This document shows, one piece after another, positions 1-64,000 of a DNA stretch of 64,000 bases (position 1 is its first letter; every line of letters begins with the position of its first letter). The position numbers and the translations under genes are program-made. The notes under the pieces are model-generated. The model was not told the origin of the DNA, searched no databases, and saw nothing but the letters and a program-made list of their open reading frames with translations. The DNA comes from Herbiconiux ginsengi (GTDB taxonomy: Bacteria > Actinomycetota > Actinomycetes > Actinomycetales > Microbacteriaceae). Location of the stretch: the NCBI RefSeq assembly GCF_900107435.1, contig NZ_FNPZ01000007.1, forward strand, positions 1 to 64,000. The letters are read 5' to 3'.

Positions 1-1
1 C

Positions 2-700
2 ATCCTCATCACCGCCCCCGCCACCACCATCGCCGGCACCACCGGCACCACCGACACCCCCGGCACCCTGCACGGCTACGGCCCCATCGACCCCGCCACC
101 ACCCGCACCATCGCCGCAAGCGCACCCACCTTCCTCCGCGCCCTGCTCAGCCCGGAGACCGGCGAACCGGTCACCATCACCCGCCACCGACACCACCCAG
201 TCGCCGGCCCCGTACCACCCCAGCCCACCCCCGCCACGCCCGCAGGCCCGATCAGCCCAGCCACCACGCTCCCCACCCCCGCCACGCCCGACACCCCGGC
301 CACGATCACCGACACCAAAACCAGCGAAACCGGCGAAACCGGCGAAACCACCATCGTGGCGAGGGCGGCTCCGACCGCTCCCTCAGGCCGGGAGAGCTAC
401 ACCCCATCCCCCATCCTCCGCACCGCCCTGACCATGCTCGACGAAACCTGCCGATTCCCCGGCTGCGGCCGCCGCGCCAACCGCTGCGAACTCGACCACA
501 CCAAACCCTGGGCCGACGGCGGAACCACCACCCCCGACAACCTCGCCCACCTCTGCCCCCGCCACCACCACCTCAAACACGAGGGCGGGTGGACAGTGGC
601 GCCCACCCGAGACGGCACCCGCGGCCTGACCTGGACCAGCCCGAGAGGCGCTACCTACACAACCACCCCCGACCCACCACCACCGCAAACCGAACGATGA
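2..700 (+). CDS. HNH endonuclease (DUF222 family), 5'-truncated by the window
   Basis: Only the C-terminal 232 or so codons are present; the frame is open from base 2 and the start lies outside. After a Thr/Pro/Ala-rich linker comes a typical HNH nuclease domain: a Cys-x4-Cys zinc-knuckle-like start (CRFPGC), then LDH, a Gly-Gly turn, an NL-x2-LC segment and the HHHLKH block. These match the HNH domain found at the end of DUF222 proteins, which are present in many copies in Microbacteriaceae and related actinomycetes. Their biological role is unclear; mobile or repeat-associated nuclease activity is usually suggested. The linker holds short in-frame repeats (ETG, TPATP). The protein ends in a Pro-rich tail. 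The next gene is convergent. Confidence 0.88.
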   Translation: MLITAPATTIAGTTGTTDTPGTLHGYGPIDPATTRTIAASAPTFLRALLSPETGEPVTITRHRHHPVAGPVPPQPTPATPAGPISPATTLPTPATPDTPATITDTKTSETGETGETTIVARAAPTAPSGRESYTPSPILRTALTMLDETCRFPGCGRRANRCELDHTKPWADGGTTTPDNLAHLCPRHHHLKHEGGWTVAPTRDGTRGLTWTSPRGATYTTTPDPPPPQTER

Positions 701-832
701 CCGAACAGGCATCGCGAGAATCCCCCACTTATCCGCACGACACCGAGGACCGCTGTGACGCCGCACACGCAGGCCAACACCCGCGCGAGCCCGGGTCACC
801 CGACCACGCTGTCGCACCCAGCGCCGCCCCAC

Positions 833-866
833 AGGCTCGGAGAGGTGGGACCCCGACCTCGAGCCT
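833..866. terminator. Imperfect GC-rich hairpin between convergent genes
   Basis: In the 212-base gap between the HNH gene and the MOSC gene, AGGCTCG pairs with CGAGCCT-type sequence, continued by AGGT/ACCT after a small bulge. There is no clear U-run, so this is a weak candidate for a shared terminator. Nothing else is recognisable in the gap. Confidence 0.3.
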
Positions 867-912
867 GCCGCCGATCGCAGCGCCCGTCGACATCGACCGT
901 GCCACGAATGCG

Positions 913-1491
913 CTAACCCCGCGGCGGCTCGGCGACCGAGAATTCCTCCGCCACCCGCAGGGTGGCCGGACCGAGCCGCAGCACGCCGTCGGAGAGCGGC
1001 TCGGAGCGTATGCCGCCTCGCCGGTGCAACGCCTTGTGCGCGCCGTCGGCGAGCGTCACATTCATCCAGGCACACGGATTCGCGGGCCGATGACCCTGGA
1101 ACAGCACCGGCCCCCCACCCGAGTCGAGACTGAACGTCACGCCAGCCAACGCGTCCACCGGCACCCCGCGCAGCACGATGTTGCGCCGCGTCGCCGCGGG
1201 ATCGAGCGGATGTGCGAGCCCGAGTTCTGCCTGCACGGCGTCGAGCGACTCGGCCGCCATCACCGTCACTGCGGCGCGCTTGTGGGCAGGTCGCCCGAAG
1301 TAACGGTCACCGACGATGCCGAGACCCGCCCGCACCTCGACCGACGACGGCGATTCGTTCTCTCCTGCCGGCACCGGCAGAGGACCATCGGCGGGCCGCC
1401 CCTCGTAGCGGTGCACCGACGACACCAGCAGGTGCACGATCTCGACCGGGTACTCCACCAGAAGCTCCGTGACGCCATCCACCCCCGTCAC
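913..1491 (-). CDS. MOSC domain-containing protein
   Basis: A 192-residue stand-alone MOSC domain, the fold of the C-terminal domain of molybdenum cofactor sulfurase, which handles sulfur for Mo-cofactor enzymes or related chemistry. Visible family hallmarks are GDRYFG near residue 60, VT-x-MAAESLDAV, the RRN-x-VLRGV segment, the NPC-x-WM motif with its conserved Cys (about 140), and the PLSDGVLRLG C-terminal signature. The start is a GTG that overlaps the TGA of the upstream acetolactate decarboxylase gene (GTGA), so the two are probably translationally coupled. The physiological substrate cannot be inferred. Family assignment is firm. Confidence 0.88.
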   Translation of the reverse strand: MTGVDGVTELLVEYPVEIVHLLVSSVHRYEGRPADGPLPVPAGENESPSSVEVRAGLGIVGDRYFGRPAHKRAAVTVMAAESLDAVQAELGLAHPLDPAATRRNIVLRGVPVDALAGVTFSLDSGGGPVLFQGHRPANPCAWMNVTLADGAHKALHRRGGIRSEPLSDGVLRLGPATLRVAEEFSVAEPPRG

Positions 1492-2225
1492 CGCTGATGG
1501 TCCGATTCCGCGTGCCGGATCGCGCCGTCGGCGTCGGCGACGTCGAGATCGGCCGCGAGATACTCCGCCGACGACGGAAGCCGCACGGTGACACCCGAGT
1601 AGCTCTCGACCGCCAGTGTGCCGGTGGCCCCCGCGATGCCCAGCACGTGCCCGCCGACCGATCCGTCGCGATCGACGAAGTGGAAATGCGCACCCGCCAC
1701 CGTCACACCCTGGAACACGTGCGGCGCGATGAATCCGAGCAGCGTGCCCGAGACGTCGGTCACGACGTTCTCGCGCTGATCGTGCACGGCCTCGGCCAGC
1801 GGGAGGTAGGGCTTGGACTGCCGCTTCGCCTCACGCAGGCTGATCGACGTGAAATGGGCGTCGAAACGCACCGCGTGGAAGATGTTCTCACTCACCACCC
1901 GCTCGTGGATCGCAGCGATCAGTGTCGCCAGAGACGGCACCGACTCCACGAGTTCCGAACTCTCCGGCTCGAAGTCGACGACCTCGGCGAAGGCCAGCGA
2001 ATCGGATGCGCCGAGCACCGTCATCCGCCCGTCGCCGTGGAAGAGCCGGAACTCCCCGTCGAGCACCACGAGTTCGCCATCCATGTGGTCGCCGCAGCCG
2101 AGCCCGAGGGTGCCGCTGCGGGCGATGCGCCCCACGGTGAACACGCCGTCGAACAGCCCGGCGACCAGCGCGTCGACGATCGAGAACTGGACGACCGACT
2201 TCTCGGCCCGGCGATTTCGGCGCAT
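1488..2225 (-). CDS. budA: Alpha-acetolactate decarboxylase
   Basis: This enzyme converts 2-acetolactate to acetoin and CO2, a cytoplasmic step of the butanediol/acetoin overflow pathway that also drains excess branched-chain amino acid precursor. From the ATG at 2225 the product is 245 residues, the normal family length; the frame stays open upstream, but that part looks like non-coding low-similarity sequence. The zinc site is visible as His-Phe-His followed ten residues later by His (AHFHF...GGH). The conserved FDAHF, R-x2-QSKPY and GFIAP blocks are also present. A GGGAGA-like ribosome binding site precedes the ATG. It overlaps the MOSC gene by four bases. No acetolactate synthase gene is in the window. 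Confidence 0.9.
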   Translation of the reverse strand: MRRNRRAEKSVVQFSIVDALVAGLFDGVFTVGRIARSGTLGLGCGDHMDGELVVLDGEFRLFHGDGRMTVLGASDSLAFAEVVDFEPESSELVESVPSLATLIAAIHERVVSENIFHAVRFDAHFTSISLREAKRQSKPYLPLAEAVHDQRENVVTDVSGTLLGFIAPHVFQGVTVAGAHFHFVDRDGSVGGHVLGIAGATGTLAVESYSGVTVRLPSSAEYLAADLDVADADGAIRHAESDHQR

Positions 2226-2274
2226 AACCCGCCATTCTCCCGCACTCTTCAGCAGAACACAGCAGAGTAGAAGT

Positions 2275-3123
2275 ATGTCCTCTCGACTCGAGCGCAACAT
2301 CGACCGACTGCTGAGCATCCATCGCCCGGTCGTGCTCGCCCATCTGCGCAGCATCCGGCGGCTGCATCCCGACGCCTCACCCGAACAACTCCTCGTCATC
2401 CTCGAACGCCGTTACGTCACAGCGGTGACCAGCGGCGGCGCCGCCGTCGGCGCGAGCTCGATGCTGCCCTTCGTCGGCACCGGGATCTCACTCGGACTGA
2501 GCGCCGTCGAGACCGCCGGATTCCTCGAGACCACCGCCCTGTTCGCCCAGTCGGTCACCGAGGTGCACGGCATCGCCGTGGACGACCCGGATCGGGCACG
2601 CGCGCTCGTGATGACCCTGCTGATGGGCAAGGCCGGCAGCGACCTGCTGAAGCAGATGGCCGGCCAGGCGACGGGTGGAGTGAGCCGGAACGCCTATTGG
2701 GGCCAGGTGGTGACGAGCAGTCTGCCGCAGTTCGTCGTGGGACCGGTGGCCGACCAGCTGCGCAACGTCTTCGTGAAGAGATTCGCCGTGGGGCAGGGCG
2801 CCAATGTGGTCGGCCGGGCCATTCCGTTCGGCATCGGCGCAGCCATCGGCGGCGTCGGCAACCTCATGCTGGGGCGCACCGTCATCCAGAGCGCCCGCAC
2901 CGCGTTCGGTGCTCCGCCGTTCACCTTCCCGATGGAGCTCGCCATCACGGTGAAGGCGCCCAAGGCCGTGTCGGACAAGCGGGAGAAGGGCCAGAAGAAG
3001 GCCGGAAAAGGCGAGAGGAAGGGCATCTCGAAGCTGGTCCCGTCGCGCAAGCGCACGGAGATCACCGAGGCGCCCGGACCGCGCGACGGATCCGTCACAG
3101 AGCTTCCTGACATCCGCATCTGA
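2275..3123 (+). CDS. EcsC-like hypothetical protein
   Basis: A 282-residue protein, divergent from the acetolactate decarboxylase gene with a 49-base gap. The N-terminal 45 residues are basic and helical. Residues 50-90 form a Gly/Ala-rich hydrophobic stretch (GASSMLPFVGTGISLG), and another Gly-rich hydrophobic stretch lies near 190 (IPFGIGAAIGGVG). The C-terminal 60 residues are strongly basic and Lys-rich (KREKGQKKAGKGERKG). The pattern of amphipathic hydrophobic segments resembles EcsC-family proteins, but I do not recognise a decisive motif. Function unknown. The start at 2275 was chosen because the open frame upstream runs antisense to the decarboxylase gene. Confidence 0.7.
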   Translation: MSSRLERNIDRLLSIHRPVVLAHLRSIRRLHPDASPEQLLVILERRYVTAVTSGGAAVGASSMLPFVGTGISLGLSAVETAGFLETTALFAQSVTEVHGIAVDDPDRARALVMTLLMGKAGSDLLKQMAGQATGGVSRNAYWGQVVTSSLPQFVVGPVADQLRNVFVKRFAVGQGANVVGRAIPFGIGAAIGGVGNLMLGRTVIQSARTAFGAPPFTFPMELAITVKAPKAVSDKREKGQKKAGKGERKGISKLVPSRKRTEITEAPGPRDGSVTELPDIRI

Positions 3124-3213
3124 ATATCGGCTATTCACAGCTGAGTGGTAGCCTGGATGTTCAGTCGAGGCTTGTCAGCTTTCGGGTCGGTCGGTCACGG
3201 TGAGGGGGATGTC

Positions 3214-3468
3214 ATGAAATACCGCATCGTCGCCGCCGTGCTGGGCACCCTGGCTCTGCTCGGTTTCGGCGCCACGGCCGCCCTGGCGAATTCCGATGCG
3301 CACTCCGCCTCGGGTGTCCACGTCGATCCGTCGGCGGGCGAGCCGGCGCTTGCCGCCACGGGCTACGACTTCACGCCGATGCTCGTCACGGCCGGCGTCT
3401 TGCTGCTCATCTCGGGCATCGCCGTGATCGTCGCGAAGTATCTGCTCGCGCGCTCCCGGCACAGTTAG
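3214..3468 (+). CDS. Small secreted protein with LAATG sortase signal
   Basis: An 84-residue protein. Residues 1-25 form a signal peptide (MKYR, then a hydrophobic core ending ALA). A short 25-residue mature region follows, then LAATG, a hydrophobic membrane segment of about 22 residues and a basic tail (ARSRHS). This is a complete cell-wall sorting signal of the LAxTG type used by class E sortases in high-GC Gram-positives, so the product is probably anchored to peptidoglycan. The mature part is too short to carry a recognisable domain. The start at 3214 is preceded by a strong GAGGGGG ribosome binding site; the in-frame upstream Met at 3145 would spoil the signal peptide. No sortase gene is in the window. 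Confidence 0.75.
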   Translation: MKYRIVAAVLGTLALLGFGATAALANSDAHSASGVHVDPSAGEPALAATGYDFTPMLVTAGVLLLISGIAVIVAKYLLARSRHS

Positions 3469-3541
3469 CTGCCTCGGGCACCGTGCTTCGCGCGGCGTGT
3501 TGCCTCCCGAACACGTCGGTGGTCGGCGGGCGAGGGTGCGT

Positions 3542-4825
3542 CTAGAAGCGCTCTTCGTCGTGCTCGGCATACACGTCGTGCTCGTCGATCGGCTCGTCGC
3601 GCGCGTGCAGTGCCGCGTTGCGGTCCCATTCCGCCAGCAGCCCCTCGACCGCGCCATGGAATCTCCGGGTAGCGGCCCCGGGCGAGGTGTCGCCGAAGTA
3701 GTGCGTGACCCACCGGCCGAGCCGCACCTTCGCGGCCGAGTCGTGCGAGAGCCGATCGATCCGGGCACGCACCTGGGGCGCATCCTCGGCGAGCAGCCAC
3801 TCGGCATCCGAGAGGTATCCGCCGGTGTCGATCTCGGCATCCGGCGACACCGGACGGGTGATGAGCAGCGGTTTACCGGTGGCCAGGCGGTCGTAGACCA
3901 TCGCCGACACGTCGACCACGGCGACGTCGGCCACCGCGAGCTGCCAGCCCAGTTCGGCTCCGGTGTCGTGCACGTGCTGAGCGGTGGCGTCGTCACGGTT
4001 CGCCGCCGCGATGGCCGCCACGATCTCGCGGTTGGCCGCAGCGTAGGCCGGATCGAGCACACCGCTCCGGGGGTGCGGCCGGTAGATCAGCCGGTGATCG
4101 GGCGACGAGAGGATGTCGCGCACGAGCCCGACCCCGTGCGAGGCGATGGAGCCGTAGGCGGCCGCAGCCCGGTCGCCCTCCCAGGTGGGGGCGTAGAGCA
4201 CCACGGTGCGGCCGTCGCGCTCGAACGGCACGATGCCGCTGTAATGGTCGGCCTGAGGGCGGCCGATCGGGATGGCGCGCTTGTCGAAGTCGTAATCCCA
4301 GAGCACGCGCTTCAACCGGGCGATGGCCGCGTCGCCGGCCACGAAGCTGTAGTCGTAGGCCTTGAACTGGTTGGTGGTCATGTACATCTTGTCGCTCTCG
4401 CCATGATTGATGAACACGTGCCACCGGCGGCCGTAGCGCATCATCTGGAAATTGCGGGCGTTCTGGTTGACGTAGAACACGATCTTGAGATCCTGCTCGG
4501 CGATGAAGTCCTCGAGTTCGCTCACCTTGCGCACGTAGGCGACGGGCAGCGGGCATTCGTCGAGCAGAGCGCTGGCTCCGCTCGGATTGCGGCTGAGGAT
4601 GACGACGGGATGCGTCTTGGAGAGCTCGAGCAGCGGCTTGTACCACTGCCGGACCTGGTAGAGGTTGACGTCGCCGTCGGCGAAGTAGACGCCGATCTCG
4701 AAGCGGCGGCGGCTCAGCGGAGCGCGCGCGGCGAGCTGGCCGGCAAGCTTCGAGCGCACCCGTCGGGCACGCAGGAGATCGCGCAAGACCGTCCAGCCCA
4801 GCTTCGCATCGTTCAGCACACCCAC
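3542..4825 (-). CDS. CDP-glycerol glycerophosphotransferase-family (TagF-like) protein
   Basis: A 427-residue cytoplasmic or membrane-associated enzyme of the TagB/TagF-type Glyphos_transf family, which transfers polyol phosphate from a CDP-activated donor during teichoic-acid-like polymer synthesis. Visible landmarks are the NHGESDK block (about 140), the TWEGD segment, the RPHPRSG motif (about 250), and a DVSAMVYDRLATGKPLL block equivalent to the usual DYSS...FD...KP nucleotide-donor motif. The C-terminus is acidic. It is the last gene of a four-gene minus-strand surface-polymer cluster, but it has its own TAGCCT -10 box seven bases before the GTG start, suggesting a leaderless transcript. 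The actual polyol is not predictable. Confidence 0.85.
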   Translation of the reverse strand: MGVLNDAKLGWTVLRDLLRARRVRSKLAGQLAARAPLSRRRFEIGVYFADGDVNLYQVRQWYKPLLELSKTHPVVILSRNPSGASALLDECPLPVAYVRKVSELEDFIAEQDLKIVFYVNQNARNFQMMRYGRRWHVFINHGESDKMYMTTNQFKAYDYSFVAGDAAIARLKRVLWDYDFDKRAIPIGRPQADHYSGIVPFERDGRTVVLYAPTWEGDRAAAAYGSIASHGVGLVRDILSSPDHRLIYRPHPRSGVLDPAYAAANREIVAAIAAANRDDATAQHVHDTGAELGWQLAVADVAVVDVSAMVYDRLATGKPLLITRPVSPDAEIDTGGYLSDAEWLLAEDAPQVRARIDRLSHDSAAKVRLGRWVTHYFGDTSPGAATRRFHGAVEGLLAEWDRNAALHARDEPIDEHDVYAEHDEERF

Positions 4826-4832
4826 ACGTTTC

Positions 4833-4838
4833 AGGCTA
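4833..4838 (-). promoter_or_regulatory. TAGCCT -10 box, likely leaderless promoter
   Basis: TAGCCT on the minus strand ends seven bases before the GTG start of the TagF-like gene, with no Shine-Dalgarno sequence between them. This matches the spacing seen upstream of several other genes in the window. Confidence 0.5.
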
Positions 4839-4929
4839 GCGACGCGAATCGACCGCGCCGTTCGGATCGGCCCCCTCAGGGCTCTTCTTTAGGCAATCGT
4901 GACCTTCGGTGCGGAGCGCTGAGCCGCGC

Positions 4930-5778
4930 TCAGACGATGGGCGGCCGGCCGGCCCAGGTCATGCGCCAAACCGTGCGCCAGGAGATCGGGCGCCGCTCGC
5001 CGGCATCCGTTCGCCAGCCCTCGGCCCACCCGCCGAACCAGGCACGGAGAGCTGCGGGACGACGAGCCCAGCGGAGGATCTGGATACCCGTCCAGCTGCC
5101 CACGTAGAGCGGCACGAGCACGGCGGGCAGGTTGCGCTTGGCCAGCCACACCCGGTTGCGCGCGTTGAGGCGGTAGTAGTACGCGTGGCGGGTGGGCTCG
5201 ATCGCGGGGTGGTTCGCGACGAGATCGCCGTCGTACCAGGTGCGCAGACCCTGATCCCACACCCGCCAGGCCAGCTCGATGCCTTCGTGGGCGTAGAAGA
5301 ACGGCGCGGCCCACCCGCCGGTGGCGTCGAAGACGGCGCGGGGCAGGAGGGTCGCGCCCTCCCAGACCGAGAACACGTCGCCCGAGTCGGTCGCCGCCCC
5401 CTTGCGGATGCGTGGCACCCAACGGCGCGGATTCGTGGCGCCCGACGGATCGACCACACGCGGCTGCAGGAGGCCGATTCCCGGGTCGCTTCGGATGCGC
5501 GCGACGGCGTCGGCGAGGAACGACGGGTCGGGCAGGCTGGCGTCGTCGTCGAGGAAGAACACGAACTCCCCCGAGACCTGTCCGACGCCCGCGTTGCGAC
5601 CGGCCGGGATGCCGACGTTCTCGGGCAGGGCCAGCGTGCGCACCGCATCCGGGAGCCCCGCGGGAATCCAGCCGTTGCCGACGCAGACGATGTCGAGCAC
5701 GACCCCGGTCTGCGCCAGCAGCGATTCGGCGCCGCGGAGCAGGTCGCCCGGGCGCTTGCCCTGGGTGAGCAGCACCAC
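4930..5778 (-). CDS. GT2-family glycosyltransferase
   Basis: A GT-A fold inverting sugar transferase, residues 1-282 from the GTG at 5778. It shows the nucleotide-binding N-terminal strand (VVLLTQG), the NVGIPAGRNAG block, the FFLDDDASLPD metal-binding DxD motif (about 80), and a C-terminal acceptor region with HEGIELAWRVW. It probably adds a sugar to the surface glycopolymer made by this cluster. The start is uncertain: the first beta strand seems clipped at 5778, and the frame is open upstream through PTIG to a CTG at 5805 that overlaps the TGA of the preceding CDP-alcohol transferase gene, but no ATG, GTG or TTG exists there. Confidence 0.85.
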   Translation of the reverse strand: MVLLTQGKRPGDLLRGAESLLAQTGVVLDIVCVGNGWIPAGLPDAVRTLALPENVGIPAGRNAGVGQVSGEFVFFLDDDASLPDPSFLADAVARIRSDPGIGLLQPRVVDPSGATNPRRWVPRIRKGAATDSGDVFSVWEGATLLPRAVFDATGGWAAPFFYAHEGIELAWRVWDQGLRTWYDGDLVANHPAIEPTRHAYYYRLNARNRVWLAKRNLPAVLVPLYVGSWTGIQILRWARRPAALRAWFGGWAEGWRTDAGERRPISWRTVWRMTWAGRPPIV

Positions 5779-5801
5779 GCCGATGGTGGGAGCCGGCTCG
5801 C

Positions 5802-6632
5802 TCAGGAGCGCACCCGCTTCGATGCCATGATGGCCACGAAGTGCCCGATCAGCGCGAGGATCGACAGTGGCACGAGCGCCACCAGCAGGATGCGGTCGGC
5901 CAGGACGCCCCCGATGAACAGTCCCACGATCGCGAAGGCGAAGATCAGCATCGTCAGCTCGACGGAGTGGTAGAGCCGGTGGAACGGCACGAACCGCGCC
6001 GCGCGCCGCAGCCGCGCCACGAGCGCTTGTGAAGGCTCCGACTCACCGTGCTTGTCGGCCAGCTTGTCGAGCCCGGCGTTGGCCCGCGCCACGTGCACCA
6101 TGTCGTTGAGCGCCTTGTTGAGCACGATCACGAGGGCGAGCAGGAGGCCGAGGGTGGTCCAGAAGAAGTCCTCCGGCGCCTCGAAGGGGTAGCCGGCGGC
6201 GCGGATGCCGAGCGCGATCGGAATGAGCGACTCGGTCGTGTAGTGACCCACCTTGTCGAGGAACACTCCCGCGGGCGAGGAGGTGCCGCGCCAGCGCGCG
6301 ACCTCCCCGTCGCAGCAGTCGACGAGCATCTGCAGCTGACCGAGCACGAGAGCGAGTGCCGCTCCCCCGATGCCCGGGATGAGCAGGGCCGCGGCCGTCG
6401 CCCAGCCGGTGAGGATCATCAGGCCCGTCACGCCGTTGGCCGAGATCGAGGTCTTCAGCAGCACCCAGGTGACGTAGGGCGAGAGGCGCCGGAGGTAGAG
6501 CGACGCCGTCCAGTGCTCGGCGTTGCGGCGGCCGCGCACCTCGGGGGGCTGAGCGACGGCCTTGAGCTCGGCGATCGAGGAGGGCCGGGCCGGGCGCGGA
6601 GCAGCGGGCCGGCCGTGCGGGAATTGCGACAC
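5802..6632 (-). CDS. CDP-alcohol phosphatidyltransferase-family membrane protein
   Basis: A 276-residue integral membrane enzyme of the CDP-OH_P_transf family, which moves a phospho-alcohol from a CDP-linked donor to an acceptor. The signature D-x2-DG-x2-AR is present (DCCDGEVAR, about residue 110), followed by G-x3-D (GVFLD); the position of the last catalytic Asp is occupied by His (KVGHY). About five membrane segments follow. The GTG at 6632 has a well-placed GGAAGG site; the GTG at 6638 overlaps the upstream stop and is the alternative. It lies between two GT2 genes and upstream of a TagF-like gene, so it probably makes or loads a polyol-phosphate or inositol-type unit for a surface glycan, not a bulk phospholipid. 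Confidence 0.85.
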   Translation of the reverse strand: MSQFPHGRPAAPRPARPSSIAELKAVAQPPEVRGRRNAEHWTASLYLRRLSPYVTWVLLKTSISANGVTGLMILTGWATAAALLIPGIGGAALALVLGQLQMLVDCCDGEVARWRGTSSPAGVFLDKVGHYTTESLIPIALGIRAAGYPFEAPEDFFWTTLGLLLALVIVLNKALNDMVHVARANAGLDKLADKHGESEPSQALVARLRRAARFVPFHRLYHSVELTMLIFAFAIVGLFIGGVLADRILLVALVPLSILALIGHFVAIMASKRVRS

Positions 6633-6634
6633 TG

Positions 6635-7717
6635 TCACCTTCCCGTGTGCGCCGTGATGTTCTTCGTCAGGGTGAGGAACCCGAGGATGAACCCGAGCCC
6701 CCAACTGAAATGGATGCACGGCAAGACTATGAGAAACCAGGCTCCCGTGCGACCGCCGCCACGGCGGGCGGCGTCGATCGCCGCCACCGCCACGAAGAGC
6801 AGGTAGACGATCGGCACGACGAAGCCGAAGACCAGACCGAGGCCGACCGCCTGGAGTGTCGCGTCCGTCCGGCCTGCGCCGACACCGAGCAACACCAGGC
6901 CCACGACGCCGGCCAGGAAGCCGAGCACGACGAGCGTGACGGTGACGGGCGGCACGAAGTACTTCAGGGCGTTGGCGGTGAAGAAGCGACGTGCGAGCTC
7001 GCCACGCCAGAGACCGGTGGAGAAGAACTGACGGGCCAACCGCTCGAGCGACGGGCGCGGCCGGTAGATCACGACGAGGGCCGGCGTGAACCACACCACA
7101 CCCCCGGAGGCGCGCAGGCGCCGGTTCAGCTCCCAGTCCTGCCCGCGCCGGATGTCTTCGTTGAACAGCCCGACCTTCGTCAGCCACTCGCGCCGGAAGA
7201 CACCGAGATACACCGTCTCGGCCGGCCCCTCCTTGCCGCCCACGTGGTGGGCGCCGCCGCCCAGGCCCGCCTTCGAGCCGTAGGCGACCGCGACCGCGCT
7301 CTCGAACGGCGTGGTGCCTTCGGCCTTCATGATGCCGCCCACGTTCGCCGCACCCGTGCGGAGCATGGTCTCCACGGCGATCCGCGTGTAGTCGCGCGGG
7401 AGGAGCGAATGGGCATCCACCCGCACCACGATCGGATACTGCGACGCCTCGATGGCGACGTTCAGCCCGCTCGGCGTGGAGCCGGTGGGGTTGTCGATGA
7501 CCCGGATGCGCGGATCGACCAGCGAGAGCCGCTCCAGCAATTCAGTGGTGCCGTCGATGGACGGGCCGAGCGCCACGATGACGTCGAAGGGCCCGTCGTA
7601 GTCTTGGTCGAGCAGGCTGGCGATGGCCGCCTCGACGTGCGTCACCTCGTTGAGCACCGGCATCACGTAGGAGACGCCCGGCCGCTCGGCCGTGGGTTCC
7701 GGTGTGGGCTCGGTCAT
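6635..7717 (-). CDS. Membrane-associated GT2-family glycosyltransferase
   Basis: A 360-residue transferase. The N-terminal GT2 catalytic domain (about residues 15-235) shows VSYVMPVLNE, the VVRVDAHS metal-binding motif (in the place of DxD) and RRGQDWELNRRL, the acceptor/base region. C-terminal residues 240-345 contain about three membrane helices. The domain order resembles ExoA/succinoglycan-type transferases acting on polyprenyl-linked or membrane acceptors. It is the first gene of the minus-strand cluster; its TGA overlaps or abuts the next gene's start, implying translational coupling. The exact sugar donor cannot be told. Confidence 0.87.
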   Translation of the reverse strand: MTEPTPEPTAERPGVSYVMPVLNEVTHVEAAIASLLDQDYDGPFDVIVALGPSIDGTTELLERLSLVDPRIRVIDNPTGSTPSGLNVAIEASQYPIVVRVDAHSLLPRDYTRIAVETMLRTGAANVGGIMKAEGTTPFESAVAVAYGSKAGLGGGAHHVGGKEGPAETVYLGVFRREWLTKVGLFNEDIRRGQDWELNRRLRASGGVVWFTPALVVIYRPRPSLERLARQFFSTGLWRGELARRFFTANALKYFVPPVTVTLVVLGFLAGVVGLVLLGVGAGRTDATLQAVGLGLVFGFVVPIVYLLFVAVAAIDAARRGGGRTGAWFLIVLPCIHFSWGLGFILGFLTLTKNITAHTGR

Positions 7718-7808
7718 CGCATCCGCTCTTGTCTGTTCCGGCTGACACGGAGAAAAGGCCGGTGGCCCGCCGCCGCGTTACAGCGACGACGAGCCTACCA
7801 GCCTGGTT

Positions 7809-7834
7809 CCGGGGCCCCGGGGCCCCGGGGGCCC
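7809..7834. terminator. All-GC palindromic tract downstream of the HtrA-like gene
   Basis: Positions 7811-7826 read GGGGCCCCGGGGCCCC, a perfect self-complementary tract, followed by GGGGGCCC. It lies between the end of the HtrA-like gene and the start of the GT2 operon, both on the minus strand. It could fold into a very stable hairpin and act as a U-tract-less terminator. The rest of the 132-base gap shows nothing else I recognise. Confidence 0.35.
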
Positions 7835-7849
7835 GACGAGCGCGGCCGA

Positions 7850-9691
7850 TTACGGCGCGAGCTCCCCGAGGGTCACGTCGACCGTCTTCGACGTGCCGCC
7901 ACGGGTGAAGGTGATCTTCGCGGTGCCGCCCGCGGGCTGCGTGCGCACCTGAGCAGTCAGGTCGATCGAGTCGGTGATCGGCAGTCCGTTGAACGCAGTG
8001 ACCACGTCGCCGGCCTGCAGCCCCGCCTTCTCGGCCGCTCCACCGGAGGAGACCGACTGGATGATGGCGCCGGCAGTGGTGCTGTCGGCTTCCGAGGAGG
8101 CGTCGCCCACGGTGGCGCCGAGCAGGCCGTGCGTGGCCGACCCGTTCTTGATGATCTCGTCGGTCACCCGCTGCACGAGGTTCGCCGGGATGGAGAAGCC
8201 CACACCGATGTTGCCCGACTGGCCTGAGCTGTCGCTCGATCCGGCACTGGCGATCGCGACGTTGACGCCGATCAGCTTGCCCTCCGAGTCGAGCAACGCG
8301 CCGCCCGAGTTGCCCGGGTTGATCGCCGCGTCGGTCTGGATGACCGAGAGCGAGATGCTCGACTGCTGGGTGGGAGCCTGCTGTTGCTGTTGCTCCTGCC
8401 CGCCCTGACCGGGGAGGTCGAAGTTCCAGAAGTCGTAGGGGCCCTGATTGCCGTTTCCGTTGCCCTGATCGGGCGAGGGGTTGGTCTCGGTGTCGTCGGG
8501 CGCCGCGGAGGAGGCGACGGTGATGCTGCGGTTCAGTGCGCTCACGATGCCGTTGGTGACGGTGCCGGAGAGTCCGAGCGGAGCTCCGATGGCGATCGCG
8601 ACGTCGCCCACATTGAGCTTCGACGAGTCGCCGAACTCGATCGGGGTGAGTCCGGAGGCGTCGGTCAGCTTGATCACGGCGAGGTCGGCGACCGGGTCGG
8701 TGCCGACGACGGTGGCGCTGTAGAGCTTGCCGTCGTTGGTCTGCACCTTGATTTCGGGCTTTGCGGTTGCGCCGTCGAGCGTGACCACGTGCGTGTTCGT
8801 CACGATGTAGCCGTCGTCGGTGAGCACGACACCCGAACCGGTGCCGGCCGCCTGGTCGCTCTGCACCGAGATGGTGACGACGGAGGGCGAGGCCTTCGCG
8901 GCGACCGCGGTGATGAGGTTCGCGTTGTCCGGGTTGTTCACCGTGATGCTGGTCGGGCTCGACGCGGTGTTGCTGGTCGATCCGCTGTTCTGACTCACGG
9001 CCCAGGCGGTGACGCCCGCTCCGGATGCGCCGCCGATCAGGGCGCCGATGGCCAGTGCCGCGATGAGGGCGACACCGCCGCGACGCTTCTTGACCGGGGT
9101 GGCCGGTGCCTGGGTGTAGGCGCCGGATGCGGCGTACATCGCCGAGTTGAAGTTGGGGTCGGGAACCGCGCCGTAGGGCGGGGTGCCGGCCACGGGGGTG
9201 CCGAACGATCCGTTGCCGTAGTTCGCGGTGGGAGCGGTCTGCGGGGTGGGGGCGGCCTGCGGCGCCTGGCCGTAATGGGCCGGGGCGGCGGGGTTATGGG
9301 CCGTCTGGCCGTAGGGGCTCTGGGGGGCCGGAGCCGCAGCGCCCGGAGCCTGGGGCGCCGGGTATCCCGCGAGGTGCGGGTTCACCGAGGTCGGCTGCGG
9401 GAGGGTCGGCTGCGCGGTGGTCGGCTGGGCGGGTGTCGACTGGGTCGGCACGGGCGGCACGATCGGGGGCACGACGGCGGTGGTGTCGTCGCGGTGGGAG
9501 AATTCGGGGGTGGCGGGGGTCGGTGCCACGGGCTGCGGTGCCACGGGCTGCTCCGCCTCGGGCCGGCCGGCCTCGGGCTGCTGGACCGTCGGCTGCTGCG
9601 CCTCGGGCGTCGACTCCGAGGACTGGGCGTCGTGCGCGGCGCCCGCGTTGTCGGCCGGAATGCCGTCGGGGTTCTCGGTGCTCTCTGACAT
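7850..9691 (-). CDS. HtrA/DegP-type S1C serine protease with PDZ domain
   Basis: A 613-residue membrane-anchored envelope protease for misfolded exported proteins. Layout: a Pro/Gln/Ala-rich cytoplasmic region (about 1-215), one membrane helix (about 220-245), a trypsin-like domain with the catalytic triad visible as TNTHVV (His), DPVADLAVIKL (Asp) and NPGNSGGALL (Ser), and one C-terminal PDZ domain (about 520-613). A Gln-rich insert (QEQQQQQ) sits just before the catalytic Ser region. The ATG at 9691 has an excellent GGAAGGAG site seven bases upstream, which decides the start over the in-frame Met at 9727. A TAGAAT -10 box lies at 9741-9746. Family assignment is firm; the long N-terminal region is typical of actinobacterial members. 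Confidence 0.94.
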   Translation of the reverse strand: MSESTENPDGIPADNAGAAHDAQSSESTPEAQQPTVQQPEAGRPEAEQPVAPQPVAPTPATPEFSHRDDTTAVVPPIVPPVPTQSTPAQPTTAQPTLPQPTSVNPHLAGYPAPQAPGAAAPAPQSPYGQTAHNPAAPAHYGQAPQAAPTPQTAPTANYGNGSFGTPVAGTPPYGAVPDPNFNSAMYAASGAYTQAPATPVKKRRGGVALIAALAIGALIGGASGAGVTAWAVSQNSGSTSNTASSPTSITVNNPDNANLITAVAAKASPSVVTISVQSDQAAGTGSGVVLTDDGYIVTNTHVVTLDGATAKPEIKVQTNDGKLYSATVVGTDPVADLAVIKLTDASGLTPIEFGDSSKLNVGDVAIAIGAPLGLSGTVTNGIVSALNRSITVASSAAPDDTETNPSPDQGNGNGNQGPYDFWNFDLPGQGGQEQQQQQAPTQQSSISLSVIQTDAAINPGNSGGALLDSEGKLIGVNVAIASAGSSDSSGQSGNIGVGFSIPANLVQRVTDEIIKNGSATHGLLGATVGDASSEADSTTAGAIIQSVSSGGAAEKAGLQAGDVVTAFNGLPITDSIDLTAQVRTQPAGGTAKITFTRGGTSKTVDVTLGELAP

Positions 9692-9740
9692 GTGTTGCTC
9701 CTTCCAAGCACTCGCTAGCATCCTCACCGAAGCTGGGGGA

Positions 9741-9746
9741 ATTCTA
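9741..9746 (-). promoter_or_regulatory. TAGAAT -10 box for the HtrA-like gene
   Basis: TAGAAT on the minus strand, about 50 bases before the ATG of the protease gene, would give a leader of roughly 40 bases carrying the strong ribosome binding site. No convincing -35 is seen. Confidence 0.4.
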
Positions 9747-9877
9747 TGGACCGGCTGTACGCAGTCTGCCGTCTCGTTATGACTGAGCTAGGAGACTCGC
9801 GCCGGTCGCGATGCGAGTGCTGCGTCATCCACGTTAACGCGTGTGCCGGCGCGGACTTCCCGATCCTCGGCACACAC

Positions 9878-9883
9878 TAGGTT
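9878..9883 (+). promoter_or_regulatory. TAGGTT -10 box, possible leaderless start at 9890
   Basis: TAGGTT ends six bases before the second of two tandem ATG codons of the aminotransferase gene, and only three before the first. If this is the -10 element, transcription would begin at or next to the second ATG. Confidence 0.45.
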
Positions 9884-9886
9884 GGA

Positions 9887-11080
9887 ATGATGACGATCAG
9901 CGGTTCCTGGCAGCGCACCGCGCGTGGAGCCGGACTCCTCGCTCCCGACGGGCGCATCGCCTCCACCATCTTCGCCGAGATGAGTGCGCTCGCGCAGTCG
10001 ACCGGCGCGATCAATCTGGGTCAGGGTTTCCCCGACGAAGACGGCCCTGCGGAGGTGCTCGACGCCGCTCGCCGCGCCATCGCCGACGGCGTGAACCAGT
10101 ATCCGCCGGGAACCGGCATCCCGGCGCTCCGTTCGGCCATCGCCCGGCACCAGAAACGGTTCTACGGCCTCATCGTCGACCCCGACCGCGAGGTGCTCGT
10201 GACCGCCGGCGCCACCGAGGCGCTCGCCGCGAGCATCCTCGCCCTGGTCGACGACGGCGACGAGGTCGTCACCCTCGAGCCGTTCTATGACGCTTACGGA
10301 GGCCTGATCTCCCTGGCTCGCGGCGTGCACAAGACGGTGCCGTTGCGGCGCCCCGACTTCCAGCCCGACCACGACGAGCTGCGCCGGGTCGTGACCGACC
10401 GCACCCGCGTCATCCTGCTGAACAACCCCCACAATCCCACCGGATCGGTGCTGTCACGCGAGACCCTCGAACTGATCGTGGAGCTGGCGCACGAGCACGA
10501 CGCGATCATCGTGACCGACGAGGTCTACGAACACCTCACCTTCGAGCAGCCGCACATCCCGGTGGCCACGCTGCCGGGCGCGCGTGAGCGCACCGTCACG
10601 ATCTCCTCCGCCGGCAAGACCTTCAGCACCACCGGCTGGAAGATCGGCTGGCTGGTGTCGACGCCCGAGCTCGTCACCGCGATCCTCGCCGTGAAGCAGT
10701 TCCTCACCTACGTGAACGGCGCGCCGTTCCAGCCTGCGATCGCGGTGGGGCTCGACCTGCCCGACTCCTTCTTCGAGGGGATCGCCCGCACGCTGCAGGC
10801 CAAGCGCGACCTGCTGTCGCAGGGGCTCGTGAAGGCGGGTTTCGCGGTCTCCCGGCCCGGCGGCACCTACTTCGTGGTGGCCGATGCCGCCCCCCTCGGC
10901 TACGCGGATGCCGCGACCCTCTGCCGTGAGCTGCCCGCGCTGGCGGGCGTGGTCGGCGTGCCGATCAGTGCTTTCGTGCACGAGGAGCACGCACACGACT
11001 ACGCATCGCTCGTGCGCTTCGCCTTCTGCAAGAAGACCGACGTGCTGGAGCGCGCGGCGGCGCAGCTGGCGCGCTTCTAA
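9887..11080 (+). CDS. PLP-dependent class I/II aminotransferase
   Basis: A 397-residue fold-type I aminotransferase. It shows INLGQGFPDEDGP near the N-terminus (typical of the methionine/kynurenine/DapC-like subgroup), the NNPHNPTG motif (about 178), TDEVYEHL (about 207), and the PLP lysine in SSAGKTFSTTGWKIGW (about 240). Actinobacterial relatives of this type include succinyldiaminopimelate aminotransferase (DapC), but the substrate cannot be fixed from sequence alone. A TAGGTT hexamer at 9878-9883 ends six bases before the second ATG (9890), so translation may start leaderless at 9890, not at 9887. The downstream nitrilase gene is convergent with a 13-base gap. Confidence 0.9.
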   Translation: MMTISGSWQRTARGAGLLAPDGRIASTIFAEMSALAQSTGAINLGQGFPDEDGPAEVLDAARRAIADGVNQYPPGTGIPALRSAIARHQKRFYGLIVDPDREVLVTAGATEALAASILALVDDGDEVVTLEPFYDAYGGLISLARGVHKTVPLRRPDFQPDHDELRRVVTDRTRVILLNNPHNPTGSVLSRETLELIVELAHEHDAIIVTDEVYEHLTFEQPHIPVATLPGARERTVTISSAGKTFSTTGWKIGWLVSTPELVTAILAVKQFLTYVNGAPFQPAIAVGLDLPDSFFEGIARTLQAKRDLLSQGLVKAGFAVSRPGGTYFVVADAAPLGYADAATLCRELPALAGVVGVPISAFVHEEHAHDYASLVRFAFCKKTDVLERAAAQLARF

Positions 11081-11093
11081 CCGCGTCGGACCG

Positions 11094-11951
11094 CTACTCC
11101 AGCACGCGAGTGCCGAAGCGGCGGAGCGCCAGCGCCGGGTTCACGCGGCGCACCTCGTCGATCCGCCGGGGGTCGATCCAGGCCACCGCCACGTCTTCGC
11201 GCTCCCCGAGCGAGGCGATCGTGACCCCCATCGGGTCGACCACGAGGCTCGCTCCCACACCGATCGGCGGTGTCTGGTCGGCGGCCGCGACGTAGATCGT
11301 GTTCTCCAGCGCGCGGGCCGTGACGAGGGTTCGCCAGTGGTGCTCCTTGAGCGGGCCGCGCACCCACTCGGCGGGCACCACCACGAGGTCCGCGCCGGCA
11401 TCCACCAGCCACCGCGACACCTCGGGGAACCGGATGTCGTAGCAGGTCTGCATGCCGATCGTCACGCCCTCGATCGAGAATGTCTGCGGGGTGCCGATCG
11501 GCCCGGCCTCGACCCAGTCGCTCTCCCGGCCGCCGAACGCGTCGTAGAGGTGCACCTTGCTGTACTGCGCGATCACCCCGTCGACGGGCGAGATCGCGAC
11601 GAGGAGGTTGGCGAAGTGGCCGGCCTCTCTCGACTCGGCCACCAGGCCGGCGATCAGGTGCACGTCGAGCTCGGCCGCGAGAGCACCGAGCGCGGTGACG
11701 AACGGGCCGTCGAGCGGCTCGGCGTTGGCGACGGTCTCCGCGCCGATCGGGTCGCTGAAGTAGGAGGAGTACTCGGGGAAGACCACGAGCGCCGCACCGC
11801 GCTCCACCGCCCGACGGGCGAGCCGGGCGATGGTCTCGAGGTTGGCGGCCTTGTCGGGGCCGGGGGCGAACTGGGCGATCGCGACGCCGAAACCGAGATC
11901 ACGGGCGGTGTCGCCGCTGCCGTCGCCGAGGGCGGGATCGATGCCGCTCAT
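11094..11951 (-). CDS. Carbon-nitrogen hydrolase (nitrilase superfamily)
   Basis: A 285-residue amidase of the nitrilase superfamily. The Glu-Lys-Cys catalytic triad is visible: FPEYSS (Glu, about 58), YSKVHLYD (Lys, about 130) and QTCYDIRFPE (Cys, about 167), and the second Glu of the family sits near the Lys. The size and spacing fit the Nit1/YafV-like amidases that remove amide groups from small metabolites such as deaminated glutathione or omega-amides. Its ATG overlaps the TGA of the upstream alcohol dehydrogenase gene by four bases, so the two are co-translated. Substrate unknown. Confidence 0.9.
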   Translation of the reverse strand: MSGIDPALGDGSGDTARDLGFGVAIAQFAPGPDKAANLETIARLARRAVERGAALVVFPEYSSYFSDPIGAETVANAEPLDGPFVTALGALAAELDVHLIAGLVAESREAGHFANLLVAISPVDGVIAQYSKVHLYDAFGGRESDWVEAGPIGTPQTFSIEGVTIGMQTCYDIRFPEVSRWLVDAGADLVVVPAEWVRGPLKEHHWRTLVTARALENTIYVAAADQTPPIGVGASLVVDPMGVTIASLGEREDVAVAWIDPRRIDEVRRVNPALALRRFGTRVLE

Positions 11952-12985
11952 GCGAGACGGGCCATCGCCTTGATCGCGAGCCGTTGGTCCATCGCGGCGT
12001 AGCCTTCCGGCAGATCGTCGAAGGCGACCTCGAGGTCGAACACGCGGCCGGGCTCGATGCTGCCGTCGAGCACGTCGGCGAGGAGTTCGGGCAGGTAGGC
12101 GCGCACCGGCGCCAACCCACCGCCGAGACCCACGTTGTTGTCGAACGCGATACCGATCGGGAACACCACCTCGTGCGGCACGCCCACGAAGCCCACCCGT
12201 GAACCGGGCCGGGCGATGGCGAAGGCCGTGTTCATGGCCTCACCGGTGCCGACGCACTCGAGGGTCGCATCCGCCCCGACGCCGCCGGTGAGTTCGAGCA
12301 CGGCACCCACCGCATCCGGACCGCGCGCCTCCACCAGGTCGGTGGCGCCGAACTCGGTGGCCACCGCCTGCCGGGCCGGGTTGCGGCTCAACGCGATGAT
12401 GCGCTCCGCGCCGAGGCGGCGGGCCGCCAGCACGCCGCTCAGGCCGACGGCGCCGTCGCCGACGACCGCCACCGTCATGCCGGGCCCGACGCCCGCACCG
12501 ACGGCGGCATGATGACCCGTGCCGCAGACATCGGAGAGGGCGAGCAGATGCGGGATGAGCGCGGCATCGGGCCGACCGCCCGGCACCACCACGAGGGTGC
12601 CGTCGGCGAGCGGAACCCGCACGAACTCGCCCTGACCGCCGTCGTTTCCGTGGGTTCCCCAGAATCCACCGTGCAGGCACGACGACGGGACACCGTGCAG
12701 GCAGTGCGGGCAGGTGCCGTCGCTGTACATGAAGGGGGCGATCACGAAGTCGCCCACGGCGACGGTGCCGACATCCGTGCCGACGGCCTCGACCACACCG
12801 ACGAACTCGTGACCGATGCGAGAGCCCGGACGGCGATCGCTGACGCCGCGGTAGTACCAGAGGTCGGAGCCGCAGACGCAGGTGGCGACCACCCGCACGA
12901 CGGCGTCGGTCGAGGCCTGGATCTCCGGATCGGGGACCTCCTCGACCGTCACGTCGAAGGCGGCGTTGAAGACGAGTGCGCGCAT
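11948..12985 (-). CDS. Zinc-dependent alcohol dehydrogenase
   Basis: A 345-residue MDR-family NAD(P)-dependent dehydrogenase. The catalytic zinc ligands appear as CVCGSD (Cys about 38) and GHEFVG (His-Glu about 60), the structural-zinc lobe as GTCPHCLHG...SSC (only three Cys in the usual four-Cys cluster), and the Rossmann motif as VAVVGDGAVGLSG (about 170). A TAGCAT -10 box six bases before the ATG suggests its own leaderless promoter in the 32-base gap after the P450 gene, though read-through from the P450 operon is possible. It overlaps the nitrilase gene (ATGA). Likely oxidises or reduces a small alcohol; substrate not predictable. Confidence 0.9.
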   Translation of the reverse strand: MRALVFNAAFDVTVEEVPDPEIQASTDAVVRVVATCVCGSDLWYYRGVSDRRPGSRIGHEFVGVVEAVGTDVGTVAVGDFVIAPFMYSDGTCPHCLHGVPSSCLHGGFWGTHGNDGGQGEFVRVPLADGTLVVVPGGRPDAALIPHLLALSDVCGTGHHAAVGAGVGPGMTVAVVGDGAVGLSGVLAARRLGAERIIALSRNPARQAVATEFGATDLVEARGPDAVGAVLELTGGVGADATLECVGTGEAMNTAFAIARPGSRVGFVGVPHEVVFPIGIAFDNNVGLGGGLAPVRAYLPELLADVLDGSIEPGRVFDLEVAFDDLPEGYAAMDQRLAIKAMARLA

Positions 12986-12991
12986 GCCTCG

Positions 12992-12997
12992 ATGCTA
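12992..12997 (-). promoter_or_regulatory. TAGCAT -10 box, likely leaderless promoter
   Basis: TAGCAT on the minus strand is followed by exactly six bases and the ATG of the zinc alcohol dehydrogenase gene. It is placed between the P450 stop and that ATG, so the dehydrogenase/nitrilase pair may be separately transcribed. Confidence 0.5.
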
Positions 12998-13017
12998 CCC
13001 GCGGTGACTCGGTGCCG

Positions 13018-14247
13018 TCAGCGCGCGAGGGAGAGGCGGGAGTACCCCGGAATGAGGGTGCCGCGCTGAGCGCTCCGTCCGACGATCCGGAGCGGGGCCT
13101 CGGCGGCGGCGTCGAGCACGGCTCCCAGGGTGGTGCCGATCTGCGCCATCGCCAACGGCGCACCGAGGCAGAAATGCACGCCGGCCCCGAACCAGAGTTG
13201 CTTGAGCGACGCGGCCGGGTTGCCGACGGGGTCGAAGCGGCCTGCGGCCCGATCGGCGAGGAAGGTGGCGAGAATGAGTCGATCACCCGGATGCACGGCC
13301 ACGCCGCCCACGGATGCCCCCGCCCGCACACTCCGCAGCATCACCGGTGACGGGGTGGTGACCCGCAGCCCTTCGGCGACAGCGGCGTCGACGAGAGTGC
13401 GGTCGCAGGCGAGGGCGCCGAGCCATCCCGTGTCGACGAGGATCGCGATCATCCGGGGGAGGTACGACACCAGCGTCTCGGTGCCGGTGAGCACGAAGGC
13501 GCCCACCGCGCCCATCGCCTCGTCTTCGGAGAGCCCGAGTTCGCGCATCCGACCCGGCACGGTCGTGGCCTGCGGCGAGTCAGGAGCGCCGGGGCCACCG
13601 CTGCCGGGCGTTTCCCGGTAGGCACGCCGGGCATGCTGCGTCAGCTCCTCGAGCACCTCACGCGCGGCCTCCACCTGCCGCGGTGTGAAGCGTGGGCGGG
13701 ACAACCGCACGTATCCGGTCACGGCGGAGACCCGCGCGAACAACTCCTCGCCGATCACCCCGCGTTCGAGTCCCACGAGCCGGCTGATCACTTGCCCGGC
13801 GTATTCGCGCACCTCTGCCACGAGGTCGACGGTCTCCCCCGCCACGAGTCGGGCCGTGAGCGCTGCTGCCGCGTCGCCGATGGTCGCTCTCGTCAGCTCA
13901 CCGACGTACGCCGGTGCGAACAACGGGCCGAGCCGACGGCGGAGCGCGAGGTGGTCGAGGCCCTCCATGTTGAGGAGTACCGACGGGCCGAGCACGGGCG
14001 TCCACAGCTCGGCCGGGGAGCCGGGCCCGGTCTTGGTGAAGCTCACGGTGTCGAGGAGAACGGAGCGGAGGAGTTCCGCATCCGTCACGACCACCCCCAA
14101 CCCGGGCACGCGCACGGCGGGTCGCCGGATGCGCGACAGCAGCGGGTAGACGACCGGGTGCGCGGTGCGCTGCACCCGCTCCTCCCACGCCCGCTCGGCG
14201 CCAGGCCGCACTGCCGGCGCCTCGGGTGCCCCGACGTCGGGCGTCAC
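13018..14247 (-). CDS. Cytochrome P450
   Basis: A 409-residue class I bacterial P450. The haem-binding loop FGAGVHFCLG carries the thiolate Cys near residue 360. The ExxR pair of the K helix (EGLR, about 300), the I-helix oxygen-activation motif (LTGTET, about 250) and a later PGDRLILAT strand are all present, so the enzyme should be active. Bacterial P450s of this type need a separate ferredoxin and reductase, and neither is in the window. It is the last of four coupled genes; its ATG overlaps the TGA of the ketosynthase III gene. It probably hydroxylates or oxidises the lipid-like product of that operon. Confidence 0.93.
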   Translation of the reverse strand: MTPDVGAPEAPAVRPGAERAWEERVQRTAHPVVYPLLSRIRRPAVRVPGLGVVVTDAELLRSVLLDTVSFTKTGPGSPAELWTPVLGPSVLLNMEGLDHLALRRRLGPLFAPAYVGELTRATIGDAAAALTARLVAGETVDLVAEVREYAGQVISRLVGLERGVIGEELFARVSAVTGYVRLSRPRFTPRQVEAAREVLEELTQHARRAYRETPGSGGPGAPDSPQATTVPGRMRELGLSEDEAMGAVGAFVLTGTETLVSYLPRMIAILVDTGWLGALACDRTLVDAAVAEGLRVTTPSPVMLRSVRAGASVGGVAVHPGDRLILATFLADRAAGRFDPVGNPAASLKQLWFGAGVHFCLGAPLAMAQIGTTLGAVLDAAAEAPLRIVGRSAQRGTLIPGYSRLSLAR

Positions 14248-15269
14248 AGCCGCACCACCATCGCACCGAGCGAGATCCCGCCCGCGAGGCCCACGAGCGC
14301 CACCAGGCTGCCGTCGCCCACCAGGCCGCGCTCCCGCGCGAGTTGCAGCTGCAACGGGAGCGTGACCGAGGCGAGGTTGCCGTGCTCGGAGATGGTCACG
14401 ACGGTTCGCGCCGGATCGATGCCGAGCACCTCCACGATCGTGTCGTGATACGACCGCGCCACCTGATGCACGGCCACGAAGTCGAGATCGCCCACCCGAT
14501 GCCCCAGCTCCGCGATCGTCTGTTCGACGAGCCCGACGCCGACCTCGGCGAAAGCGCGTTGCAGGGCCGCCCCGTCCATGTCGAAGTAACTGCCGCCCTC
14601 GGCGTGCGGGTTCACCGAGCCGCCGGCGGGCAGCGTACCCACCGCCCAGTGCTCGGAATGGGCCACGAACCTGCTGCCCAGGATGCCGGGACCCGCTTCC
14701 TGCTCTCCGCCGACCTGCTCGAGCAGGACGGCGGCTCCCCCGTCACTCATCGTGTAGCCGGCGAAGGAGCGCAGGAACTGCCGCTGGTCGTCGAGCCGCC
14801 AGCGCACCGCGTGCGAGGGTTCCTCGCCGCTCGCGATGAGCACGCGACGGTACTGCCCCGACGTGATGAGCGCATCCGCCACCTGCATCGCATTGAGCAC
14901 GCTGTTGCAGGCGTTCTTGATGTCCATCACCGGGCAGCCGAGGCCGAGCTTGGCCGAGACGATATGGCTGGTGGCGGGCTCGATGAGGTCTTGGCTCGCC
15001 GACGCGAAGAGCAGGAGGTCGACGGGACCGGGCGATTCCTCCAGGGCACCGCGCGCCGCGGCGACGGCGAGGTCGGAGGTCTGCCAGCCGTCGGGGCGGA
15101 GGTGCACGCGCTCGACGCCGGTCAGACGGCCCACGAGTCCGGTGGGGAGCGCGAGGCCGGGGTTGAGCCGGCGCAACTGCTCCTCGGTCTCGGCCGTGCT
15201 GCGGGTGGTGGGCGGCAGGTAGGTGGCGACCGCGGCGATGCGCGAGCGGATGCGGTCGGTGGCGCTCAC
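14244..15269 (-). CDS. 3-oxoacyl-ACP synthase III (KAS III)-like ketosynthase
   Basis: A 341-residue thiolase-fold condensing enzyme. The Cys-His-Asn triad is intact: Cys121 in KNACNS, His268 in AVHQVA and Asn298 in EHGNLAS. The C-terminal Gly loop (GLAGGISLG) is also present. It is not obviously the housekeeping FabH: it sits alone from fatty-acid synthesis genes and is coupled by four-base overlaps to an SDR upstream and a P450 downstream. Relatives with this layout condense acyl chains in secondary lipid pathways such as OleA-type head-to-head condensation or acyl transfer. Which acyl donors it uses is unknown. Confidence 0.9.
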   Translation of the reverse strand: MSATDRIRSRIAAVATYLPPTTRSTAETEEQLRRLNPGLALPTGLVGRLTGVERVHLRPDGWQTSDLAVAAARGALEESPGPVDLLLFASASQDLIEPATSHIVSAKLGLGCPVMDIKNACNSVLNAMQVADALITSGQYRRVLIASGEEPSHAVRWRLDDQRQFLRSFAGYTMSDGGAAVLLEQVGGEQEAGPGILGSRFVAHSEHWAVGTLPAGGSVNPHAEGGSYFDMDGAALQRAFAEVGVGLVEQTIAELGHRVGDLDFVAVHQVARSYHDTIVEVLGIDPARTVVTISEHGNLASVTLPLQLQLARERGLVGDGSLVALVGLAGGISLGAMVVRL

Positions 15270-16303
15270 GAGATCATCCGCGGATCCGTGGTCGGCACGA
15301 GCGACTCCGCGACACGGTCGAGCCCCTCGCTCACCGACACGACTGGAGGGCCGAAGAGCTCGCGACAGCGTCGGGCGTCGAAGGTCTTCGAAGTGGCATA
15401 CACGATCACCGAGTATCTCGTTATCGGCGGCTCACCGCTCCTCCGCGACATCCGCCACGCTCCCTCCACCACGGTCGCGAGCCAGATCGCGACGCCGCGC
15501 GACACCGTCCGACGGGGGCGCGGAACCCCGACTCGATCCAGCAGCGCGAACACGGTCTCCTGCAGCGGCACGGGTTCGCCGTTCGTGACGACGACGGTCT
15601 GCCCGAGCACGGCGGGCGAGGTCGCGGCGACCACGAGTTGCTCGACAAGGGTGTCGATGTAGACGAGATCGGACATCGCCGGGCCGGCGCGGCCCGCCCG
15701 GAATCGCGGCAACGAGCCGCGCCGCGCTGCCGCGAGCAGCCGGGGCAGCAACGTGGTGTCGCCCGGCCCGAACACGGCCCGCGGCCGTAGCACGACCCAT
15801 TCCGCGGCGTAGTCGCGCACCACGAGTTCGGCCGCGTATTTCGAAGCCGCGTACTCGTTGACGAATCGCGGCCCGGCGATGGCGTCGTCGGGCACGTCGA
15901 GTTGGTCGCCCGCCGTGTAGAGAACGGAGGCGGTCGACACGAACACGAACCGAGGTCGGGCAGCCTGCCGGGTCGCGAACTCCACCACGGCGCGGGTGGC
16001 GTGCACGTTCTCGCGCTCGAACTCGGCTCGGGTCCCCCACGGCGAGCTGCGCGCCGCGGCGTGCACGACGACATCGGGCCGGAACCCGAGACCGTCGAGC
16101 CGCTCCGCCGCGTCGGGGGCGCTGAGGTCGAGCACCCGGTAGTCCGCGCGATCGACCGCCCGCCGCCCGAGTCCGAGCACCTCGAACCGGGCGTCGGCGG
16201 CCAGGCGCCGCACCAGTGCGCCGCCCACGAATCCCGAGGCGCCCGTGACGAGCACCCGCAGCGGCCTGAACGCCCCGGTCTCCGGGCCGATGCCGGGGGT
16301 CAC
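15266..16303 (-). CDS. NAD-dependent epimerase/dehydratase-family (extended SDR) protein
   Basis: A 345-residue extended SDR of the 3-beta-HSD/epimerase type. The Rossmann motif is TGASGFVGG (about 20), the catalytic Ser is in VFVSTAS and the YxxxK pair in YAASKYAAE (about 150), followed by LRPRAVFGPGD typical of OleD/3-beta-HSD-like enzymes. It starts with a GTG overlapping the TGA of the adenylating enzyme gene and ends overlapping the ketosynthase ATG. In such a setting it would reduce a beta-keto product of the ketosynthase. The much longer open frame extending upstream is antisense-like noise inside the ligase gene. Confidence 0.9.
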   Translation of the reverse strand: MTPGIGPETGAFRPLRVLVTGASGFVGGALVRRLAADARFEVLGLGRRAVDRADYRVLDLSAPDAAERLDGLGFRPDVVVHAAARSSPWGTRAEFERENVHATRAVVEFATRQAARPRFVFVSTASVLYTAGDQLDVPDDAIAGPRFVNEYAASKYAAELVVRDYAAEWVVLRPRAVFGPGDTTLLPRLLAAARRGSLPRFRAGRAGPAMSDLVYIDTLVEQLVVAATSPAVLGQTVVVTNGEPVPLQETVFALLDRVGVPRPRRTVSRGVAIWLATVVEGAWRMSRRSGEPPITRYSVIVYATSKTFDARRCRELFGPPVVSVSEGLDRVAESLVPTTDPRMIS

Positions 16304-17649
16304 GAGACGTCTTCCCGCACGATGCGGCGCACCTTCGCGGCCGGATCCGGCGTCGCCCAGGGCTCCTCGACGACCGACGCCATACACCCGTAGGTCGAGA
16401 GCAGATCCCGGAGCACGGAGGCGACCCGCGCCGGCGCATCCGGAGCGGCATCCGCCAGCGAGACGCGGACATCGAGACCGGTCTGCCGGATGCGCCAATC
16501 CGCGTAGCCGTCTGAATTCAGCGCCATCGCCCGCCGCACCGCGTCGGGGAACACCTCCACCACGGTCAGCCCATCGGTCCCCGGCAACCGCAGCACCGCG
16601 TCGGCTCGGCCGTCGATCGCAGCAAGCACAGCGGTCACCCTCCCGCAGGCGCACCGCTCGGGCGCCGCCGGATCGACGCGCAGCACGTCGTCGAGTCGAT
16701 ACCGGGCGATGATCTGGGTGCGCCGATCGAAGTCGGTCACCACCGGCGCGAAATGCGTGTGCTCGGCATCCAGCCACTCGCGCTCGACGAAGACCGACTC
16801 CTCGTTCAGATGCAGCGCCCCGTCTGCACAACTGACGCCGAGGAGTCCCTCGGTCGCCTGGTAGACCTGCCGAGTCGACACGCCCCATGCCGCCTTCACC
16901 CGGCCGGCCGTCTCCGGTTCGAGAACTTCCGCGACCGAGACCACGAGCCCCGGCCGGATGCCGAGCGACCCGTCCAGTGCCCTCCGGGCGAGGGCATCGA
17001 GAACGGAAGCCGGAGCCACCAGCACGTCGGGCCCCACACCCCGAGCGACGGCGCCGTCGAGCGCCGCGACGTGACCGTCGAACGGTTGGGTGAGGTCGTG
17101 GAAGGCGAACCGGATGCGCGAACTCGCCACCGACTCGTAGAGGTTGCCGCCCGCACGCAAGAAGAAGGCGATCCGCAGTGGCGACTCCCACGGACGCAGC
17201 AGCTGCCCGAGCGCCCGGTGGTCGAGCACTCGGGCGAGGATCGTGCCGGCCCAGAGCATCCGCTCGCGCGGACTCACGAGGAACGCTCCCCGCCGGCCCG
17301 AGGTTCCGCTCGAGAGACCGACCGTGAGATCGCCGTCGACCAGGGGCGCGAAGTCGCGGCTGCGTTCGGCTTCCAGCGCGACGTCGAGCGCGTCGACCAG
17401 GCGCACGCCTCGGGTGTTCAACTCGTCGAACCGCTCGAGCAGGGTCGACTTGTCGACGATCGGCAGCTGATCGAGCCGCATCCGGGAACCGTCTGACCGG
17501 TAGAACGGCGCCGCGGGAATCCGCCTCAGGAACGAGCGGATGCGCCGGCGCTGCCACGCCTCGAACCGCGCCCGGGTGCGGAACCGGAACCCCCACCGCG
17601 CACGAACGAATCGGCCGAGCATCACGGCGACGAGCGCGCGGTCCGTCAT
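16300..17649 (-). CDS. F390 synthetase-related / phenylacetate-CoA ligase-like adenylating enzyme
   Basis: A 449-residue ANL-superfamily protein. The phosphate-binding loop is GLSSGTSGRRGAF (about residues 105-117), preceded by the PIVDKSTLLERF block seen in phenylacetate-CoA ligase relatives. The second ATP motif appears as YQATEGLLG, and the hinge region as YRLDD. A CAC-G region near 345 is typical of the F390 synthetase-related subgroup. It lacks a carrier domain. The ATG at 17649 was chosen; a GTG at 17661 is possible. It heads a four-gene coupled operon and probably activates a carboxylic acid (or beta-hydroxy acid) as an adenylate. Substrate unknown; no family member of this subgroup has a function I can cite. 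Confidence 0.85.
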   Translation of the reverse strand: MTDRALVAVMLGRFVRARWGFRFRTRARFEAWQRRRIRSFLRRIPAAPFYRSDGSRMRLDQLPIVDKSTLLERFDELNTRGVRLVDALDVALEAERSRDFAPLVDGDLTVGLSSGTSGRRGAFLVSPRERMLWAGTILARVLDHRALGQLLRPWESPLRIAFFLRAGGNLYESVASSRIRFAFHDLTQPFDGHVAALDGAVARGVGPDVLVAPASVLDALARRALDGSLGIRPGLVVSVAEVLEPETAGRVKAAWGVSTRQVYQATEGLLGVSCADGALHLNEESVFVEREWLDAEHTHFAPVVTDFDRRTQIIARYRLDDVLRVDPAAPERCACGRVTAVLAAIDGRADAVLRLPGTDGLTVVEVFPDAVRRAMALNSDGYADWRIRQTGLDVRVSLADAAPDAPARVASVLRDLLSTYGCMASVVEEPWATPDPAAKVRRIVREDVS

Positions 17650-17731
17650 CGACCGTGTCACCCCGTCAGGATAACCGCACGCCGCGAGCCGGCGCCGCCG
17701 ACGTGTGCACGCTCGCGGAGCCCGGGACTCA

Positions 17732-17737
17732 TAGAAT
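17732..17737 (+). promoter_or_regulatory. TAGAAT -10 box, likely leaderless promoter
   Basis: TAGAAT is followed by six bases (GGCGCA) and the ATG of the GAP-family gene, with no ribosome binding site. This is the clearest leaderless architecture in the window. Confidence 0.6.
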
Positions 17738-17743
17738 GGCGCA

Positions 17744-18484
17744 ATGGCGGGCATCATCGGACACATCCTGCCGCTCGCCCTCGGCGTGGCCCTCAGTTCC
17801 GTTCCCATCGTGGTGATGGTGCTCATCCTGCTGTCGCCGCGCGGCCGCTGGTCGAGCCTCACCTATCTGATCGGGGCCGTCATCGGCCTCGCCGGCCTCA
17901 CCACGCTCTTCACCGCCGTGGCCACACTCCTCCCGCCCGCGCCTTCCTCCAGCAAGAGCCCGCTCATCGCCACCATCGAAGTCGCCCTGGGGGCGGGTCT
18001 GCTGTTCATCGCCGCTGTGCGCTGGCGGCGCGCCCGACGTCTCCATCACGAGCAGACCGAGGGGCATGCGGCCGCCGCCGCCGGCGCACCCGGCGGCGGC
18101 ACCGGCACCGCCGCGAAGTCGCAGACGGGAGCCGCCAAGTGGATGGCCAAAGTCACCACTCTCGGTCCGATCCCCTCACTCGGCGTCGGCTTCGTACTCA
18201 TGCTACGCCCGAAGAACCTCCTGCTCACGATCGCCGCCGGAGTCGCCATCGGTGCCGGCGGAGCGACCTTCAGCGAGGTGGTGGTCGGCATCGCCCTGTT
18301 CGTGGTGCTCGGCATCTCGACCCTCGCGGCCCCGATCATCTTCGCCGTCGTCGATCCCTCACGGATGCGCCGCCCCCTCGAAGAGACGCGCATCTGGATC
18401 GAGGGCAACAGCGCCACGGTCACCACCATCGTCGTTCTGGTGCTCGGTACCGTGATCATCGGCAGCGGCCTGGCCCACTACTGA
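17744..18484 (+). CDS. GAP-family (SfLAP-like) membrane protein
   Basis: A 246-residue protein with six predicted membrane helices in a 3+3 arrangement, split by an Ala/Gly-rich cytoplasmic loop (about 100-130). This is the layout of the GAP/sulfolipid-1-addressing protein family of LysE-like exporters, implicated in mycobacteria in moving glycolipids or peptidolipids to the surface. The LSPRGR and GPIPSLGVGFVLMLRPKNLLL segments fit the family. It is divergent from the adenylating enzyme/ketosynthase/P450 operon with a 94-base gap, so it could export that pathway's product; this link is inference. Confidence 0.75.
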   Translation: MAGIIGHILPLALGVALSSVPIVVMVLILLSPRGRWSSLTYLIGAVIGLAGLTTLFTAVATLLPPAPSSSKSPLIATIEVALGAGLLFIAAVRWRRARRLHHEQTEGHAAAAAGAPGGGTGTAAKSQTGAAKWMAKVTTLGPIPSLGVGFVLMLRPKNLLLTIAAGVAIGAGGATFSEVVVGIALFVVLGISTLAAPIIFAVVDPSRMRRPLEETRIWIEGNSATVTTIVVLVLGTVIIGSGLAHY

Positions 18485-18518
18485 CAGGCTTGGCCCCGCT
18501 ACTGAACCCGGCGGCGCT

Positions 18519-20078
18519 TCACCCGAAGTCGCGGATGAAGCGCTCGAACTCGCTCCGCCCGGTCGTGCCCGATGCCGTCACGTCGGAGATCCGCAGGATC
18601 GTCAGGCCCGAATACGCGGTCGCACCCGAGAAGGCGTCGCGGATGTGCGACCAACCAGGCCCCGACGCCGATCCGGTGCTGCCGAGATTGCCGGCCAGGG
18701 CGTTCTCGCCCTTGAGCACGATGTGTGCCTTGGTGGCGGCCGCGCCGACCCAGGAGACGAGAGAAGCGGCATCGGAGTAGGCGTGCGCCGAACCGTCCCA
18801 CTCCCGCCCGTCGGGCATCTCGAGGGCGGTGAAATGCAGGAGCACATGGTGCGTGGGCGTACGGGTGCCGTCGCCGTTCACGTCGAGGTCGTGCACGAGG
18901 TTCGCGATGCCGTCGTAGCCGTGCGAGGTCGACGCGGCGTTGTAGGCCTGGTCGGTGTGGATGAGCCCGGCGGCGACCTCGGGCGCCCGCTGCATCGGGC
19001 TCGTCGACATGGTCTGCCAGTGCACCCCGGGAACCTTGAGACCGAGCGGCACCGAGGCGAGACCACCGTCGAAGGCGTCGATGGCCTGCGTCATCACCTC
19101 CCGGCCGTGGCGCAGCAGGCTCTCGTTGTACCAGCGGGTGAAGTCGCGCCCGTAGGTGATCGAGTGGTAGGCGCCGGAATCGATGAACCGCTCATGGTCG
19201 GTGGGTGGCGAGATCATCGAGTAGGTCAGACCCGGGATACCCCAGGCCGCCGCGACACCGGCGACGGAGCCGTAGCGGGCGACAGCCCAGTCGGCGAACG
19301 CCGTGACGGCGGCCGGGGTGTAGCTCTGGAAGGTGCCCCGGTTCGGGTAGCCCGCCGGGTTGCCGGCGACCTTCGAGTCGTGCGCGGCATAGGACGGGTA
19401 GCGCAGCTCGCCAGCCGGCCCCGTGCCGATCGTGACCTCCTGGATGCGGTCGGCGAAATCGGTTCCCGGGGTCGTGACGTGCGTTTCGAACGCGTTCATG
19501 AAGTCGCGCATGTCCTGGAGCGTGCGACGGTTCGCGGAACCCCAGGGCGACGGGGCTTCGTGGTTGTCGTTCCCGTACTCGCTGCGGTAGAAGTTGTCAG
19601 CCGGGATGCTGGAGCACGCGCCGGTGAAGCCGCAGACCTCGAGGGGCTCCCAGACGAACGAGGGAACGGAGATGTCGCAGACATCCCCCACGTTGCTCTT
19701 GCACTCGTGGAACGACATTACCGGCACCAGGTCGAGCCCAGCCCCCACGACCGCACCGAACAGCTTGTCGTAGTAGGCCCAGTCGAAGGTTCCCCGCGAG
19801 GCCTCGACGGCACCCCACCACACGTCGACCGCCACGGCGTCGACGCCCTGCGCGTCGGCCACCGCCAACGACGCGGTGAAGGCCCGCCACTGGGGCCCGG
19901 AGGTCTGCCAGTCGTCGATCCAGAGCGGCGCCATCACGTTGACGGTCGATGCTGTTCCCGAACTCGCCGAGGCGGCGGGAGTAGCGAGCGGCGCGACCGC
20001 GAGGGCCAGCGACGAGAAGGTGGAGAGAACGGCGGCCGCGACTGCGACCCGGGTGCGGGGATGGGTACGAGATGCCAT
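18519..20078 (-). CDS. Secreted beta-amylase (glycoside hydrolase family 14)
   Basis: A 519-residue exported enzyme that releases maltose from non-reducing ends of starch-like glucans. A signal peptide spans about residues 1-38, ending in an Ala-rich cleavage region. GH14 hallmarks follow: DVWWGAVE (about 86), the HECKSNVGD block with the substrate-binding HxCxxNxGD motif (about 123), GTGPAGELRYPSY with the catalytic acid Glu (about 218), and LKGENAL with the base Glu (about 465). Length suits a single catalytic domain without a starch-binding module. The ATG is preceded by GGGGGG. GH14 enzymes are uncommon in bacteria, but the motif set is unambiguous. Confidence 0.92.
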   Translation of the reverse strand: MASRTHPRTRVAVAAAVLSTFSSLALAVAPLATPAASASSGTASTVNVMAPLWIDDWQTSGPQWRAFTASLAVADAQGVDAVAVDVWWGAVEASRGTFDWAYYDKLFGAVVGAGLDLVPVMSFHECKSNVGDVCDISVPSFVWEPLEVCGFTGACSSIPADNFYRSEYGNDNHEAPSPWGSANRRTLQDMRDFMNAFETHVTTPGTDFADRIQEVTIGTGPAGELRYPSYAAHDSKVAGNPAGYPNRGTFQSYTPAAVTAFADWAVARYGSVAGVAAAWGIPGLTYSMISPPTDHERFIDSGAYHSITYGRDFTRWYNESLLRHGREVMTQAIDAFDGGLASVPLGLKVPGVHWQTMSTSPMQRAPEVAAGLIHTDQAYNAASTSHGYDGIANLVHDLDVNGDGTRTPTHHVLLHFTALEMPDGREWDGSAHAYSDAASLVSWVGAAATKAHIVLKGENALAGNLGSTGSASGPGWSHIRDAFSGATAYSGLTILRISDVTASGTTGRSEFERFIRDFG

Positions 20079-20150
20079 CCCCCCACGCTAGGTTCGCGCG
20101 ACCGCCGTCCGACGTGAGTAGTTTCTCCCTAATTCACGACCGCCCCGCGG

Positions 20151-21800
20151 CTAACCGCGACGTGCGCCCGTGCGCACCGTGCGCATCCGCAGCACGGCGA
20201 GCACGGTGCCCGCGCCGAGCAGCAGGACGCCCACCGGAAGGGCGCTCAGGGCGCCGTCCGCGCCCGTCGCCGCCAACTGCGAACCGGTTGCGGCCGGTTC
20301 GGCCACCGGCTCCGGCACGGGTGCCGGATCGACCGGCACGACGACCGGCGGGTACTGGTTGATCGCCGTGGTGTCGTTCGCGAGCGACGCCGTCACCGAG
20401 GCGATGGCGCCCGCCATGATGCCGAGCGCATCCGCGTTCACGTTGGCGATGCCGTCGGCCGCCGAGTGGTAGTTCGGGTCGGGCGTGATGCCCGGCCCTC
20501 CCGTGCCGCCGAAGAGCGCGGCCTGGTCGACCGTCTTCTCGTCGTCGGCGCCGGTGAACAGACCGGAGGCCGCCACATCGTTGGCGATGAACGCGTCGTA
20601 GTCGCTCCGGGCGTCGAACGCCGTGTCGATCCACGGCTGCCCGATCGCGTCGAAGTAGTCGGTGAACGCCTTCTCGGTGGCGATCGAGCCCTCGGGCACC
20701 TCGACCGGCGCTTCGTAGGTCGACTGATCGGCGTCGTACACGCTGATCACGTAGTTCGGCGAGGCCACCATGTCGAAGTTGAGGTAGGTGGCGATCTCGT
20801 CGAGCTCATCCGGATCGTTCGCCGCCAGGTCGTCGACGTAGTACGTCGAACCGACGAGGCCGACTTCCTCCGCGCCCCACCAGGCGAAGCGCACCTGGTT
20901 GTTGAGGTCTCCGGATGCGGCCAGCTGCACCGCGGTCTCCAGGATGGCGGCCGACCCCGACCCGTTGTCGTTGATGCCGGGCCCTTCGGGAACCGAGTCG
21001 AGGTGCGCCCCGAGCATCACCGTGTTGTCGTCGCGCCCTGTGGGCGTCTCGGCGATGATGTTGAAGGTGTCGACGGTGGTCGTGGTCTCCTGCAGCGTGA
21101 GGCTGACCGTGGGGTTGCCGGGCAGCGCGGCCACCAAGGCCGCGCCCTCCTCCTGGGTGAGCCCGACCGACGGGATGTACTCCGGCACCTGCTCGCCGAG
21201 GGTGCCGTTGAGCGGCCCGGGCTCGTTGTTGTAGATCAGCACCGCGGCGGCACCGGCTCCGGCGGCGGCGAGCGACTTCTCGGCGAACGAGCAGGCCCCG
21301 CGGCTGACCACGGCGACCTTGGCCGTGGCGACCACACCGCCCCACTCCTCGGTGGTGCATCCGGTGGCGGTGGCGGGAACGACCATCTCCGCGTCCACGA
21401 TCCCGCCCACCGCGGTCTCGGTGGTTCCCTCCATGGGGATGCGGTCGCCCTCCGGCCCCGTGGTCGTGCCCAGCAGGGTGATCGAGAAGTCGTCGATCGT
21501 CTGTGTCGTGGCCTGGAACGGCTGACGCACGGGCGTGTATCCCGCCGCGGTGAGCACGCTCTCGATGTACTGCCCGCTGGCCTCGTAACCCGGCGTGCCG
21601 ATGGCGCGGTTGCCGCCGTTCGCGTCGGCGATGTCTTGCAGGGCCTGCAGGTGCGTGGTGATGCCCGCGACCGTGACCCGTGACTCCAGATCGTCGGGAT
21701 CGACGGCGAAGGCCGCGCTCGACCCGAAACCGGCGACTCCCGCGACCACCACCCCCGTTCCGATGCCGAATCCTGCGAGTCTCCGATGAAGCATCTTCAC
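20151..21800 (-). CDS. Cell-wall-anchored M28-family metallopeptidase with PA domain
   Basis: A 549-residue exported zinc aminopeptidase. Layout: signal peptide (1-32), N-terminal peptidase part, protease-associated (PA) insert (about 130-240), then the M28 catalytic core with GAHLDSVPEGPGINDNGSG (His/Asp zinc ligands), WWGAEEVGL (catalytic Glu and Glu ligand) and a late HSAADG. The C-terminus carries QLAATGADG, a membrane segment and an Arg-rich tail, a class E sortase signal like that of the small protein at 3214. The start is a GTG at 21800 with GGGGAG six bases upstream. It probably trims peptides at the cell surface. No sortase gene is nearby. Confidence 0.93.
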   Translation of the reverse strand: MKMLHRRLAGFGIGTGVVVAGVAGFGSSAAFAVDPDDLESRVTVAGITTHLQALQDIADANGGNRAIGTPGYEASGQYIESVLTAAGYTPVRQPFQATTQTIDDFSITLLGTTTGPEGDRIPMEGTTETAVGGIVDAEMVVPATATGCTTEEWGGVVATAKVAVVSRGACSFAEKSLAAAGAGAAAVLIYNNEPGPLNGTLGEQVPEYIPSVGLTQEEGAALVAALPGNPTVSLTLQETTTTVDTFNIIAETPTGRDDNTVMLGAHLDSVPEGPGINDNGSGSAAILETAVQLAASGDLNNQVRFAWWGAEEVGLVGSTYYVDDLAANDPDELDEIATYLNFDMVASPNYVISVYDADQSTYEAPVEVPEGSIATEKAFTDYFDAIGQPWIDTAFDARSDYDAFIANDVAASGLFTGADDEKTVDQAALFGGTGGPGITPDPNYHSAADGIANVNADALGIMAGAIASVTASLANDTTAINQYPPVVVPVDPAPVPEPVAEPAATGSQLAATGADGALSALPVGVLLLGAGTVLAVLRMRTVRTGARRG

Positions 21801-21946
21801 GTGGTTCTCCCCTTGATCGCGTGAACGTTTGTCGAAGACTACCCCCGTTCAGGGGGCGGAAGGCAAGCGTCCGTCGGAAAACCGCAAATACCGCCGACTT
21901 CGCTCCGCCCCGGGCGCGCGGGCGCACCGAACAGCAGAATGAGAGC

Positions 21947-23134
21947 ATGAGCTCGCCCGCGCCCACCACCCGGCCCCTGCGCGCCCTGCGCACGGCGCTG
22001 GTGCTGCTCGTGGCGGGGTCGGCGATGCTGTTCGGAGGATGCGTGTCCGACCTGGCTGCCGGTGAGGCGATCGACCCGTCTTCCCGCCCTGTGCCCGACG
22101 GAGGCACGCGCACGCCCTCCCCCCTCTCCGCCGGACCGGGAGGCCGGATCACCCACACCGGCAGTTCGCAGACCGATCCCTTCGGCGTCGAGGGCTACCT
22201 CCTGGTCGACGGCGAATCGGCGCGCCACGTGGCCGCCAACGCGGGCCTGGTGACGATGATCGGCGTCGACGGCGTGATGGTGTCCGACGACGGCGCGAGC
22301 CTCGTTCCCGAGCCGGACGGATCGGCCGAGGCGGTGGCCGAAGCGCACGCCCGTGGCCTGCGCGCCGAACTCCTGATCGCCAATTACGATCTCGAGACGA
22401 AGGACTTCTCGGCCGAGATCGGCTCCGCTCTGCTCGGCAGTCCGGCGAATCGCACGGCGGTGATCGACCAGTTGGTCGACGCGGTGGAGGAGGGCGGCTA
22501 CGACAGCGTGCAGCTCGACCTCGAATACCTCGGCATCGCCGACGCCGCCGGATTGACCGCCTTCGCGCGCGAGCTCGACTCCGCCCTCGACCGGATCCCG
22601 GGCCACGGCCCCGACTCGCTGCCCGACAGCGGCACCCTCACCGCGACGGGCGAGATCCCGATCTCCATCGCCGTGATGGCCAAGGCCAGCCCCGCCGACT
22701 ACCTCGCCGCCGGGTACGACTTCCACGGCCTGCTCGCCAGCGTGCAGCGGGTGGTGCTGATGGGGTACGACCAGCACGGTCCCTCCTGGAGCGAGCCCGG
22801 GCCGGTGGGTGGTCTGCCCTGGGTGCGGGCGTCGCTCGACGCGCTGCGCGCATCCGGAGTCCCCGGCGCCTCGATCGACCTCGGCATCGGGGCCTACGGC
22901 TACTCCTGGCCGGGCGACGGCTCCCCCGGCACCACCCTGCGGGTGACGGATGCGCGCGCCGTCGCCGGCGACCGCGCGGTCTTCGACCCCGAACAGGGCG
23001 AGTGGACGGCGACGCTCGAGGACTCCACGGTGCTCTGGTGGTCGGATGAGGCCTCCCGCAACATCCGCGTGCAGCTCGCGAAAGACGAGGGGCTGCACGG
23101 CGTCGCCATCTGGCAGCTGGCCTCCGCGGAGTAG
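21947..23134 (+). CDS. GH18-like glycoside hydrolase lipoprotein
   Basis: A 395-residue predicted lipoprotein: the signal peptide ends in a lipobox (AMLFGGC, Cys about 27), so the mature protein is membrane-tethered outside the cell. The rest has a TIM-barrel pattern of the spore-germination/SpoYaaH-type GH18 branch: SVQLDLEYLG holds the D-x-E catalytic pair (about 190), VVLMGYDQHGPSWS the substrate Tyr-Asp strand, and GVAIWQLASAE the terminal Trp strand. It probably acts on a cell-wall or chitin-like glycan. A CAGAAT hexamer six bases before the ATG suggests leaderless transcription, although GAGAG could also serve as a ribosome binding site. The substrate is not predictable. Confidence 0.82.
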   Translation: MSSPAPTTRPLRALRTALVLLVAGSAMLFGGCVSDLAAGEAIDPSSRPVPDGGTRTPSPLSAGPGGRITHTGSSQTDPFGVEGYLLVDGESARHVAANAGLVTMIGVDGVMVSDDGASLVPEPDGSAEAVAEAHARGLRAELLIANYDLETKDFSAEIGSALLGSPANRTAVIDQLVDAVEEGGYDSVQLDLEYLGIADAAGLTAFARELDSALDRIPGHGPDSLPDSGTLTATGEIPISIAVMAKASPADYLAAGYDFHGLLASVQRVVLMGYDQHGPSWSEPGPVGGLPWVRASLDALRASGVPGASIDLGIGAYGYSWPGDGSPGTTLRVTDARAVAGDRAVFDPEQGEWTATLEDSTVLWWSDEASRNIRVQLAKDEGLHGVAIWQLASAE

Positions 23135-23137
23135 AAT
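23132..23137 (+). promoter_or_regulatory. TAGAAT -10 box overlapping a stop codon
   Basis: TAGAAT begins with the TAG stop of the GH18-like lipoprotein gene and would drive the small membrane protein gene at 23205 with a leader of about 60 bases. Confidence 0.4.
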
Positions 23138-23204
23138 CGGCGGCAGCACGAGCACAGGTAGGTGCCACACGAACGCGGTGGGGTGCTCGGAGACGAGGCG
23201 CACG

Positions 23205-23522
23205 ATGGACGACGATCCGACGAAGGTCACCAACCAGCCCGCGCTCACGACCTCCACGGGGCGGATCTGGCTCATCCTGGGCGCAGTCATGGCCGCCATC
23301 GCGGTGGTGCTGCTCTGGGCGCTGCAGCAGGTGAATTCGACCGGAGTCGCGATCGTCGGCATCGTCGTGATCCTGCTGCTCTACGTGGCGATGGTGGAGG
23401 TGCGGCTGCTGGTGCACGGCGGGCGGCTGCGACTCATCCTGATGGCCGTCTGCTTCGGTGCCATCGCGGCCGTCGCGCTGGTGTGCGTCATGGTGATCGG
23501 GATGTCGCAGATCCCGAGCTGA
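23205..23522 (+). CDS. Small three-helix membrane protein, function unknown
   Basis: A 105-residue protein with a polar N-terminus (about 1-20) and three hydrophobic segments (about 22-42, 48-68 and 78-100) separated by short charged turns. No motif that I recognise. The ATG at 23205 is preceded by GAGG at good spacing; the longer open frame upstream is antisense-like noise within the GH18 gene. Gap to the following exporter gene is 63 bases and same strand. Confidence 0.7.
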   Translation: MDDDPTKVTNQPALTTSTGRIWLILGAVMAAIAVVLLWALQQVNSTGVAIVGIVVILLLYVAMVEVRLLVHGGRLRLILMAVCFGAIAAVALVCVMVIGMSQIPS

Positions 23523-23585
23523 CCCCCGCTCGACAGCTAGCCATGCAGCCACGCGACGGCGTCGATCCGTGGCACACTGTCGCCC

Positions 23586-24578
23586 ATGCTTCCTTATCTG
23601 GCGGTTCTGCTCGCCGCGGTCTGCTTCGGCACGACCGGCACCGCGCAGGCCTTCGGACCCTCCGACGCGTCCTCGGTCTCGATCGGGGCCGCCCGCATCC
23701 TGATCGGCGGTGCCGTGCTCGCCGCGGTCGCCCTGCTGCTCCGGATGCGGGGTCGTGCGCGTGCCGGCAGCCCCGCGCCCGCGATCCCCGGCCCGGGCGG
23801 GCGGCGCACGCCGTCGTGGCTGCTGCTCCTGATCGGCGCCGCGGGGGTGCTGGCCTATCAGCCCGCGTTCTTCCTCGGCACGAGCCAGAACGGGGTGGCC
23901 GTCGGCACCGTCGTGGCCCTCGGCTCGGCTCCCATCATCACGGGCCTCCTCGACTGGGCGCTGCACCGCCGCTTCCCGGGCGCGATCTGGCTCGTCGCCA
24001 CGCTCGTGGCGACCCTCGGCGTGGTGCTGATCAGCGGCCTCATCGGCATCGGCAGCGGGACGGGCGCCGGCGGCGGGGGCGGTTCGGGCACCGGCGGAGC
24101 CGGCGCCCCCATCAGCTTTTCCGGTCTCCTCGCCTCGGTCGGCGCCGGCGCCTCCTACGCCGTCTACACCCTCGCCAGCAAGGCGCTGCTGGAGCGCGGC
24201 TGGACGCCCAGTTCCACCATGGGGTCCGTGTTCGGGCTCGCCGCAGCATTCAGCATCCCGCTGCTGCTCACCACCGACATCCGCTGGCTCGCCACCGCAC
24301 CGGGGCTCGCGATGGCCCTCTGGCTCGGCCTCGTCACCACCGCCGTGGCCTATCTGCTCTTCGGCTGGGGCCTCGGGCGTCTGCGGGCCTCGACGGTCTC
24401 CACACTGACCCTCGCCGAGCCGCTCACCGCGACCCTCCTGGGCACCCTGGTGCTCGGCGAGGTGCTCTCGGGCGTGGCCGTGGCGGGTCTGATCGTGCTC
24501 GCCGCCGGCCTGGTCATCCTCGCCGTGCCCTGGCGCGGTCGGCGAAGCCCGGCGCCCGCGGTCAGCCCTTCCTCGTGA
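23586..24578 (+). CDS. EamA/DMT-family transporter
   Basis: A 330-residue membrane protein with ten predicted helices in two five-helix EamA repeats; the second repeat begins after about residue 175. Such carriers export amino acids, nucleotides or other small metabolites. The GTTAVA-like end of repeat 2 (TTAVAYLLFGWGLGRLRAS...LAEPLTATLLG) is typical. The loop joining the repeats (about 156-177) is an unusually Gly-rich run, GTGAGGGGGSGTGG. It ends three bases from the convergent GH63 gene with no visible terminator. Substrate unknown. Confidence 0.88.
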   Translation: MLPYLAVLLAAVCFGTTGTAQAFGPSDASSVSIGAARILIGGAVLAAVALLLRMRGRARAGSPAPAIPGPGGRRTPSWLLLLIGAAGVLAYQPAFFLGTSQNGVAVGTVVALGSAPIITGLLDWALHRRFPGAIWLVATLVATLGVVLISGLIGIGSGTGAGGGGGSGTGGAGAPISFSGLLASVGAGASYAVYTLASKALLERGWTPSSTMGSVFGLAAAFSIPLLLTTDIRWLATAPGLAMALWLGLVTTAVAYLLFGWGLGRLRASTVSTLTLAEPLTATLLGTLVLGEVLSGVAVAGLIVLAAGLVILAVPWRGRRSPAPAVSPSS

Positions 24579-24581
24579 GCC

Positions 24582-27245
24582 TCAGCGCCGCTTCGTCACG
24601 ATGAGGTGCGCCACCAGCGCCGTCCAGCCGGTCTGATGAGAGGCGCCGAGGCCTTGCCCGGTGTCGCCGTGGTAGAACTCGTAGAAGGTGATGTTGTCGC
24701 GCCAGCGCGGGTCGGTCGAGAGCAGCGGATAGCGCGCATCGGCCGGCCGCGGCGCCTCCGGGCCGCCCACGAAGAGCGAGATCAGGCGCCCGGAGAGGTC
24801 GTCGGCCACCTCGCCGAGCGTGTGCTGCACGCCCGACCCGGCCGGATACTCCACCCGGTGCGTCTCACCGAGGTTCGCGTTGTAGCCGCGCAGCGACTCG
24901 ATGATCAGCACGTTGAGCGGAAACCACACCGGCCCACGCCAGTTCGAATTGCCGCCGAAGAGTGCGGATGTCGACTCCCCCGGTTCGTAGTCCACCACCG
25001 CCTCGACGCCGTCGACCTCCACCCGGAACGGATGATCGCGGTGCCAGGCCGAGATGCTCCGCACCCCGAACGGCGAGAGCATCCGCTCGGTGGAGAGCAC
25101 GCCGGTCAGGATCTGCGTGAGGCGCTCCGGATCGACCAGCGCCATCAGACTCGACACCCGCTCGCCGCCCTGCCCGTCGGGGTCGACCCGGATGTGCACG
25201 TGCTTGCGGTAGGCCGGGTTGCGGTTGAGGAACGCCTGTCCGCGCTCGACGAACTCCTGCAGCCGCCCCATCTGGCCGCGGTCGAAGACCAGGGCGGCCG
25301 TCACCGGCACGAGCCCCACGAGCGAGCGCACCTTCATCGGCACCTCCCGGCCGTCGGCCAGGTGCAGCAGGTCGTAGTAGAACGCGTCGTCCTCGTCCCA
25401 GAGACCGGCGTCGTTGGCGGAGGCGGCGATCACGAGGAAGTGCTCGAAGAACTTCGTCGCCACGTCTTCGTAGGCGCGGTCGTGCATGGTGAGCAGGAGC
25501 GCCATGTCGAGCAGGTGCAGCGCGTAGGTCGCCATCCAGGCGGTGGAGTCGGCCTGCTCGAGCACACCCACCTCGGGCGGCAGGGTGGAGCGGTCGAGCG
25601 GCGCGATGTTGTCGAGGCCCATGAAGCCGCCCTCGAAGAGGTTGTTGTCGCCGTGGTCTTTGTTGTTCGTCCACCAGGTGAAGTTCATCAGCAGCTTGTG
25701 GAAGATGCGGCCGAGGAAGTGGTAGTCGCGGCCCCCGTCGATCTCGAAGACGCGCAACGCCGCCCAGGCCTCGATCGGCGGGTTGACGTCGCCGAAGTCC
25801 CACTCGTAGGCCGGCAGCTGGCCGTTCGGATGCATGTACCACTCGCGCAGGATGAGGATCAGCTGCGCCTTCGCGTACTCCGGATCGATGTGCGCCAGGG
25901 TCACGCAGTGGAAGGCGAGGTCCCAGGCCGCGAACCACGGGTACTCCCAGGGGTCGGGCATGAGGATGACGTCGTGGCTGGAGAGGTGCCGCCAGTCGCC
26001 GTTGCGCACGGCCTGCCGGCCCGGCGGGGGCGGCGGTGCGGTGGGGTCGCCGGCGAGCCAGCGCCGCACGTCGAAGTGGAAGAACTGCTTCGACCAGAGC
26101 AGCCCGGCGAAGGCCTGCCGCGCCACCCGCCGCTCTTCCGGAGCGCTGGTGGCCGGGATGACCTCGGCGTAGAACTCGTCGGCCTCCGCCTCGCGGGCGG
26201 CGAGCACCTCGTCGAAGTCGGCGAACGCGGTCGCCGCGGGAGGCGCATCCTGAGCTCTGGACAGGCGCAACCGGAGCTCGCGCCGGCCCCCGGCCGGAAC
26301 GGTGAGCGTCTCGTGGAAGGCGGCCTTCGTGCCGCGCAGCTCCGGGTTCACGGTCGCCGCCCCCGCGACCACGTGATCGTTGATGCCGTCTTTCGGGTAC
26401 GGCGTGGTGTTCGGCTCGCCGAAGAGCAACTCGCGGTTGGTCTCGTTCTCGCAGAACAGGGCTTCGACTCCCGGAGCTGAGCTGCGGTCGATGCGCAGCA
26501 CCAGGTCGTCGCCGTCGGGGCGGGCGGCGAGCAGGGTGTCGACACCGTCGCCTCCGCCGCTGCGGTCTCCGGATGCGCGGATCACGGGCTTGGCGGGCGG
26601 CTCGAGATCCCAGTCCCACACGTTCCGGAACCACAGACTCGGCAGCACGTGGATGCTCGCGGTCTCGGGCCCGGCGTTCTCCACCGTGACGCGCATGAGC
26701 AGGTCGTGCGGGCCGGCCTTCGCGTAGTCGACCGTCACCACCCAGTACCGGCCGTCGTCGAAGACACCGGTGTCGACGAGTTCGAACTCCGTCTCCTCCT
26801 TCGAGCGGCCGGCGTTGGCCTCGATCAGCTGCTCATAGGGGAAGGCGGCCTGCGGGTAGTGGTAGCGCCAGCGCTGCCAGGAGTGCGAAGGGGTGGCGTC
26901 GAGGTACCACCAGTACTCCTTGACGTCTTCGCCATGGTTGCCCTCGGGGCCGGAGAGGCCGAACATCCGCTCCTTGAGGATCGGATCGACGCCGTTCCAC
27001 AGCGCGAGGCCGAGGCACCAGCTCTGCTGGTCGTCGCTGAAGCCGGCCATGCCGTCCTCGTTCCAGCGATAGGTGCGGGACCGGGCGTGGTCGTGCGGGA
27101 AGAAGCGCCAGGCGTCGCCGTCGGCGCTGTAGTCCTCGCGGACGGTTCCCCAGGCGCGCTCGGCCAGGTAGGGGCCCCAGTCGCGCCAGCCGCCGGCCTC
27201 CGCGTCGGCGATCCGCCGTCGTTCGGCACCGGAGGATGGGGTCAT
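24582..27245 (-). CDS. GH63-type (MGH1-like) glucosidase
   Basis: An 887-residue cytoplasmic glycoside hydrolase with no signal peptide. The N-terminal beta-sandwich part (about 1-330) includes WGPYLAERAWGTVREDYS and SWCLGLALWNG, and the C-terminal (alpha/alpha)6 barrel (about 350-880) shows WPWEYPWFAAWDLAFH-like and YEWDFGDVNPP segments, where the catalytic acid Asp/Glu of the mannosylglycerate/glucosylglycerate hydrolase branch lies, and GPVWFPLN near the end. Large actinobacterial proteins like this are annotated as glucosidases; the natural substrate could be a glucosylglycerate-type solute or oligosaccharide. A TAGGAT box six bases before the ATG indicates leaderless expression. Confidence 0.88.
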   Translation of the reverse strand: MTPSSGAERRRIADAEAGGWRDWGPYLAERAWGTVREDYSADGDAWRFFPHDHARSRTYRWNEDGMAGFSDDQQSWCLGLALWNGVDPILKERMFGLSGPEGNHGEDVKEYWWYLDATPSHSWQRWRYHYPQAAFPYEQLIEANAGRSKEETEFELVDTGVFDDGRYWVVTVDYAKAGPHDLLMRVTVENAGPETASIHVLPSLWFRNVWDWDLEPPAKPVIRASGDRSGGGDGVDTLLAARPDGDDLVLRIDRSSAPGVEALFCENETNRELLFGEPNTTPYPKDGINDHVVAGAATVNPELRGTKAAFHETLTVPAGGRRELRLRLSRAQDAPPAATAFADFDEVLAAREAEADEFYAEVIPATSAPEERRVARQAFAGLLWSKQFFHFDVRRWLAGDPTAPPPPPGRQAVRNGDWRHLSSHDVILMPDPWEYPWFAAWDLAFHCVTLAHIDPEYAKAQLILILREWYMHPNGQLPAYEWDFGDVNPPIEAWAALRVFEIDGGRDYHFLGRIFHKLLMNFTWWTNNKDHGDNNLFEGGFMGLDNIAPLDRSTLPPEVGVLEQADSTAWMATYALHLLDMALLLTMHDRAYEDVATKFFEHFLVIAASANDAGLWDEDDAFYYDLLHLADGREVPMKVRSLVGLVPVTAALVFDRGQMGRLQEFVERGQAFLNRNPAYRKHVHIRVDPDGQGGERVSSLMALVDPERLTQILTGVLSTERMLSPFGVRSISAWHRDHPFRVEVDGVEAVVDYEPGESTSALFGGNSNWRGPVWFPLNVLIIESLRGYNANLGETHRVEYPAGSGVQHTLGEVADDLSGRLISLFVGGPEAPRPADARYPLLSTDPRWRDNITFYEFYHGDTGQGLGASHQTGWTALVAHLIVTKRR

Positions 27246-27251
27246 GCTGCG

Positions 27252-27257
27252 ATCCTA
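27252..27257 (-). promoter_or_regulatory. TAGGAT -10 box built on the sufU stop codon
   Basis: TAGGAT on the minus strand starts with the TAG stop of the SufU gene and is followed by six bases and the ATG of the GH63 gene, so that gene can be transcribed separately as a leaderless message. Confidence 0.5.
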
Positions 27258-27695
27258 TGGTCGCAATGCGTCCTCGAACGCCACCCAGGGCAGCATGGCG
27301 CACTTGATGCGCGTGATGTAGCGCGAGACGCCGCCCAGGGCCACGGCGTCGCCGAGCAGGTCCTCGTCGCCCTCGATCGCGCCCTTCGACTGCATCAGCT
27401 CGCGGAACGCGCCGATCCGGGCGCTCACCTCGTCGTCGCTGAGGTCGTGCACCAGGTCGCTGAGGAGCGACGCCGACGCGGTCGAAATCGAGCAGCCCTG
27501 CCCTTCCCAGCTGATCGAGGCGACCGATCCGTCGGCCCCGCGGTGCACCTGCAGCGTCACCTCGTCACCGCAGGTGGGGTTGATCTGGTGCGAGGAGCCG
27601 TCGGCGGCGGCCTGCAACCCGAAGCCGTGCTTCTGCTTCGAGTGGTCGAGGATGACCGCCTGGTACATGCTCTGCAGTTCGCTGGAGACCATCAC
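27255..27695 (-). CDS. sufU: SUF system Fe-S assembly protein SufU
   Basis: A 146-residue NifU-N-fold protein that accepts persulfide sulfur from SufS with the help of a bound zinc ion. The three Cys ligands are in place: NPTCGDE (about 42), GQGCSIS (about 67) and RIKCAMLPW (about 131), together with the Asp of the first motif. The insert between the second and third Cys that marks SufU (vs IscU) is present. Its ATG overlaps the stop of SufS (ATGA), so the two are co-translated, the standard Gram-positive arrangement. SufB/C/D are not in the window. Confidence 0.94.
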   Translation of the reverse strand: MMVSSELQSMYQAVILDHSKQKHGFGLQAAADGSSHQINPTCGDEVTLQVHRGADGSVASISWEGQGCSISTASASLLSDLVHDLSDDEVSARIGAFRELMQSKGAIEGDEDLLGDAVALGGVSRYITRIKCAMLPWVAFEDALRP

Positions 27696-29005
27696 GCCAC
27701 CCCGAAGAATCCGCGGGAGTCGGCCACGGCGGCGATCGCCGCGTCGACCTCGGCCGCCGTGTTGTAGAGGTAGGTGCTCGCCCGTGTGGTGGAGGTGACG
27801 CCGTAGCGTCGGTGCACCGGCTGCGCGCAGTGGTGGCCCACCCGCACGGCGATCCCGCGGTCGTCGAGGAACTGGCCGACATCGTGCGAGTGGATGCCGT
27901 CGACCACGAAGCTGGCGAGCCCCACCCGTTCGACGCCGTCACCGGGCGCCGGACCCAGCACCCTGACTCCAGGAACGGCGCTGAGGCCCTCGTAGAGGCG
28001 GTGGCCGAGCTCGGCCTCCCAGCCGGCGATCCGGTCCATGCCGATCCCACCGAGATAGTCGACGGCGGCGGCGAGGGCGATCGCCTGCGAGACCCGCTGG
28101 GTGCCGGCCTCGAAGCGCATCGGCGCGGGCAGGAACTCCGACTCGGTGAGCCCGACGGTCGTGATCATCGACCCGCCGGTGAGGAAGGGCGGCAGCGCGT
28201 TCAGCAGCTCCGAGCGCCCGTAGAGCACGCCGACCCCGGTGGGCGCGAGCATCTTGTGCCCCGAGAACACGGCGAAGTCGACGTCCAGGGCGGCGAGGTC
28301 GAGCGGCAGGTGCGGCGCCGACTGGCAGGCGTCGAGCACGACGAGCGCGCCCACCTCGTGGGCGAGCGCGACGAGCACGGCCACGGGGTTGACGGCGCCG
28401 AGCACATTCGAGACGTGGGCGAAGGCCACGACGCGCGTGCGCGGGTTGATGATCTCGGCGGCCTGGTCGAGCCGGAGGCGCCCCTCGTCGTCGAGACCGA
28501 TGTGCCGGAGCGTGGCCCCGGTGCGGAAGGCCAACTCCTGCCACGGGACGAGGTTGGCGTGGTGCTCCAGCTCGGTCACCACGATCTCGTCGCCCGCGCC
28601 CAGCCGGAAGCGTTCGGCAGCCGCGCCTCCACGCCCGAGCGAGGCGTTCGACATCCCGTAGGCGACGAGGTTGATTCCCTCGGTGGCGTTCGACGTCCAG
28701 ACGATCTCGTCGTCGGCCACGCCCACGAAGCGGGCGACGGCGGAGCGGGCGTCTTCGAAGAGTTCGGTGGCCTCCCCGGCGAGGGTGTGCGCGCCGCGGT
28801 GCACGGCCGCGTTGTTGAACTCGTAGTAGGAGCGCTCGACGTCGATGACGCGCTGCGGTTTCTGCGAGGTGGCGCCCGAGTCGAGATAGACCAGCGGATG
28901 CCCGTTCACCGTGCGCGAGAGGATCGGGAAGTCGGCGCGGATGCGTTCCACGTCGGCCTCGCCCAGGGTCGCGGTGGTGGTCGGGTGGTTCAGATCGATC
29001 GTCAC
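27692..29005 (-). CDS. sufS: Cysteine desulfurase SufS
   Basis: A 437-residue PLP enzyme, group II cysteine desulfurase, which takes sulfur from cysteine for Fe-S cluster building. Motifs: YLDSGATSQKP near the N-terminus, the ELEHHANLVPW block with the PLP-stacking His, DACQSAPH, the PLP Lys in FSGHKMLAPTGVG, and the catalytic Cys in RVGHHCAQP near 385 (family spacing). GTG at 29005 was chosen because GAGG lies five bases upstream and the conserved domain starts soon after; the in-frame ATG at 29065 would add a low-complexity extension. SufU follows with a four-base overlap. Confidence 0.93.
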   Translation of the reverse strand: MTIDLNHPTTTATLGEADVERIRADFPILSRTVNGHPLVYLDSGATSQKPQRVIDVERSYYEFNNAAVHRGAHTLAGEATELFEDARSAVARFVGVADDEIVWTSNATEGINLVAYGMSNASLGRGGAAAERFRLGAGDEIVVTELEHHANLVPWQELAFRTGATLRHIGLDDEGRLRLDQAAEIINPRTRVVAFAHVSNVLGAVNPVAVLVALAHEVGALVVLDACQSAPHLPLDLAALDVDFAVFSGHKMLAPTGVGVLYGRSELLNALPPFLTGGSMITTVGLTESEFLPAPMRFEAGTQRVSQAIALAAAVDYLGGIGMDRIAGWEAELGHRLYEGLSAVPGVRVLGPAPGDGVERVGLASFVVDGIHSHDVGQFLDDRGIAVRVGHHCAQPVHRRYGVTSTTRASTYLYNTAAEVDAAIAAVADSRGFFGVA

Positions 29006-29140
29006 AAGAGCCTCGGTACCTGGGGAGTCGTCGGGTAGGCCGGCCGCCGAAGCGGGCGCAGCCACACCTCTATTGCACCATCTATAAGAGCGGCGTGGGC
29101 GGGATCATTCCGAAAAGACAGGGAGCCGACATCCGGAGAC

Positions 29141-29668
29141 CTAGAGCAGGCCCGCCCGATCGGGCACCTGCAGGTGCAGTTCACGCAGCCAGCCGGCCGG
29201 ATCGGGCCACGCCCGGCCCGTGGGCAGGGCGCCGAGCATCCGCTGCACCGCGGCCGTCGCGGCCTCGACCGGCAGCACCCGGCTCGGCGCGATGGCGGCG
29301 AGCACGCCAAGCCACCACTGGCTCTCTGCCTCGTCGATGCCTTCGGGGTCGAGCACCAGGTAGTAGTCGGGCAGCACCGATTCACCGGCCGCGAAGGCGG
29401 TGAGGGCGGACTCGGTCTCGACCCGCAGCAGGGAGAGCGTCGACGGGTCATCGTAGAAGCCGCGCCAGGCGGCGGCCACGGCGGCCAACGGATCGAGGTC
29501 GTGCACGAGGAACGGACGGCTCGCCGCGCCGAGCACCTCGCGGAGCGTCGGAGCGCCCTGCTCGGTGAGCCGCAGCGCCTGCACATTCGGTAGTCGCCCG
29601 AGTTCGCGCAGGATCACATCCGTGACGCTGCCGACCACGACCACGACGGTGCTTCCCGGAGAGCGCAT
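29141..29668 (-). CDS. Hypothetical protein, conserved-looking
   Basis: A 175-residue soluble protein without signal peptide or membrane segments. It begins with a hydrophobic strand (TVVVVVGSVTDVI) and alternates strands and helices; Trp and acidic residues cluster in the second half (EAESQWWLG). I do not recognise a family. A TAGGCT -10 box lies six bases before the ATG, directly beside the long inverted repeat at 29683-29761. It is upstream of, and same strand as, the sufSU operon (136-base gap). Confidence 0.65.
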   Translation of the reverse strand: MRSPGSTVVVVVGSVTDVILRELGRLPNVQALRLTEQGAPTLREVLGAASRPFLVHDLDPLAAVAAAWRGFYDDPSTLSLLRVETESALTAFAAGESVLPDYYLVLDPEGIDEAESQWWLGVLAAIAPSRVLPVEAATAAVQRMLGALPTGRAWPDPAGWLRELHLQVPDRAGLL

Positions 29669-29674
29669 GCCTTC

Positions 29675-29680
29675 AGCCTA
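29675..29680 (-). promoter_or_regulatory. TAGGCT -10 box, likely leaderless promoter
   Basis: TAGGCT on the minus strand is followed by six bases and the ATG of the hypothetical gene. The corresponding -35 position would fall inside the left arm of the adjacent inverted repeat. Confidence 0.45.
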
Positions 29681-29682
29681 GA

Positions 29683-29761
29683 ACGGTTCAGTTCTGCAAA
29701 CGTGGCGCGCATCGAGCCGCAGAGAGCGTCGGTCGCCACGACGTTTGCAGAACTGAACGGT
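29683..29761. repeat. Long intergenic inverted repeat (hairpin) 1
   Basis: Positions 29686-29703 and 29741-29758 are perfect 18-base reverse complements (arm GTTCAGTTCTGCAAACGT), with two further outer pairs after one mismatch and an inner CGTGGCG/CGCCACG pairing. The 37-base spacer is GC-rich. It lies between the end of the tandem CMD gene and the start of the hypothetical gene, both minus strand. It may act as a terminator of the former. Confidence 0.8.
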
Positions 29762-29772
29762 CAGCGCACCCC

Positions 29773-30555
29773 TCAGGGCGCCGCCGAATCTCCCGCGCCC
29801 GCCGAGAGCGCAGCGGCCTCCTCGAGCAGGATGGGCGCAGCGGTGGTCACCGCGTGGATGCCGAGAGTCGAGGCGATCTCCATCACCTCGAGGATCTCCT
29901 GCGCCGTCGCCCCGTAGCCGATCGCGTTCTCGATGTGCAGCTTCAGGCCCTTCACGTAGAGGTGGGTGGCCGCCGTGTCGAAGGCGATGTAGATGAGCTC
30001 CTTCACCTTCGGCTCGAGGGTTCCGGTGCGCCAGGGCACCGAGGAGAAGTCGGTGTACGCCGCGAAGAGCTCGGGGTCGAGTTCGAGCATCTCGTCCCAG
30101 AAGGCGTGCCAGTAGCCGCGGGTGCGGGTGAAGTCGGCCTTGACCTCTTCCTGGTAGTCGCTGAGCTCGGCGGGGCCGGTGCGCATCCCCTTCTCCTCCA
30201 GCACCTGCACGAGAATGGGCACGCCGATGTTCATCGCGTGGATGCCGAGAGTGGCGGTGCATTCCAGCACCTCCATGATCTCCTGCTTCGTCGCCCCGGC
30301 CGCGAGAGCCGCCTTGATGTGCTGGCGGATGCCGGGCACGTAGAGATGCGTCGCGGCCGCGTCGACCGCGATGTACATGAACTCCTTGGTCTTGGTGTCG
30401 AGGTGATTCTTGCGCCACGGCACCGCCGAGAACTCGAGATACGACTTGAGGAATCCGGGATCGAGCTGGAGGATCGCCTCCCACGAATCACCCCAGGTGC
30501 CGCGCACCTCGATGAACTCCTTCTTCAACTGCTCTTGCTCAGCACTGAGTGCCAT
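29773..30555 (-). CDS. Tandem carboxymuconolactone decarboxylase-domain (AhpD-like fold) protein
   Basis: A 260-residue protein made of two CMD-like repeats (about 10-125 and 135-250) that align to each other: EFMYIAVDAAATHLYVPGIRQH versus ELIYIAFDTAATHLYVKGLKLH, each followed by AxGAT-x2-EI-x-EV-x-E and a TLGIHA block. Both lack the CxxC pair of alkylhydroperoxidase D, having Thr-His-Leu-Tyr instead, so disulfide chemistry is unlikely; decarboxylase or hydrolase/isomerase roles fit better. A GAAGGAG site precedes the ATG. It lies downstream of the GntR gene and is probably the last member of the GntR-controlled catabolic operon. Confidence 0.85.
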   Translation of the reverse strand: MALSAEQEQLKKEFIEVRGTWGDSWEAILQLDPGFLKSYLEFSAVPWRKNHLDTKTKEFMYIAVDAAATHLYVPGIRQHIKAALAAGATKQEIMEVLECTATLGIHAMNIGVPILVQVLEEKGMRTGPAELSDYQEEVKADFTRTRGYWHAFWDEMLELDPELFAAYTDFSSVPWRTGTLEPKVKELIYIAFDTAATHLYVKGLKLHIENAIGYGATAQEILEVMEIASTLGIHAVTTAAPILLEEAAALSAGAGDSAAP

Positions 30556-30614
30556 GGTCTTCTCCTTCGAATGATCTGTGACAGACAGGGGAAGACCGTA
30601 CGACCGTGCGGCAG

Positions 30615-31322
30615 CTACTCCGCTTCCGATTCACGCAGACTGTGCAGGGCGGTGACGGATGCCTTCCGCACGTGCTCCGCACACAGCCGGGACGCCTTCT
30701 CGGCATCCCTGTCGGCGATCGCGGCGACCACGGCGCGGAGCTCCCGCACCACCTCGAGCGAACGGCCGGCCTCCGACAGCGAGGTCGCCCGCAGCACCTG
30801 CACGCGCGCCTGAATGCCCTCCAGCAGTTGCTGCAGCGCCGCACTCCGCGCTCCCGCGATCAGGACGGTGTAGAACTTGTCCTTCGCGGCGAGGATCTCG
30901 CGGATGTCGTGCGAGTTGTCAGAGACCACGGCGAGGTCGTCGATGGTGGCACGGAGCCGCTCGATCTCCTCATCCGTCGCCCGCTCCACGAACCGCTGCG
31001 TCACGAGCGACTCGAGCGACGCCCGCACCTCGTAGAGGTCGACCGCGTCGGCGAGCGAGGGCGCACTGACCATCGCACCGCGCTGCGGCACCACCGTCAC
31101 GAGCCCCTCGGAAGTCAGCTCGCGCAGGGCCTCGCGGATGGTGGTGCGCGACACGCCGAGCTGCTCGATGAGCTCCCGCTCCACCAGGCGCTGACCCGGC
31201 TTCAGCTGGAAGTCGAGGATCGCCTGCCGGAGGGCGGAGATCACCTGCTCGCGCAGCGGCGCCGACACCCGACCCATGGGCTCGGCCGTCCAGGAAGCAG
31301 CGAGGGAATTCGTGGAAACCAT
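30615..31322 (-). CDS. GntR-family (FadR/FCD-type) transcriptional regulator
   Basis: A 235-residue regulator: winged helix-turn-helix (about 20-85, with LVERELIEQLGVSRTTIREALREL) and an all-helical FCD ligand domain (about 95-225) with the D-x3-R and terminal H-x3 metal/ligand positions (YEVRASLES, AEHVRKA). Members respond to small carboxylic acids or their derivatives. It lies within the locus, 48 bases downstream of the last gene of the long catabolic operon. A GTCATAC site in that gap recurs twice in the divergent promoter at 36.5 kb, pointing to control of both operons and of itself. A shorter start at 31277 is possible. Confidence 0.92.
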   Translation of the reverse strand: MVSTNSLAASWTAEPMGRVSAPLREQVISALRQAILDFQLKPGQRLVERELIEQLGVSRTTIREALRELTSEGLVTVVPQRGAMVSAPSLADAVDLYEVRASLESLVTQRFVERATDEEIERLRATIDDLAVVSDNSHDIREILAAKDKFYTVLIAGARSAALQQLLEGIQARVQVLRATSLSEAGRSLEVVRELRAVVAAIADRDAEKASRLCAEHVRKASVTALHSLRESEAE

Positions 31323-31349
31323 GTCACCTACCGGTCTGCAATTGAACTA

Positions 31350-31360
31350 CGGTCATACGA
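31350..31360. promoter_or_regulatory. Candidate GntR operator beside its own gene
   Basis: GGTCATACGA fits the FadR-subfamily half-site pattern (GTM-N-KAC). The core GTCATAC is shared with two sites in the divergent promoter region near 36.5 kb. It lies 30 bases upstream of the GntR start. Confidence 0.5.
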
Positions 31361-31369
31361 TCTTGAATT

Positions 31370-32293
31370 CTACTGCTCGATGGCGCCTCCCTCGGCCGTT
31401 CGCACCCATTCGGCGATCCGCGTGTGATCGGCGGTGGGCTCGAGATCATCGGCGGCCTTCGCCCAGAGGCCCACGGCGTCGGCGCCGAGCACGCTCGGCC
31501 GGCCGACCTGCTCGCCGAGCTGCACGGCGATGCGCATGTCCTTGAGCATCAGTCGCAGTCCGAACCCCGAATCGAAGGTGCCGGGGAAGATGAAGTTCGG
31601 ATACTTGTTCTCGGTCGATCCACTGCGTCCACTCGAGGAGTTGAAGACCTCGAGCATGGTCGCCGGGTCGAGCCCGAAGCGTTCGCCGACCTCCATGGCC
31701 TCGGCCGTGATCCACAGGTGGGTGGCCGAGAGCAGGTTGTTCAGCGCCTTGATGGCGTGCCCGGCGCCGATCCCGCCGACCCGCACGACGCGGCCCATCG
31801 GCGCCAGCACCGCGGCCGCCTCGTCGACGTCGGCCGGCTCGCCGCCCACCATGATGGTGAGGCTGCCTTTGACCGCGCCGACGACCCCGCCGGAGACCGG
31901 CGCGTCGACCAGACGGATGCCCGTCTCCGCCAGCTGGGCGGCCAGGGCCCGCGTGCGCAGCGGCTCGGAGGAGCTCATGTCGATCACCAGCGAGTCCGGC
32001 GCGAGCAACGAGGCGATGTCGCCGACCACCGCGGCCACGATGTTCGAATCCGGCAGCATGAGGATGACGACCCCGCTGCGCGCCGCCACCTCGCGAGCCG
32101 TCTCGACGGCGCTGGCTCCGGCCGCGGCTGCCCGCGCCCGGGCATCCGGAGACAGGTCCGACGCCACGACCGTGTGACCCGCGGCCACCAGGTTGGTGAC
32201 CATCGGCACACCCATGTTGCCCAGGCCTATGAACCCGACCGTCACCGCTCCGGCCCGCTCCGTGCCGGTCTGCACCCTGCCGTCACTCGGCAT
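31370..32293 (-). CDS. 3-hydroxyisobutyrate dehydrogenase-family oxidoreductase (first copy)
   Basis: A 307-residue NAD(P)-dependent beta-hydroxyacid dehydrogenase. Rossmann motif GFIGLGNMGVPM (about 20-31), substrate-binding DAPVSGGVVGA (about 127), and the catalytic Lys in GHAIKALNNLL (about 178). Enzymes of this family oxidise 3-hydroxyisobutyrate, or reduce tartronate or succinate semialdehyde. It overlaps the CMD gene upstream by 11 bases and has its own GAAGGAG site. A paralogue is three genes upstream. Exact substrate unknown. Confidence 0.9.
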   Translation of the reverse strand: MPSDGRVQTGTERAGAVTVGFIGLGNMGVPMVTNLVAAGHTVVASDLSPDARARAAAAGASAVETAREVAARSGVVILMLPDSNIVAAVVGDIASLLAPDSLVIDMSSSEPLRTRALAAQLAETGIRLVDAPVSGGVVGAVKGSLTIMVGGEPADVDEAAAVLAPMGRVVRVGGIGAGHAIKALNNLLSATHLWITAEAMEVGERFGLDPATMLEVFNSSSGRSGSTENKYPNFIFPGTFDSGFGLRLMLKDMRIAVQLGEQVGRPSVLGADAVGLWAKAADDLEPTADHTRIAEWVRTAEGGAIEQ

Positions 32294-32684
32294 TGTGGTG
32301 CTCCTTCACGACGCGGTCGGCGATCCGGAACGACTCCAGCGCTGCCGGCACCCCGACGTAGATCGCGGTCTGCAGCAGCACCTCCTGGATCTCGCCGTCG
32401 GTCGCTCCGTTGTTCAGCGCCCCGCGCACGTGCACGGCGAGCTCGTGCGACCGGTTCAGCGCCGTCAGCATCGCGATGTTGATGAGGCTCCGGGTCTTGC
32501 GCGGCAATCCGTCGCTGGTCCACACGATGCCCCAGCAGTACTCGGTGACGAGCTCCTGGATCGGTCGCGAGAACTCGCTCGTGGCACCCAGCGACGCATC
32601 GACGTGGGCGGCCCCGAGAACCTCGCGGCGCACGTTCAAACCCTCCTCGAACGTGTCCTGATGGCTGTCGTTCCTGTCGATCAT
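32283..32684 (-). CDS. 4-carboxymuconolactone decarboxylase-like (PcaC-type) protein
   Basis: A 133-residue single-domain CMD protein with the PcaC pattern: EGLNVRREVLG at the N-terminus, ELVTEYCWGIVW, then RSLINIAMLTALNR-x3-LA-x-H and GAT-x2-EIQEVLLQTAIYVGVPAA. The characterised family member decarboxylates 4-carboxymuconolactone in the protocatechuate pathway, but no other pca genes are here, so it more likely handles a different lactone or keto acid. Its ATG overlaps the stop of the cupin gene. Confidence 0.88.
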   Translation of the reverse strand: MIDRNDSHQDTFEEGLNVRREVLGAAHVDASLGATSEFSRPIQELVTEYCWGIVWTSDGLPRKTRSLINIAMLTALNRSHELAVHVRGALNNGATDGEIQEVLLQTAIYVGVPAALESFRIADRVVKEHHNAE

Positions 32685-33088
32685 TGTTCGCTCCCCTCGG
32701 AGTCGCGGGACGGTTCGTATTCGTGGTCGGCCACCGGATGCTCCCAGCTCGTCGTGCCGAGCGAGATGGCGGTGTGCGAGAGGAAGGAGTCGGGCGCGGC
32801 GCCGTGCCAGTGCCGCTCCCCTGGCGGAACCCAGACGGTGTCGCCCGCCCGCAGCACCTCGATCGGGCCGCCCTCGCTCTGCACCAGGCCGCGGCCGGCG
32901 AGCACCTGCAGGATCTGCCCGTTCTCGTGGCTGTGCCAGTGCGTGCGCGCGCCGGGGGTGAACACGACCGTGTTGATCGTGACGCCGTCGGTCTGCGCCA
33001 TCGTGACGTAGGGGAAGGCGGTCCCGGTGAACTGCGACCCGGGCTTGCCGGCGGTGCCGGCCTGCTCCTCGGGGGTGATGTGGATCAT
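32681..33088 (-). CDS. Cupin-domain protein
   Basis: A 135-residue single cupin. Metal-binding residues appear as THWHSHENGQ (His-x-His-x3-4-Glu type) and GERHWHGA for the second His motif. Similar small cupins often sit next to CMD genes, as here, where both overlap by four bases; the pair could isomerise or decarboxylate a keto acid or lactone. It may be an enzyme or a metabolite-binding accessory protein. Overlaps on both sides show strict co-translation in the operon. Confidence 0.88.
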   Translation of the reverse strand: MIHITPEEQAGTAGKPGSQFTGTAFPYVTMAQTDGVTINTVVFTPGARTHWHSHENGQILQVLAGRGLVQSEGGPIEVLRAGDTVWVPPGERHWHGAAPDSFLSHTAISLGTTSWEHPVADHEYEPSRDSEGSEQ

Positions 33089-33987
33089 GCGTCCGTCCCT
33101 TCGTGCAGCCGGATGCCGCCGGAGACGTCGCCGATGGCATCCACCACGGTGTTGCTGATCTCGTCGGCGTAACCGAGCGCGCGGGCGAGGCCGAAGCTGG
33201 CGACAGGCCCCGAGGAGTTGAGGCTGGCGACGCCGAGCTGACCGAGCAGCTCGACGTAGAGCGTCACGTCTTTCAGCATCAGCGTGTTCGTGAGGCCGCC
33301 CTTGAGGTAGTCGCCGTGGATGATCTTCGGAAAGCGGTTCACCGTGGCGAAGTTCGTGCCCGAGCTCTTGTTGAACACGTCGAGCACGGTCTCGAGGTCG
33401 AGCCCGGCTTTCTTCGCCGCCACCATCACCTCCGCCGTGGCCGAGAGCGCAATGGCGTTGAGGAAGTTGTTGAGCAGTTTCGTGGTGTGCCCGGCGCCCG
33501 ACTCGCCGACGTGGAACACGTTCGTGGCGAACAAGGCGAGCACGGGTTGCACCCGTTCGAGCGCGTCGGATTCGCCGCCGACCATCAGCGTCAGCTGCCC
33601 CTTCTCGGCGGCGGCCGCTCCCCCGGAGATGCCGGCATCGAGATAGGCGACGCCCCGCTCGGCGAAGCGGGCATGCAGCCCGCGCGTCGAAGCGGGCGCC
33701 GAGGTGCTGAGATCCACCACGATCTGGCCCTCGCGCACCTGGGCGAGCACCCCGTCGTCACCCAGTGTGACCGCCTCGACCACCCGGCTGTCGGGCAGCG
33801 AGAGCAGGATGACGTCACTGCCGGCCACGAGGTCGGCGACGGATGCCGCGGCCTCCGCTCCGGCGGCGCCGATGTTCTCGGTCTTCGCGTCGTAGCCGAG
33901 CACCGTTCGCCCCGTGTCGACGATGCAGCGGGTCATCCGCCCGCCCATGTTGCCGAGTCCGATGAACCCGACCCTGTCCTGTGTCAC
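33085..33987 (-). CDS. 3-hydroxyisobutyrate dehydrogenase-family oxidoreductase (second copy)
   Basis: A 300-residue enzyme of the same family as the gene at 31370: GFIGLGNMGGRM, DAGISGGAAAAEKG and GHTTKLLNNFLNA with the catalytic Lys. The two are clearly diverged paralogues. The GTG at 33987 overlaps the TGA of the SDR gene (GTGA) and has AAGGA upstream; this start removes a basic, unconserved extension. Likely oxidises or reduces a beta-hydroxy acid intermediate of the same pathway. Confidence 0.9.
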   Translation of the reverse strand: MTQDRVGFIGLGNMGGRMTRCIVDTGRTVLGYDAKTENIGAAGAEAAASVADLVAGSDVILLSLPDSRVVEAVTLGDDGVLAQVREGQIVVDLSTSAPASTRGLHARFAERGVAYLDAGISGGAAAAEKGQLTLMVGGESDALERVQPVLALFATNVFHVGESGAGHTTKLLNNFLNAIALSATAEVMVAAKKAGLDLETVLDVFNKSSGTNFATVNRFPKIIHGDYLKGGLTNTLMLKDVTLYVELLGQLGVASLNSSGPVASFGLARALGYADEISNTVVDAIGDVSGGIRLHEGTDA

Positions 33988-34835
33988 TGCTGTTCCTTCG
34001 TCTCGGTTCCATAGAAGACGCGGTCGTGTTCTGCCGCGTCCCACGCTCCGGCGCCGCCCGAGGGCCGCACCGTGTTCACCACGGTGGCGCCGCCGTCGGC
34101 CGACACGATCTGACCGGTGACGTAGGCGGCGTCGTCGCTGAGCAAGAACGCGGCGACGGCCGCGATCTCGTCTGCGGTGCCCGCACGCCGCAGCGGCGTC
34201 GTCGACGCCCGCGACTCCATGTCGTTCTTGCCGCCGGTGGTGGTCGCGGCGGCAGCGAAGAGCTCCGTCGGCACGATGCCCGGAGCGACCGCGTTGACCC
34301 GGATACCGAGCGGCCCGCCGTACACGGCCGCACCGTGCACCAAGCCGTTCACACCGTGCTTCGACGTCTGATACGCGAGCAGATCGGCGCTGCCGGTGAG
34401 CCCCGCGATCGACGCGGTCACCACCACCGCGCCCGTCGACTGCTGCACGGCGTAGCGGCGGAACGCCGCCCGGAGTCCGAGGAACTGCCCGCGCACGTTC
34501 ACCGCCATGACGCGGTCGAACTCCTCCACCGTGAGGTCGGGGATGGGCGTGAAGGTGCCGAACACGCCGGCGTTCAGATGATGCAGGTCGATGCGCCCGA
34601 ACCGGTCGACGGCCGCCGCGACATAGGCGTCGACATCCGTCTCGCTCGAGACATCCGCCCGCACACCGATCGACTCGGTCGGCAGCCCACGGGCCACGGC
34701 AGCCGCCGCGTCGCCGTCGATGTCGACCACCACGACGTTCGCCCCCTCGCCCGCCAGCCGGGTGGCGGATGCCCGCCCCAACCCGTTGGCCGCGCCGGTC
34801 ACCACGGCCACCCGGCCGTCGAACCGCCCGCTCAC
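33984..34835 (-). CDS. Short-chain dehydrogenase/reductase
   Basis: A 283-residue classical SDR: TGAANGLGRA (cofactor Gly motif), DIDG (Asp after beta 2 suggests NAD), NAG (about 88), catalytic Ser in VTASIAG and YQTSK (Tyr-x3-Lys, about 155). A C-terminal extension of about 30 residues follows the usual end. It overlaps the upstream hydrolase and downstream dehydrogenase genes. Substrate unknown. Confidence 0.9.
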   Translation of the reverse strand: MSGRFDGRVAVVTGAANGLGRASATRLAGEGANVVVVDIDGDAAAAVARGLPTESIGVRADVSSETDVDAYVAAAVDRFGRIDLHHLNAGVFGTFTPIPDLTVEEFDRVMAVNVRGQFLGLRAAFRRYAVQQSTGAVVVTASIAGLTGSADLLAYQTSKHGVNGLVHGAAVYGGPLGIRVNAVAPGIVPTELFAAAATTTGGKNDMESRASTTPLRRAGTADEIAAVAAFLLSDDAAYVTGQIVSADGGATVVNTVRPSGGAGAWDAAEHDRVFYGTETKEQQ

Positions 34836-35662
34836 CGGTTCACCATCGCCGGCTCGCCGATGGTCACGACCAGTTCGGAGTCGCTGCGCCCGATCGCGCG
34901 GAACCGGTCGAGCGTCGCCGGGTCGTGCCCGGCCACCAGGTGCTCGACCTCACCGGTCTCGAGCATCCCCCGGATGCGATCGAATCCGGCGTACATCGCG
35001 ACCAATTCGGCCACCGAGCTGAACGGCATGTCCTTCTCGAACTCCTCGTAGTAGTGGATGGCGTCGCTTGCGAGCAGCACCACTCCGGCTGCCGTCGGCA
35101 CCCGCACGACGCTCTGCCCCGGGGTGTGCCCACCGATCTCGATCATCTCGATGCCGGGCGCGATCTCGATCCGCTCGTCGAACGCGGTCACCCGCCCGGC
35201 GTCGACCGCCGCGAAGAGTTCGGCCAACTCGACGTCTTCGACCGAGTGGTGGAACTGCACGCGCTGCGCGTGCCGGCTCGACCAGAACTCGAGCTCCCTG
35301 CGCGCGATGACCACGGGCGACTCGCGGAAATGCGCGAGATTGCCGATGTGGTCGTAGTGCGCGTGGGTGATGAGCACGAGCGGCGCGTTCTCGGGATGCA
35401 CACCGAGGGAGGCGAAGAGCTCCGGCGGGTCCATCAGCAGCGTGCGGCCCCGGCTCTCGCCGCCGGCAACGGAGTATCCGGTGTCGACCACGATCTCCAC
35501 GCCCTCGCCGCGCACCAGCCAGACGAAGTAGTCCATCCGGATGTCGTCGTCGGGCTCGTGGTAGAGCGCGTGGTTGAGGTACACCTCGCTGCGGCGCCCC
35601 ACGCGGGTGCCGTAGCGGGCGATCGACACCTCGTACTGCGGCATCGTCTCGTCGGGGGCCAT
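34832..35662 (-). CDS. Metallo-beta-lactamase-fold hydrolase (lactonase-like), second of tandem pair
   Basis: A 276-residue MBL-fold hydrolase. The HxHxDH motif is THAHYDHIG (about 100), followed by GGHTPGQS (His, about 180), SDAIHYYEEFE (Asp) and AGHDPA (final His). This set is typical of the AHL-lactonase/AttM-like subgroup that opens lactone rings. It overlaps the SDR by four bases and starts two bases after the stop of the related gene upstream. It could open a sugar or hydroxyacid lactone feeding the dehydrogenases; quorum-quenching activity is possible but unproven. Confidence 0.9.
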   Translation of the reverse strand: MAPDETMPQYEVSIARYGTRVGRRSEVYLNHALYHEPDDDIRMDYFVWLVRGEGVEIVVDTGYSVAGGESRGRTLLMDPPELFASLGVHPENAPLVLITHAHYDHIGNLAHFRESPVVIARRELEFWSSRHAQRVQFHHSVEDVELAELFAAVDAGRVTAFDERIEIAPGIEMIEIGGHTPGQSVVRVPTAAGVVLLASDAIHYYEEFEKDMPFSSVAELVAMYAGFDRIRGMLETGEVEHLVAGHDPATLDRFRAIGRSDSELVVTIGEPAMVNR

Positions 35663-35664
35663 CG

Positions 35665-36474
35665 TCAGGCCAGCACGGTCGCGACGGCCGCCGCGGCATC
35701 GGGCGCCGCAGGGAACTTGGCGCGCACCCGGGCGTCATGGCCCGGGATGATCGTGGCACCGGTCTCGCGCGCCAGACGGTTGATGAAGCTGAGCCCATTC
35801 TTCATCTCGTCGAGGTCGGTGAAGGCGAAGAACGGCCACTCGTGCTCGATCTGCTCGTAGAAGTGGGCGGCGTCGACGGTGAGGATGAGGGAACCGTCGG
35901 CGGTCTGCACGCGGGTGAGGAGTTCGCCCGGGCAGTGCCCGCCGATCGGGTACACGGTGACGCCCGGGAAGACCTCGGTCTCCTCGCTCACGAGCGTCAG
36001 CCGGCCCTCCGCGTCCGCCTGTTCGATCACCGCGAGATCCTCGGCGGTGGTGAACTCGCCCTCCAGGGCGTCGGCGACCTTCTTGGCGAACCAATAGTCG
36101 TATTCGGCCTGCCCCGACACCACCCGGGCGTTCGTGAAGAGCCCGAGGTAGCCGATGTGGTCGTAGTGGAAGTGGCTGGTGATCACCAGATCGACGTCGG
36201 CCGGGTCGATGCCCACCAGGGCCAGGCCCTCCGGGGTCGGCGTGACGCTGATCTCGCCCAGCCAGTCGCGCTTCGGGATGTCGTAGCCGGTGTCGACCAG
36301 GATGATCGATTCGCCCTGGCGCAGTATCCAGAAGTTGTAATCCATGTCGAGGTCGCCGTCGGGCACCCCGTACTGCTCGAAATCGTGGAAGACGTCGCTC
36401 ATCCGGACGACCCGTTCGCCGTATTTCACTTGCCAGATGGACAGTGTCGGCGAGATCTCGGGCGGTGTGGACAT
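35665..36474 (-). CDS. Metallo-beta-lactamase-fold hydrolase (lactonase-like), first of tandem pair
   Basis: A 269-residue paralogue of the following gene: SHFHYDHIG, GGHCPGEL, VDAAHFYEQIE and PGHDAR. Both share the long N-terminal strand region with MDYNFWILRQGE / MDYFVWLVRGEG. The start at 36474 is set by GAAGGAG eight bases upstream; the in-frame Met at 36501 lies inside that leader. It is the first gene of the seven-gene catabolic operon and is transcribed from the GntR-type divergent promoter. Confidence 0.9.
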   Translation of the reverse strand: MSTPPEISPTLSIWQVKYGERVVRMSDVFHDFEQYGVPDGDLDMDYNFWILRQGESIILVDTGYDIPKRDWLGEISVTPTPEGLALVGIDPADVDLVITSHFHYDHIGYLGLFTNARVVSGQAEYDYWFAKKVADALEGEFTTAEDLAVIEQADAEGRLTLVSEETEVFPGVTVYPIGGHCPGELLTRVQTADGSLILTVDAAHFYEQIEHEWPFFAFTDLDEMKNGLSFINRLARETGATIIPGHDARVRAKFPAAPDAAAAVATVLA

Positions 36475-36511
36475 GGTCGAAACTCCTTCGTTTTGCACCA
36501 TTCGGTAGTTG

Positions 36512-36603
36512 CTTGTCTGACTATAGGATTGTCATACGAAATTCGTCAAGCTCTTGACACTGCGCTAACTTACCCTCGTACAATGCCAATTATTGTCATA
36601 CAG
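36512..36603. promoter_or_regulatory. Divergent promoters with three GntR-type operator sites
   Basis: Minus-strand promoter: TTGACG (36544-36549) and TATAGT (36520-36525) with an 18-base spacer. Plus-strand promoter: TTGACA (36554-36559) and TACAAT (36579-36584), spacer 19. Candidate operators fit GTM-N-KAC: TTGTCTGAC (core 36515-36521, at the minus -10/start), ATTGTCATAC (36528-36537, inside the minus spacer) and ATTGTCATAC again (36592-36601, at the plus start point). The positions predict repression of both directions. Confidence 0.7.
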
Positions 36604-36669
36604 TCACACATATCACCATGACAATGTCCCTTCCATTCACAGTCAACGAACGACGAAAGTGCGAACGCA

Positions 36670-37641
36670 ATGAAGCGATTGGCAATGGCGGCCCTCACGG
36701 CCGCGGCGGCTGTGCTGCTCACAGCCTGTTCGAGCGGAGCACCGGCGGAGAACACCTCCTCGGGCTCGGCGGAAGGCGAGACCCTCGGGGTCGTCGCGTA
36801 CATCGGTACCAACGCGATCAACCTCCAGGCCATCCGAGGAGCGACGGAAGTCGCCGAGAAGGCCGGGTGGACGGTCAACGTCACGGACACTCAGGGTAAC
36901 GCCGACCAGGCGAACGCCGCGATCACGAGTTACGCGACGCAGGGCGTCGGCGGCATCCTGGTGCTCGTCTATCCGGCCACCGCTCTCGGCGCCGGCCTCG
37001 CCTCGGCGCAGGCCGCCGACGTCCCCGTAGCCATCTGGGGCGGTGGACTCGCCGATGGCGTCATCGCCACCACCAGCAACGAAGCCGTGGGCGCGGCATC
37101 GGCCAAGGCGCTCGTGGAGTCGATGGGCGACGAGGGCGACCTGCTCGCACTCACCTTCCACCCGGGAAAGCTCTGCCTCGACCATCAGACCGAGTTCGAC
37201 AACGCGGTGAAGAAGGTGCCGGGCCTGAACATCACGTACAACGAGGTGGTCGTGCCGGGTCAGCAGACCTCCGCGGCGAACTTCACCACCGCCTGGCTCG
37301 CCAACCACCCGGCCGGCCAGGGCAACTACGGCATCTGGACCTGCTGGGACGAGCCGATGGAGGGCATCATCTCCGCCCTCGACCAGGCCGGGCGAACCGA
37401 TGTGAAGACCTTCAGCACCAACGGCAGCGCGCCGGGCATCCTCGACGTGCAGGCCGGCAAGGTCACCTCGGTGGTCTGGCAGCCCTCCGAAGACGAGGGC
37501 GCCGCACTCATGCAGGCCATCCTCGACTGGCACGCCGACTCCACCGACTGGGAGCCGCAGACCATCAAGATCGACGGCGTCGTCGTCGACTCGTCCAACG
37601 TCGAGGAATTCATCTCCGAACACCCTGACGCCATCAAGTAA
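36670..37641 (+). CDS. Sugar-type ABC transporter substrate-binding lipoprotein 1
   Basis: A 323-residue extracytoplasmic binding protein: signal peptide with lipobox LLTACSS (Cys about 20), then a periplasmic-binding-protein type 1 fold as in ribose/galactose-type importers. It is followed by a second, clearly paralogous binding protein. Both share DTQG at the end of the first sub-repeat, the TTS region, AxWLAxHPAG, QAGR-x-DVK and an HPDA end. Ligand probably a sugar, polyol or lactone whose breakdown the divergent operon carries out. Confidence 0.9.
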   Translation: MKRLAMAALTAAAAVLLTACSSGAPAENTSSGSAEGETLGVVAYIGTNAINLQAIRGATEVAEKAGWTVNVTDTQGNADQANAAITSYATQGVGGILVLVYPATALGAGLASAQAADVPVAIWGGGLADGVIATTSNEAVGAASAKALVESMGDEGDLLALTFHPGKLCLDHQTEFDNAVKKVPGLNITYNEVVVPGQQTSAANFTTAWLANHPAGQGNYGIWTCWDEPMEGIISALDQAGRTDVKTFSTNGSAPGILDVQAGKVTSVVWQPSEDEGAALMQAILDWHADSTDWEPQTIKIDGVVVDSSNVEEFISEHPDAIK

Positions 37642-37676
37642 GTCCTGCAGTCCCCCCACACAGAGAGGTGTGAACG

Positions 37677-38663
37677 ATGAAGAAGAAGTTTGCCCTGATC
37701 GCACTCGCGACAACGGCCGTACTGTCGCTCGCGGCGTGCAGTACGTCATCCGGAACAGCATCCACCGACGGCGCCGACGGCGGTGACGGCGCCCAGAAGA
37801 CACTGGGCATCGTCGCTCTCGTCGCCACCGACGCCCTGAACGCCGCCGTCATCACCGGCGCGACGGATGCCGCGGAGGCGGCCGGCTGGAAGGTCACCGT
37901 CACCGACACCCAGGGCTCGCCCGACAAGGCGAACGCGGCGATGACCGCGTTCTCCACCACGCAGAAGGTGGATGCGATTCTCGTCTCGGCCTTCGCCTCC
38001 TCCTCGATCGGCGCCGGCCTCCAGTCGGCGATCGCCGCAGGGGTTCCGGTGGTCAGCTGGGGCGGTGAACTGGTCGACGGCATCGTCGCCACCACGAGTG
38101 CGCTCAAGGTGGGCGAGGACTCCGTCGACGCGATGCTCGCCGACTTCGGCGACCAGGGCGACGTGCTCGCCCTGACTTATCACACCGGCGTGCTCTGCCT
38201 CTATCGCGGCATGGCCTTCGACGAGGCGATGGGCAAGGAGTCGGGAATCACCGTCGTGAGCAACGAGGTGGCCATCCCCGGCCAGGTCGAAGACGGCACC
38301 GCCTTCACGGCCGCCTGGCTCGCCAGCCACCCGGCCGGCGGCAAGCCGCTCGCCGTGTGGGGCGCGTGGGACGAACCGGGCATGGGCGCCATCGCGGCCC
38401 TCAAGCAGGCCGGGCGCGACGACGTGAAGGTCTACTCGATCAACGGCAGCCCCGCCGCCCTGCAAGCCGTCAAAGACGGCACGATGACGCAGATCATCTG
38501 GCAGGACGGCTACACCGAGGGCCAGGAGCTGTTCCAGGCGGTGCTCGACTCCGAAGCGGCCGGTGACTCCTGGGAGTCGAAGACGATCGACGTGCCGGGT
38601 GTGCTCGTCGACTCCTCCACCATCGACCAGTTCCTGACCGACCACCCGGATGCGCTGAGCTGA
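37677..38663 (+). CDS. Sugar-type ABC transporter substrate-binding lipoprotein 2
   Basis: A 328-residue binding protein, paralogue of the preceding gene (tandem duplication followed by divergence), with lipobox SLAACST (Cys about 21). A strong GAGAGGTG ribosome binding site is upstream. Two binding proteins serving one permease and ATPase suggests two ligands or two affinities. It ends one base before the ATPase start. Confidence 0.9.
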   Translation: MKKKFALIALATTAVLSLAACSTSSGTASTDGADGGDGAQKTLGIVALVATDALNAAVITGATDAAEAAGWKVTVTDTQGSPDKANAAMTAFSTTQKVDAILVSAFASSSIGAGLQSAIAAGVPVVSWGGELVDGIVATTSALKVGEDSVDAMLADFGDQGDVLALTYHTGVLCLYRGMAFDEAMGKESGITVVSNEVAIPGQVEDGTAFTAAWLASHPAGGKPLAVWGAWDEPGMGAIAALKQAGRDDVKVYSINGSPAALQAVKDGTMTQIIWQDGYTEGQELFQAVLDSEAAGDSWESKTIDVPGVLVDSSTIDQFLTDHPDALS

Positions 38664-38664
38664 C

Positions 38665-40242
38665 ATGACGACGACCGACGACGCCTGGTTGCAGATCCAT
38701 GGCCTCAGCAAGCAGTTCGGCGGGGCGCACGCCCTGCGTGACGTCGACGTCGACATCCACTCCGGCGAGGTGCACGGACTGGTCGGCGCGAACGGCGCCG
38801 GCAAGTCCACCCTCATCCGCTGCCTCGCCGGGGTGACCGCACCCGATTCGGGAACCATCACGCTCGCGGGCGAGGAGATCTCGATCTCCTCGCCCCGCGA
38901 CGCGGAGAAGGCGGGGCTCGCCTTCATCCACCAGGAACTCAACCTGGTGCCGCACTTCACGGCCATCGAGAACATCCTGCTCGGGGCGCCCAAGGAGAAG
39001 CGCCTCGGCATGATCGACTGGAAGCGGTCGCGGCGCCTCGCCCGCGAGGCCGCCGACCGCATCGGTGTGGGCTTCTCGCTCGACCGCCGCGTCGACGAGC
39101 TGAGCGTGGCCGAGCAGTGGCTCGTGATGATCAGCAAGGCCTTGGTGCGGAACTCCTCGATGATCGCGATGGACGAACCGACCGCATCCCTCTCCGACCA
39201 GGAGAGCAACCATCTCTTCCGCGTGACGCGCGATCTGGCGGCCTCCGGCGTGGCCATCCTCTACGTGTCGCACCGTCTCGACGAGGTGCTCGAGCTCTCC
39301 GACCGGATCACGGTCTTCCGCGACGGCCGGGTCACCGACCGGGCCGTGCGCGGCCAGCTCGACAAGGCCGGCCTGATCCGCGCGATCGTGGGGCAGGACG
39401 TCGAGAAGCCGTCACGGGAACGCCATTCCGGTGTCGACCGCTCGGCGACCGCCCTGTTCAGCGCCCGCAACGTCGCCGGAGCACCGCGGGTGCGCGACGT
39501 CTCGTTCGAGCTCTACCGGGGCGAGGTGCTCGGCATCGGTGGGCTCGTCGGCGCCGGGCGCTCGGAGCTCGCCAAGCTGGCCTTCGGCGCCGGCAAGCTC
39601 GACGGCGGCGAGTTCCAGCTCGCGGGAAAGACCCTCAAGCCGGGCTCCATCCCGCGCGCCGTCGCCAGCGGGGTCGGTCTGGTTCCCGAGGAGCGGCGAT
39701 CCGAGGGCCTGATGCTCGACAAGTCCGTGGCCTACAACATGAACATCGCCGTGCTGAAGCAATTGCGCAGCGTGCCGAGCCTCCCGTTCGTGTCGGGCGG
39801 CAAGTCGCGCGCCCGCGCCCAGCGCCTGATCGAGCAGCTCAGCATCAAGACGCCGTCGCCGGCGCAGACCATCGGCAGCCTCTCCGGCGGCAACCAGCAG
39901 AAGGCGCTGATCGCGCGGTGGCTCACCCCCGACGTGAAGGTGCTGTTCTTCGACGAACCCTCGCGCGGTGTCGACATCGGAGCCCGGCACGAGATCCACG
40001 AGGCGATCCGCTCGCTCGCCGCCGACGGCATCGGAACGATCGTGATCTCCTCCGACGTGGAGGAGCTCGCGGTGCTCTGCGACCGCATCGTCGTGATGTG
40101 CGAGGGCGTCGTGAGCGGCGAGCTCGTCGGCGACGAGATCTCCGAGAAACGGATCATCGAGCTGAGCTACGCCCACCTGCAACCCGCCGGCTCCCCTGAA
40201 CATCCTTCCACCCCTGACCCTCTCGAAGGAGACGTCGCATGA
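38665..40242 (+). CDS. Sugar ABC transporter ATP-binding protein (RbsA/XylG-like, two domains)
   Basis: A 525-residue double ATPase. Domain 1 has a standard Walker A (GANGAGKST), a divergent signature (LSVAEQ) and Walker B MDEPTASLS. Domain 2 has the usual degenerate Walker A of the second half (GLVGAGRSE), signature LSGGNQQK and Walker B FDEPSRGVDIGA. It powers the permease encoded by the next gene, with which it overlaps by four bases. This domain pattern is the hallmark of the carbohydrate uptake type 2 family. Confidence 0.94.
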   Translation: MTTTDDAWLQIHGLSKQFGGAHALRDVDVDIHSGEVHGLVGANGAGKSTLIRCLAGVTAPDSGTITLAGEEISISSPRDAEKAGLAFIHQELNLVPHFTAIENILLGAPKEKRLGMIDWKRSRRLAREAADRIGVGFSLDRRVDELSVAEQWLVMISKALVRNSSMIAMDEPTASLSDQESNHLFRVTRDLAASGVAILYVSHRLDEVLELSDRITVFRDGRVTDRAVRGQLDKAGLIRAIVGQDVEKPSRERHSGVDRSATALFSARNVAGAPRVRDVSFELYRGEVLGIGGLVGAGRSELAKLAFGAGKLDGGEFQLAGKTLKPGSIPRAVASGVGLVPEERRSEGLMLDKSVAYNMNIAVLKQLRSVPSLPFVSGGKSRARAQRLIEQLSIKTPSPAQTIGSLSGGNQQKALIARWLTPDVKVLFFDEPSRGVDIGARHEIHEAIRSLAADGIGTIVISSDVEELAVLCDRIVVMCEGVVSGELVGDEISEKRIIELSYAHLQPAGSPEHPSTPDPLEGDVA

Positions 40243-41264
40243 GCACCACCGTCGCCCCCGCCGGACCGGCGCAGTCCGTTCCGCCCGCCGACCAGAAGCA
40301 GAGGAAGAGCTCCAAGCGCGTCGCTCTGGTGATCCTGTCGCGGTACGGCACGCTGATCGGGCTCGGCCTCATGATCATCGGGTTCACGATCAAGGCACCC
40401 ACCACGTTCCTGACGCTGCCGAACTTCCTCAACATCCTCAACCAGTCCTCGCTCACCGCGATCATCGCGGCCGGCCTCACGATGACCCTGGTGGTGGGCG
40501 AGTTCGATCTGTCGATCGGGTATGTCGCGAGCTTCGCGGGGCTGCTCGTGGTCGGCTTCATCGCCCGCGACGGGATGCCGGTGCTCGTCGGCGTGCCGCT
40601 GGTGCTGCTCATCGGAGCGGTGATCGGCGCCACCAACGGCATCCTCGTGACGAAAGTGCGAATAAACGCGGTGATCGCCACGCTCGGCGTGGGCACCGTG
40701 CTGGTGGGGCTCGGCTTCGCCTACAGCGCCTTCCCGATCGCGGCGGGCGTTCCGCAGGAGTTCATCCAGATCGCGCTCTCGCGTCTCATCTTCGGCGTGC
40801 CGAACCCGATCTTCATCATGCTGATCGTGCTCGCCATCCTCTGGGTGGTGCTCAACAAGACCGACCTCGGGCAGAAGATGCAGGCCGTGGGAGGCAACAT
40901 CGAAGCGGCACGGCTCTCGGGCATCCGGGTCGACCGGGTGAAGATCTTCGCCTTCGCCACCGCCGGCGTGTGCGCGGCCATCACCGGCACCCTGCTCTCT
41001 TCAACTCTCGGCAGCGGAACCCTCGCCGCCGCCGACGGCTACCTGCTCGACGCCTTCGCCGCAGTCTTCCTCGGGTCGGCCACCCTGCGCGACGGCGAGT
41101 TCCACATCGTCGGCACGCTGGTGGGTGTGCTCATCATCGCGGTCGGCTTCAACGGTCTCAGCATCTTCGGAGCACCGACCTGGTTCCAGCCGATCTTCAA
41201 GGGCGCGATCCTCATCCTCGCGGTCGGCCTCTCCACGCTCGCCCGTCGCTACGCCAAGGAATAA
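40239..41264 (+). CDS. Sugar ABC transporter permease (RbsC-like)
   Basis: A 341-residue membrane protein with about nine to ten helices after a polar N-terminal 30 residues. It carries the family block VVGEFDLSIGYVASFAG (about 85) and the cytoplasmic coupling region GGNIEAARLSGIRVDR (about 220). A homodimer would pair with the double ATPase encoded upstream. Confidence 0.93.
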   Translation: MSTTVAPAGPAQSVPPADQKQRKSSKRVALVILSRYGTLIGLGLMIIGFTIKAPTTFLTLPNFLNILNQSSLTAIIAAGLTMTLVVGEFDLSIGYVASFAGLLVVGFIARDGMPVLVGVPLVLLIGAVIGATNGILVTKVRINAVIATLGVGTVLVGLGFAYSAFPIAAGVPQEFIQIALSRLIFGVPNPIFIMLIVLAILWVVLNKTDLGQKMQAVGGNIEAARLSGIRVDRVKIFAFATAGVCAAITGTLLSSTLGSGTLAAADGYLLDAFAAVFLGSATLRDGEFHIVGTLVGVLIIAVGFNGLSIFGAPTWFQPIFKGAILILAVGLSTLARRYAKE

Positions 41265-41281
41265 CGAAAGGAATCACCACC

Positions 41282-42010
41282 ATGGATCGACTCGCCGACA
41301 AGGTCGCGATCATCACCGGAGCCGCTCGTGGACAGGGCCGCGCGATGGCCGAGCTGTTCGTCAAGGAAGGCGCGACCGTGGTCGCCGCCGACGTGCTCGA
41401 ACCCGCCGACCCGCAGGGCTCCGGCGCCGGCATCGACTTCGCGACGATGGATGTCACGAAGGAGGCCGAGTGGGACCGCGTCGTCACGGAGACCGTGCAG
41501 AAGTACGGCAAGCTCGACATCCTCGTCAACAACGCCGCGATCATCACCTACGAGCCCATCCTCGACACCACGCCGGAGATCTGGGACCGCATCATGGATG
41601 TCGACCTGAAGGCGCTGTACCTCGGGATGCGAGCAGCGCTCCCCCACCTGATCGCCACCGGCAACGGCGCCATCGTCAACGTGTCGTCGATCTGGGGGCT
41701 GGCCGCCGTGCCGAGCGCTCATGCCTACCACGCGGCCAAGGGCGCCATCCTCAACATGACCAAGAACGTGGCCGCGGCGCACGGGCCCGACGGGGTGCGC
41801 GCCAACTCGCTGCACCCGGGGTACATCCTGTCGCCGATGAACGAGGACCAGGCCGACGACATCAACGCCGCGCTCATCGCCGGCACGCTGCTGAAGCGCC
41901 CGGGGGTACCCGCGGAGACTGCAGCGGCCGTGCTGTTCCTGGCCAGCGACGAGGCCAGCTACATCACCGGCACCTCGCTCGTGGTCGACGGCGGGTATCT
42001 GGCGCCGTAG
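41282..42010 (+). CDS. Short-chain dehydrogenase/reductase
   Basis: A 242-residue classical SDR: TGAARGQGRAM, AADV, NNAA, Ser in NVSSIWG and the YHAAK active-site Tyr-x3-Lys (about 150). Its end DGGYLAP is the usual oxidoreductase C-terminus. GAAAGGA lies upstream at a spacing slightly long for an SD. It is the last gene of the importer operon and probably oxidises the imported substrate first. It ends just before the long inverted repeat. Confidence 0.92.
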   Translation: MDRLADKVAIITGAARGQGRAMAELFVKEGATVVAADVLEPADPQGSGAGIDFATMDVTKEAEWDRVVTETVQKYGKLDILVNNAAIITYEPILDTTPEIWDRIMDVDLKALYLGMRAALPHLIATGNGAIVNVSSIWGLAAVPSAHAYHAAKGAILNMTKNVAAAHGPDGVRANSLHPGYILSPMNEDQADDINAALIAGTLLKRPGVPAETAAAVLFLASDEASYITGTSLVVDGGYLAP

Positions 42011-42024
42011 CGACGCTCTGGCCG

Positions 42025-42094
42025 GCATAATGCACGGAATGCGTGCGACCGACGCCGTATGGCGCACCACTCTCACGCATTCCGTGCATTATGC
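42025..42094. repeat. Long intergenic inverted repeat (hairpin) 2
   Basis: 42025-42045 and 42074-42094 are perfect 21-base reverse complements (arm GCATAATGCACGGAATGCGTG), with a 28-base spacer. The arm is more AT-rich than its surroundings and contains an internal GCACG/CGTGC. It lies between two convergent SDR genes, so it probably serves as a bidirectional terminator. Its architecture matches the repeat at 29683, but the sequence differs. Confidence 0.85.
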
Positions 42095-42099
42095 GGTCG

Positions 42100-42969
42100 T
42101 TACGCCGCGTCGGGCGGGAACTCCACGGGGAAGGGTTCCGCGAAGTCGGCCGAGCGGCTCACGGCACGCCACTCCTCGTCCTCCGCGAGCAGTCGCCGAT
42201 CCTGCGCGATCGACATCTCGGCCGCGTTGACACCGAGCGGCAGGTGGTAGGGCACGTTCTGCCGCTTGGCGACCTGCACCAGGATCTTCGCGGCACGGTC
42301 GGGGTCGCCCGCCGGGCCCTCGGTGCTCTGCCGCACCCGGGCGTTCATGGCGCCGACCGTCTGCTCGTAACCCTCGCCGGGTTCGTGCACCGTCATCGAC
42401 GAGCCGGCCCAGTCGGTGGCGAAACCGCTCGGCTCCACCACGAGAACGCGGATGCCGAAGGGCGCGGTCTCGGTCCGCAGCACCCGGCTGAAGCCGTCGA
42501 TGGCGAATTTCGCCGCCTGGTAGGAGGCGATTCCGGGTGAGCCGCCGACGCGGCCGCCGACGGAGGAGAACTGCATGATGAGCCCCCCGCCCTGCGCACG
42601 GAGAACGGGGATCGCCGCCTTCGAGACGTTGTAGACACCCCAGAAGTTGGTCTCGAACTGGGCGCGGAAGTCGTCGTCGGGCGTGTGCTCGATCGGCGAG
42701 ACGTTCGCGTAGCCGGCGTTGTTGACGATGACGTCGAGCCGGCCGAAGCGCGCGACCCCTTCGGCGATGGCCGTGCGCGCCTGCTCGGGGTCGGTGACGT
42801 CGAGCGCCACGGGGAGGATGCGCTGGCCGTACCGCTCGACGAACTCGGTGAGCTGCTCCGGGCGGCGCGCGGTGGCGACCACGCGGTCGCCGCCCTCGAG
42901 CGCGGCGGAGACGAGGGAGCGGCCGAAGCCGCGGGAGGAACCGGTGATGAACCATATCTGTTCTGACAT
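42100..42969 (-). CDS. Short-chain dehydrogenase/reductase, divergent from a TetR gene
   Basis: A 289-residue SDR: TGSSRGFGRSL, NNAGYAN, Ser in FSSVGG, YQAAK (Tyr-x3-Lys, about 155). The C-terminal part (about 190-289) is longer than in the minimal SDR, as in the ketoreductase-like group often placed next to TetR regulators. A palindrome-bearing 59-base gap separates it from the TetR gene, which very probably represses it. Substrate unknown. Confidence 0.9.
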   Translation of the reverse strand: MSEQIWFITGSSRGFGRSLVSAALEGGDRVVATARRPEQLTEFVERYGQRILPVALDVTDPEQARTAIAEGVARFGRLDVIVNNAGYANVSPIEHTPDDDFRAQFETNFWGVYNVSKAAIPVLRAQGGGLIMQFSSVGGRVGGSPGIASYQAAKFAIDGFSRVLRTETAPFGIRVLVVEPSGFATDWAGSSMTVHEPGEGYEQTVGAMNARVRQSTEGPAGDPDRAAKILVQVAKRQNVPYHLPLGVNAAEMSIAQDRRLLAEDEEWRAVSRSADFAEPFPVEFPPDAA

Positions 42970-42990
42970 GACAGGTAGTACAACACTGTT

Positions 42991-43014
42991 TTGCTATTAA
43001 TGCAACCCGGTTGC
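42991..43014. promoter_or_regulatory. Overlapping palindromes, candidate TetR operator
   Basis: TTGCTATTAATGCAA (42991-43005) and GCAACCCGGTTGC (43002-43014) are palindromic with overlapping ends, between the divergent SDR and TetR genes. The GCAA/TTGC half-site occurs three times. Confidence 0.5.
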
Positions 43015-43028
43015 GCTATGCTGGAAGC

Positions 43029-43691
43029 ATGACCACGACCGGCGCCGATTTCCAGCGCGCACGTAGTGCCGACGCGAAGCTGCAGCGCGAGGTGGCGATC
43101 CTGGATGCCGCCCGCCGATTGGGCGCCGCGCGCGGCATCCGCACCGTCACCCTCACCGACATCGCCGAGGCCGTCGGCATGCACAAGTCGGCCCTGCTGC
43201 GGTATTTCGAGACCCGCGAGCAGATCTTCCTGCGACTGACGGCGCAGGATTGGCGCGAGTGGGGGCCCGCTCTCCGCGCGTCGCTCGAAGCCTCTGCCGA
43301 CACATCGCCGGCCGGCGTCGCCCAGACCGTGGCGGCCTCCCTCGCGGCACGGCCGATGTTCTGCGACCTGCTCGCTCAGGCGCCCCTCAACCTCGAGCGC
43401 AACGTCTCGCTCGACTCGGTGCGGGAGTTCAAGCTCGTGACGCTCGAGGAGGTGTCAGCGCTCTCGGAGGTGCTGCGGCGCATCCGGCCCGGCCTCACCG
43501 TCGAGCAGTCGATCGATCTGATCGCCGCGGCCACCTCGCTCTCCGGCGCGTACTGGCAGATGGCGACGCCCGGGCCCGCGGTCGAGCAGCTCTACCGCAG
43601 CGATCCCCGCCTCGCCCACGCGGTGGTCGACGTCGAACCTCGTGTCGCCCGCACGCTGGCGGCCATGCTCGAAGGGTTCGCACGGCACTGA
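43029..43691 (+). CDS. TetR/AcrR-family transcriptional regulator
   Basis: A 220-residue regulator. The N-terminal helix-turn-helix (about 20-65) reads ILDAARRLGAARGIRTVTLTDIAEAVGMHKSALLRYF in its key blocks (TLTDIAEAVG, YFETREQIF); the rest is an all-helical ligand domain. The ATG at 43029 gives the normal N-terminal length; the TTG at 43011 overlaps the operator palindrome. It is expected to repress itself and the divergent SDR gene. Confidence 0.9.
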   Translation: MTTTGADFQRARSADAKLQREVAILDAARRLGAARGIRTVTLTDIAEAVGMHKSALLRYFETREQIFLRLTAQDWREWGPALRASLEASADTSPAGVAQTVAASLAARPMFCDLLAQAPLNLERNVSLDSVREFKLVTLEEVSALSEVLRRIRPGLTVEQSIDLIAAATSLSGAYWQMATPGPAVEQLYRSDPRLAHAVVDVEPRVARTLAAMLEGFARH

Positions 43692-43778
43692 GACGCGGCC
43701 GCACAGCTCCAGATCGATGACCGGGGCATCCCCTGTCAATCCCCTGCCGCCGGCCGCCCGGAGGCGTAGACAGGAAGC

Positions 43779-44324
43779 ATGACCACGACAATCGACCGCA
43801 CCGCCAAGGCCCCCTCCGACGCCGGAGCGAAGACCACGCGCCGGCAGAACGCCGAGCGCGGCTTCACAGCCTCCAAGCAGCTCACCGACAACCTCCAGAA
43901 GGTGCTCGCCGACCTGATCGAACTCCACCTGCAGGGCAAGCAGGCGCATTGGAACGTGGTGGGCAAGAACTTCCGCGACCTGCATCTGCAACTCGACGAG
44001 ATCATCGACGCGGCCCGTGAATTCAGCGACGTCGTGGCGGAGCGCCTCCGCGCACTGCACGCGGTCCCCGACGGCCGCAGCGACACCGTCGCCGCCACCA
44101 CGACGCTCCCCGAGTACCCGAACGGCGAGGTGGACACCGCCGTGACGGTCGATCTCATCACGGTGCGCCTGGAAGCCGTCGTCGGCACGATGCGCGATGG
44201 GCACGACGAGGTCGACGACGCCGATCCGACGAGCGCCGACATCCTGCACGGCATCATCGAGAAGCTGGAGCAGTACGCCTGGATGGTGAGCGCCGAGAAT
44301 CGCTCGCCCGCCAAGCAGCGCTAG
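43779..44324 (+). CDS. dps: Dps-family ferritin-like protein
   Basis: A 181-residue Dps: KQAHWNVVGKNFRDLHLQLDEIID carries the ferroxidase ligands (His, Asp, Glu) at the two-fold interface, as in the family. The N-terminal 30 residues are basic (Lys/Arg-rich), fitting DNA binding by the tail, and the C-terminus is short. It stores iron using hydrogen peroxide and protects DNA. A TAGACA hexamer and a GGAAG ribosome-site candidate both precede the ATG. An XRE gene follows convergently with a 5-base gap. Confidence 0.93.
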   Translation: MTTTIDRTAKAPSDAGAKTTRRQNAERGFTASKQLTDNLQKVLADLIELHLQGKQAHWNVVGKNFRDLHLQLDEIIDAAREFSDVVAERLRALHAVPDGRSDTVAATTTLPEYPNGEVDTAVTVDLITVRLEAVVGTMRDGHDEVDDADPTSADILHGIIEKLEQYAWMVSAENRSPAKQR

Positions 44325-44328
44325 GCCG

Positions 44329-44634
44329 TTACGACGCGGTTCCTGTGCCGCGCGCTCGAATGAGGTCGGCGACCGTGATCCGGTGCGCTCGATCGGGCAG
44401 CATGTCGGCGGTCAAACCGTCGACCAGCACCGCCGGATTGAGATTCAAGGCGTCGGCTATGCGCAGGATCGTGACGAAGGTGGGGTTGCTCTCACCGCGC
44501 TCGACACGCCCGATGTTCGTGAAATGCACTCCGGAGAGCTCGGCGAGATCCCACTGGCTGATCGCGAAGCGCTGCCGTTCATCGCGGACGCGCTCACCGA
44601 GCACGCGCGCGGCTTCGGATCGGACAGAGCTCAC
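44329..44634 (-). CDS. XRE-family helix-turn-helix regulator
   Basis: A 101-residue small regulator with one Cro/CI-type HTH (about 15-75: QWDLAELSGVHFTNIGRVERGESNPTF in its key part) and a short C-terminal tail. It is divergent from the hypothetical gene at 44822. The 187-base intergenic region has AAGCG-N11-CGCTT (44678-44698) and the palindrome AGCATAAATGCT (44701-44712), either of which could be its operator. Confidence 0.88.
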   Translation of the reverse strand: MSSVRSEAARVLGERVRDERQRFAISQWDLAELSGVHFTNIGRVERGESNPTFVTILRIADALNLNPAVLVDGLTADMLPDRAHRITVADLIRARGTGTAS

Positions 44635-44700
44635 ACCACATGTCTAACCGCCTGCTGCGCGTGCAGCCAGAGCGTGTAAGCGTCTATCATCTGCGCTTGT

Positions 44701-44712
44701 AGCATAAATGCT
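44701..44712. promoter_or_regulatory. Palindrome, candidate XRE operator
   Basis: AGCATAAATGCT lies in the divergent region between the XRE gene and the gene at 44822. Location and symmetry are the only support. Confidence 0.3.
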
Positions 44713-44821
44713 TCGTGATCGACGCGCCCGCGATCGAGCAGCTTTCGAGAAGGGCCGGAAGTCGGCGAACAGTACATTGGATCCGTAGCCGCACTCGCGG
44801 AACGGGAAAGGACTGCCGACC

Positions 44822-45286
44822 ATGTCGTACGCCGTGGACTTCACCACCGTCTCACCGATCGGCCTGGAGTCGTCTCCGGTCGTCGACGCCCTCGCCGGAC
44901 TGCGCGCGAACGAGGCGCGCTATTTCAAGAACAAGTACGACCACGTGTTCACGGTCGTTCCGGCAAGCGAAGCCACGGAGATCATCGACTGGGTGCACGA
45001 CATCCTCAAAGACGAACGCGACATCGTCATCGCCTCCCCTCCTCTGGAGGCGACGGAGTTCGAGGTCGAGGGCGTGCGGTGGGCCTACGTGTTCTACGAG
45101 AGCGGGCTCTCTATCAACGTGCTCTACTCGCTCGATGACGCCGGCAAGCGCGCGGTGGGATTCAAGCTCTCCGACGGCATGGAGATTCCCGAGGAACTCG
45201 CCTCGCGATTCAAGTTCGCGCGCCAGAAATCGAAGCTGGCCGGCACCATCCGCGGTTCGTACTTCACCATCAAGAACGCGCATTGA
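44822..45286 (+). CDS. Hypothetical protein
   Basis: A 154-residue soluble protein, no signal peptide, no membrane helix. It is rich in strand-forming segments; the start MSYAVDFTTVS and a basic end (FKFARQKSKLAGTIRGSYF) stand out. I do not recognise a family. GGAAAGGA lies just upstream of the ATG. A perfect rho-independent terminator follows 20 bases after the stop, so it is probably monocistronic. Confidence 0.65.
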   Translation: MSYAVDFTTVSPIGLESSPVVDALAGLRANEARYFKNKYDHVFTVVPASEATEIIDWVHDILKDERDIVIASPPLEATEFEVEGVRWAYVFYESGLSINVLYSLDDAGKRAVGFKLSDGMEIPEELASRFKFARQKSKLAGTIRGSYFTIKNAH

Positions 45287-45305
45287 CGGGCGCCCGGCCC
45301 AACAG

Positions 45306-45335
45306 AAAAGGCCCCGCCTGACGGCGGAGCCTTTT
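45306..45335. terminator. Rho-independent terminator
   Basis: AAAAGGCCCCGCC and GGCGGAGCCTTTT pair (13 positions, one mismatch) around a TGAC loop, with T-rich flanks on both strands. It can end both the plus-strand hypothetical gene and the minus-strand tRNA. Confidence 0.85.
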
Positions 45336-45343
45336 CTTTCTTG

Positions 45344-45417
45344 TTGCGGGGACAGGATTTGAACCTGCGACCTCTGGGTTATGAGCCCAGCGAGCTACCG
45401 AACTGCTCCACCCCGCG
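45344..45417 (-). tRNA. Initiator tRNA-Met (CAT), copy 1
   Basis: Read on the minus strand, the 74-base gene folds as a tRNA with anticodon CAT. It has the initiator hallmarks: an unpaired C1-A72 at the acceptor end and three G-C pairs in the anticodon stem (GGG/CCC). CCA is not encoded. A TAGCAT -10 box (45445-45450) lies 27 bases upstream. It is identical to the copy at 49949. Confidence 0.95.
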
Positions 45418-45497
45418 ACACCGACCGCGTGCGGCCGCCCGACAATGCTACCCCACGACGCGGGTCCGCTCGGCTCGGCCGCCCGCCCCGACGCGAA

Positions 45498-45674
45498 CTA
45501 TTGCTGGATGAAGGTGAGGAGGTCGGGGTGGATGACGTCGGCATGGGTGGTCAGCATGCCGTGCGGGTAACCCTCATAGATCTTCAACACCGAATTGGCC
45601 AACAGCTCATGCTGCTTCACCGACGCATCCTTGTAAGGCACGACCTGGTCGTCATCACCCTGGGGCACCAGAGC
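45498..45674 (-). pseudogene. C-terminal remnant of an alpha/beta hydrolase (arylesterase/chloroperoxidase type)
   Basis: About 57 codons end the frame with the typical C-terminal part of such hydrolases: GDDDQVVPY (acid residue strand) and then YPHGM, which holds the catalytic His, and a LLTFIQQ ending. Further upstream the frame loses all resemblance, and nothing of the nucleophile region is nearby. The gene is thus truncated. The region from 45675 to 45841 shows nothing else recognisable. It lies just inside the tRNA-bounded segment. Confidence 0.65.
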
Positions 45675-45841
45675 CTCATCTGCGCCCGGACGACGATCGG
45701 TATTCGCGCTCCTCGATGAGGTGAGGACCACCTCCACGCCAATCCCGACCCCCGAGCGGTGGTTCAGATCGCCCGGCGGGTGCCGGCGCGACCGGCGCAC
45801 CGGGCGCGCTCACCGTGAGGTCACGCCTCTCGCGCCGCTGG

Positions 45842-46123
45842 TCATTCCTTGCCCTGCAGGTAGTCCGCGTGGGTGAAGAGCCGTCGGAGGTCGAGCACGG
45901 TCTGCTCGTCGACGTCTTTGTGCCGCGGCTTCGTGAGCACGATCCGGTCGTCGCCGAGCTTCACCACGAACTTGCCGTCGTGCTCCTCGCGCACCTCGGC
46001 GACCTCTTCGAGAAGCGAGATCACGTCGTGCCACTCCAGGTTGTGGGTGGTGGGATGCCGAGCGATGTGCTCGAGGGTCGTGCGGTGGTGGTGCGAGAGC
46101 TGTCCGTGAATCGACTCGTCCAT
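45842..46123 (-). CDS. Small HicA-like-fold protein
   Basis: A 93-residue His-rich protein. Its core, HNLEWHDVISLLEEV, then a strand pair and KPRHKDVDEQTVLDLRRLF, resembles the HicA toxin fold (a small dsRNA-binding-like domain), but the catalytic His region is not clear and no HicB partner is next to it. Antitoxin-less members occur in actinobacteria as stand-alone hypothetical proteins. It is 23 bases downstream of the oxalate decarboxylase and probably in the same operon. Confidence 0.7.
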   Translation of the reverse strand: MDESIHGQLSHHHRTTLEHIARHPTTHNLEWHDVISLLEEVAEVREEHDGKFVVKLGDDRIVLTKPRHKDVDEQTVLDLRRLFTHADYLQGKE

Positions 46124-46146
46124 GGCTGTGTTCCTTTCGTTCGTGC

Positions 46147-47358
46147 TCAGCGGAGCGGGGTGATGCCCTGAGTTCCGCGCGGGAACGTAGCGAGCACTTC
46201 TTCAGGGATGTTGAGGTGGGCCGACACCAGCGAAGGCGGCACGTGGCCCAGCCAATTGGCGAGGGAGACCTCCTCGTACTTGTCGGCCTTGAACACCTCG
46301 AGGAACTGCAGCACGTCGTCACCGGTGTTCTCGACGTAGTGGCCGTAGTTCTTCTTCACCACGCCCACGTCGCCGGCGCGGAAGTCGGTGGTGTTGGCGT
46401 GCGGCCCGGTGTTGAACACCGTCATCCGTGCGGAGCCGCGCAAGTAGTACTGCCACTCGTCGGCATTCGGATGCCAGTGCAGCTCGCGCATCGAACCGGG
46501 CTCGACGGTCACGAGTGCAGCCGCGACGGTGCTCGAGAGCGGGAAGTTGGTGCTGTCTGCGATGCGGATGCTGCCGCCGGAGTTCTGGTGCAGCGGCTCG
46601 GAACGGGAGAGCCGGAAGATGATCGGCTCGGCGGCGCCCCAGGTGACGCCGGCGTCGCTCTGGTCCTTCTCGAGCTCACCGGGCACCTCGCCCGGGAAGA
46701 TCCAGAGGTTGTGCAGCGGGATGTCGGCGAAGGTCTCCTGCGCGACCCCGAAGTTCTTCGCCAGCACCTCCGGCGGGGTGTGGGCGAACCAGTCGGTGAG
46801 CAGCAGGGTGTTGCTCTCCGACTGCTCGCCGTCGTCGAAGGCGAGCACGAACTCGGCTCCGTCGGGTCCGAGCCCCTGCAGCGAGTGCGGGGTTCCGGCC
46901 GGGAAGAACCAGAGGTCGCCCTCCTCGACGTCTTCGACGCTCGGCAGGCCCGCCCGGCTGAGCGTCGTGACACGGCAGCGACCGCGCGTCATCACCGCCC
47001 ACTCGGCGGTCTGGTGCCAGTGCAGTTCCCGGATGCCACCGGCCTCGAGGTACATGTTCACGCCGGCGATCTCGTCGGAGATCGCGAAGTCGGAGCTGGT
47101 GAGCTCGCGTGCCCACCCGCCGCGCTGCACGCGCCTCGGCGAGATGTTGAACGATGACCAGAAGAACGCCTGGGTGCTGATGTCGGTCGGCGGAGCGTCG
47201 ATCTGGTTCGGGAACTGGCTCGCGATGACCGGGTTCTGCGGGCCGGTCATCACGGTGGCCGCCGGGTCGTCGACCGTGTTCACTTCGCCCTCCTGGGGCA
47301 GATCCGGGTTCCCGAGCGTCGGAGTCTCGTGGTGTGGTGCGGTCTCGGGTGATTCCAT
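46147..47358 (-). CDS. oxdC: Bicupin oxalate decarboxylase
   Basis: A 403-residue protein of two cupin domains. Each has a metal site: RELHWHQTAEW (about 130) and RELHWHPNADEW (about 305). The N-terminal lid, SESNT preceding LLLTDWFAHTP, keeps the Glu needed for decarboxylation, which distinguishes decarboxylases from oxidases. Other matches include ADSTNFP and GHYVENTGDDVLQFLE. It converts oxalate to formate and CO2 with Mn and O2. The ATG at 47358 has GAGGAG six bases upstream. No signal peptide is visible. It lies just downstream of the encapsulin gene (104-base gap), same strand. Confidence 0.9.
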   Translation of the reverse strand: MESPETAPHHETPTLGNPDLPQEGEVNTVDDPAATVMTGPQNPVIASQFPNQIDAPPTDISTQAFFWSSFNISPRRVQRGGWARELTSSDFAISDEIAGVNMYLEAGGIRELHWHQTAEWAVMTRGRCRVTTLSRAGLPSVEDVEEGDLWFFPAGTPHSLQGLGPDGAEFVLAFDDGEQSESNTLLLTDWFAHTPPEVLAKNFGVAQETFADIPLHNLWIFPGEVPGELEKDQSDAGVTWGAAEPIIFRLSRSEPLHQNSGGSIRIADSTNFPLSSTVAAALVTVEPGSMRELHWHPNADEWQYYLRGSARMTVFNTGPHANTTDFRAGDVGVVKKNYGHYVENTGDDVLQFLEVFKADKYEEVSLANWLGHVPPSLVSAHLNIPEEVLATFPRGTQGITPLR

Positions 47359-47462
47359 GGCGTCTCCTCGGAACAGGGTGTGCTTCGATGACACCGCATC
47401 GGCCGGTTCAGCACAACGACAATTGTCTGAGACTCTCCCGTCGTCCGTCCGATGCGATGGCG

Positions 47463-48263
47463 CTAACGGATGACGGCCGCGGCCTCCGGGGTGGCGACGC
47501 GGAAGCTGAGGGTCTCCTCGAGATAGAGCGTGACCGATTCGCTCGAGTGCGAGGCGTATCCGAGGGAGATGTCCTGCCCGCATTCCAGAACGAAGTCGCC
47601 CCCGCGGAGGCTGACGACGACGGCACCCTCGATCCCGGGCACCCACTCCACCGGGCCGTCGAGGATCTTGCGGAGGTGGGTCAGCAACGGGCTCCCGCCC
47701 GCGTCGTTCCCGCCCACGGTGTTGATCCAGGTGTCCGAGTCCAGCGCGACGCCATAGGGTCCTTCGATGCCGGCACGCTTGAGCTGCTCCGTGGCCGCGG
47801 CCACCTGCTGTGCGAAGCGATGCACGTCACTGTCGCGCGGAGTCGCCGCGTTCGGCGTGGCCGGGATGATACCGCTGAAGCCGACTGCGTCCCATCCGTT
47901 GAAGACAGCGGAGTTCTCGGTCGTCGCCAGACGTGCGGCGGCCTCGTCGAGGGGACTGAGATCGACGTCGATCGCGCCGCGTGCGGCGGCGTCGAGCTCG
48001 GAACGGGCGAGGGAGAATTCGGCCCGCACCTCGACCAGCGGAAGCACGGCTCGCGTGCGTGCGATGACGGCCTCGGCCGGAGTGGAGACGACGCCGCCGA
48101 CCCGCCCCAGCGAAGTGGCGGAGTGCTCCCAGCCGAGCGGGCCGGTGAAATCGACGAGCTTCCTTGCCCCGAGCATGGGCACGAGTCGGGTGCGTGCTTC
48201 GTCGTCCAGCATGGTCCAGGTGTCGGTGGTGACCGGGGCCAGTTCCCGGAAGAGGTGGTTCAT
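47463..48263 (-). CDS. Encapsulin nanocompartment shell protein (family 1)
   Basis: A 266-residue HK97-fold shell protein, the normal length for T=1 encapsulins. Family landmarks: MNHLFRELAPVT start, GPLGWEHSATSLGR (about 45), the LVEVRAEFSLARSELDAAARGA helix, the FNGWDAVGFSGI segment (about 125), and the ending DISLGYASH...YLEETLSFRV. The N-terminal helix and the surface groove that hold cargo peptides are in this region. Its ATG overlaps the stop of the DyP peroxidase, giving the classic cargo-shell operon. Confidence 0.95.
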   Translation of the reverse strand: MNHLFRELAPVTTDTWTMLDDEARTRLVPMLGARKLVDFTGPLGWEHSATSLGRVGGVVSTPAEAVIARTRAVLPLVEVRAEFSLARSELDAAARGAIDVDLSPLDEAAARLATTENSAVFNGWDAVGFSGIIPATPNAATPRDSDVHRFAQQVAAATEQLKRAGIEGPYGVALDSDTWINTVGGNDAGGSPLLTHLRKILDGPVEWVPGIEGAVVVSLRGGDFVLECGQDISLGYASHSSESVTLYLEETLSFRVATPEAAAVIR

Positions 48264-49396
48264 CGTTCGTCTCCGCTCTGTTGAGGTGTGGTGGGCGTGC
48301 GGCGCAGGCCGCCGAGGCCGAGGGATCCCGTGCCGGCTTCGGGCGGATCCGATTCGTCGGACGGCGGCGAGGCCTCGGGGGTGCTCGACACCGGCCGTGT
48401 CGCCGGCGCCGGCGGTGGCGGTGGCGGTGGCGAACCCAGGTTCGAGAGCGCCTCGGCGGACGGGGCGAAGAACACCGTCCCGGTTACGGCCTCGCTGAAA
48501 TCGAGGAGCCGGTCGTGCAGGCCGGGCGGATCGCCGATGAACATGCGTTCGAGCATCCGCTCGATCACCCAGAGCTCTCTCGAGTAGCCGATGAAGTACG
48601 TTCCGAAGGTCGCCGTGCCGGGACTCCCGAACGGCATGTTGTCGCGCAGGATGTCGTGCTCGACCCCGGCGTCGTCGACGATGGTCGCGAGGGTCTTGTG
48701 CGCCTTCTGCCCGGAATCCGCGTCGTCGAGTTCGACGTTGTCGGCCTTCCGGCGCCCGATGATGGCTTCCTGCTGTTCCGTCGTGAGAGCTTGCCAGGAG
48801 GCCAGTGGATGCAGATACTTCTGCACGACGACGTAGCTGCCGCCCGCCGCCGCGAGGTCCTCTTCCCCGACGAGCGTCGACTCCGGGAGGTGGTCGCCGA
48901 CGGGATTCGCGGTGCCGTCCACGAAGCCGAGGAGGTCGCGGGTGTCGAGGTAGCGGAAGCCGATCGTCTCGTCCTCCACGGCCACGGCTTCGCCCAGCGC
49001 TTCCAGCAGCAGGCGCTCGAACTCGTAGCGGAGATCCTGACGGTCGGAGCGGATGTGGAACAGCAGGTCGCCGGGGGTCGACGGCGCGGTATGCCGAGCG
49101 CCCGCGATGGTCGTGAACTCGTGGAGTTCCCGCGGAAGCGGCAGTCCCGCGAGGCCGGGCCAGATCGCGGCGCCGATTCCGACGGTGCAAGTGAACGACG
49201 CTCCGAGGTCCCGGAAGCCGACGGTCTTGACAAGGCCGTCCACGTCACTGAGCACCGAACGCACCGCGTCGAGCGAGTCGGAGCCGGGTGCCACGGTCAG
49301 CACGAGGAAGACGGCGTGGCGGGTCAGGGGCGCATCGATCGTCTGCGGCTCGATCGGCACCCGGCCGTCGCTGCTCCTGTTTCCCAGATCAGCCAT
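48260..49396 (-). CDS. Dye-decolorizing peroxidase, encapsulin cargo
   Basis: A 378-residue haem peroxidase. The DyP signature GFVDGTANP (distal Asp, about 150) and the MPFGSPGTATFGTYFIGYSRE region (distal Arg) are present, followed by the catalytic core to about residue 315. A Pro-rich linker (SPPPPPPPAPA) follows and then the C-terminal encapsulation peptide core TGSLGLGGLRR. That peptide pattern, GSLGIGSLK in known systems, targets the enzyme into the shell. The ATG at 49396 has GGGAGG at ideal spacing. It is co-translated with the encapsulin gene. It probably acts on hydrogen peroxide and phenolic or dye-like substrates. Confidence 0.95.
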   Translation of the reverse strand: MADLGNRSSDGRVPIEPQTIDAPLTRHAVFLVLTVAPGSDSLDAVRSVLSDVDGLVKTVGFRDLGASFTCTVGIGAAIWPGLAGLPLPRELHEFTTIAGARHTAPSTPGDLLFHIRSDRQDLRYEFERLLLEALGEAVAVEDETIGFRYLDTRDLLGFVDGTANPVGDHLPESTLVGEEDLAAAGGSYVVVQKYLHPLASWQALTTEQQEAIIGRRKADNVELDDADSGQKAHKTLATIVDDAGVEHDILRDNMPFGSPGTATFGTYFIGYSRELWVIERMLERMFIGDPPGLHDRLLDFSEAVTGTVFFAPSAEALSNLGSPPPPPPPAPATRPVSSTPEASPPSDESDPPEAGTGSLGLGGLRRTPTTPQQSGDER

Positions 49397-49622
49397 GTGT
49401 CCTCCCTTTCGGAGTATGGGGTTCGGCCCGCGGTGCGACCGTGGATATCGCCGCCAGTCGCGCGAGGGCGCCATGAGCGTGTTCGTCGGCGGCCCGCCAC
49501 ACGACGAGGGTCTGATCGAATCGGCGATGCTTGTCATGCACGAAGGCCGGGGTCTCCGTCCAGGAGTCGATCAGCCGATGCACGTCGGCGGGGACGGCTT
49601 CGTCGCGGACATCGACAACCAT
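49389..49622 (-). pseudogene. Possible fragment of an XRE/MmyB-type regulator
   Basis: A 77-residue frame upstream of, and overlapping, the DyP start. The part HRLIDSWTETPAFVHDKHRRFD resembles the start of the MmyB-like ligand-binding domain of XRE regulators, but no HTH precedes it and the rest does not match. It could be a decayed neighbour or chance. Weak call. Confidence 0.3.
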
Positions 49623-49948
49623 GCCGCAACGATAACCAACGACCCGCGCCCGTGCGTAGCCCTGCCATGGCTAGTCAGCCACTCCGCGGCGCGCCCACAC
49701 GCGCCCCGGAGAGCCGGAGAGACGATCGAAACGTCCGCCTATGTATCGATCATGTGCGAACTACTGGCCGACGATGCGCACATGAGAAAGCACGCGTTGA
49801 TGGAAGCGCTCTCCCGCCGCTGGATCGACCGCGATCGTCGCGAGACGAAGAAATCCGGCGCAGCTTGGGGCTGCGCCGGATTTGCACCGAATCAGTCGAT
49901 CTCGGCTCCCCAAGGGGGGAACACAACTGATCTGACCTGGACTTTTGG
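49623..49948. other. Intergenic region before the second tRNA-Met; mostly empty
   Basis: I see no convincing gene. A frame from 49752 (MCELLADDAHMRK start) runs into the tRNA and uses rare codons, so I do not call it. A perfect hairpin terminator sits at 49851-49883. Confidence 0.5.
49851..49883. terminator. Rho-independent terminator
   Basis: AAATCCGGCGCAG and CTGCGCCGGATTT form a perfect 13-base stem around a 7-base loop. The end is A/T-rich on both sides. It would stop transcription from the tRNA-Met gene, 65 bases away on the minus strand. Confidence 0.8.
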
Positions 49949-50022
49949 TTGCGGGGACAGGATTTGAACCTGCGACCTCTGGGTTATGAGCCCAGCGAGC
50001 TACCGAACTGCTCCACCCCGCG
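49949..50022 (-). tRNA. Initiator tRNA-Met (CAT), copy 2
   Basis: Identical over all 74 bases to the copy at 45344, and with the same initiator hallmarks (C1-A72 mismatch, GGG/CCC in the anticodon stem). Flanking sequence differs beyond the tRNA apart from one base. It has its own TAGTGT hexamer at 50035-50040 (minus strand). Confidence 0.95.
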
Positions 50023-50063
50023 GCACAAGAAATAACACTACCACGGGTTCAGACACCTCGTGT

Positions 50064-51365
50064 TCACATCGACGGGAAGGTCGTGCGGATGCGCTCCACG
50101 TCCTCCGCTGCAATGCCTGCCTGATCAGCGAATCCCGCCCACTTCCCGATGGCGTCCGAGACCTGCGCGATCACGTCGAAACGGTGCGGCACCTGGAACC
50201 GGTCGGCCACCACCAGCAGGTCGTCTCGCGTGATCTCGCCGAAGCTGCCGTTCACCGACATGAGGTGCTGGTAGGTCCACTGCCCGCTCGGGTTGAAGGC
50301 GTAGGTCACGTCGTACGCCGGCGCCAACCGCCATCCCCCGCCGTTCGCCGGTGGGTCGAGCAGGAACGAGAAGTTCTTGGTGTGGTCGTCGCAGTTGCGG
50401 GCGAGAACATTGAACACCATGCGCCGGAAGGCCTCGGTGCGCGCGTCGTCGCCCAGCCCGAGGTTCGCGATGACCTGGAAGTATTGCGCGTAGTCGTGCG
50501 TGGCGCGCTGCTTGTAGTCGAGCTCGGCCATCGCGCAGAGGGTCTGCAAGTGGATCTTCTCGTGCGCCTCGTCGCCCGCCACGCGGTCGAAGCGCTTGGT
50601 CATGAAGTGCGCCCGGCCGTTCTCCTCGAGCAGGCGCGAGGGCGACATCGCGATGCCGGCGGCGGTGGCCATGAGGTAGTAGGCGTACTCGATGCGCCCG
50701 TACCCCGCCGAACTGCCGAGTTCGGTGTCTCGCCCGACCCCGTCGAGCTTGATCATCCATTGCTCGAAGCCCGCCTCGGCCGGCAGCTGACCCGAACGCA
50801 CCTCGCCGGTCACCGGATTCCAGGCGATGATGGCCTTCGCCCGCGCCCCTCCCGCCGACGTACCCACCTGGATGAGGTTCGCCAGAGCGGCCGCCGATTC
50901 CCGATCGCCTTCGATGCGCCCGGAGAGCGCCCCGCGGGCGCCGAGAACGAGTTCGGAGAGCTCGAGAGCAGTGGGCTTCCGTCGCTGCGGGCCGCGGGTG
51001 GGCCGGAACTCGAGCGCTCCCATTCCCCGGCGGCCGAGGTAGGCCAAGCGGTCCAGCGCGGTGATCGAGCGCCGCTCGACACCCTGCGACGCGAGATAGG
51101 CGGTCACCAGTGCGTTGCCGAAGTCGTCGGGAAGGGCGTCGGCCACGAATGGCGGCAGGCGATGATAGGTGGGCTCCGGAAGACCCGGATACACCTGCAC
51201 CCGCTCGCTCAGCGGCGTGCTCAGCGGGGCCAGCTCGATACCGCCGTCGACCCAGCCCGGGTCGTACTCGAACGCGAAGTACCCGGAGCCCGGATCGAGC
51301 GCGATGGCCCCCACCAGACGATCCCAGGCGCGCACCTCGATCACCGACACCGGGGTGTAGGCCAT
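50064..51365 (-). CDS. hipA: HipA-like serine/threonine kinase (toxin)
   Basis: A 433-residue HipA-type kinase. N-terminal part (about 1-110): the usual HipA_N domain with PLSTPLSERVQVYPG and the PFVADALPDDFGN block. Kinase core: the Gly-rich region GTSAGGARAKAII (about 175), the ATP-binding Lys in WMIKLDG, catalytic NVLARNCDDHTKNFSFL (Asp in the NxxD/H-N-F loop, about 330) and the metal Asp in LAPAYDVTYAF. Characterised HipA toxins inactivate aminoacyl-tRNA synthetases by phosphorylation; the target here is unknown. Its ATG overlaps the stop of HipB by one base (TGATG). Confidence 0.92.
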   Translation of the reverse strand: MAYTPVSVIEVRAWDRLVGAIALDPGSGYFAFEYDPGWVDGGIELAPLSTPLSERVQVYPGLPEPTYHRLPPFVADALPDDFGNALVTAYLASQGVERRSITALDRLAYLGRRGMGALEFRPTRGPQRRKPTALELSELVLGARGALSGRIEGDRESAAALANLIQVGTSAGGARAKAIIAWNPVTGEVRSGQLPAEAGFEQWMIKLDGVGRDTELGSSAGYGRIEYAYYLMATAAGIAMSPSRLLEENGRAHFMTKRFDRVAGDEAHEKIHLQTLCAMAELDYKQRATHDYAQYFQVIANLGLGDDARTEAFRRMVFNVLARNCDDHTKNFSFLLDPPANGGGWRLAPAYDVTYAFNPSGQWTYQHLMSVNGSFGEITRDDLLVVADRFQVPHRFDVIAQVSDAIGKWAGFADQAGIAAEDVERIRTTFPSM

Positions 51366-51745
51366 CAGCGGTCGCCACCCTCGATGCTGGCGCCCGTCTC
51401 CGGCCTGGGCGTGCGCCGGGGTCGCGACGCTCTTTGCGGCGTGACGTCGCGCCGCTCCTGGGCGAGCATCCGGAGCGGACTGATCGCCACCGCGGGCTGG
51501 AGCGCGTCGAACCACTCGCTGCGCCCGAGCGCCCGCACCACGCGCACCAGCGTGGCCACACTCGAACCGCGTCCGTTCTCGAGGTTCTTCACGGTGCGTA
51601 GGCTCACGCCGGCCCGTTCCGCGACCGCGGACTGATCCAGGTTCTTCGACAGGCGGAGTGCGCGGATGCGCTCACCCAGCCGCTCTTCCGCTTCTTCCGT
51701 CGTGGTCGACTCCACCGCACTTCCGCTGATATCGACAGCATTCAT
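51365..51745 (-). CDS. hipB: HipB-like XRE antitoxin
   Basis: A 126-residue XRE regulator: the helix-turn-helix (about 25-80) is LGERIRALRLSKNLDQSAVAERAGVSLRTVKNLENGRGSSVATLVRVVRALG in its core; the rest is a basic Pro/Arg-rich tail that may contact HipA. The ATG at 51745 is preceded immediately by a likely -10 box (GATAAT, six bases before) inside an operator palindrome. HipA follows in the same operon, so HipB should both neutralise HipA and repress the operon. Confidence 0.88.
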   Translation of the reverse strand: MNAVDISGSAVESTTTEEAEERLGERIRALRLSKNLDQSAVAERAGVSLRTVKNLENGRGSSVATLVRVVRALGRSEWFDALQPAVAISPLRMLAQERRDVTPQRASRPRRTPRPETGASIEGGDR

Positions 51746-51803
51746 AAGTGCATTATCGTGCACTTTAGAAACGATATCCACCCTTAGGGGCAATAAATTG
51801 CCC
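51746..51803 (-). promoter_or_regulatory. hipBA promoter with two matching operator palindromes
   Basis: Operator 1: AAGTGCA-TTATCG-TGCACTT (51746-51765). Operator 2: GGGCAATAAATTGCCC (51788-51803). On the minus strand both fit AAAG(G/T)GCA-N3-TA-N-TGC. GATAAT (51752-51757) inside operator 1 ends six bases before the HipB ATG, and TGGATA (51775-51780) lies 17 bases farther upstream. Confidence 0.7.
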
Positions 51804-51839
51804 TTTATGCGGGAATCAATATTCGATCCGCAGATCCGG

Positions 51840-54758
51840 TCACTTGTTGGAGGCGGCGATCGCCTGAGCGATCGCATCCTTCAGGCGCTTATCGGCCTCG
51901 CCGTAGGCAGTCCAGTCGCCGGACGCCATCGCCGCATCACGGTCGGTGAGCGCCTGCTGCGCAGCCGCAAGAGCGGCCATGACCGCAGGGTCGCCCGTGG
52001 GTGTCGTGGTTCCCCCGTCGGGCGGCGTCGCCGTGCCACCACCGGTGTCGGGGGTTCCGGCGCTGCCGTCGTCGGTCGGCGGCAGATCGCCGTCGCCGGC
52101 CACCGCCCCCGAGTCGCCGCCGAAGAGCGAGTCGAGCGCACCGTCGAGCGTGCTCTCGAACGCGATCTTGTTGCCGAAGGAGACCAGCACCTTCTGCAGC
52201 AACGGGAAGCTCGTCTCACCCCGCGATTGCACGTACACCGGTTGCACGTAGAGCAGCCCACCGCCGACCGGCAGCGTCAGCAGGTTTCCGCTGATCACCT
52301 GACTCTCGCCCTGTCTCAGCAGGTTGAGGGCAGAGCTCACCCCCGGGTCGGAGGAGAAACTGTTCTGAACCTGACCCGGGCCGGGGATCGTATCGTCTTT
52401 CGGCAGCGTGAGCAGCCTCAGCTTGCCGTAGTCGCCCGACTTCTCCCCCGTCGTGTCGCCGGCGTTCGCGTCGACCGCCAGATAGCCGGTGAGCACGCTC
52501 CTCGACGACTCACCCTGCTGAGAGAGCGGGATGAACGTCGAATACAGCGAATACGAGGGATTGTCCTGCGTCGGCATCTGCAGGGTCAGGTAATACGGCG
52601 GCTGCAGCGTCGGGTTGGTCGACGGCGAGGTGGGGTCGTTCGGCGTCGTCCACGCGTCTTCCTGCGAGTAGAACGCGCCTGCATCCGTCACGTGGTACTG
52701 GCCCAGGATCGACCGCTGCACCTTGAACAGGTCGGCCGGATAGCGCACGTGGCTCATCAGATCGCCCGACATGTCGCTGATCGGCTTCACGGTCGCCGGG
52801 AAGATCTTCTCCCAGGTCTGCAGCACCGGGTCTTTGTCGTCCCACGCATAGAGCGTGACCTTGCCGTCGTAGGCATCGACCGTGGCCTTCACCGAGTTGC
52901 GGATGTAGTTGATGTCGTCGACCGGATACGCCGGTGACGGAGTGTAGGTGTCGGCGATCGTCTCGCTGAGCGACTGCACCTTCGAATACGGGTAGTTCGC
53001 CGAGGTGGTGTAGCCGTCGACGATCCAGACGATCCGGCCGTCGACCACCGAAGGATAGGGGTCGGAGTCGATGGTGAGGTACGGCGCGACCTTCGAGACG
53101 CGCTGTGCCGGGTCGCGATCGTAGAGGATCTGCGAATCGTCGTTCACCGCGTCGGAGAGGAAGATCTGCTCCGACTGGAACTTCAGCGCGTAGACCAGCC
53201 GCTTGAAGATGTTGTCGAGCTTCGGCCCGCCGTCGCCCTCGAAGGTGGTGTAGGTCTGCGACGCGCCGTCTTCGCCCGAGGGGTAGTCGAGCTCGATCTT
53301 CGAGGAGCCTTCCGGCCCGCCGACGATCGAGTAGGGCGGCGAGTTCTCGCCGAAGTAGACCCGGGGCTCGAAGTCGCCGAGCTGACCGACCGAGGGGATG
53401 CCCGACTCGATGAACACGGGCTGGCCGTCGGCCGAACGCTGGTTGCCGTAGGCCGCCACCACGCCGTAGCCGTGGGTGTAGACGACGGTCTGGTTGTACC
53501 AGGTGGCCGAGGAGCCGAGCTGGTCGATGTTGATGTCGCGCACCGTGACCACGGCGTCCTGCACCTGACCGTCGATCTTGTAGCGGTCGACATCCAGGTG
53601 ATCCGGGAACTGGTAGTACTGACGGAACTGCTGCAGCTGCTGGAACGACTTCGTCACGAGGGCCGGGTCGAGGATACGGATGTTCGCCGTGGTCGCGGCG
53701 TCGTTGCGCAGGGCGCCCTGCTCGGCGGTGGTGGTGGCGTCGTACGGCGTCTCCTCCACGTCGGAGACGTCATAGGCGTCGCGCGTCATGTCGATGTTGC
53801 GCTGGATGTACTCCTGCTCCAGCGTTCGCTCGCTCGGGTCGACCTGGAAACGCTGCACCACCCAGGGGGCGAGCGAGCCGAGGATGAGGGCACTCACGAT
53901 GAGCAGCGCCGTTCCGATGATCGGCAGCCTCCAGCGCCCGATCACCGCCGCGACGATGAAGAGGATGGCGACGATCGCCGCGATCCCGGCAAGGATCTGC
54001 AGGCCCGGAATCGTGGCGTTGACGTCGGAATACGACGCACCGGTGATGATGCCCGAACTGTTCGCGAGCGTGGCGAACTGGTCGAGCCAGATGCTCACGG
54101 CCTGCAGCAGCAGGTAGATGGCGGCGGTGACGGCCATCTGGATGCGCGCGATCTTCGAGATGCGCACCTCCCGCTGGCTGAACCGGATGGCGCCGTAGAG
54201 GTAGCTGGTGGCGATTCCGGCCAGGCCCGCCACGATCACGACGGCCGAGGCGAAGCCGACCACTCCCCGCCAGAACGGCAGGTCGTAGATGTAGAAGGAG
54301 ATGTCGAGGCCGAACTGCGGATCGGTCTGACCGAACGCCGTGCGGTTGAGGTACTGCAGCGTCAGCTGCCAGCGCGAGGCGGTGGCGACACCGGCGAAGA
54401 GGCCGAGCACGGCCGGCACCCCGAAGGTGGCGAGGCGACGAAGCGGCTCGATGACCTGCTGATAGCGGTCGAGCTGCGAATTGAGCTTCGCATACACCGG
54501 CCGCCAGCGGAACGCGATCTCGATCGACGCCCAGACCGGAACGGCCATCGCCAAGAAGCCGATCACGAACATGACGGCTCCGGCGACCCACTGCGTGGTG
54601 AGCACGCCGAGGAAGCCGAGCTGGTCGTACCAGAGGATCTCGGTGTAGAGGGTCGAGAAGACGAAGAAGAGGATGGCGAGCACGACCACGATCGCGATGG
54701 CGATCGCGAGAGTGACTCTCGAACGTCGTGCGGGCTTCTCTGCTGTTTGGGAAGTCAC
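51840..54758 (-). CDS. UPF0182-family large membrane protein
   Basis: A 972-residue protein of the actinobacterial/cyanobacterial UPF0182 family, function unknown. The first 300 residues hold about seven membrane helices; the rest is a large extracytoplasmic domain (WYNQTVVYTHGYG, YDRDPAQRVSKVAPYL and PFSDL-type blocks). The C-terminus is Pro/Thr/Gly-rich, then a short helical end. The GTG at 54758 with GAGG five bases upstream was preferred; an ATG at 54824 would add 22 polar residues. A TAGGAT box just upstream of 54824 fits the downstream start. The position relative to the next genes is conserved in actinomycetes. Confidence 0.88.
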   Translation of the reverse strand: MTSQTAEKPARRSRVTLAIAIAIVVVLAILFFVFSTLYTEILWYDQLGFLGVLTTQWVAGAVMFVIGFLAMAVPVWASIEIAFRWRPVYAKLNSQLDRYQQVIEPLRRLATFGVPAVLGLFAGVATASRWQLTLQYLNRTAFGQTDPQFGLDISFYIYDLPFWRGVVGFASAVVIVAGLAGIATSYLYGAIRFSQREVRISKIARIQMAVTAAIYLLLQAVSIWLDQFATLANSSGIITGASYSDVNATIPGLQILAGIAAIVAILFIVAAVIGRWRLPIIGTALLIVSALILGSLAPWVVQRFQVDPSERTLEQEYIQRNIDMTRDAYDVSDVEETPYDATTTAEQGALRNDAATTANIRILDPALVTKSFQQLQQFRQYYQFPDHLDVDRYKIDGQVQDAVVTVRDINIDQLGSSATWYNQTVVYTHGYGVVAAYGNQRSADGQPVFIESGIPSVGQLGDFEPRVYFGENSPPYSIVGGPEGSSKIELDYPSGEDGASQTYTTFEGDGGPKLDNIFKRLVYALKFQSEQIFLSDAVNDDSQILYDRDPAQRVSKVAPYLTIDSDPYPSVVDGRIVWIVDGYTTSANYPYSKVQSLSETIADTYTPSPAYPVDDINYIRNSVKATVDAYDGKVTLYAWDDKDPVLQTWEKIFPATVKPISDMSGDLMSHVRYPADLFKVQRSILGQYHVTDAGAFYSQEDAWTTPNDPTSPSTNPTLQPPYYLTLQMPTQDNPSYSLYSTFIPLSQQGESSRSVLTGYLAVDANAGDTTGEKSGDYGKLRLLTLPKDDTIPGPGQVQNSFSSDPGVSSALNLLRQGESQVISGNLLTLPVGGGLLYVQPVYVQSRGETSFPLLQKVLVSFGNKIAFESTLDGALDSLFGGDSGAVAGDGDLPPTDDGSAGTPDTGGGTATPPDGGTTTPTGDPAVMAALAAAQQALTDRDAAMASGDWTAYGEADKRLKDAIAQAIAASNK

Positions 54759-54922
54759 GTGTGCCTCTGTGCTCGATTGCTGCTGTGCTCGATGCGGCGG
54801 CGGTGCTCGCTGCGCGGTGTCCATCAATCCTAGACAACTGAATCGTAGGCGCGGCTCGCTGTGAACACCCTGGCGGGATTCCGTGGGGAACCTGGGCCGG
54901 TCCCCGGGATGTGCAGGAGAGG

Positions 54923-56047
54923 TTACGAGGCGGGTTGCGAGGCCATCACCGCGTCGCAGCTCGGCAATGCGGACGTGTCGCCTCCGTCGGCGATCGTCTT
55001 CAACGCGGTCATCGAGTCCGACAGCGTCGACACCGCGAACACCGTCAGGCCGTCGGGCACATGGCCCACCACCTCGTCGCAGTTGGTGGCCGGTGCGAGG
55101 AACCAGGTCGCTCCGGCATCGCGGGCGCCGTACAGCTTCTGCCGGATGCCCCCGATCGGCCCCACGTCGCCGGCCGCGTCGATCGTGCCGGTGCCGGCCA
55201 CGTTCTGGCCCCCGTTCAGCTCGCCCGGGGTGAGCATGTCGATGATCCCGAGCGCGAACATCATGCCGGCGCTCGGGCCTCCCACGTCGTTCAGCTGGAT
55301 CTCCACGTCGAAGGGGAAGTCGTAGTCATAGGTCGCGCTGATGCCGAGCGCCGGCGCATCCGTCTGCTCCGACACGGTCGGCGTGATGGAGACGGTCTCC
55401 TCGGTGCCGTCGGCGTGGCGCACCACGATCGATGCCGGCGCATCGGTGCCGTTCGTGGCGAGCGCCGCCCGCAGTGCGTCGACGTCGGTGGCGGTGGCGC
55501 CGTTCACCGAGAGGATGACGTCGCCGGCGACGAGCGCATCCGCTGCAGCGCCGGAGGGGTCGACCGCACCGACCGCGACGTTCGTGGTGTAGTCGATGCC
55601 GAGGTCGGTGAGCGCGGCCGCGATGGCCTCCTGCTGGCTGTCGACCATGAGCGCGGCGTTCTGTTCGTCGCGTTGCTCGGTGGTGACCTCGGGCGGGTAG
55701 ATGGCGTCGATCGGCACGACGGCGTGGCTGGAGTCGAACCACGAGCTGAGGAGCTCGGCCCAGGAGGGGCGCGATTCGCGGGTGCCGCGCACCGAGACGG
55801 TGAGCATGTCGAGGGTGCCCGCCGTGGGATAGGTCTGGGCGCCGTCGATCGAGATGAGGGGAACGTCTTTGCCGCCCTGCTCCTGCGTGCCGAGCGTGTT
55901 GTAGACGGGGCCGGGCTGCTCGATCACGTAGGGCGCCGGCAGAAAGCTCATCAGGAGGCCGAGTATGAGGGCGACGACCAGGATGGTCCAGCCGCGGCGG
56001 GCACGACGCGAGGCGCGGGGGCGCTCCTCGTTCTCGAACAGACTCAC
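54923..56047 (-). CDS. PDZ domain-containing Lon-like (YlbL-type) protease
   Basis: A 374-residue membrane protein. One N-terminal helix (about 20-42) anchors it, followed by a PDZ domain (about 145-230) and a C-terminal Lon-like protease domain. The Ser-Lys dyad is visible in GGPSAGMMFALGI (Ser, about 280) and GGIRQKLYGA (Lys). GTG at 56047 is preceded by GAGAGG; the upstream Met gives only a weakly coding extension. Characterised relatives (YlbL/SdrC) work in envelope quality control. It is the partner gene of UPF0182 in actinomycetes. Confidence 0.9.
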   Translation of the reverse strand: MSLFENEERPRASRRARRGWTILVVALILGLLMSFLPAPYVIEQPGPVYNTLGTQEQGGKDVPLISIDGAQTYPTAGTLDMLTVSVRGTRESRPSWAELLSSWFDSSHAVVPIDAIYPPEVTTEQRDEQNAALMVDSQQEAIAAALTDLGIDYTTNVAVGAVDPSGAAADALVAGDVILSVNGATATDVDALRAALATNGTDAPASIVVRHADGTEETVSITPTVSEQTDAPALGISATYDYDFPFDVEIQLNDVGGPSAGMMFALGIIDMLTPGELNGGQNVAGTGTIDAAGDVGPIGGIRQKLYGARDAGATWFLAPATNCDEVVGHVPDGLTVFAVSTLSDSMTALKTIADGGDTSALPSCDAVMASQPAS

Positions 56048-56160
56048 GGAATCCTCTCGCTGCGGATCGGGTCCGCGGGCCGCTGCACCGGTGTTCGCCA
56101 CGGGCGCACGGTTCAGCGCTCAAGCTTATGGGAAAACCCAGCCTGGGCGGCGGGCCACGA

Positions 56161-56180
56161 GTTAGCGTAGAAACACTAAC
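56161..56180. promoter_or_regulatory. Near-perfect palindrome between divergent genes
   Basis: GTTAGCGT-AGAA-ACACTAAC: the 8-base arms match at 7 of 8 positions. It lies between the PDZ protease gene and the divergent zincin gene. It may be an operator, or, with a TAGCGT/TAGAAA -10, part of their promoters. Confidence 0.4.
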
Positions 56181-56243
56181 TGACAGCCCGCATGGAGGTT
56201 CTTCTGAGCCCGCCGAGCGGCTGCCGCCGAGGAAGGACACATC

Positions 56244-57590
56244 GTGAGCGACGAGCCCCGCGACGAACCCGAGGACGAGTTCCGCGACATGCTGCGCGCG
56301 TTCCTCTCCGGAAACTCCGACATCGATCCGTCGAAGCTGGCGAGCGCGGCTGGTCTGCCCTCCGACCCGGCAGCGGTGTCGCAGCTGATGGCACAACTGC
56401 AGAACGCCATGCAGTCCAGCGCCGACGGGGTGAACTGGGATGCTGCGCGCACCCAGGCGCAGGAGATCGCCGGCAAGGCGAGCCTCAGCATCACCGATCA
56501 GTCCCGCGCGCAGCTCGATCAGGCCCTGCACGTCGCGTCGCTCTGGCTCGACGAGGTCACCGCACTCTCCGACTCCGCCGTCGCGCCACGGCTGATGACC
56601 CGCACCGAGTGGGCCACCGCCACGGTTCCGGTCTGGACCCAGTTGGCCGAGCCGGTCGCGGTGAGCATCTCGGATGCGCTCACCGAGGTGCTGCGCGATC
56701 AGGCCCCCGAGGAGATGGCCGGCATGCTCGCGGGAGCCAGCCAGCTGATGCGCAATCTCGGCGGCACCCTGTTCGCCATGCAGCTCGGGCAGATCGTGGG
56801 TCAGCTCTCGCAAGAGGTCGTCTCCGGCGGCGACGTCGGCATCCCGCTCCTCGAAGAGGGGCAGGCGGCGCTCGTGCCGCAGAACGTGGCCGACTTCGGC
56901 GAAGGCCTCGACATCCCGATCGAAGAGGTGCAGCTGTATCTCGCCATCCGCGAGCTGGCGCACGCGCGCCTGTTCCGTCACGCACGCTGGTTGCGCCTGC
57001 ACGTGATCTCGTCGATCACCGAATTCGCCAAGGGCATCGCCATCGACACCAGTCGGCTCGAGCAATTGGCCGAGAGCTTCGATCCGTCGAACCCCGAGGA
57101 ACTGCGTGACGCCATGGCGAGCGGGGCGCTCATCCCACCGAAGACGGAGCAGCAGCAGCACGCGCTCGCGCGGCTCGAGACCACCCTGGCGCTCATCGAG
57201 GGCTGGGTCGACATCGTCACGGCGAACGCGTCGAGCCGGCTCCCCCGTTGGAACGCGATCGCCGAGACGGTCCGTCGCCGCCGGGCGACCGGTGGCCCGG
57301 CGGAGTCGGCCTTCGGCGCCCTGATCGGGCTGGAACTGCGACCGCGGCGACTGCGCGACGCGGCAGCGATGTGGCAGGCGGTGACGGAGGCCGTGGGCCA
57401 GGAGAAGCGGGACGCCCTGTGGTCGCACCCCGATCTGGTGCCCAGCTCTGCCGACCTCGACGACCCGGCCGCCCTGGTCGCCCGGCTCCTTGCCGGCGCT
57501 CCCGAGCCCGACGAGATGGACCAGGCGCTCGAGGATCTTCTCCGCGAAGAGACGTCACAAGATGGGGATGACCAGCCGCCGGCGCCCTGA
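56244..57590 (+). CDS. Zinc-dependent metalloprotease-like protein (zincin_2 family)
   Basis: A 448-residue soluble protein of the actinobacterial zincin_2 (DUF2342) family. The metal-site helix is IRELAHARLFRHARWLRLH (about 230): it has the Glu and second His of an HExxH, but Arg replaces the first His, as I recall for this family. Other blocks: MRNLGGTLFAMQLGQIVGQLSQEV and RRWRATGGPAESAFGALIGLELRPRR-like. Peptidase activity is unproven. AGGAAGGACAC lies just before the start. It is divergent from the PDZ protease and followed by the cyclodehydratase-like gene. Confidence 0.85.
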   Translation: MSDEPRDEPEDEFRDMLRAFLSGNSDIDPSKLASAAGLPSDPAAVSQLMAQLQNAMQSSADGVNWDAARTQAQEIAGKASLSITDQSRAQLDQALHVASLWLDEVTALSDSAVAPRLMTRTEWATATVPVWTQLAEPVAVSISDALTEVLRDQAPEEMAGMLAGASQLMRNLGGTLFAMQLGQIVGQLSQEVVSGGDVGIPLLEEGQAALVPQNVADFGEGLDIPIEEVQLYLAIRELAHARLFRHARWLRLHVISSITEFAKGIAIDTSRLEQLAESFDPSNPEELRDAMASGALIPPKTEQQQHALARLETTLALIEGWVDIVTANASSRLPRWNAIAETVRRRRATGGPAESAFGALIGLELRPRRLRDAAAMWQAVTEAVGQEKRDALWSHPDLVPSSADLDDPAALVARLLAGAPEPDEMDQALEDLLREETSQDGDDQPPAP

Positions 57591-57638
57591 GCTGTGGATA
57601 ACTCCGATCGGGGATGAATCGTCGGGCAGTATTCCGGC

Positions 57639-58742
57639 ATGGTTCTGCGACTCGACCCCGATCATCCGATGGTATGGCGCACGCCCGCGCTGCTGCAGTT
57701 CGGCATCGAGCGGCCGGTCGCGGTCGTCCCGTCGTTCTCGCGAGCGTTCGGAGGGCTCGAGGCGCCTCGCGAGCTGATGCTCGACGTGCTGGCGCGCGGG
57801 GTCACCCGCCCGGTGCTGGAGCTCCTGGCCGAGGAGAACGGCCTGCCGTCGGCGGCGCTCGACGAGTTGCTGGGCGAGCTCGCGGGCGTGCTGCTGGAGA
57901 GCCGGTCGCCCGCGGTGCCGCTCGAGGGGCGGTGGATCGCGGTCGACGGGGCAGGCGCCGCCGCGGAGGAGATCGCGTTGCTGCTCCGGCGGCTGGGCGC
58001 ACGGCTGTGGGGCGCGGGCGAGTCCGGCGCCCGCCGCAGCGGCGGTGGCGGCAGCGGCAGCGCGGGCGCCCCAGGTGATGTTCCGGGCGTCACCGCGGCG
58101 CCGACCGCCGGGCACGAGCCGGTGGCCGCGGCTTCCACCCGTGGGCGGCCCGCGGCGCCCGAGCTCGCGGTGCTCGTCTCGCACTACGCGACCGATCCGC
58201 GCCGGGCCGCCGTGTGGTTGCGCGGCGACGTGCCGCACCTGCTCGTCGAGTTCGGCGAGCACTCGGTGCGGGTGGGTCCGGTGGTCGCTCCAGGGATCGA
58301 TACCCCTGGCGACGCCGGCCCACGTGACGACGCCGGGTCGGCTGACGATGCGCCTCCGGCTGTCGTCGACGGCGAGCCGGGGCCGTGCGCGCGGTGCATC
58401 GAGCACACCCGGAGCGATGCCGACAGCGCGTGGCCGGCCATCGCCCTGCAGGCACTGCGCCGCACCGCACCCTCGGCGGATGCGCTCGGAGCGGCGACGG
58501 CGGCACCGGTCGTGGCGCGAGTACTCGCCGAGTTCGGGGCGGGCGAGTCGTCGTGGCGAACCCACGCGGTTCGCCTACTCCGCCCCGGGCGGGCCGGTCA
58601 CACCGTGTCGGTGGAGCGGATCAGACCGCATCCGAGCTGCGGATGCCGCTCTCTTCCAGGAATCGAGAGGGCCGGCGATCTCCGCTGCGCCGTGATCCGG
58701 CCGCCGCCCAGGAGAGCGAGAGCAGCCGCCGTGCCCGGGTGA
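57639..58742 (+). CDS. Cyclodehydratase-like (TOMM leader-binding type) protein, actinobacterial core gene
   Basis: A 367-residue protein. The start DPDHPMVWRTPALLQFGI resembles the N-terminal domain of bacteriocin-type cyclodehydratase (E1-like) proteins. A Gly/Ser-rich linker (about 130-160) follows, then a Rossmann-like half with GPCARCIEH (CxxC, about 247) and a terminal HPSCGC. No precursor peptide or YcaO is nearby. The position next to the zincin_2 and UvrD-like genes matches the mycobacterial Rv3196 slot, so it is probably a core gene of unknown function. Its last 122 bases overlap the convergent helicase gene. Confidence 0.7.
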   Translation: MVLRLDPDHPMVWRTPALLQFGIERPVAVVPSFSRAFGGLEAPRELMLDVLARGVTRPVLELLAEENGLPSAALDELLGELAGVLLESRSPAVPLEGRWIAVDGAGAAAEEIALLLRRLGARLWGAGESGARRSGGGGSGSAGAPGDVPGVTAAPTAGHEPVAAASTRGRPAAPELAVLVSHYATDPRRAAVWLRGDVPHLLVEFGEHSVRVGPVVAPGIDTPGDAGPRDDAGSADDAPPAVVDGEPGPCARCIEHTRSDADSAWPAIALQALRRTAPSADALGAATAAPVVARVLAEFGAGESSWRTHAVRLLRPGRAGHTVSVERIRPHPSCGCRSLPGIERAGDLRCAVIRPPPRRARAAAVPG

Positions 58743-60432
58743 TGCCCACGTAGAGCAGGCGCCGTTCCTCGTCGATGCCGTCGAATCCGGTGGCGTAGCT
58801 GATCGGCACGAGCCCTTCGGCGACGCCGACGATGAACACCGCCGGCCATTCCAGGCCCTTCGCCGAATGCAAGGTGGCGAGCGTGACCGCACGCACGGTC
58901 GGTTCGTGCTGAGACGACTGGCGCTCCATCAGCTCGTCGGTGAACTGCCGGAACGTGGTGCCCGGCGGCATCCCCTCGGCCAACCCCATCAGTGCGTTCA
59001 GGGCTTCCCAACGGTCGCGCACGGCGCCGACGCCTTCTGGCGGGTCCTGCGACCAGCCGCGAGAGCGGAGCACGTCACTCACCGATTTGAACAGGGGCTC
59101 GTGGGAGATCGAGACCGAGGCGGCGCGGAGCTCCATCACCGCGCGCTTCACGTCGGGCTGGTCGAAGAAGCGGGTGGCACCGCGCAGCTGGTAGCTGACG
59201 CCGGCCGCGGTGAGCGCCTGCTCGAGCACGGCCGACTGCGCGTTCACACGGTAGAGCAGGGCGATGTCGTGCGGCTCGGTTCCCGAAGCGATCAGCTCGG
59301 CGATGGCGGCGGCGACGCCCTCGGCCTCGGCGACGTCGTCGCGGTAGGCGGTGACCCGGGGCTCCGGTGCGGGAGCGGGAAGTGCCGCGGCCGGAGCAGT
59401 GGGTGCGCCGGGAGCGGCATCCGGACCGCCGACCTCCTCGTCGGCCACCCCGACGGCGGGTGCCCCGCCCGTCGACGAGGCGGAGTTCGCCGCGTGCAGG
59501 GTCAGGGCTCCGGGGCGGCCACGCATCAGACGGTTCGCGAGCGCGATGATCGGCGGCGTCGAACGGTAGTTCTGCTCGAGCGTCACCACGGTCGCGTTCT
59601 CGTGATGACGTTCGAAGTCGAGCAGGTATTCGGCGCTCGCGCCCGCGAAGGAATAGATGGTCTGACTCGCGTCGCCGACCACGCAGAGGTCGCGACGGTC
59701 GCCCAGCCACTGCTGGAGGAGGTGATGTTGCAGCGGAGAGACGTCCTGATATTCGTCGACCACGAAGAACCGGTACTGCTCGCGCACCTGGATGGCCACG
59801 GAGGGTTCGAGTTCGATCATGCCCGCCGTCACGAGCAAGACGTCTTCGAAGTCGAGCTGGCGGCGCTCGTCTTTCAACTGCTCGTAGCGCTCGTGCAGTG
59901 CCACCATCTGCTCGACCGAGACGTTCGTGGGCATCGTGCGCACGGTGCGGGCCTTCAGCTCGTATTCGTCGAGGCCGAGGTTCGCGACCTTGCGCCACTC
60001 GATCTCCGCGGCGACGTCACGCAGGGTCGCGGTGTCGACACGCAGACGGAGCAGCTCGGCCGCGTGGGCGATCGCCTTCGCCTTGTTGTCGATGATCTTC
60101 GGCGCCTCGCCGCCGATCACCTGGGGCCAGAAGTAGTTCAGTTGCGCGAGCGCGGCGGAGTGGAACGTGCGAGCGGCGACTCCGCCGGCGCCGAGCGGGC
60201 GCAGCCGGGTGCGCAGTTCGGCGGCGGCGCGGGCGGTGAAGGTGAGCGCCATCACCCGGTTCGGCGAGTAGACCCCGGTCGCGACGCCGTAGGCGATCCG
60301 GTGCGTGATGGCCCGGGTCTTGCCGGTGCCCGCGCCGGCCAGGATGCAGACCGGCCCGAGCAACGACCGGGCCGCGACGCGCTGCTGGGGGTCGAGAGCG
60401 TCCAGCAGGTCGTCGGCAGAGGATTCGGTCAC
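58621..60432 (-). CDS. UvrD/PcrA-type ATP-dependent DNA helicase (UvrD2-like)
   Basis: A 603-residue superfamily 1A helicase. Motif I AGAGTGKTRAIT (about 32), motif Ia TFTARAA, motif II DEYQDVSPLQHHLL, motif III GDASQTIYSFAGA, motif IV QNYRST, motif V TLHSAKGLEW and motif VI YVGITRARR are all intact. It lacks the tetracysteine and HRDC C-terminal part of mycobacterial UvrD2, ending soon after motif VI. GTG at 60432 overlaps the TGA of the NudC gene (GTGA). It unwinds DNA in repair or replication. The opposite-strand gene overlaps its 3' end. Confidence 0.93.
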   Translation of the reverse strand: MTESSADDLLDALDPQQRVAARSLLGPVCILAGAGTGKTRAITHRIAYGVATGVYSPNRVMALTFTARAAAELRTRLRPLGAGGVAARTFHSAALAQLNYFWPQVIGGEAPKIIDNKAKAIAHAAELLRLRVDTATLRDVAAEIEWRKVANLGLDEYELKARTVRTMPTNVSVEQMVALHERYEQLKDERRQLDFEDVLLVTAGMIELEPSVAIQVREQYRFFVVDEYQDVSPLQHHLLQQWLGDRRDLCVVGDASQTIYSFAGASAEYLLDFERHHENATVVTLEQNYRSTPPIIALANRLMRGRPGALTLHAANSASSTGGAPAVGVADEEVGGPDAAPGAPTAPAAALPAPAPEPRVTAYRDDVAEAEGVAAAIAELIASGTEPHDIALLYRVNAQSAVLEQALTAAGVSYQLRGATRFFDQPDVKRAVMELRAASVSISHEPLFKSVSDVLRSRGWSQDPPEGVGAVRDRWEALNALMGLAEGMPPGTTFRQFTDELMERQSSQHEPTVRAVTLATLHSAKGLEWPAVFIVGVAEGLVPISYATGFDGIDEERRLLYVGITRARRLLSLSWAAAGSRRSGDRRPSRFLEESGIRSSDAV

Positions 60433-61451
60433 TGCTTCTCGGGCTCCGGGAGGGGTCCGCCGTACCACCGCTCGATGATCGCCCGCGCGATGGACGCGGC
60501 GCCCGGGAGCAGCACGTCGCTCGCCGGATCGGCCAGCTGCTCGCGCGTGAACCAGCGCAGATCGAGAATCTCGTCGCCGTCGGGGCGGAGCGCCGCCGGG
60601 TGCTCTTCGGACACCCGCGCCATGAAGCCGACCATGAGTGAGGCGGGGAAGGGCCAGGGCTGCGATCCCACGTATTCGGGGTCGTCGATGATCACACCGG
60701 ATTCCTCCGCGATCTCCCGGATCGCGGCCGCCTCGAGCGACTCCCCCGGCTCCACGAAGCCGGCCAGCAGGGAGTACCGGTTGTTCTCCCAGAGTGCGTT
60801 GGAGCCGAGCAGGATGCGGTCGTCGTGATCGACGATTCCCACGATCACCGCCGGATCGGTGCGCGGGAAGAGTTCGATGTCCTCCCGCGGACAGCGCCGC
60901 ACCCAGCCGCCGCTCTCCACCACCGTCGCCTCGCCGCAGCGAGGACAGTGGGTGTGGGTGGTGTGCCAGTTGACCATGGCGAGGGCTTCGGTGAAGATGC
61001 CGGCACCCACGTCGTCGAGATCGGCGGCCACCATGCGCAGGTTCAGCCAGCTCGAGCCGGGCGTCTCGAGGGCACTGGCACCCGCATCCGTCACCGAGAT
61101 CGCGAACACGGGCGCGCCGGCCGGGAGGTCGTCGGAGTCGTCGAGCCCGAAGCCGAGATAGAGCCGAACCCCTCCCGATGCGAGATGCCGCACGACGGAG
61201 TCGGGCAGGTCGGCGGGCGATCGGAGGTCGAGCCGCGGATGCACGGCGACGGTCGGCTTCGGCCCGAAGCCGTCGTAGTCGGCCGGATTCGCACCCGCGA
61301 TGGCGAGCGCCTGACCGCGGTGCAACACGAGCACGCGCGCTTCCGGACCGTGCCAGCGTTCGTCGAGCAGTGCGGCGTTCGCGCGCGAGACGTGATCGCG
61401 ATCGATCCGGTGGCGGGAGAGCGGCAGCAGGGACTGGAAAGCGCGTGACAT
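60429..61451 (-). CDS. nudC: NAD(+) diphosphatase NudC
   Basis: A 340-residue Nudix hydrolase that splits NAD(H) and can remove NAD caps from RNA. The Nudix box is GFVEPGESLEAAAIREIAEESG (key residues G, E, RE, EE), followed by the family-specific SQPWPFPASLM, which fixes the NudC type. The zinc ribbon reads CPRC at the first pair but only one clear Cys (RRC) at the second. ATG at 61451 gives normal length. It overlaps the helicase gene. The divergent phosphotransferase gene is 61 bases away. Confidence 0.93.
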   Translation of the reverse strand: MSRAFQSLLPLSRHRIDRDHVSRANAALLDERWHGPEARVLVLHRGQALAIAGANPADYDGFGPKPTVAVHPRLDLRSPADLPDSVVRHLASGGVRLYLGFGLDDSDDLPAGAPVFAISVTDAGASALETPGSSWLNLRMVAADLDDVGAGIFTEALAMVNWHTTHTHCPRCGEATVVESGGWVRRCPREDIELFPRTDPAVIVGIVDHDDRILLGSNALWENNRYSLLAGFVEPGESLEAAAIREIAEESGVIIDDPEYVGSQPWPFPASLMVGFMARVSEEHPAALRPDGDEILDLRWFTREQLADPASDVLLPGAASIARAIIERWYGGPLPEPEKQ

Positions 61452-61499
61452 GGTTGACCAATCGTGCGTGGCGAAAGCCGTGACCGGCGGGAGCCGCCC

Positions 61500-61505
61500 T
61501 ACCCT
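61500..61505 (+). promoter_or_regulatory. TACCCT -10 box candidate
   Basis: TACCCT ends seven bases before the ATG of the phosphotransferase gene, in the short divergent region with the NudC gene. A GAGAG also present could be a ribosome binding site. Confidence 0.35.
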
Positions 61506-61512
61506 AGAGAGC

Positions 61513-62556
61513 ATGGCGAGATCCCACCTCACTCTAGCCGCGCTCGCGACCTCTGCCGTCGCGGGGGCGGACATCGTCGCGACCCGCGCGCTCTCGAGCG
61601 CGACCCACGGCCGATTCGATTCGGCGGTCGTCACGCTGCGGTCGGGTGAGGAGTACATCGTGCGGGTCCCGGTGAATTCCGACGCCGAATCGGAGCAGTC
61701 GCGCGACCTCGTCGCCCTCAACGCGCTGACTCCGGGCGTGCGCTCCCGGCTGCCGTTCCACATCCCCGCCTACGTCGGCCAGGCGCCGATCGCCGAGACC
61801 CGTGCGGTGGTCTACGACTACATCCAGGGCTCCCCGGCCTCGCTCCACGACATCGGCGGTGAGCACAGCGCCTCCGATTCGATCGGCCGCGCCATCGCCG
61901 CCGTGCACTCCCTGCCGACCTCGGTGGTCTCGGATGCGGGGCTCACCACGAACACACCCGCCCAGATCGCCGCCACCTCGCGCAAGCTGGCCGACCGCGC
62001 GGCCGCGTCGGGCAAGGTGCCGAAGGAGCTGCTCACCCGGTGGTCGCTGGCGCTGGAAGACAGTGCGCTCTGGCAGTTCCAGCCCACCGTGGTCAACGGC
62101 GCACTCGCGCCCGAGTCGTTCCTGCTGGCCGACGACCAGGTCACCGGCATCATCGGCTGGCAGAACCTGCGCGTCGGCGATCCGGCTCTCGACCTGTTCT
62201 GGCTCAACTCGGCCTCGAGCGCCGAGAGCGCCGATCGCGTCTACAGCGCCTACGAGAACGCCGTGTCGAAGCCGGCCGACCGGCAGCTCCGCAAGCGCGC
62301 GCGGCTCTATGCCGAGCTCGAGATCGCCCGCTGGTTGCTGCACGGAGTCGACAGCCGCGATGCGTCGATCGTCGCCGACGCCGAGTCGATGCTCGGCAGT
62401 CTCAGCTCCACGGTGCAGAGTGACCTGCTCAACCCGCTCTCGACCGACACAGGCCAGATCATGGCCGTCGAAGACGTCGAGGCGATGCTCGATCGCACAC
62501 CCCTGCCGGGGCGGTCTTCGACCACCGAACACGCGAATCGCATCGCCGAAGACTAG
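61513..62556 (+). CDS. APH/choline kinase-like phosphotransferase
   Basis: A 347-residue kinase-fold protein of the aminoglycoside/macrolide phosphotransferase type. It shows a TLRSGEEYIVRVPV strand in the place of the ATP Lys (VRV), YDYIQGSP hinge, and a catalytic loop where the usual HGD-x2-x-N is replaced by NGALAPESFLL, and IIGWQNLRVGDPALDLFWL as the DFG-like metal motif with Trp-Gln in place of the Asp. The two catalytic acids are therefore missing or altered, and it may be a pseudokinase. Function unknown. It stands between the NudC and AdnB-like genes. Confidence 0.78.
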   Translation: MARSHLTLAALATSAVAGADIVATRALSSATHGRFDSAVVTLRSGEEYIVRVPVNSDAESEQSRDLVALNALTPGVRSRLPFHIPAYVGQAPIAETRAVVYDYIQGSPASLHDIGGEHSASDSIGRAIAAVHSLPTSVVSDAGLTTNTPAQIAATSRKLADRAAASGKVPKELLTRWSLALEDSALWQFQPTVVNGALAPESFLLADDQVTGIIGWQNLRVGDPALDLFWLNSASSAESADRVYSAYENAVSKPADRQLRKRARLYAELEIARWLLHGVDSRDASIVADAESMLGSLSSTVQSDLLNPLSTDTGQIMAVEDVEAMLDRTPLPGRSSTTEHANRIAED

Positions 62557-62577
62557 CGGTGCGGCGCGCCCTCCCCG

Positions 62578-64000
62578 CTAGAGCAGGGAGTCGCGGATGA
62601 GGGCCACGAGTTCTGCCTCGCTGAACAACCGCTCGGGGCGCACCACCTCGTCGTCGGCCACGAAGTAGAACGCCGCGTCGACCCGCTCGACGTCGATGCC
62701 CTTCCACCGCGCGTAGGCCAGACGGTAGAGCGCGAGCTGCAGCTGCTTCAGCTCGAGGTCGGCTTCGTCGGCCGGTGCCTTGCCGGTCTTCCAGTCGACC
62801 ACCTGGAACGAATCGCCCTCGGCGAAGATGGCGTCGATCTTGCACACCACCACGCGATCGGCGAGCACGAGATGGATCTCCACCTCGACCTCGACCGGCT
62901 GCCGGTCGGCGAATTCGGATGCCTCGAACGTCGCCACCAGCTCCGCGAAACGCCGTTCATCGGCCTGCTCGGGCAACTCGGACGGCTCAGGCGACCCGGC
63001 CGCAGCTTCGCCCGACCCGCCACCGGATTCCACCGCGAACCCGTCGTCGGCCGCATCCGACTCGTCGTCGAAGAGGTCGAGGTTCTCCCCGGACACGAGC
63101 GCGAGATCGATCAGCGAATTGCCGCCCTGCTGCCGGAACCGTTCCTCCACCCAGCTGTGGAACCGCGTGCCGAGCCGCGTGGCCCGGAACGGTCGCTCCG
63201 GCATCGGGCGTTGCAGTGCACGCACCACGGCCTGGGGGTCGGAGACGTAGTCCTTGAAACGGGAGGCCGGGATGCGCACCGGCACGTCGAGCATCCGTTC
63301 GCCGCGCAAAGCGGCCCGCTCGGCGAGCAACAGCTCGATGTCGTGGTCGTAGGGCGTCGACGCCCCCGGGTCGGCTGCCAGAACGGCGGAGGCCGCCGCC
63401 GCCACCCGCGGCCGCCGGGCTCCGAGCGGATCGCGCGGCCACGCCGCCCAGCTCTCCGACTCGGCCAGCGGATTCTCGTCGTGCACCGTGGCTTCCGGAA
63501 GCGCACCCGACGCCACCAGTCCGATCTCGTCGAGCTCGCGGAGGTACTGGCCGGGCCCGCGCAGCTTCTTGACCCCCGTCGTCCAGAACGAGCCCGACAG
63601 CAGAAGATCGGAACGGGCTCGGGTGACCGCGACGTAGATCAGCCGGCGCTGCTCGGCGGCGTAGTGATCGGCATTCGCCGCCTTGAAACACTCCAAGGCC
63701 GGCTTGAACTCGTTCTGGCCCTGGAGACCGCGCCAGGCGAGCGCCGGAAGCTCGGCCGAGTCGCCCCGGAAGTCGAACGGCAGCTCGCCGAACCCCAGCC
63801 AGCCGAGGTTCGACATCGGAGCGCCCGGAAGCTCGCTCTCGACCATCCGCGGGATGGCCACCACATCCCACTCCAGGCCCTTCGACCCGTGGATGGTGAG
63901 GATCTGCACCGTGCCCGGCTCCGGTTCTTCGGTTCGCGGCTCGAGCCGGTCGCGCTTCTCCGCCTCTTCGAGCCACGCCAGGAACTCGCCGAGCCCGGCC
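62578..64000 (-). CDS. UvrD-like helicase-nuclease, AdnB-like, 5' part outside the window
   Basis: The C-terminal 473 or so codons of a large helicase-nuclease; the frame is open to the window edge. First visible is the helicase motif V region (LTIHGSKGLEWD), then motif VI (YVAVTRARSD), then a RecB/AddB-type nuclease domain: RFHSWVEERF (His), CKIDAIF (Asp) and VVDWKTGK (Lys), ending in LVALIRDSLL. The order beside NudC and the UvrD-like helicase matches AdnB of mycobacteria, which with AdnA processes DNA double-strand ends. Name by synteny and domain set. Confidence 0.85.
   Translation of the reverse strand, partial: AGLGEFLAWLEEAEKRDRLEPRTEEPEPGTVQILTIHGSKGLEWDVVAIPRMVESELPGAPMSNLGWLGFGELPFDFRGDSAELPALAWRGLQGQNEFKPALECFKAANADHYAAEQRRLIYVAVTRARSDLLLSGSFWTTGVKKLRGPGQYLRELDEIGLVASGALPEATVHDENPLAESESWAAWPRDPLGARRPRVAAAASAVLAADPGASTPYDHDIELLLAERAALRGERMLDVPVRIPASRFKDYVSDPQAVVRALQRPMPERPFRATRLGTRFHSWVEERFRQQGGNSLIDLALVSGENLDLFDDESDAADDGFAVESGGGSGEAAAGSPEPSELPEQADERRFAELVATFEASEFADRQPVEVEVEIHLVLADRVVVCKIDAIFAEGDSFQVVDWKTGKAPADEADLELKQLQLALYRLAYARWKGIDVERVDAAFYFVADDEVVRPERLFSEAELVALIRDSLL

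Follow-up and report, generated by a model that had tools for sequence, protein, structure and literature searches.

A putative Ole-type lipid operon of Herbiconiux ginsengi with a PaaK-type ligase at the place of OleC

The window, the whole stretch of 64,000 nucleotides analysed from Herbiconiux ginsengi, contains a coupled four-gene operon, probably for a lipid pathway of the Ole type in which the activating enzyme has been replaced by another. Herbiconiux is a soil- and plant-associated bacterium. Judged by sequence comparison the operon is chimeric, with parts from two sources, since its KAS III and P450 go with the actinobacterial OleA-glycosyltransferase-P450-OleC-OleD clusters (cluster type I) and its ligase and SDR with a second cassette; a PaaK-type ligase stands where OleC would be expected. 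An earlier note on this DNA had proposed a small lipid or beta-lactone-like pathway, a reading that is partly supported: the kinship of the KAS III to OleA holds, and a beta-lactone product is plausible.

Operon organization and flanking genes

The four open reading frames are intact and lie on the minus strand (Table 1); together with four-base overlaps and dN/dS ratios of 0.12-0.28 (three pairs among the window, L025 and L044) they confirm the coupled operon described in the earlier note as real, and the genes are under purifying selection. The overlaps had been given as GTGA, ATGA and ATGA; the overlaps themselves and the first sequence stand, but the second and third are also GTGA, all with GTG starts. 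Scans for promoters and terminators gave no hits, against means of 0.2 and 1.2 in shuffled sequences.

Table 1. Features of the operon and its flanks in the window.
Feature	Position	Strand	Description
Ligase, first gene	16300..17649	-	Adenylating enzyme of family TIGR02304 ("F390 synthetase-related"), ANL fold of the PaaK type
SDR	15266..16303	-	Extended SDR, OleD-like reductase; best family NF042422 OleD, below cut-off
KAS III	14244..15269	-	OleA-type (by sequence); Cys121/His268/Asn298, Glu97-Pro98
Glu97 codon of KAS III	14979..14981	-	Aligned to OleA Glu117
Cytochrome P450, last coupled gene	13018..14247	-	PF00067; heme motif intact
SfLAP-family gene, divergent, 94 bp upstream of operon	17744..18484	+	PF11139
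Zinc alcohol dehydrogenase, co-directional, 32 bp downstream	11948..12985	-	PF00107/PF08240; accessory, not core

The divergent gene encodes a membrane protein of the SfLAP (sulfolipid-1-addressing protein) family, which matches PF11139 at 126.5 bits (cut-off 35) and may be a lipid exporter. It is present in 18 of the 21 other loci of the operon's group that were searched (two genomes counted twice) and was not found in the remaining L036, L037 and L055. This gene, the two-source origin and the second cassette go beyond the reading of the earlier note. Two neighbours were rejected as core parts: the alcohol dehydrogenase, which was not found in L031, L036, L037, L055 or the loci lacking the KAS III, and a nitrilase, whose gene lies together with an aminotransferase gene within a conserved flank.

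The KAS III is of the OleA type

The best family for the KAS III is PRK09258, with a score of 160.5 bits that does not reach the cut-off of 285. Alignment rows place the Cys-His-Asn triad at C121, H268 and N298, exactly as had been read earlier, and a phmmer alignment to 3row places E97-P98 at the position of OleA Glu117; in the passages of PMC7064751 that treat its OleA set, this glutamate is followed by proline in all but two members. The Glu-Pro pair is found in 17/17 rows of the operon's KAS group (16 loci), in 20/20 type I rows and in 6/6 OleBC-linked rows. The KAS tree unites the operon's group with type I and OleBC-linked OleA on a starred 98/93 branch, with the KAS III of the second cassette separate (100/92). 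The AU test rejects a constraint that joins the operon's group to the second cassette (p-AU 0.0017); type I as one clade is not rejected (p 0.076). The likeness to ole clusters noticed earlier is, for the KAS III, one of kinship, and by motif and tree the enzyme is considered to be OleA-type, not a housekeeping FabH. FabH heads the single-sequence and Foldseek match lists; despite this, a housekeeping identity was rejected on the Glu-Pro motif and the tree, in which the two FabH-like proteins of the same genome, 27-29% identical to the KAS III, form the outgroup. The grouping with housekeeping FabH raised as a possible refutation was looked for against these two proteins and did not appear.

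Ligase, SDR and P450

The ligase matches TIGR02304 at 352.6 bits (cut-off 251.9), in agreement with its earlier description as F390 synthetase-related, and belongs to the PaaK-type adenylate-forming class, with the ANL fold of the PaaK branch. F390 synthetase proper adenylates coenzyme F420; TIGR02304 is named merely "F390 synthetase-related". No Pfam family matches the ligase at 0.01, so cluster finders that seek the usual AMP-binding domain may overlook it. Ligases of the operon's group form one clade among those of the second cassette (SH-aLRT 96, quick tree). The SDR scores best to OleD at 160.9 bits, below the cut-off of 580; it shares a 100/100 branch with 10 second-cassette SDRs, in a clade different from actinobacterial OleD, and its union with type I and OleBC-linked SDRs is rejected (p-AU 0.009). 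The P450 carries the heme motif FGAGVHFCLG (read by eye), which bears out the claim of an intact cysteine, and a quick tree places it among the P450s of type I clusters.

The second cassette, which occurs in Pseudomonas, Brevibacillus, cyanobacteria, Acidobacteria and others, consists of a PRK07204-like (FabH-like) KAS III, an OleD-like SDR, an MBL hydrolase and a TIGR02304 ligase, often with an ATP-grasp protein and a protein labelled GNAT-like by eye. It resembles the operon in the clades of its ligase and SDR and, in part of the cassettes, in ligase-SDR order; it differs in a KAS III that lacks the OleA glutamate (0/66 rows), in its MBL hydrolase, which has no match at the operon locus, and in the P450, which was not found in 69 named second-cassette loci. 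No described pathway for this cassette was found in the open-access literature searched.

Absence of OleC and OleB

No OleC-like gene lies at the operon locus, and none was found in the 22 loci of its group (two cut by contig ends). Type I loci show the reverse, with an OleC-like gene in 18/20 and the TIGR02304 ligase in 0/20; the two enzymes never occur together among 123 loci. OleC acting in trans was also rejected. The canonical OleC family, which matches in 67/149 genomes of the order at 1e-60, has no match at that threshold in the genome itself (8 of 26 first-look candidates scored). A type I OleC query reaches 1192 bits in G240 and 540 bits in G049, but at most 63 bits in the H. ginsengi genome (all 34 candidates scored), 82 in G315, which is of one genus with G240, and 56 in G026. 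OleB, said earlier to be missing, is indeed not at the locus; an OleB-domain search of the genome gave a best match of 27.9 bits, on which OleB in trans was rejected.

Distribution

The ligase is present in all 16 genomes of the genus and the operon KAS III in 13, each of which lacks canonical OleA. The three genomes without the operon KAS III form one clade; their canonical OleA is encoded at another place in the genome, within an oleA-oleBC-oleD cluster, and their ligase and P450 are kept and constrained. This either-or fits an interchangeable OleA function of the two enzymes within the genus. The three genomes were not accepted as disproof of the pathway, as canonical OleA, OleBC and OleD are present there instead.

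The earlier note had held that a gene set conserved in no other genome would speak against the pathway; ligase, OleA-type KAS III and P450 do occur together outside the genus, in four further genera (L035, L036, L037 and L055; a search of L037 gave no SDR, and its P450 is truncated at the contig end). Five genera thus keep the three genes together, one of them in the Micrococcaceae.

Relation to described clusters

A close relative is the type I cluster of Actinoplanes atraurantiacus, for which passages of PMC7064751 describe an OleA-glycosyltransferase-OleC-P450-OleD arrangement with a predicted beta-lactone product. It shares with the operon an OleA-type enzyme, a P450, an OleD-like SDR, an adenylating enzyme and the lack of OleB; it differs in having OleC and a glycosyltransferase, of which the latter was not found at the operon locus and the former is replaced by the PaaK-type TIGR02304 ligase, and its SDR is of another clade. 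The oleACD beta-lactone clusters of Streptomyces toxytricini and Nocardia brasiliensis, as given in the same passages, likewise combine OleA, reductase and adenylating enzyme without OleB; the operon has the PaaK-type enzyme for OleC, plus a P450. The oleABCD systems (Xanthomonas; with an OleBC fusion in Micrococcales) share the OleA Glu-Pro, the thiolase fold and an OleD-like reductase, whereas the operon locus lacks OleB and OleC and adds a P450. The earlier statement that no described pathway has this exact set holds in that none was found in the open-access literature searched, but PMC7064751 describes the close counterpart that has OleC and a glycosyltransferase. TIGR02304 was not found mentioned by name in the open-access literature searched; the terms "F390 synthetase" and "ketoacyl" lead to passages on ladderane gene clusters, and none of the passages checked on F390 synthetase gene clusters concerns the operon's set. 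The Herbiconiux pangenome study (PMC10011130) lists antiSMASH classes in its main text, where neither "betalactone" nor "beta-lactone" occurs.

Proposed pathway and alternatives

The product is most likely an Ole-type condensed, reduced and P450-oxidised lipid whose carboxylate is activated by the ligase; we infer this product, the reactions, their order and the export as follows. The OleA-type KAS III would join two acyl-CoAs head to head, with Glu97 as the base, to give a 2-alkyl-3-keto acid, which the OleD-like SDR would reduce to the 3-hydroxy acid; the P450 would hydroxylate a chain. The ligase, in the place of OleC, would adenylate the carboxylate, which could then close to a beta-lactone or be transferred as the acyl group to a different acceptor. 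An OleB that would convert a lactone to an olefin is absent, and the SfLAP protein may export the product.

The second of these outcomes is a substantial, though lesser, possibility: the acid activated by the ligase, be it the hydroxy acid or one unrelated to it, would be passed on to CoA, an amine, an alcohol or a sugar, yielding a conjugated branched lipid. The operon encodes no evident acceptor-transferring enzyme, however, and the ligase occupies the position of OleC in sister clusters. It is rather improbable that the two halves work separately, the ligase and SDR keeping their second-cassette function while the KAS III and P450 make another product and the coupling serves co-expression only. 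The loss of the KAS III in three of 16 genomes, with ligase and P450 retained under constraint, would suit such a separation; against it stand the joint occurrence in five genera, the canonical OleA carried by the KAS-less genomes, and the retention beside the ligase, in those genomes, of the P450, which belongs to the other half. A reading of the KAS III as a surplus housekeeping FabH whose neighbours are incidental is extremely unlikely, as the shared fold and triad and the FabH-headed lists are outweighed by the Glu-Pro motif and the outgroup position of the genome's own, distant FabH-like proteins.

Implications

If the Ole-type reading is true, a PaaK-type enzyme takes the role of a beta-lactone synthetase; the chemistry of the PaaK family would then be broader, and the cassette of Pseudomonas, Brevibacillus, cyanobacteria and Acidobacteria would gain a hypothesis of function. 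A broader idea is offered tentatively and is on balance doubtful: TIGR02304 ligases may constitute, next to OleC, a further class of hydroxy-acid-activating (beta-lactone-forming) enzymes that can replace OleC, the KAS III-SDR-hydrolase-TIGR02304 cassette, which is found across many phyla, an unrecognised Ole-like pathway, and the operon, which has parts of both, a natural swap linking them. The genus itself, with the operon KAS III or canonical OleA and never both among its 16 genomes, is a ready natural test.

Gene content and distribution of the operon

The four ORFs lie at the positions assigned to them in the earlier note, and adjacent genes do overlap by four bases as it stated; its ATGA at the second and third junctions does not hold, as all three read GTGA. 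Pairwise dN/dS among the window and loci L025 and L044 is 0.12-0.28 across the four genes.

Coordinates and family assignments of the features discussed
Feature	Location	Strand	Assignment
Ligase	window 16300-17649	minus	TIGR02304, 352.6 bits (cut-off 251.9)
SDR	window 15266-16303	minus	best family OleD, well below cut-off
KAS III	window 14244-15269	minus	best family PRK09258, well below cut-off
P450	window 13018-14247	minus	PF00067 match
SfLAP family gene	window 17744-18484		sulfolipid-1-addressing protein family
Adjoining gene pair	window 18519-21800		family 14 glycosyl hydrolase; M28 peptidase
Two adjacent MBL-fold proteins	window 34832-36501		AHL-lactonase families best, below cut-off
Second FabH-like KAS III, own genome	G000:C2:412698-413525
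Single ATP-grasp/GNAT-like ORF	L055 11257-13542
oleA-oleBC-oleD-like cluster	L192 4916-9554
oleA-oleBC-oleD-like cluster	L193 5121-9840
oleA-oleBC-oleD-like cluster	L194 5104-9790

The ligase is present in 19 of 398 genomes in a family-level search (1e-10) and in all 16 Herbiconiux genomes, 13 of which carry the operon KAS III (1e-30). The earlier note had asked whether the gene set is conserved elsewhere; ligase, OleA-type KAS III and P450 also occur together in L035 (a second Microbacteriaceae genus, with flanks similar to those of the window), L036 (another genus), L037 (another genus, on a short contig where the P450 is cut and no SDR was found) and L055 (Psychromicrobium, Micrococcaceae). 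In L055 an ATP-grasp and a GNAT-like protein, encoded as one ORF, lie between the ligase and the KAS III.

A divergent SfLAP gene, a candidate exporter gene, lies 94 bp from the operon. Of the group's 21 other loci, 18 have it; it has no match in L036, L037 or L055, so ordinary synteny could account for the adjacency. The glycosyl hydrolase and peptidase genes are recurrent in loci of the genus.

The KAS III is of the OleA type

Sequence search and Foldseek rank FabH entries over OleA for the window KAS III, whereas VIA ranks OleA top (42.2 against 41.0); the OleA placement is based on motif and tree rather than on such similarity rankings. Glu97-Pro98 matches the LEP of Xanthomonas OleA (3row) in the phmmer alignment; the aligned Glu is position 103 of the 3row chain. 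This corresponds to residue 117 provided that the chain, 344 residues long, finishes at residue 358, which the range given by VIA suggests. According to PMC7064751, Pro follows Glu117 in all but two OleA proteins of that paper's set, and in Xanthomonas this Glu is essential to condensation. Among 109 KAS rows, all with an intact Cys-His-Asn triad, Glu-Pro is present in this group (17/17 rows, 16 loci), type I (20/20) and OleBC-fusion-linked proteins (6/6), and in none of the 66 second-cassette rows.

In the KAS III tree (74 rows) this group forms a single clade (97/89). Its neighbours are L156 and L157, which come from the same family (100/97); all of these fall with OleA (98/93) and apart from the second cassette (100/92). 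The window protein also lies away from both FabH-like proteins of its own genome; the grouping with housekeeping FabH that the earlier note named as a refutation is not seen in this tree. The AU test rejects a topology in which this group joins the second cassette (p-AU 0.0017) and does not reject one in which type I KAS III stay together without this group (p 0.076). The second FabH-like KAS III of the genome sits beside an amidohydrolase-like gene (by eye), away from a fabD-fabH-fabF-looking locus.

Two apparent sources

The operon's KAS III type occurs in 33 of 394 genomes of the class (1e-50), and 20 type I loci were sampled from 31 of those genomes. These contain OleC-like (18/20), glycosyltransferase-like (14/20) and P450 (12/20) genes; an OleB-like gene is present in four, none of them among the 14 with a glycosyltransferase-like gene. 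Those four (L167, L168, L172, L173) have an ole layout with OleB and OleC separate. The type I gene content is that reported for the Actinoplanes atraurantiacus cluster, with a glycosylated, hydroxylated beta-lactone as its predicted product in PMC7064751. In a quick tree the window P450 sits among those of nine of the 12 type I loci with a P450 (L156, L157, L160-L166); the P450s of the other three (L171, L174, L175) branch elsewhere.

The ligase and SDR point to a second, cross-phylum source. Among the best 80 of at least 549 ligase relatives, 11 loci are of the operon kind (L044-L053, L055; L046 is cut, and L051 and L052 are without KAS III). The remaining 69 (L054, L056-L123) combine KAS III, SDR, MBL hydrolase and ligase in 61 cases, 44 of which add an ATP-grasp protein and a protein labelled GNAT-like by eye. 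One example of each was tested: the ATP-grasp protein belongs to PRK06849, and the GNAT-like protein matches nothing in Pfam or NCBIfam. Neither P450 nor OleC was found in the 69 loci, whose hosts include Pseudomonas, Brevibacillus, Paenibacillus, cyanobacteria, Acidobacteria, Verrucomicrobia and Nocardioidaceae. PRK07204 is the best family for three of three KAS III tested (one over cut-off), and two OleD models for three of three SDRs, all below cut-off. No description of this cassette was found in the literature searched. The two MBL-fold proteins in the window are about 36% identical to each other and weakly similar to the cassette hydrolase.

The window SDR branches with ten SDRs of the Acidobacteria/Nocardioides cassette form (100/100), which has the operon's ligase-SDR order; a constraint that places the window SDR among type I and OleBC-linked SDRs is rejected (p-AU 0.009). 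For Psychromicrobium the tree assigns the SDR to the first source, and forcing it with the other SDRs of this group is rejected (p-AU 7e-5). A quick tree unites the ligases of this group in one clade (SH-aLRT 96).

Canonical OleA where the operon KAS III is missing

Genome-wide searches found no operon KAS III in three Herbiconiux genomes (G011, G375, G1046), nor the operon SDR in G375. Each carries a canonical ole cluster at another site (loci L192, L193 and L194). Compared with the L183 proteins, OleA is 57% and OleD about 68% identical, and an OleC-like sequence lies between the two genes; in L192 the intervening ORF is 974 aa, a size as in OleBC fusions. This canonical OleA is found in none of the other 13 genomes of the genus (1e-30). 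The three genomes form one clade in the ligase tree, and pS among them is lower for OleA (0.15-0.22) than for the ligase (0.27-0.33); the either-or pattern is therefore counted as one event. The ligase (dN/dS 0.26-0.28) and P450 (0.15-0.20) are still constrained beside an OleBC.

The absence of the KAS III first looked contrary to the pathway; the canonical OleA in the same genomes instead lends it modest support, and the pattern fits OleA function being supplied in trans. An Ole-type pathway for the operon is considered fairly probable, slightly more so than before this pattern was recognized.
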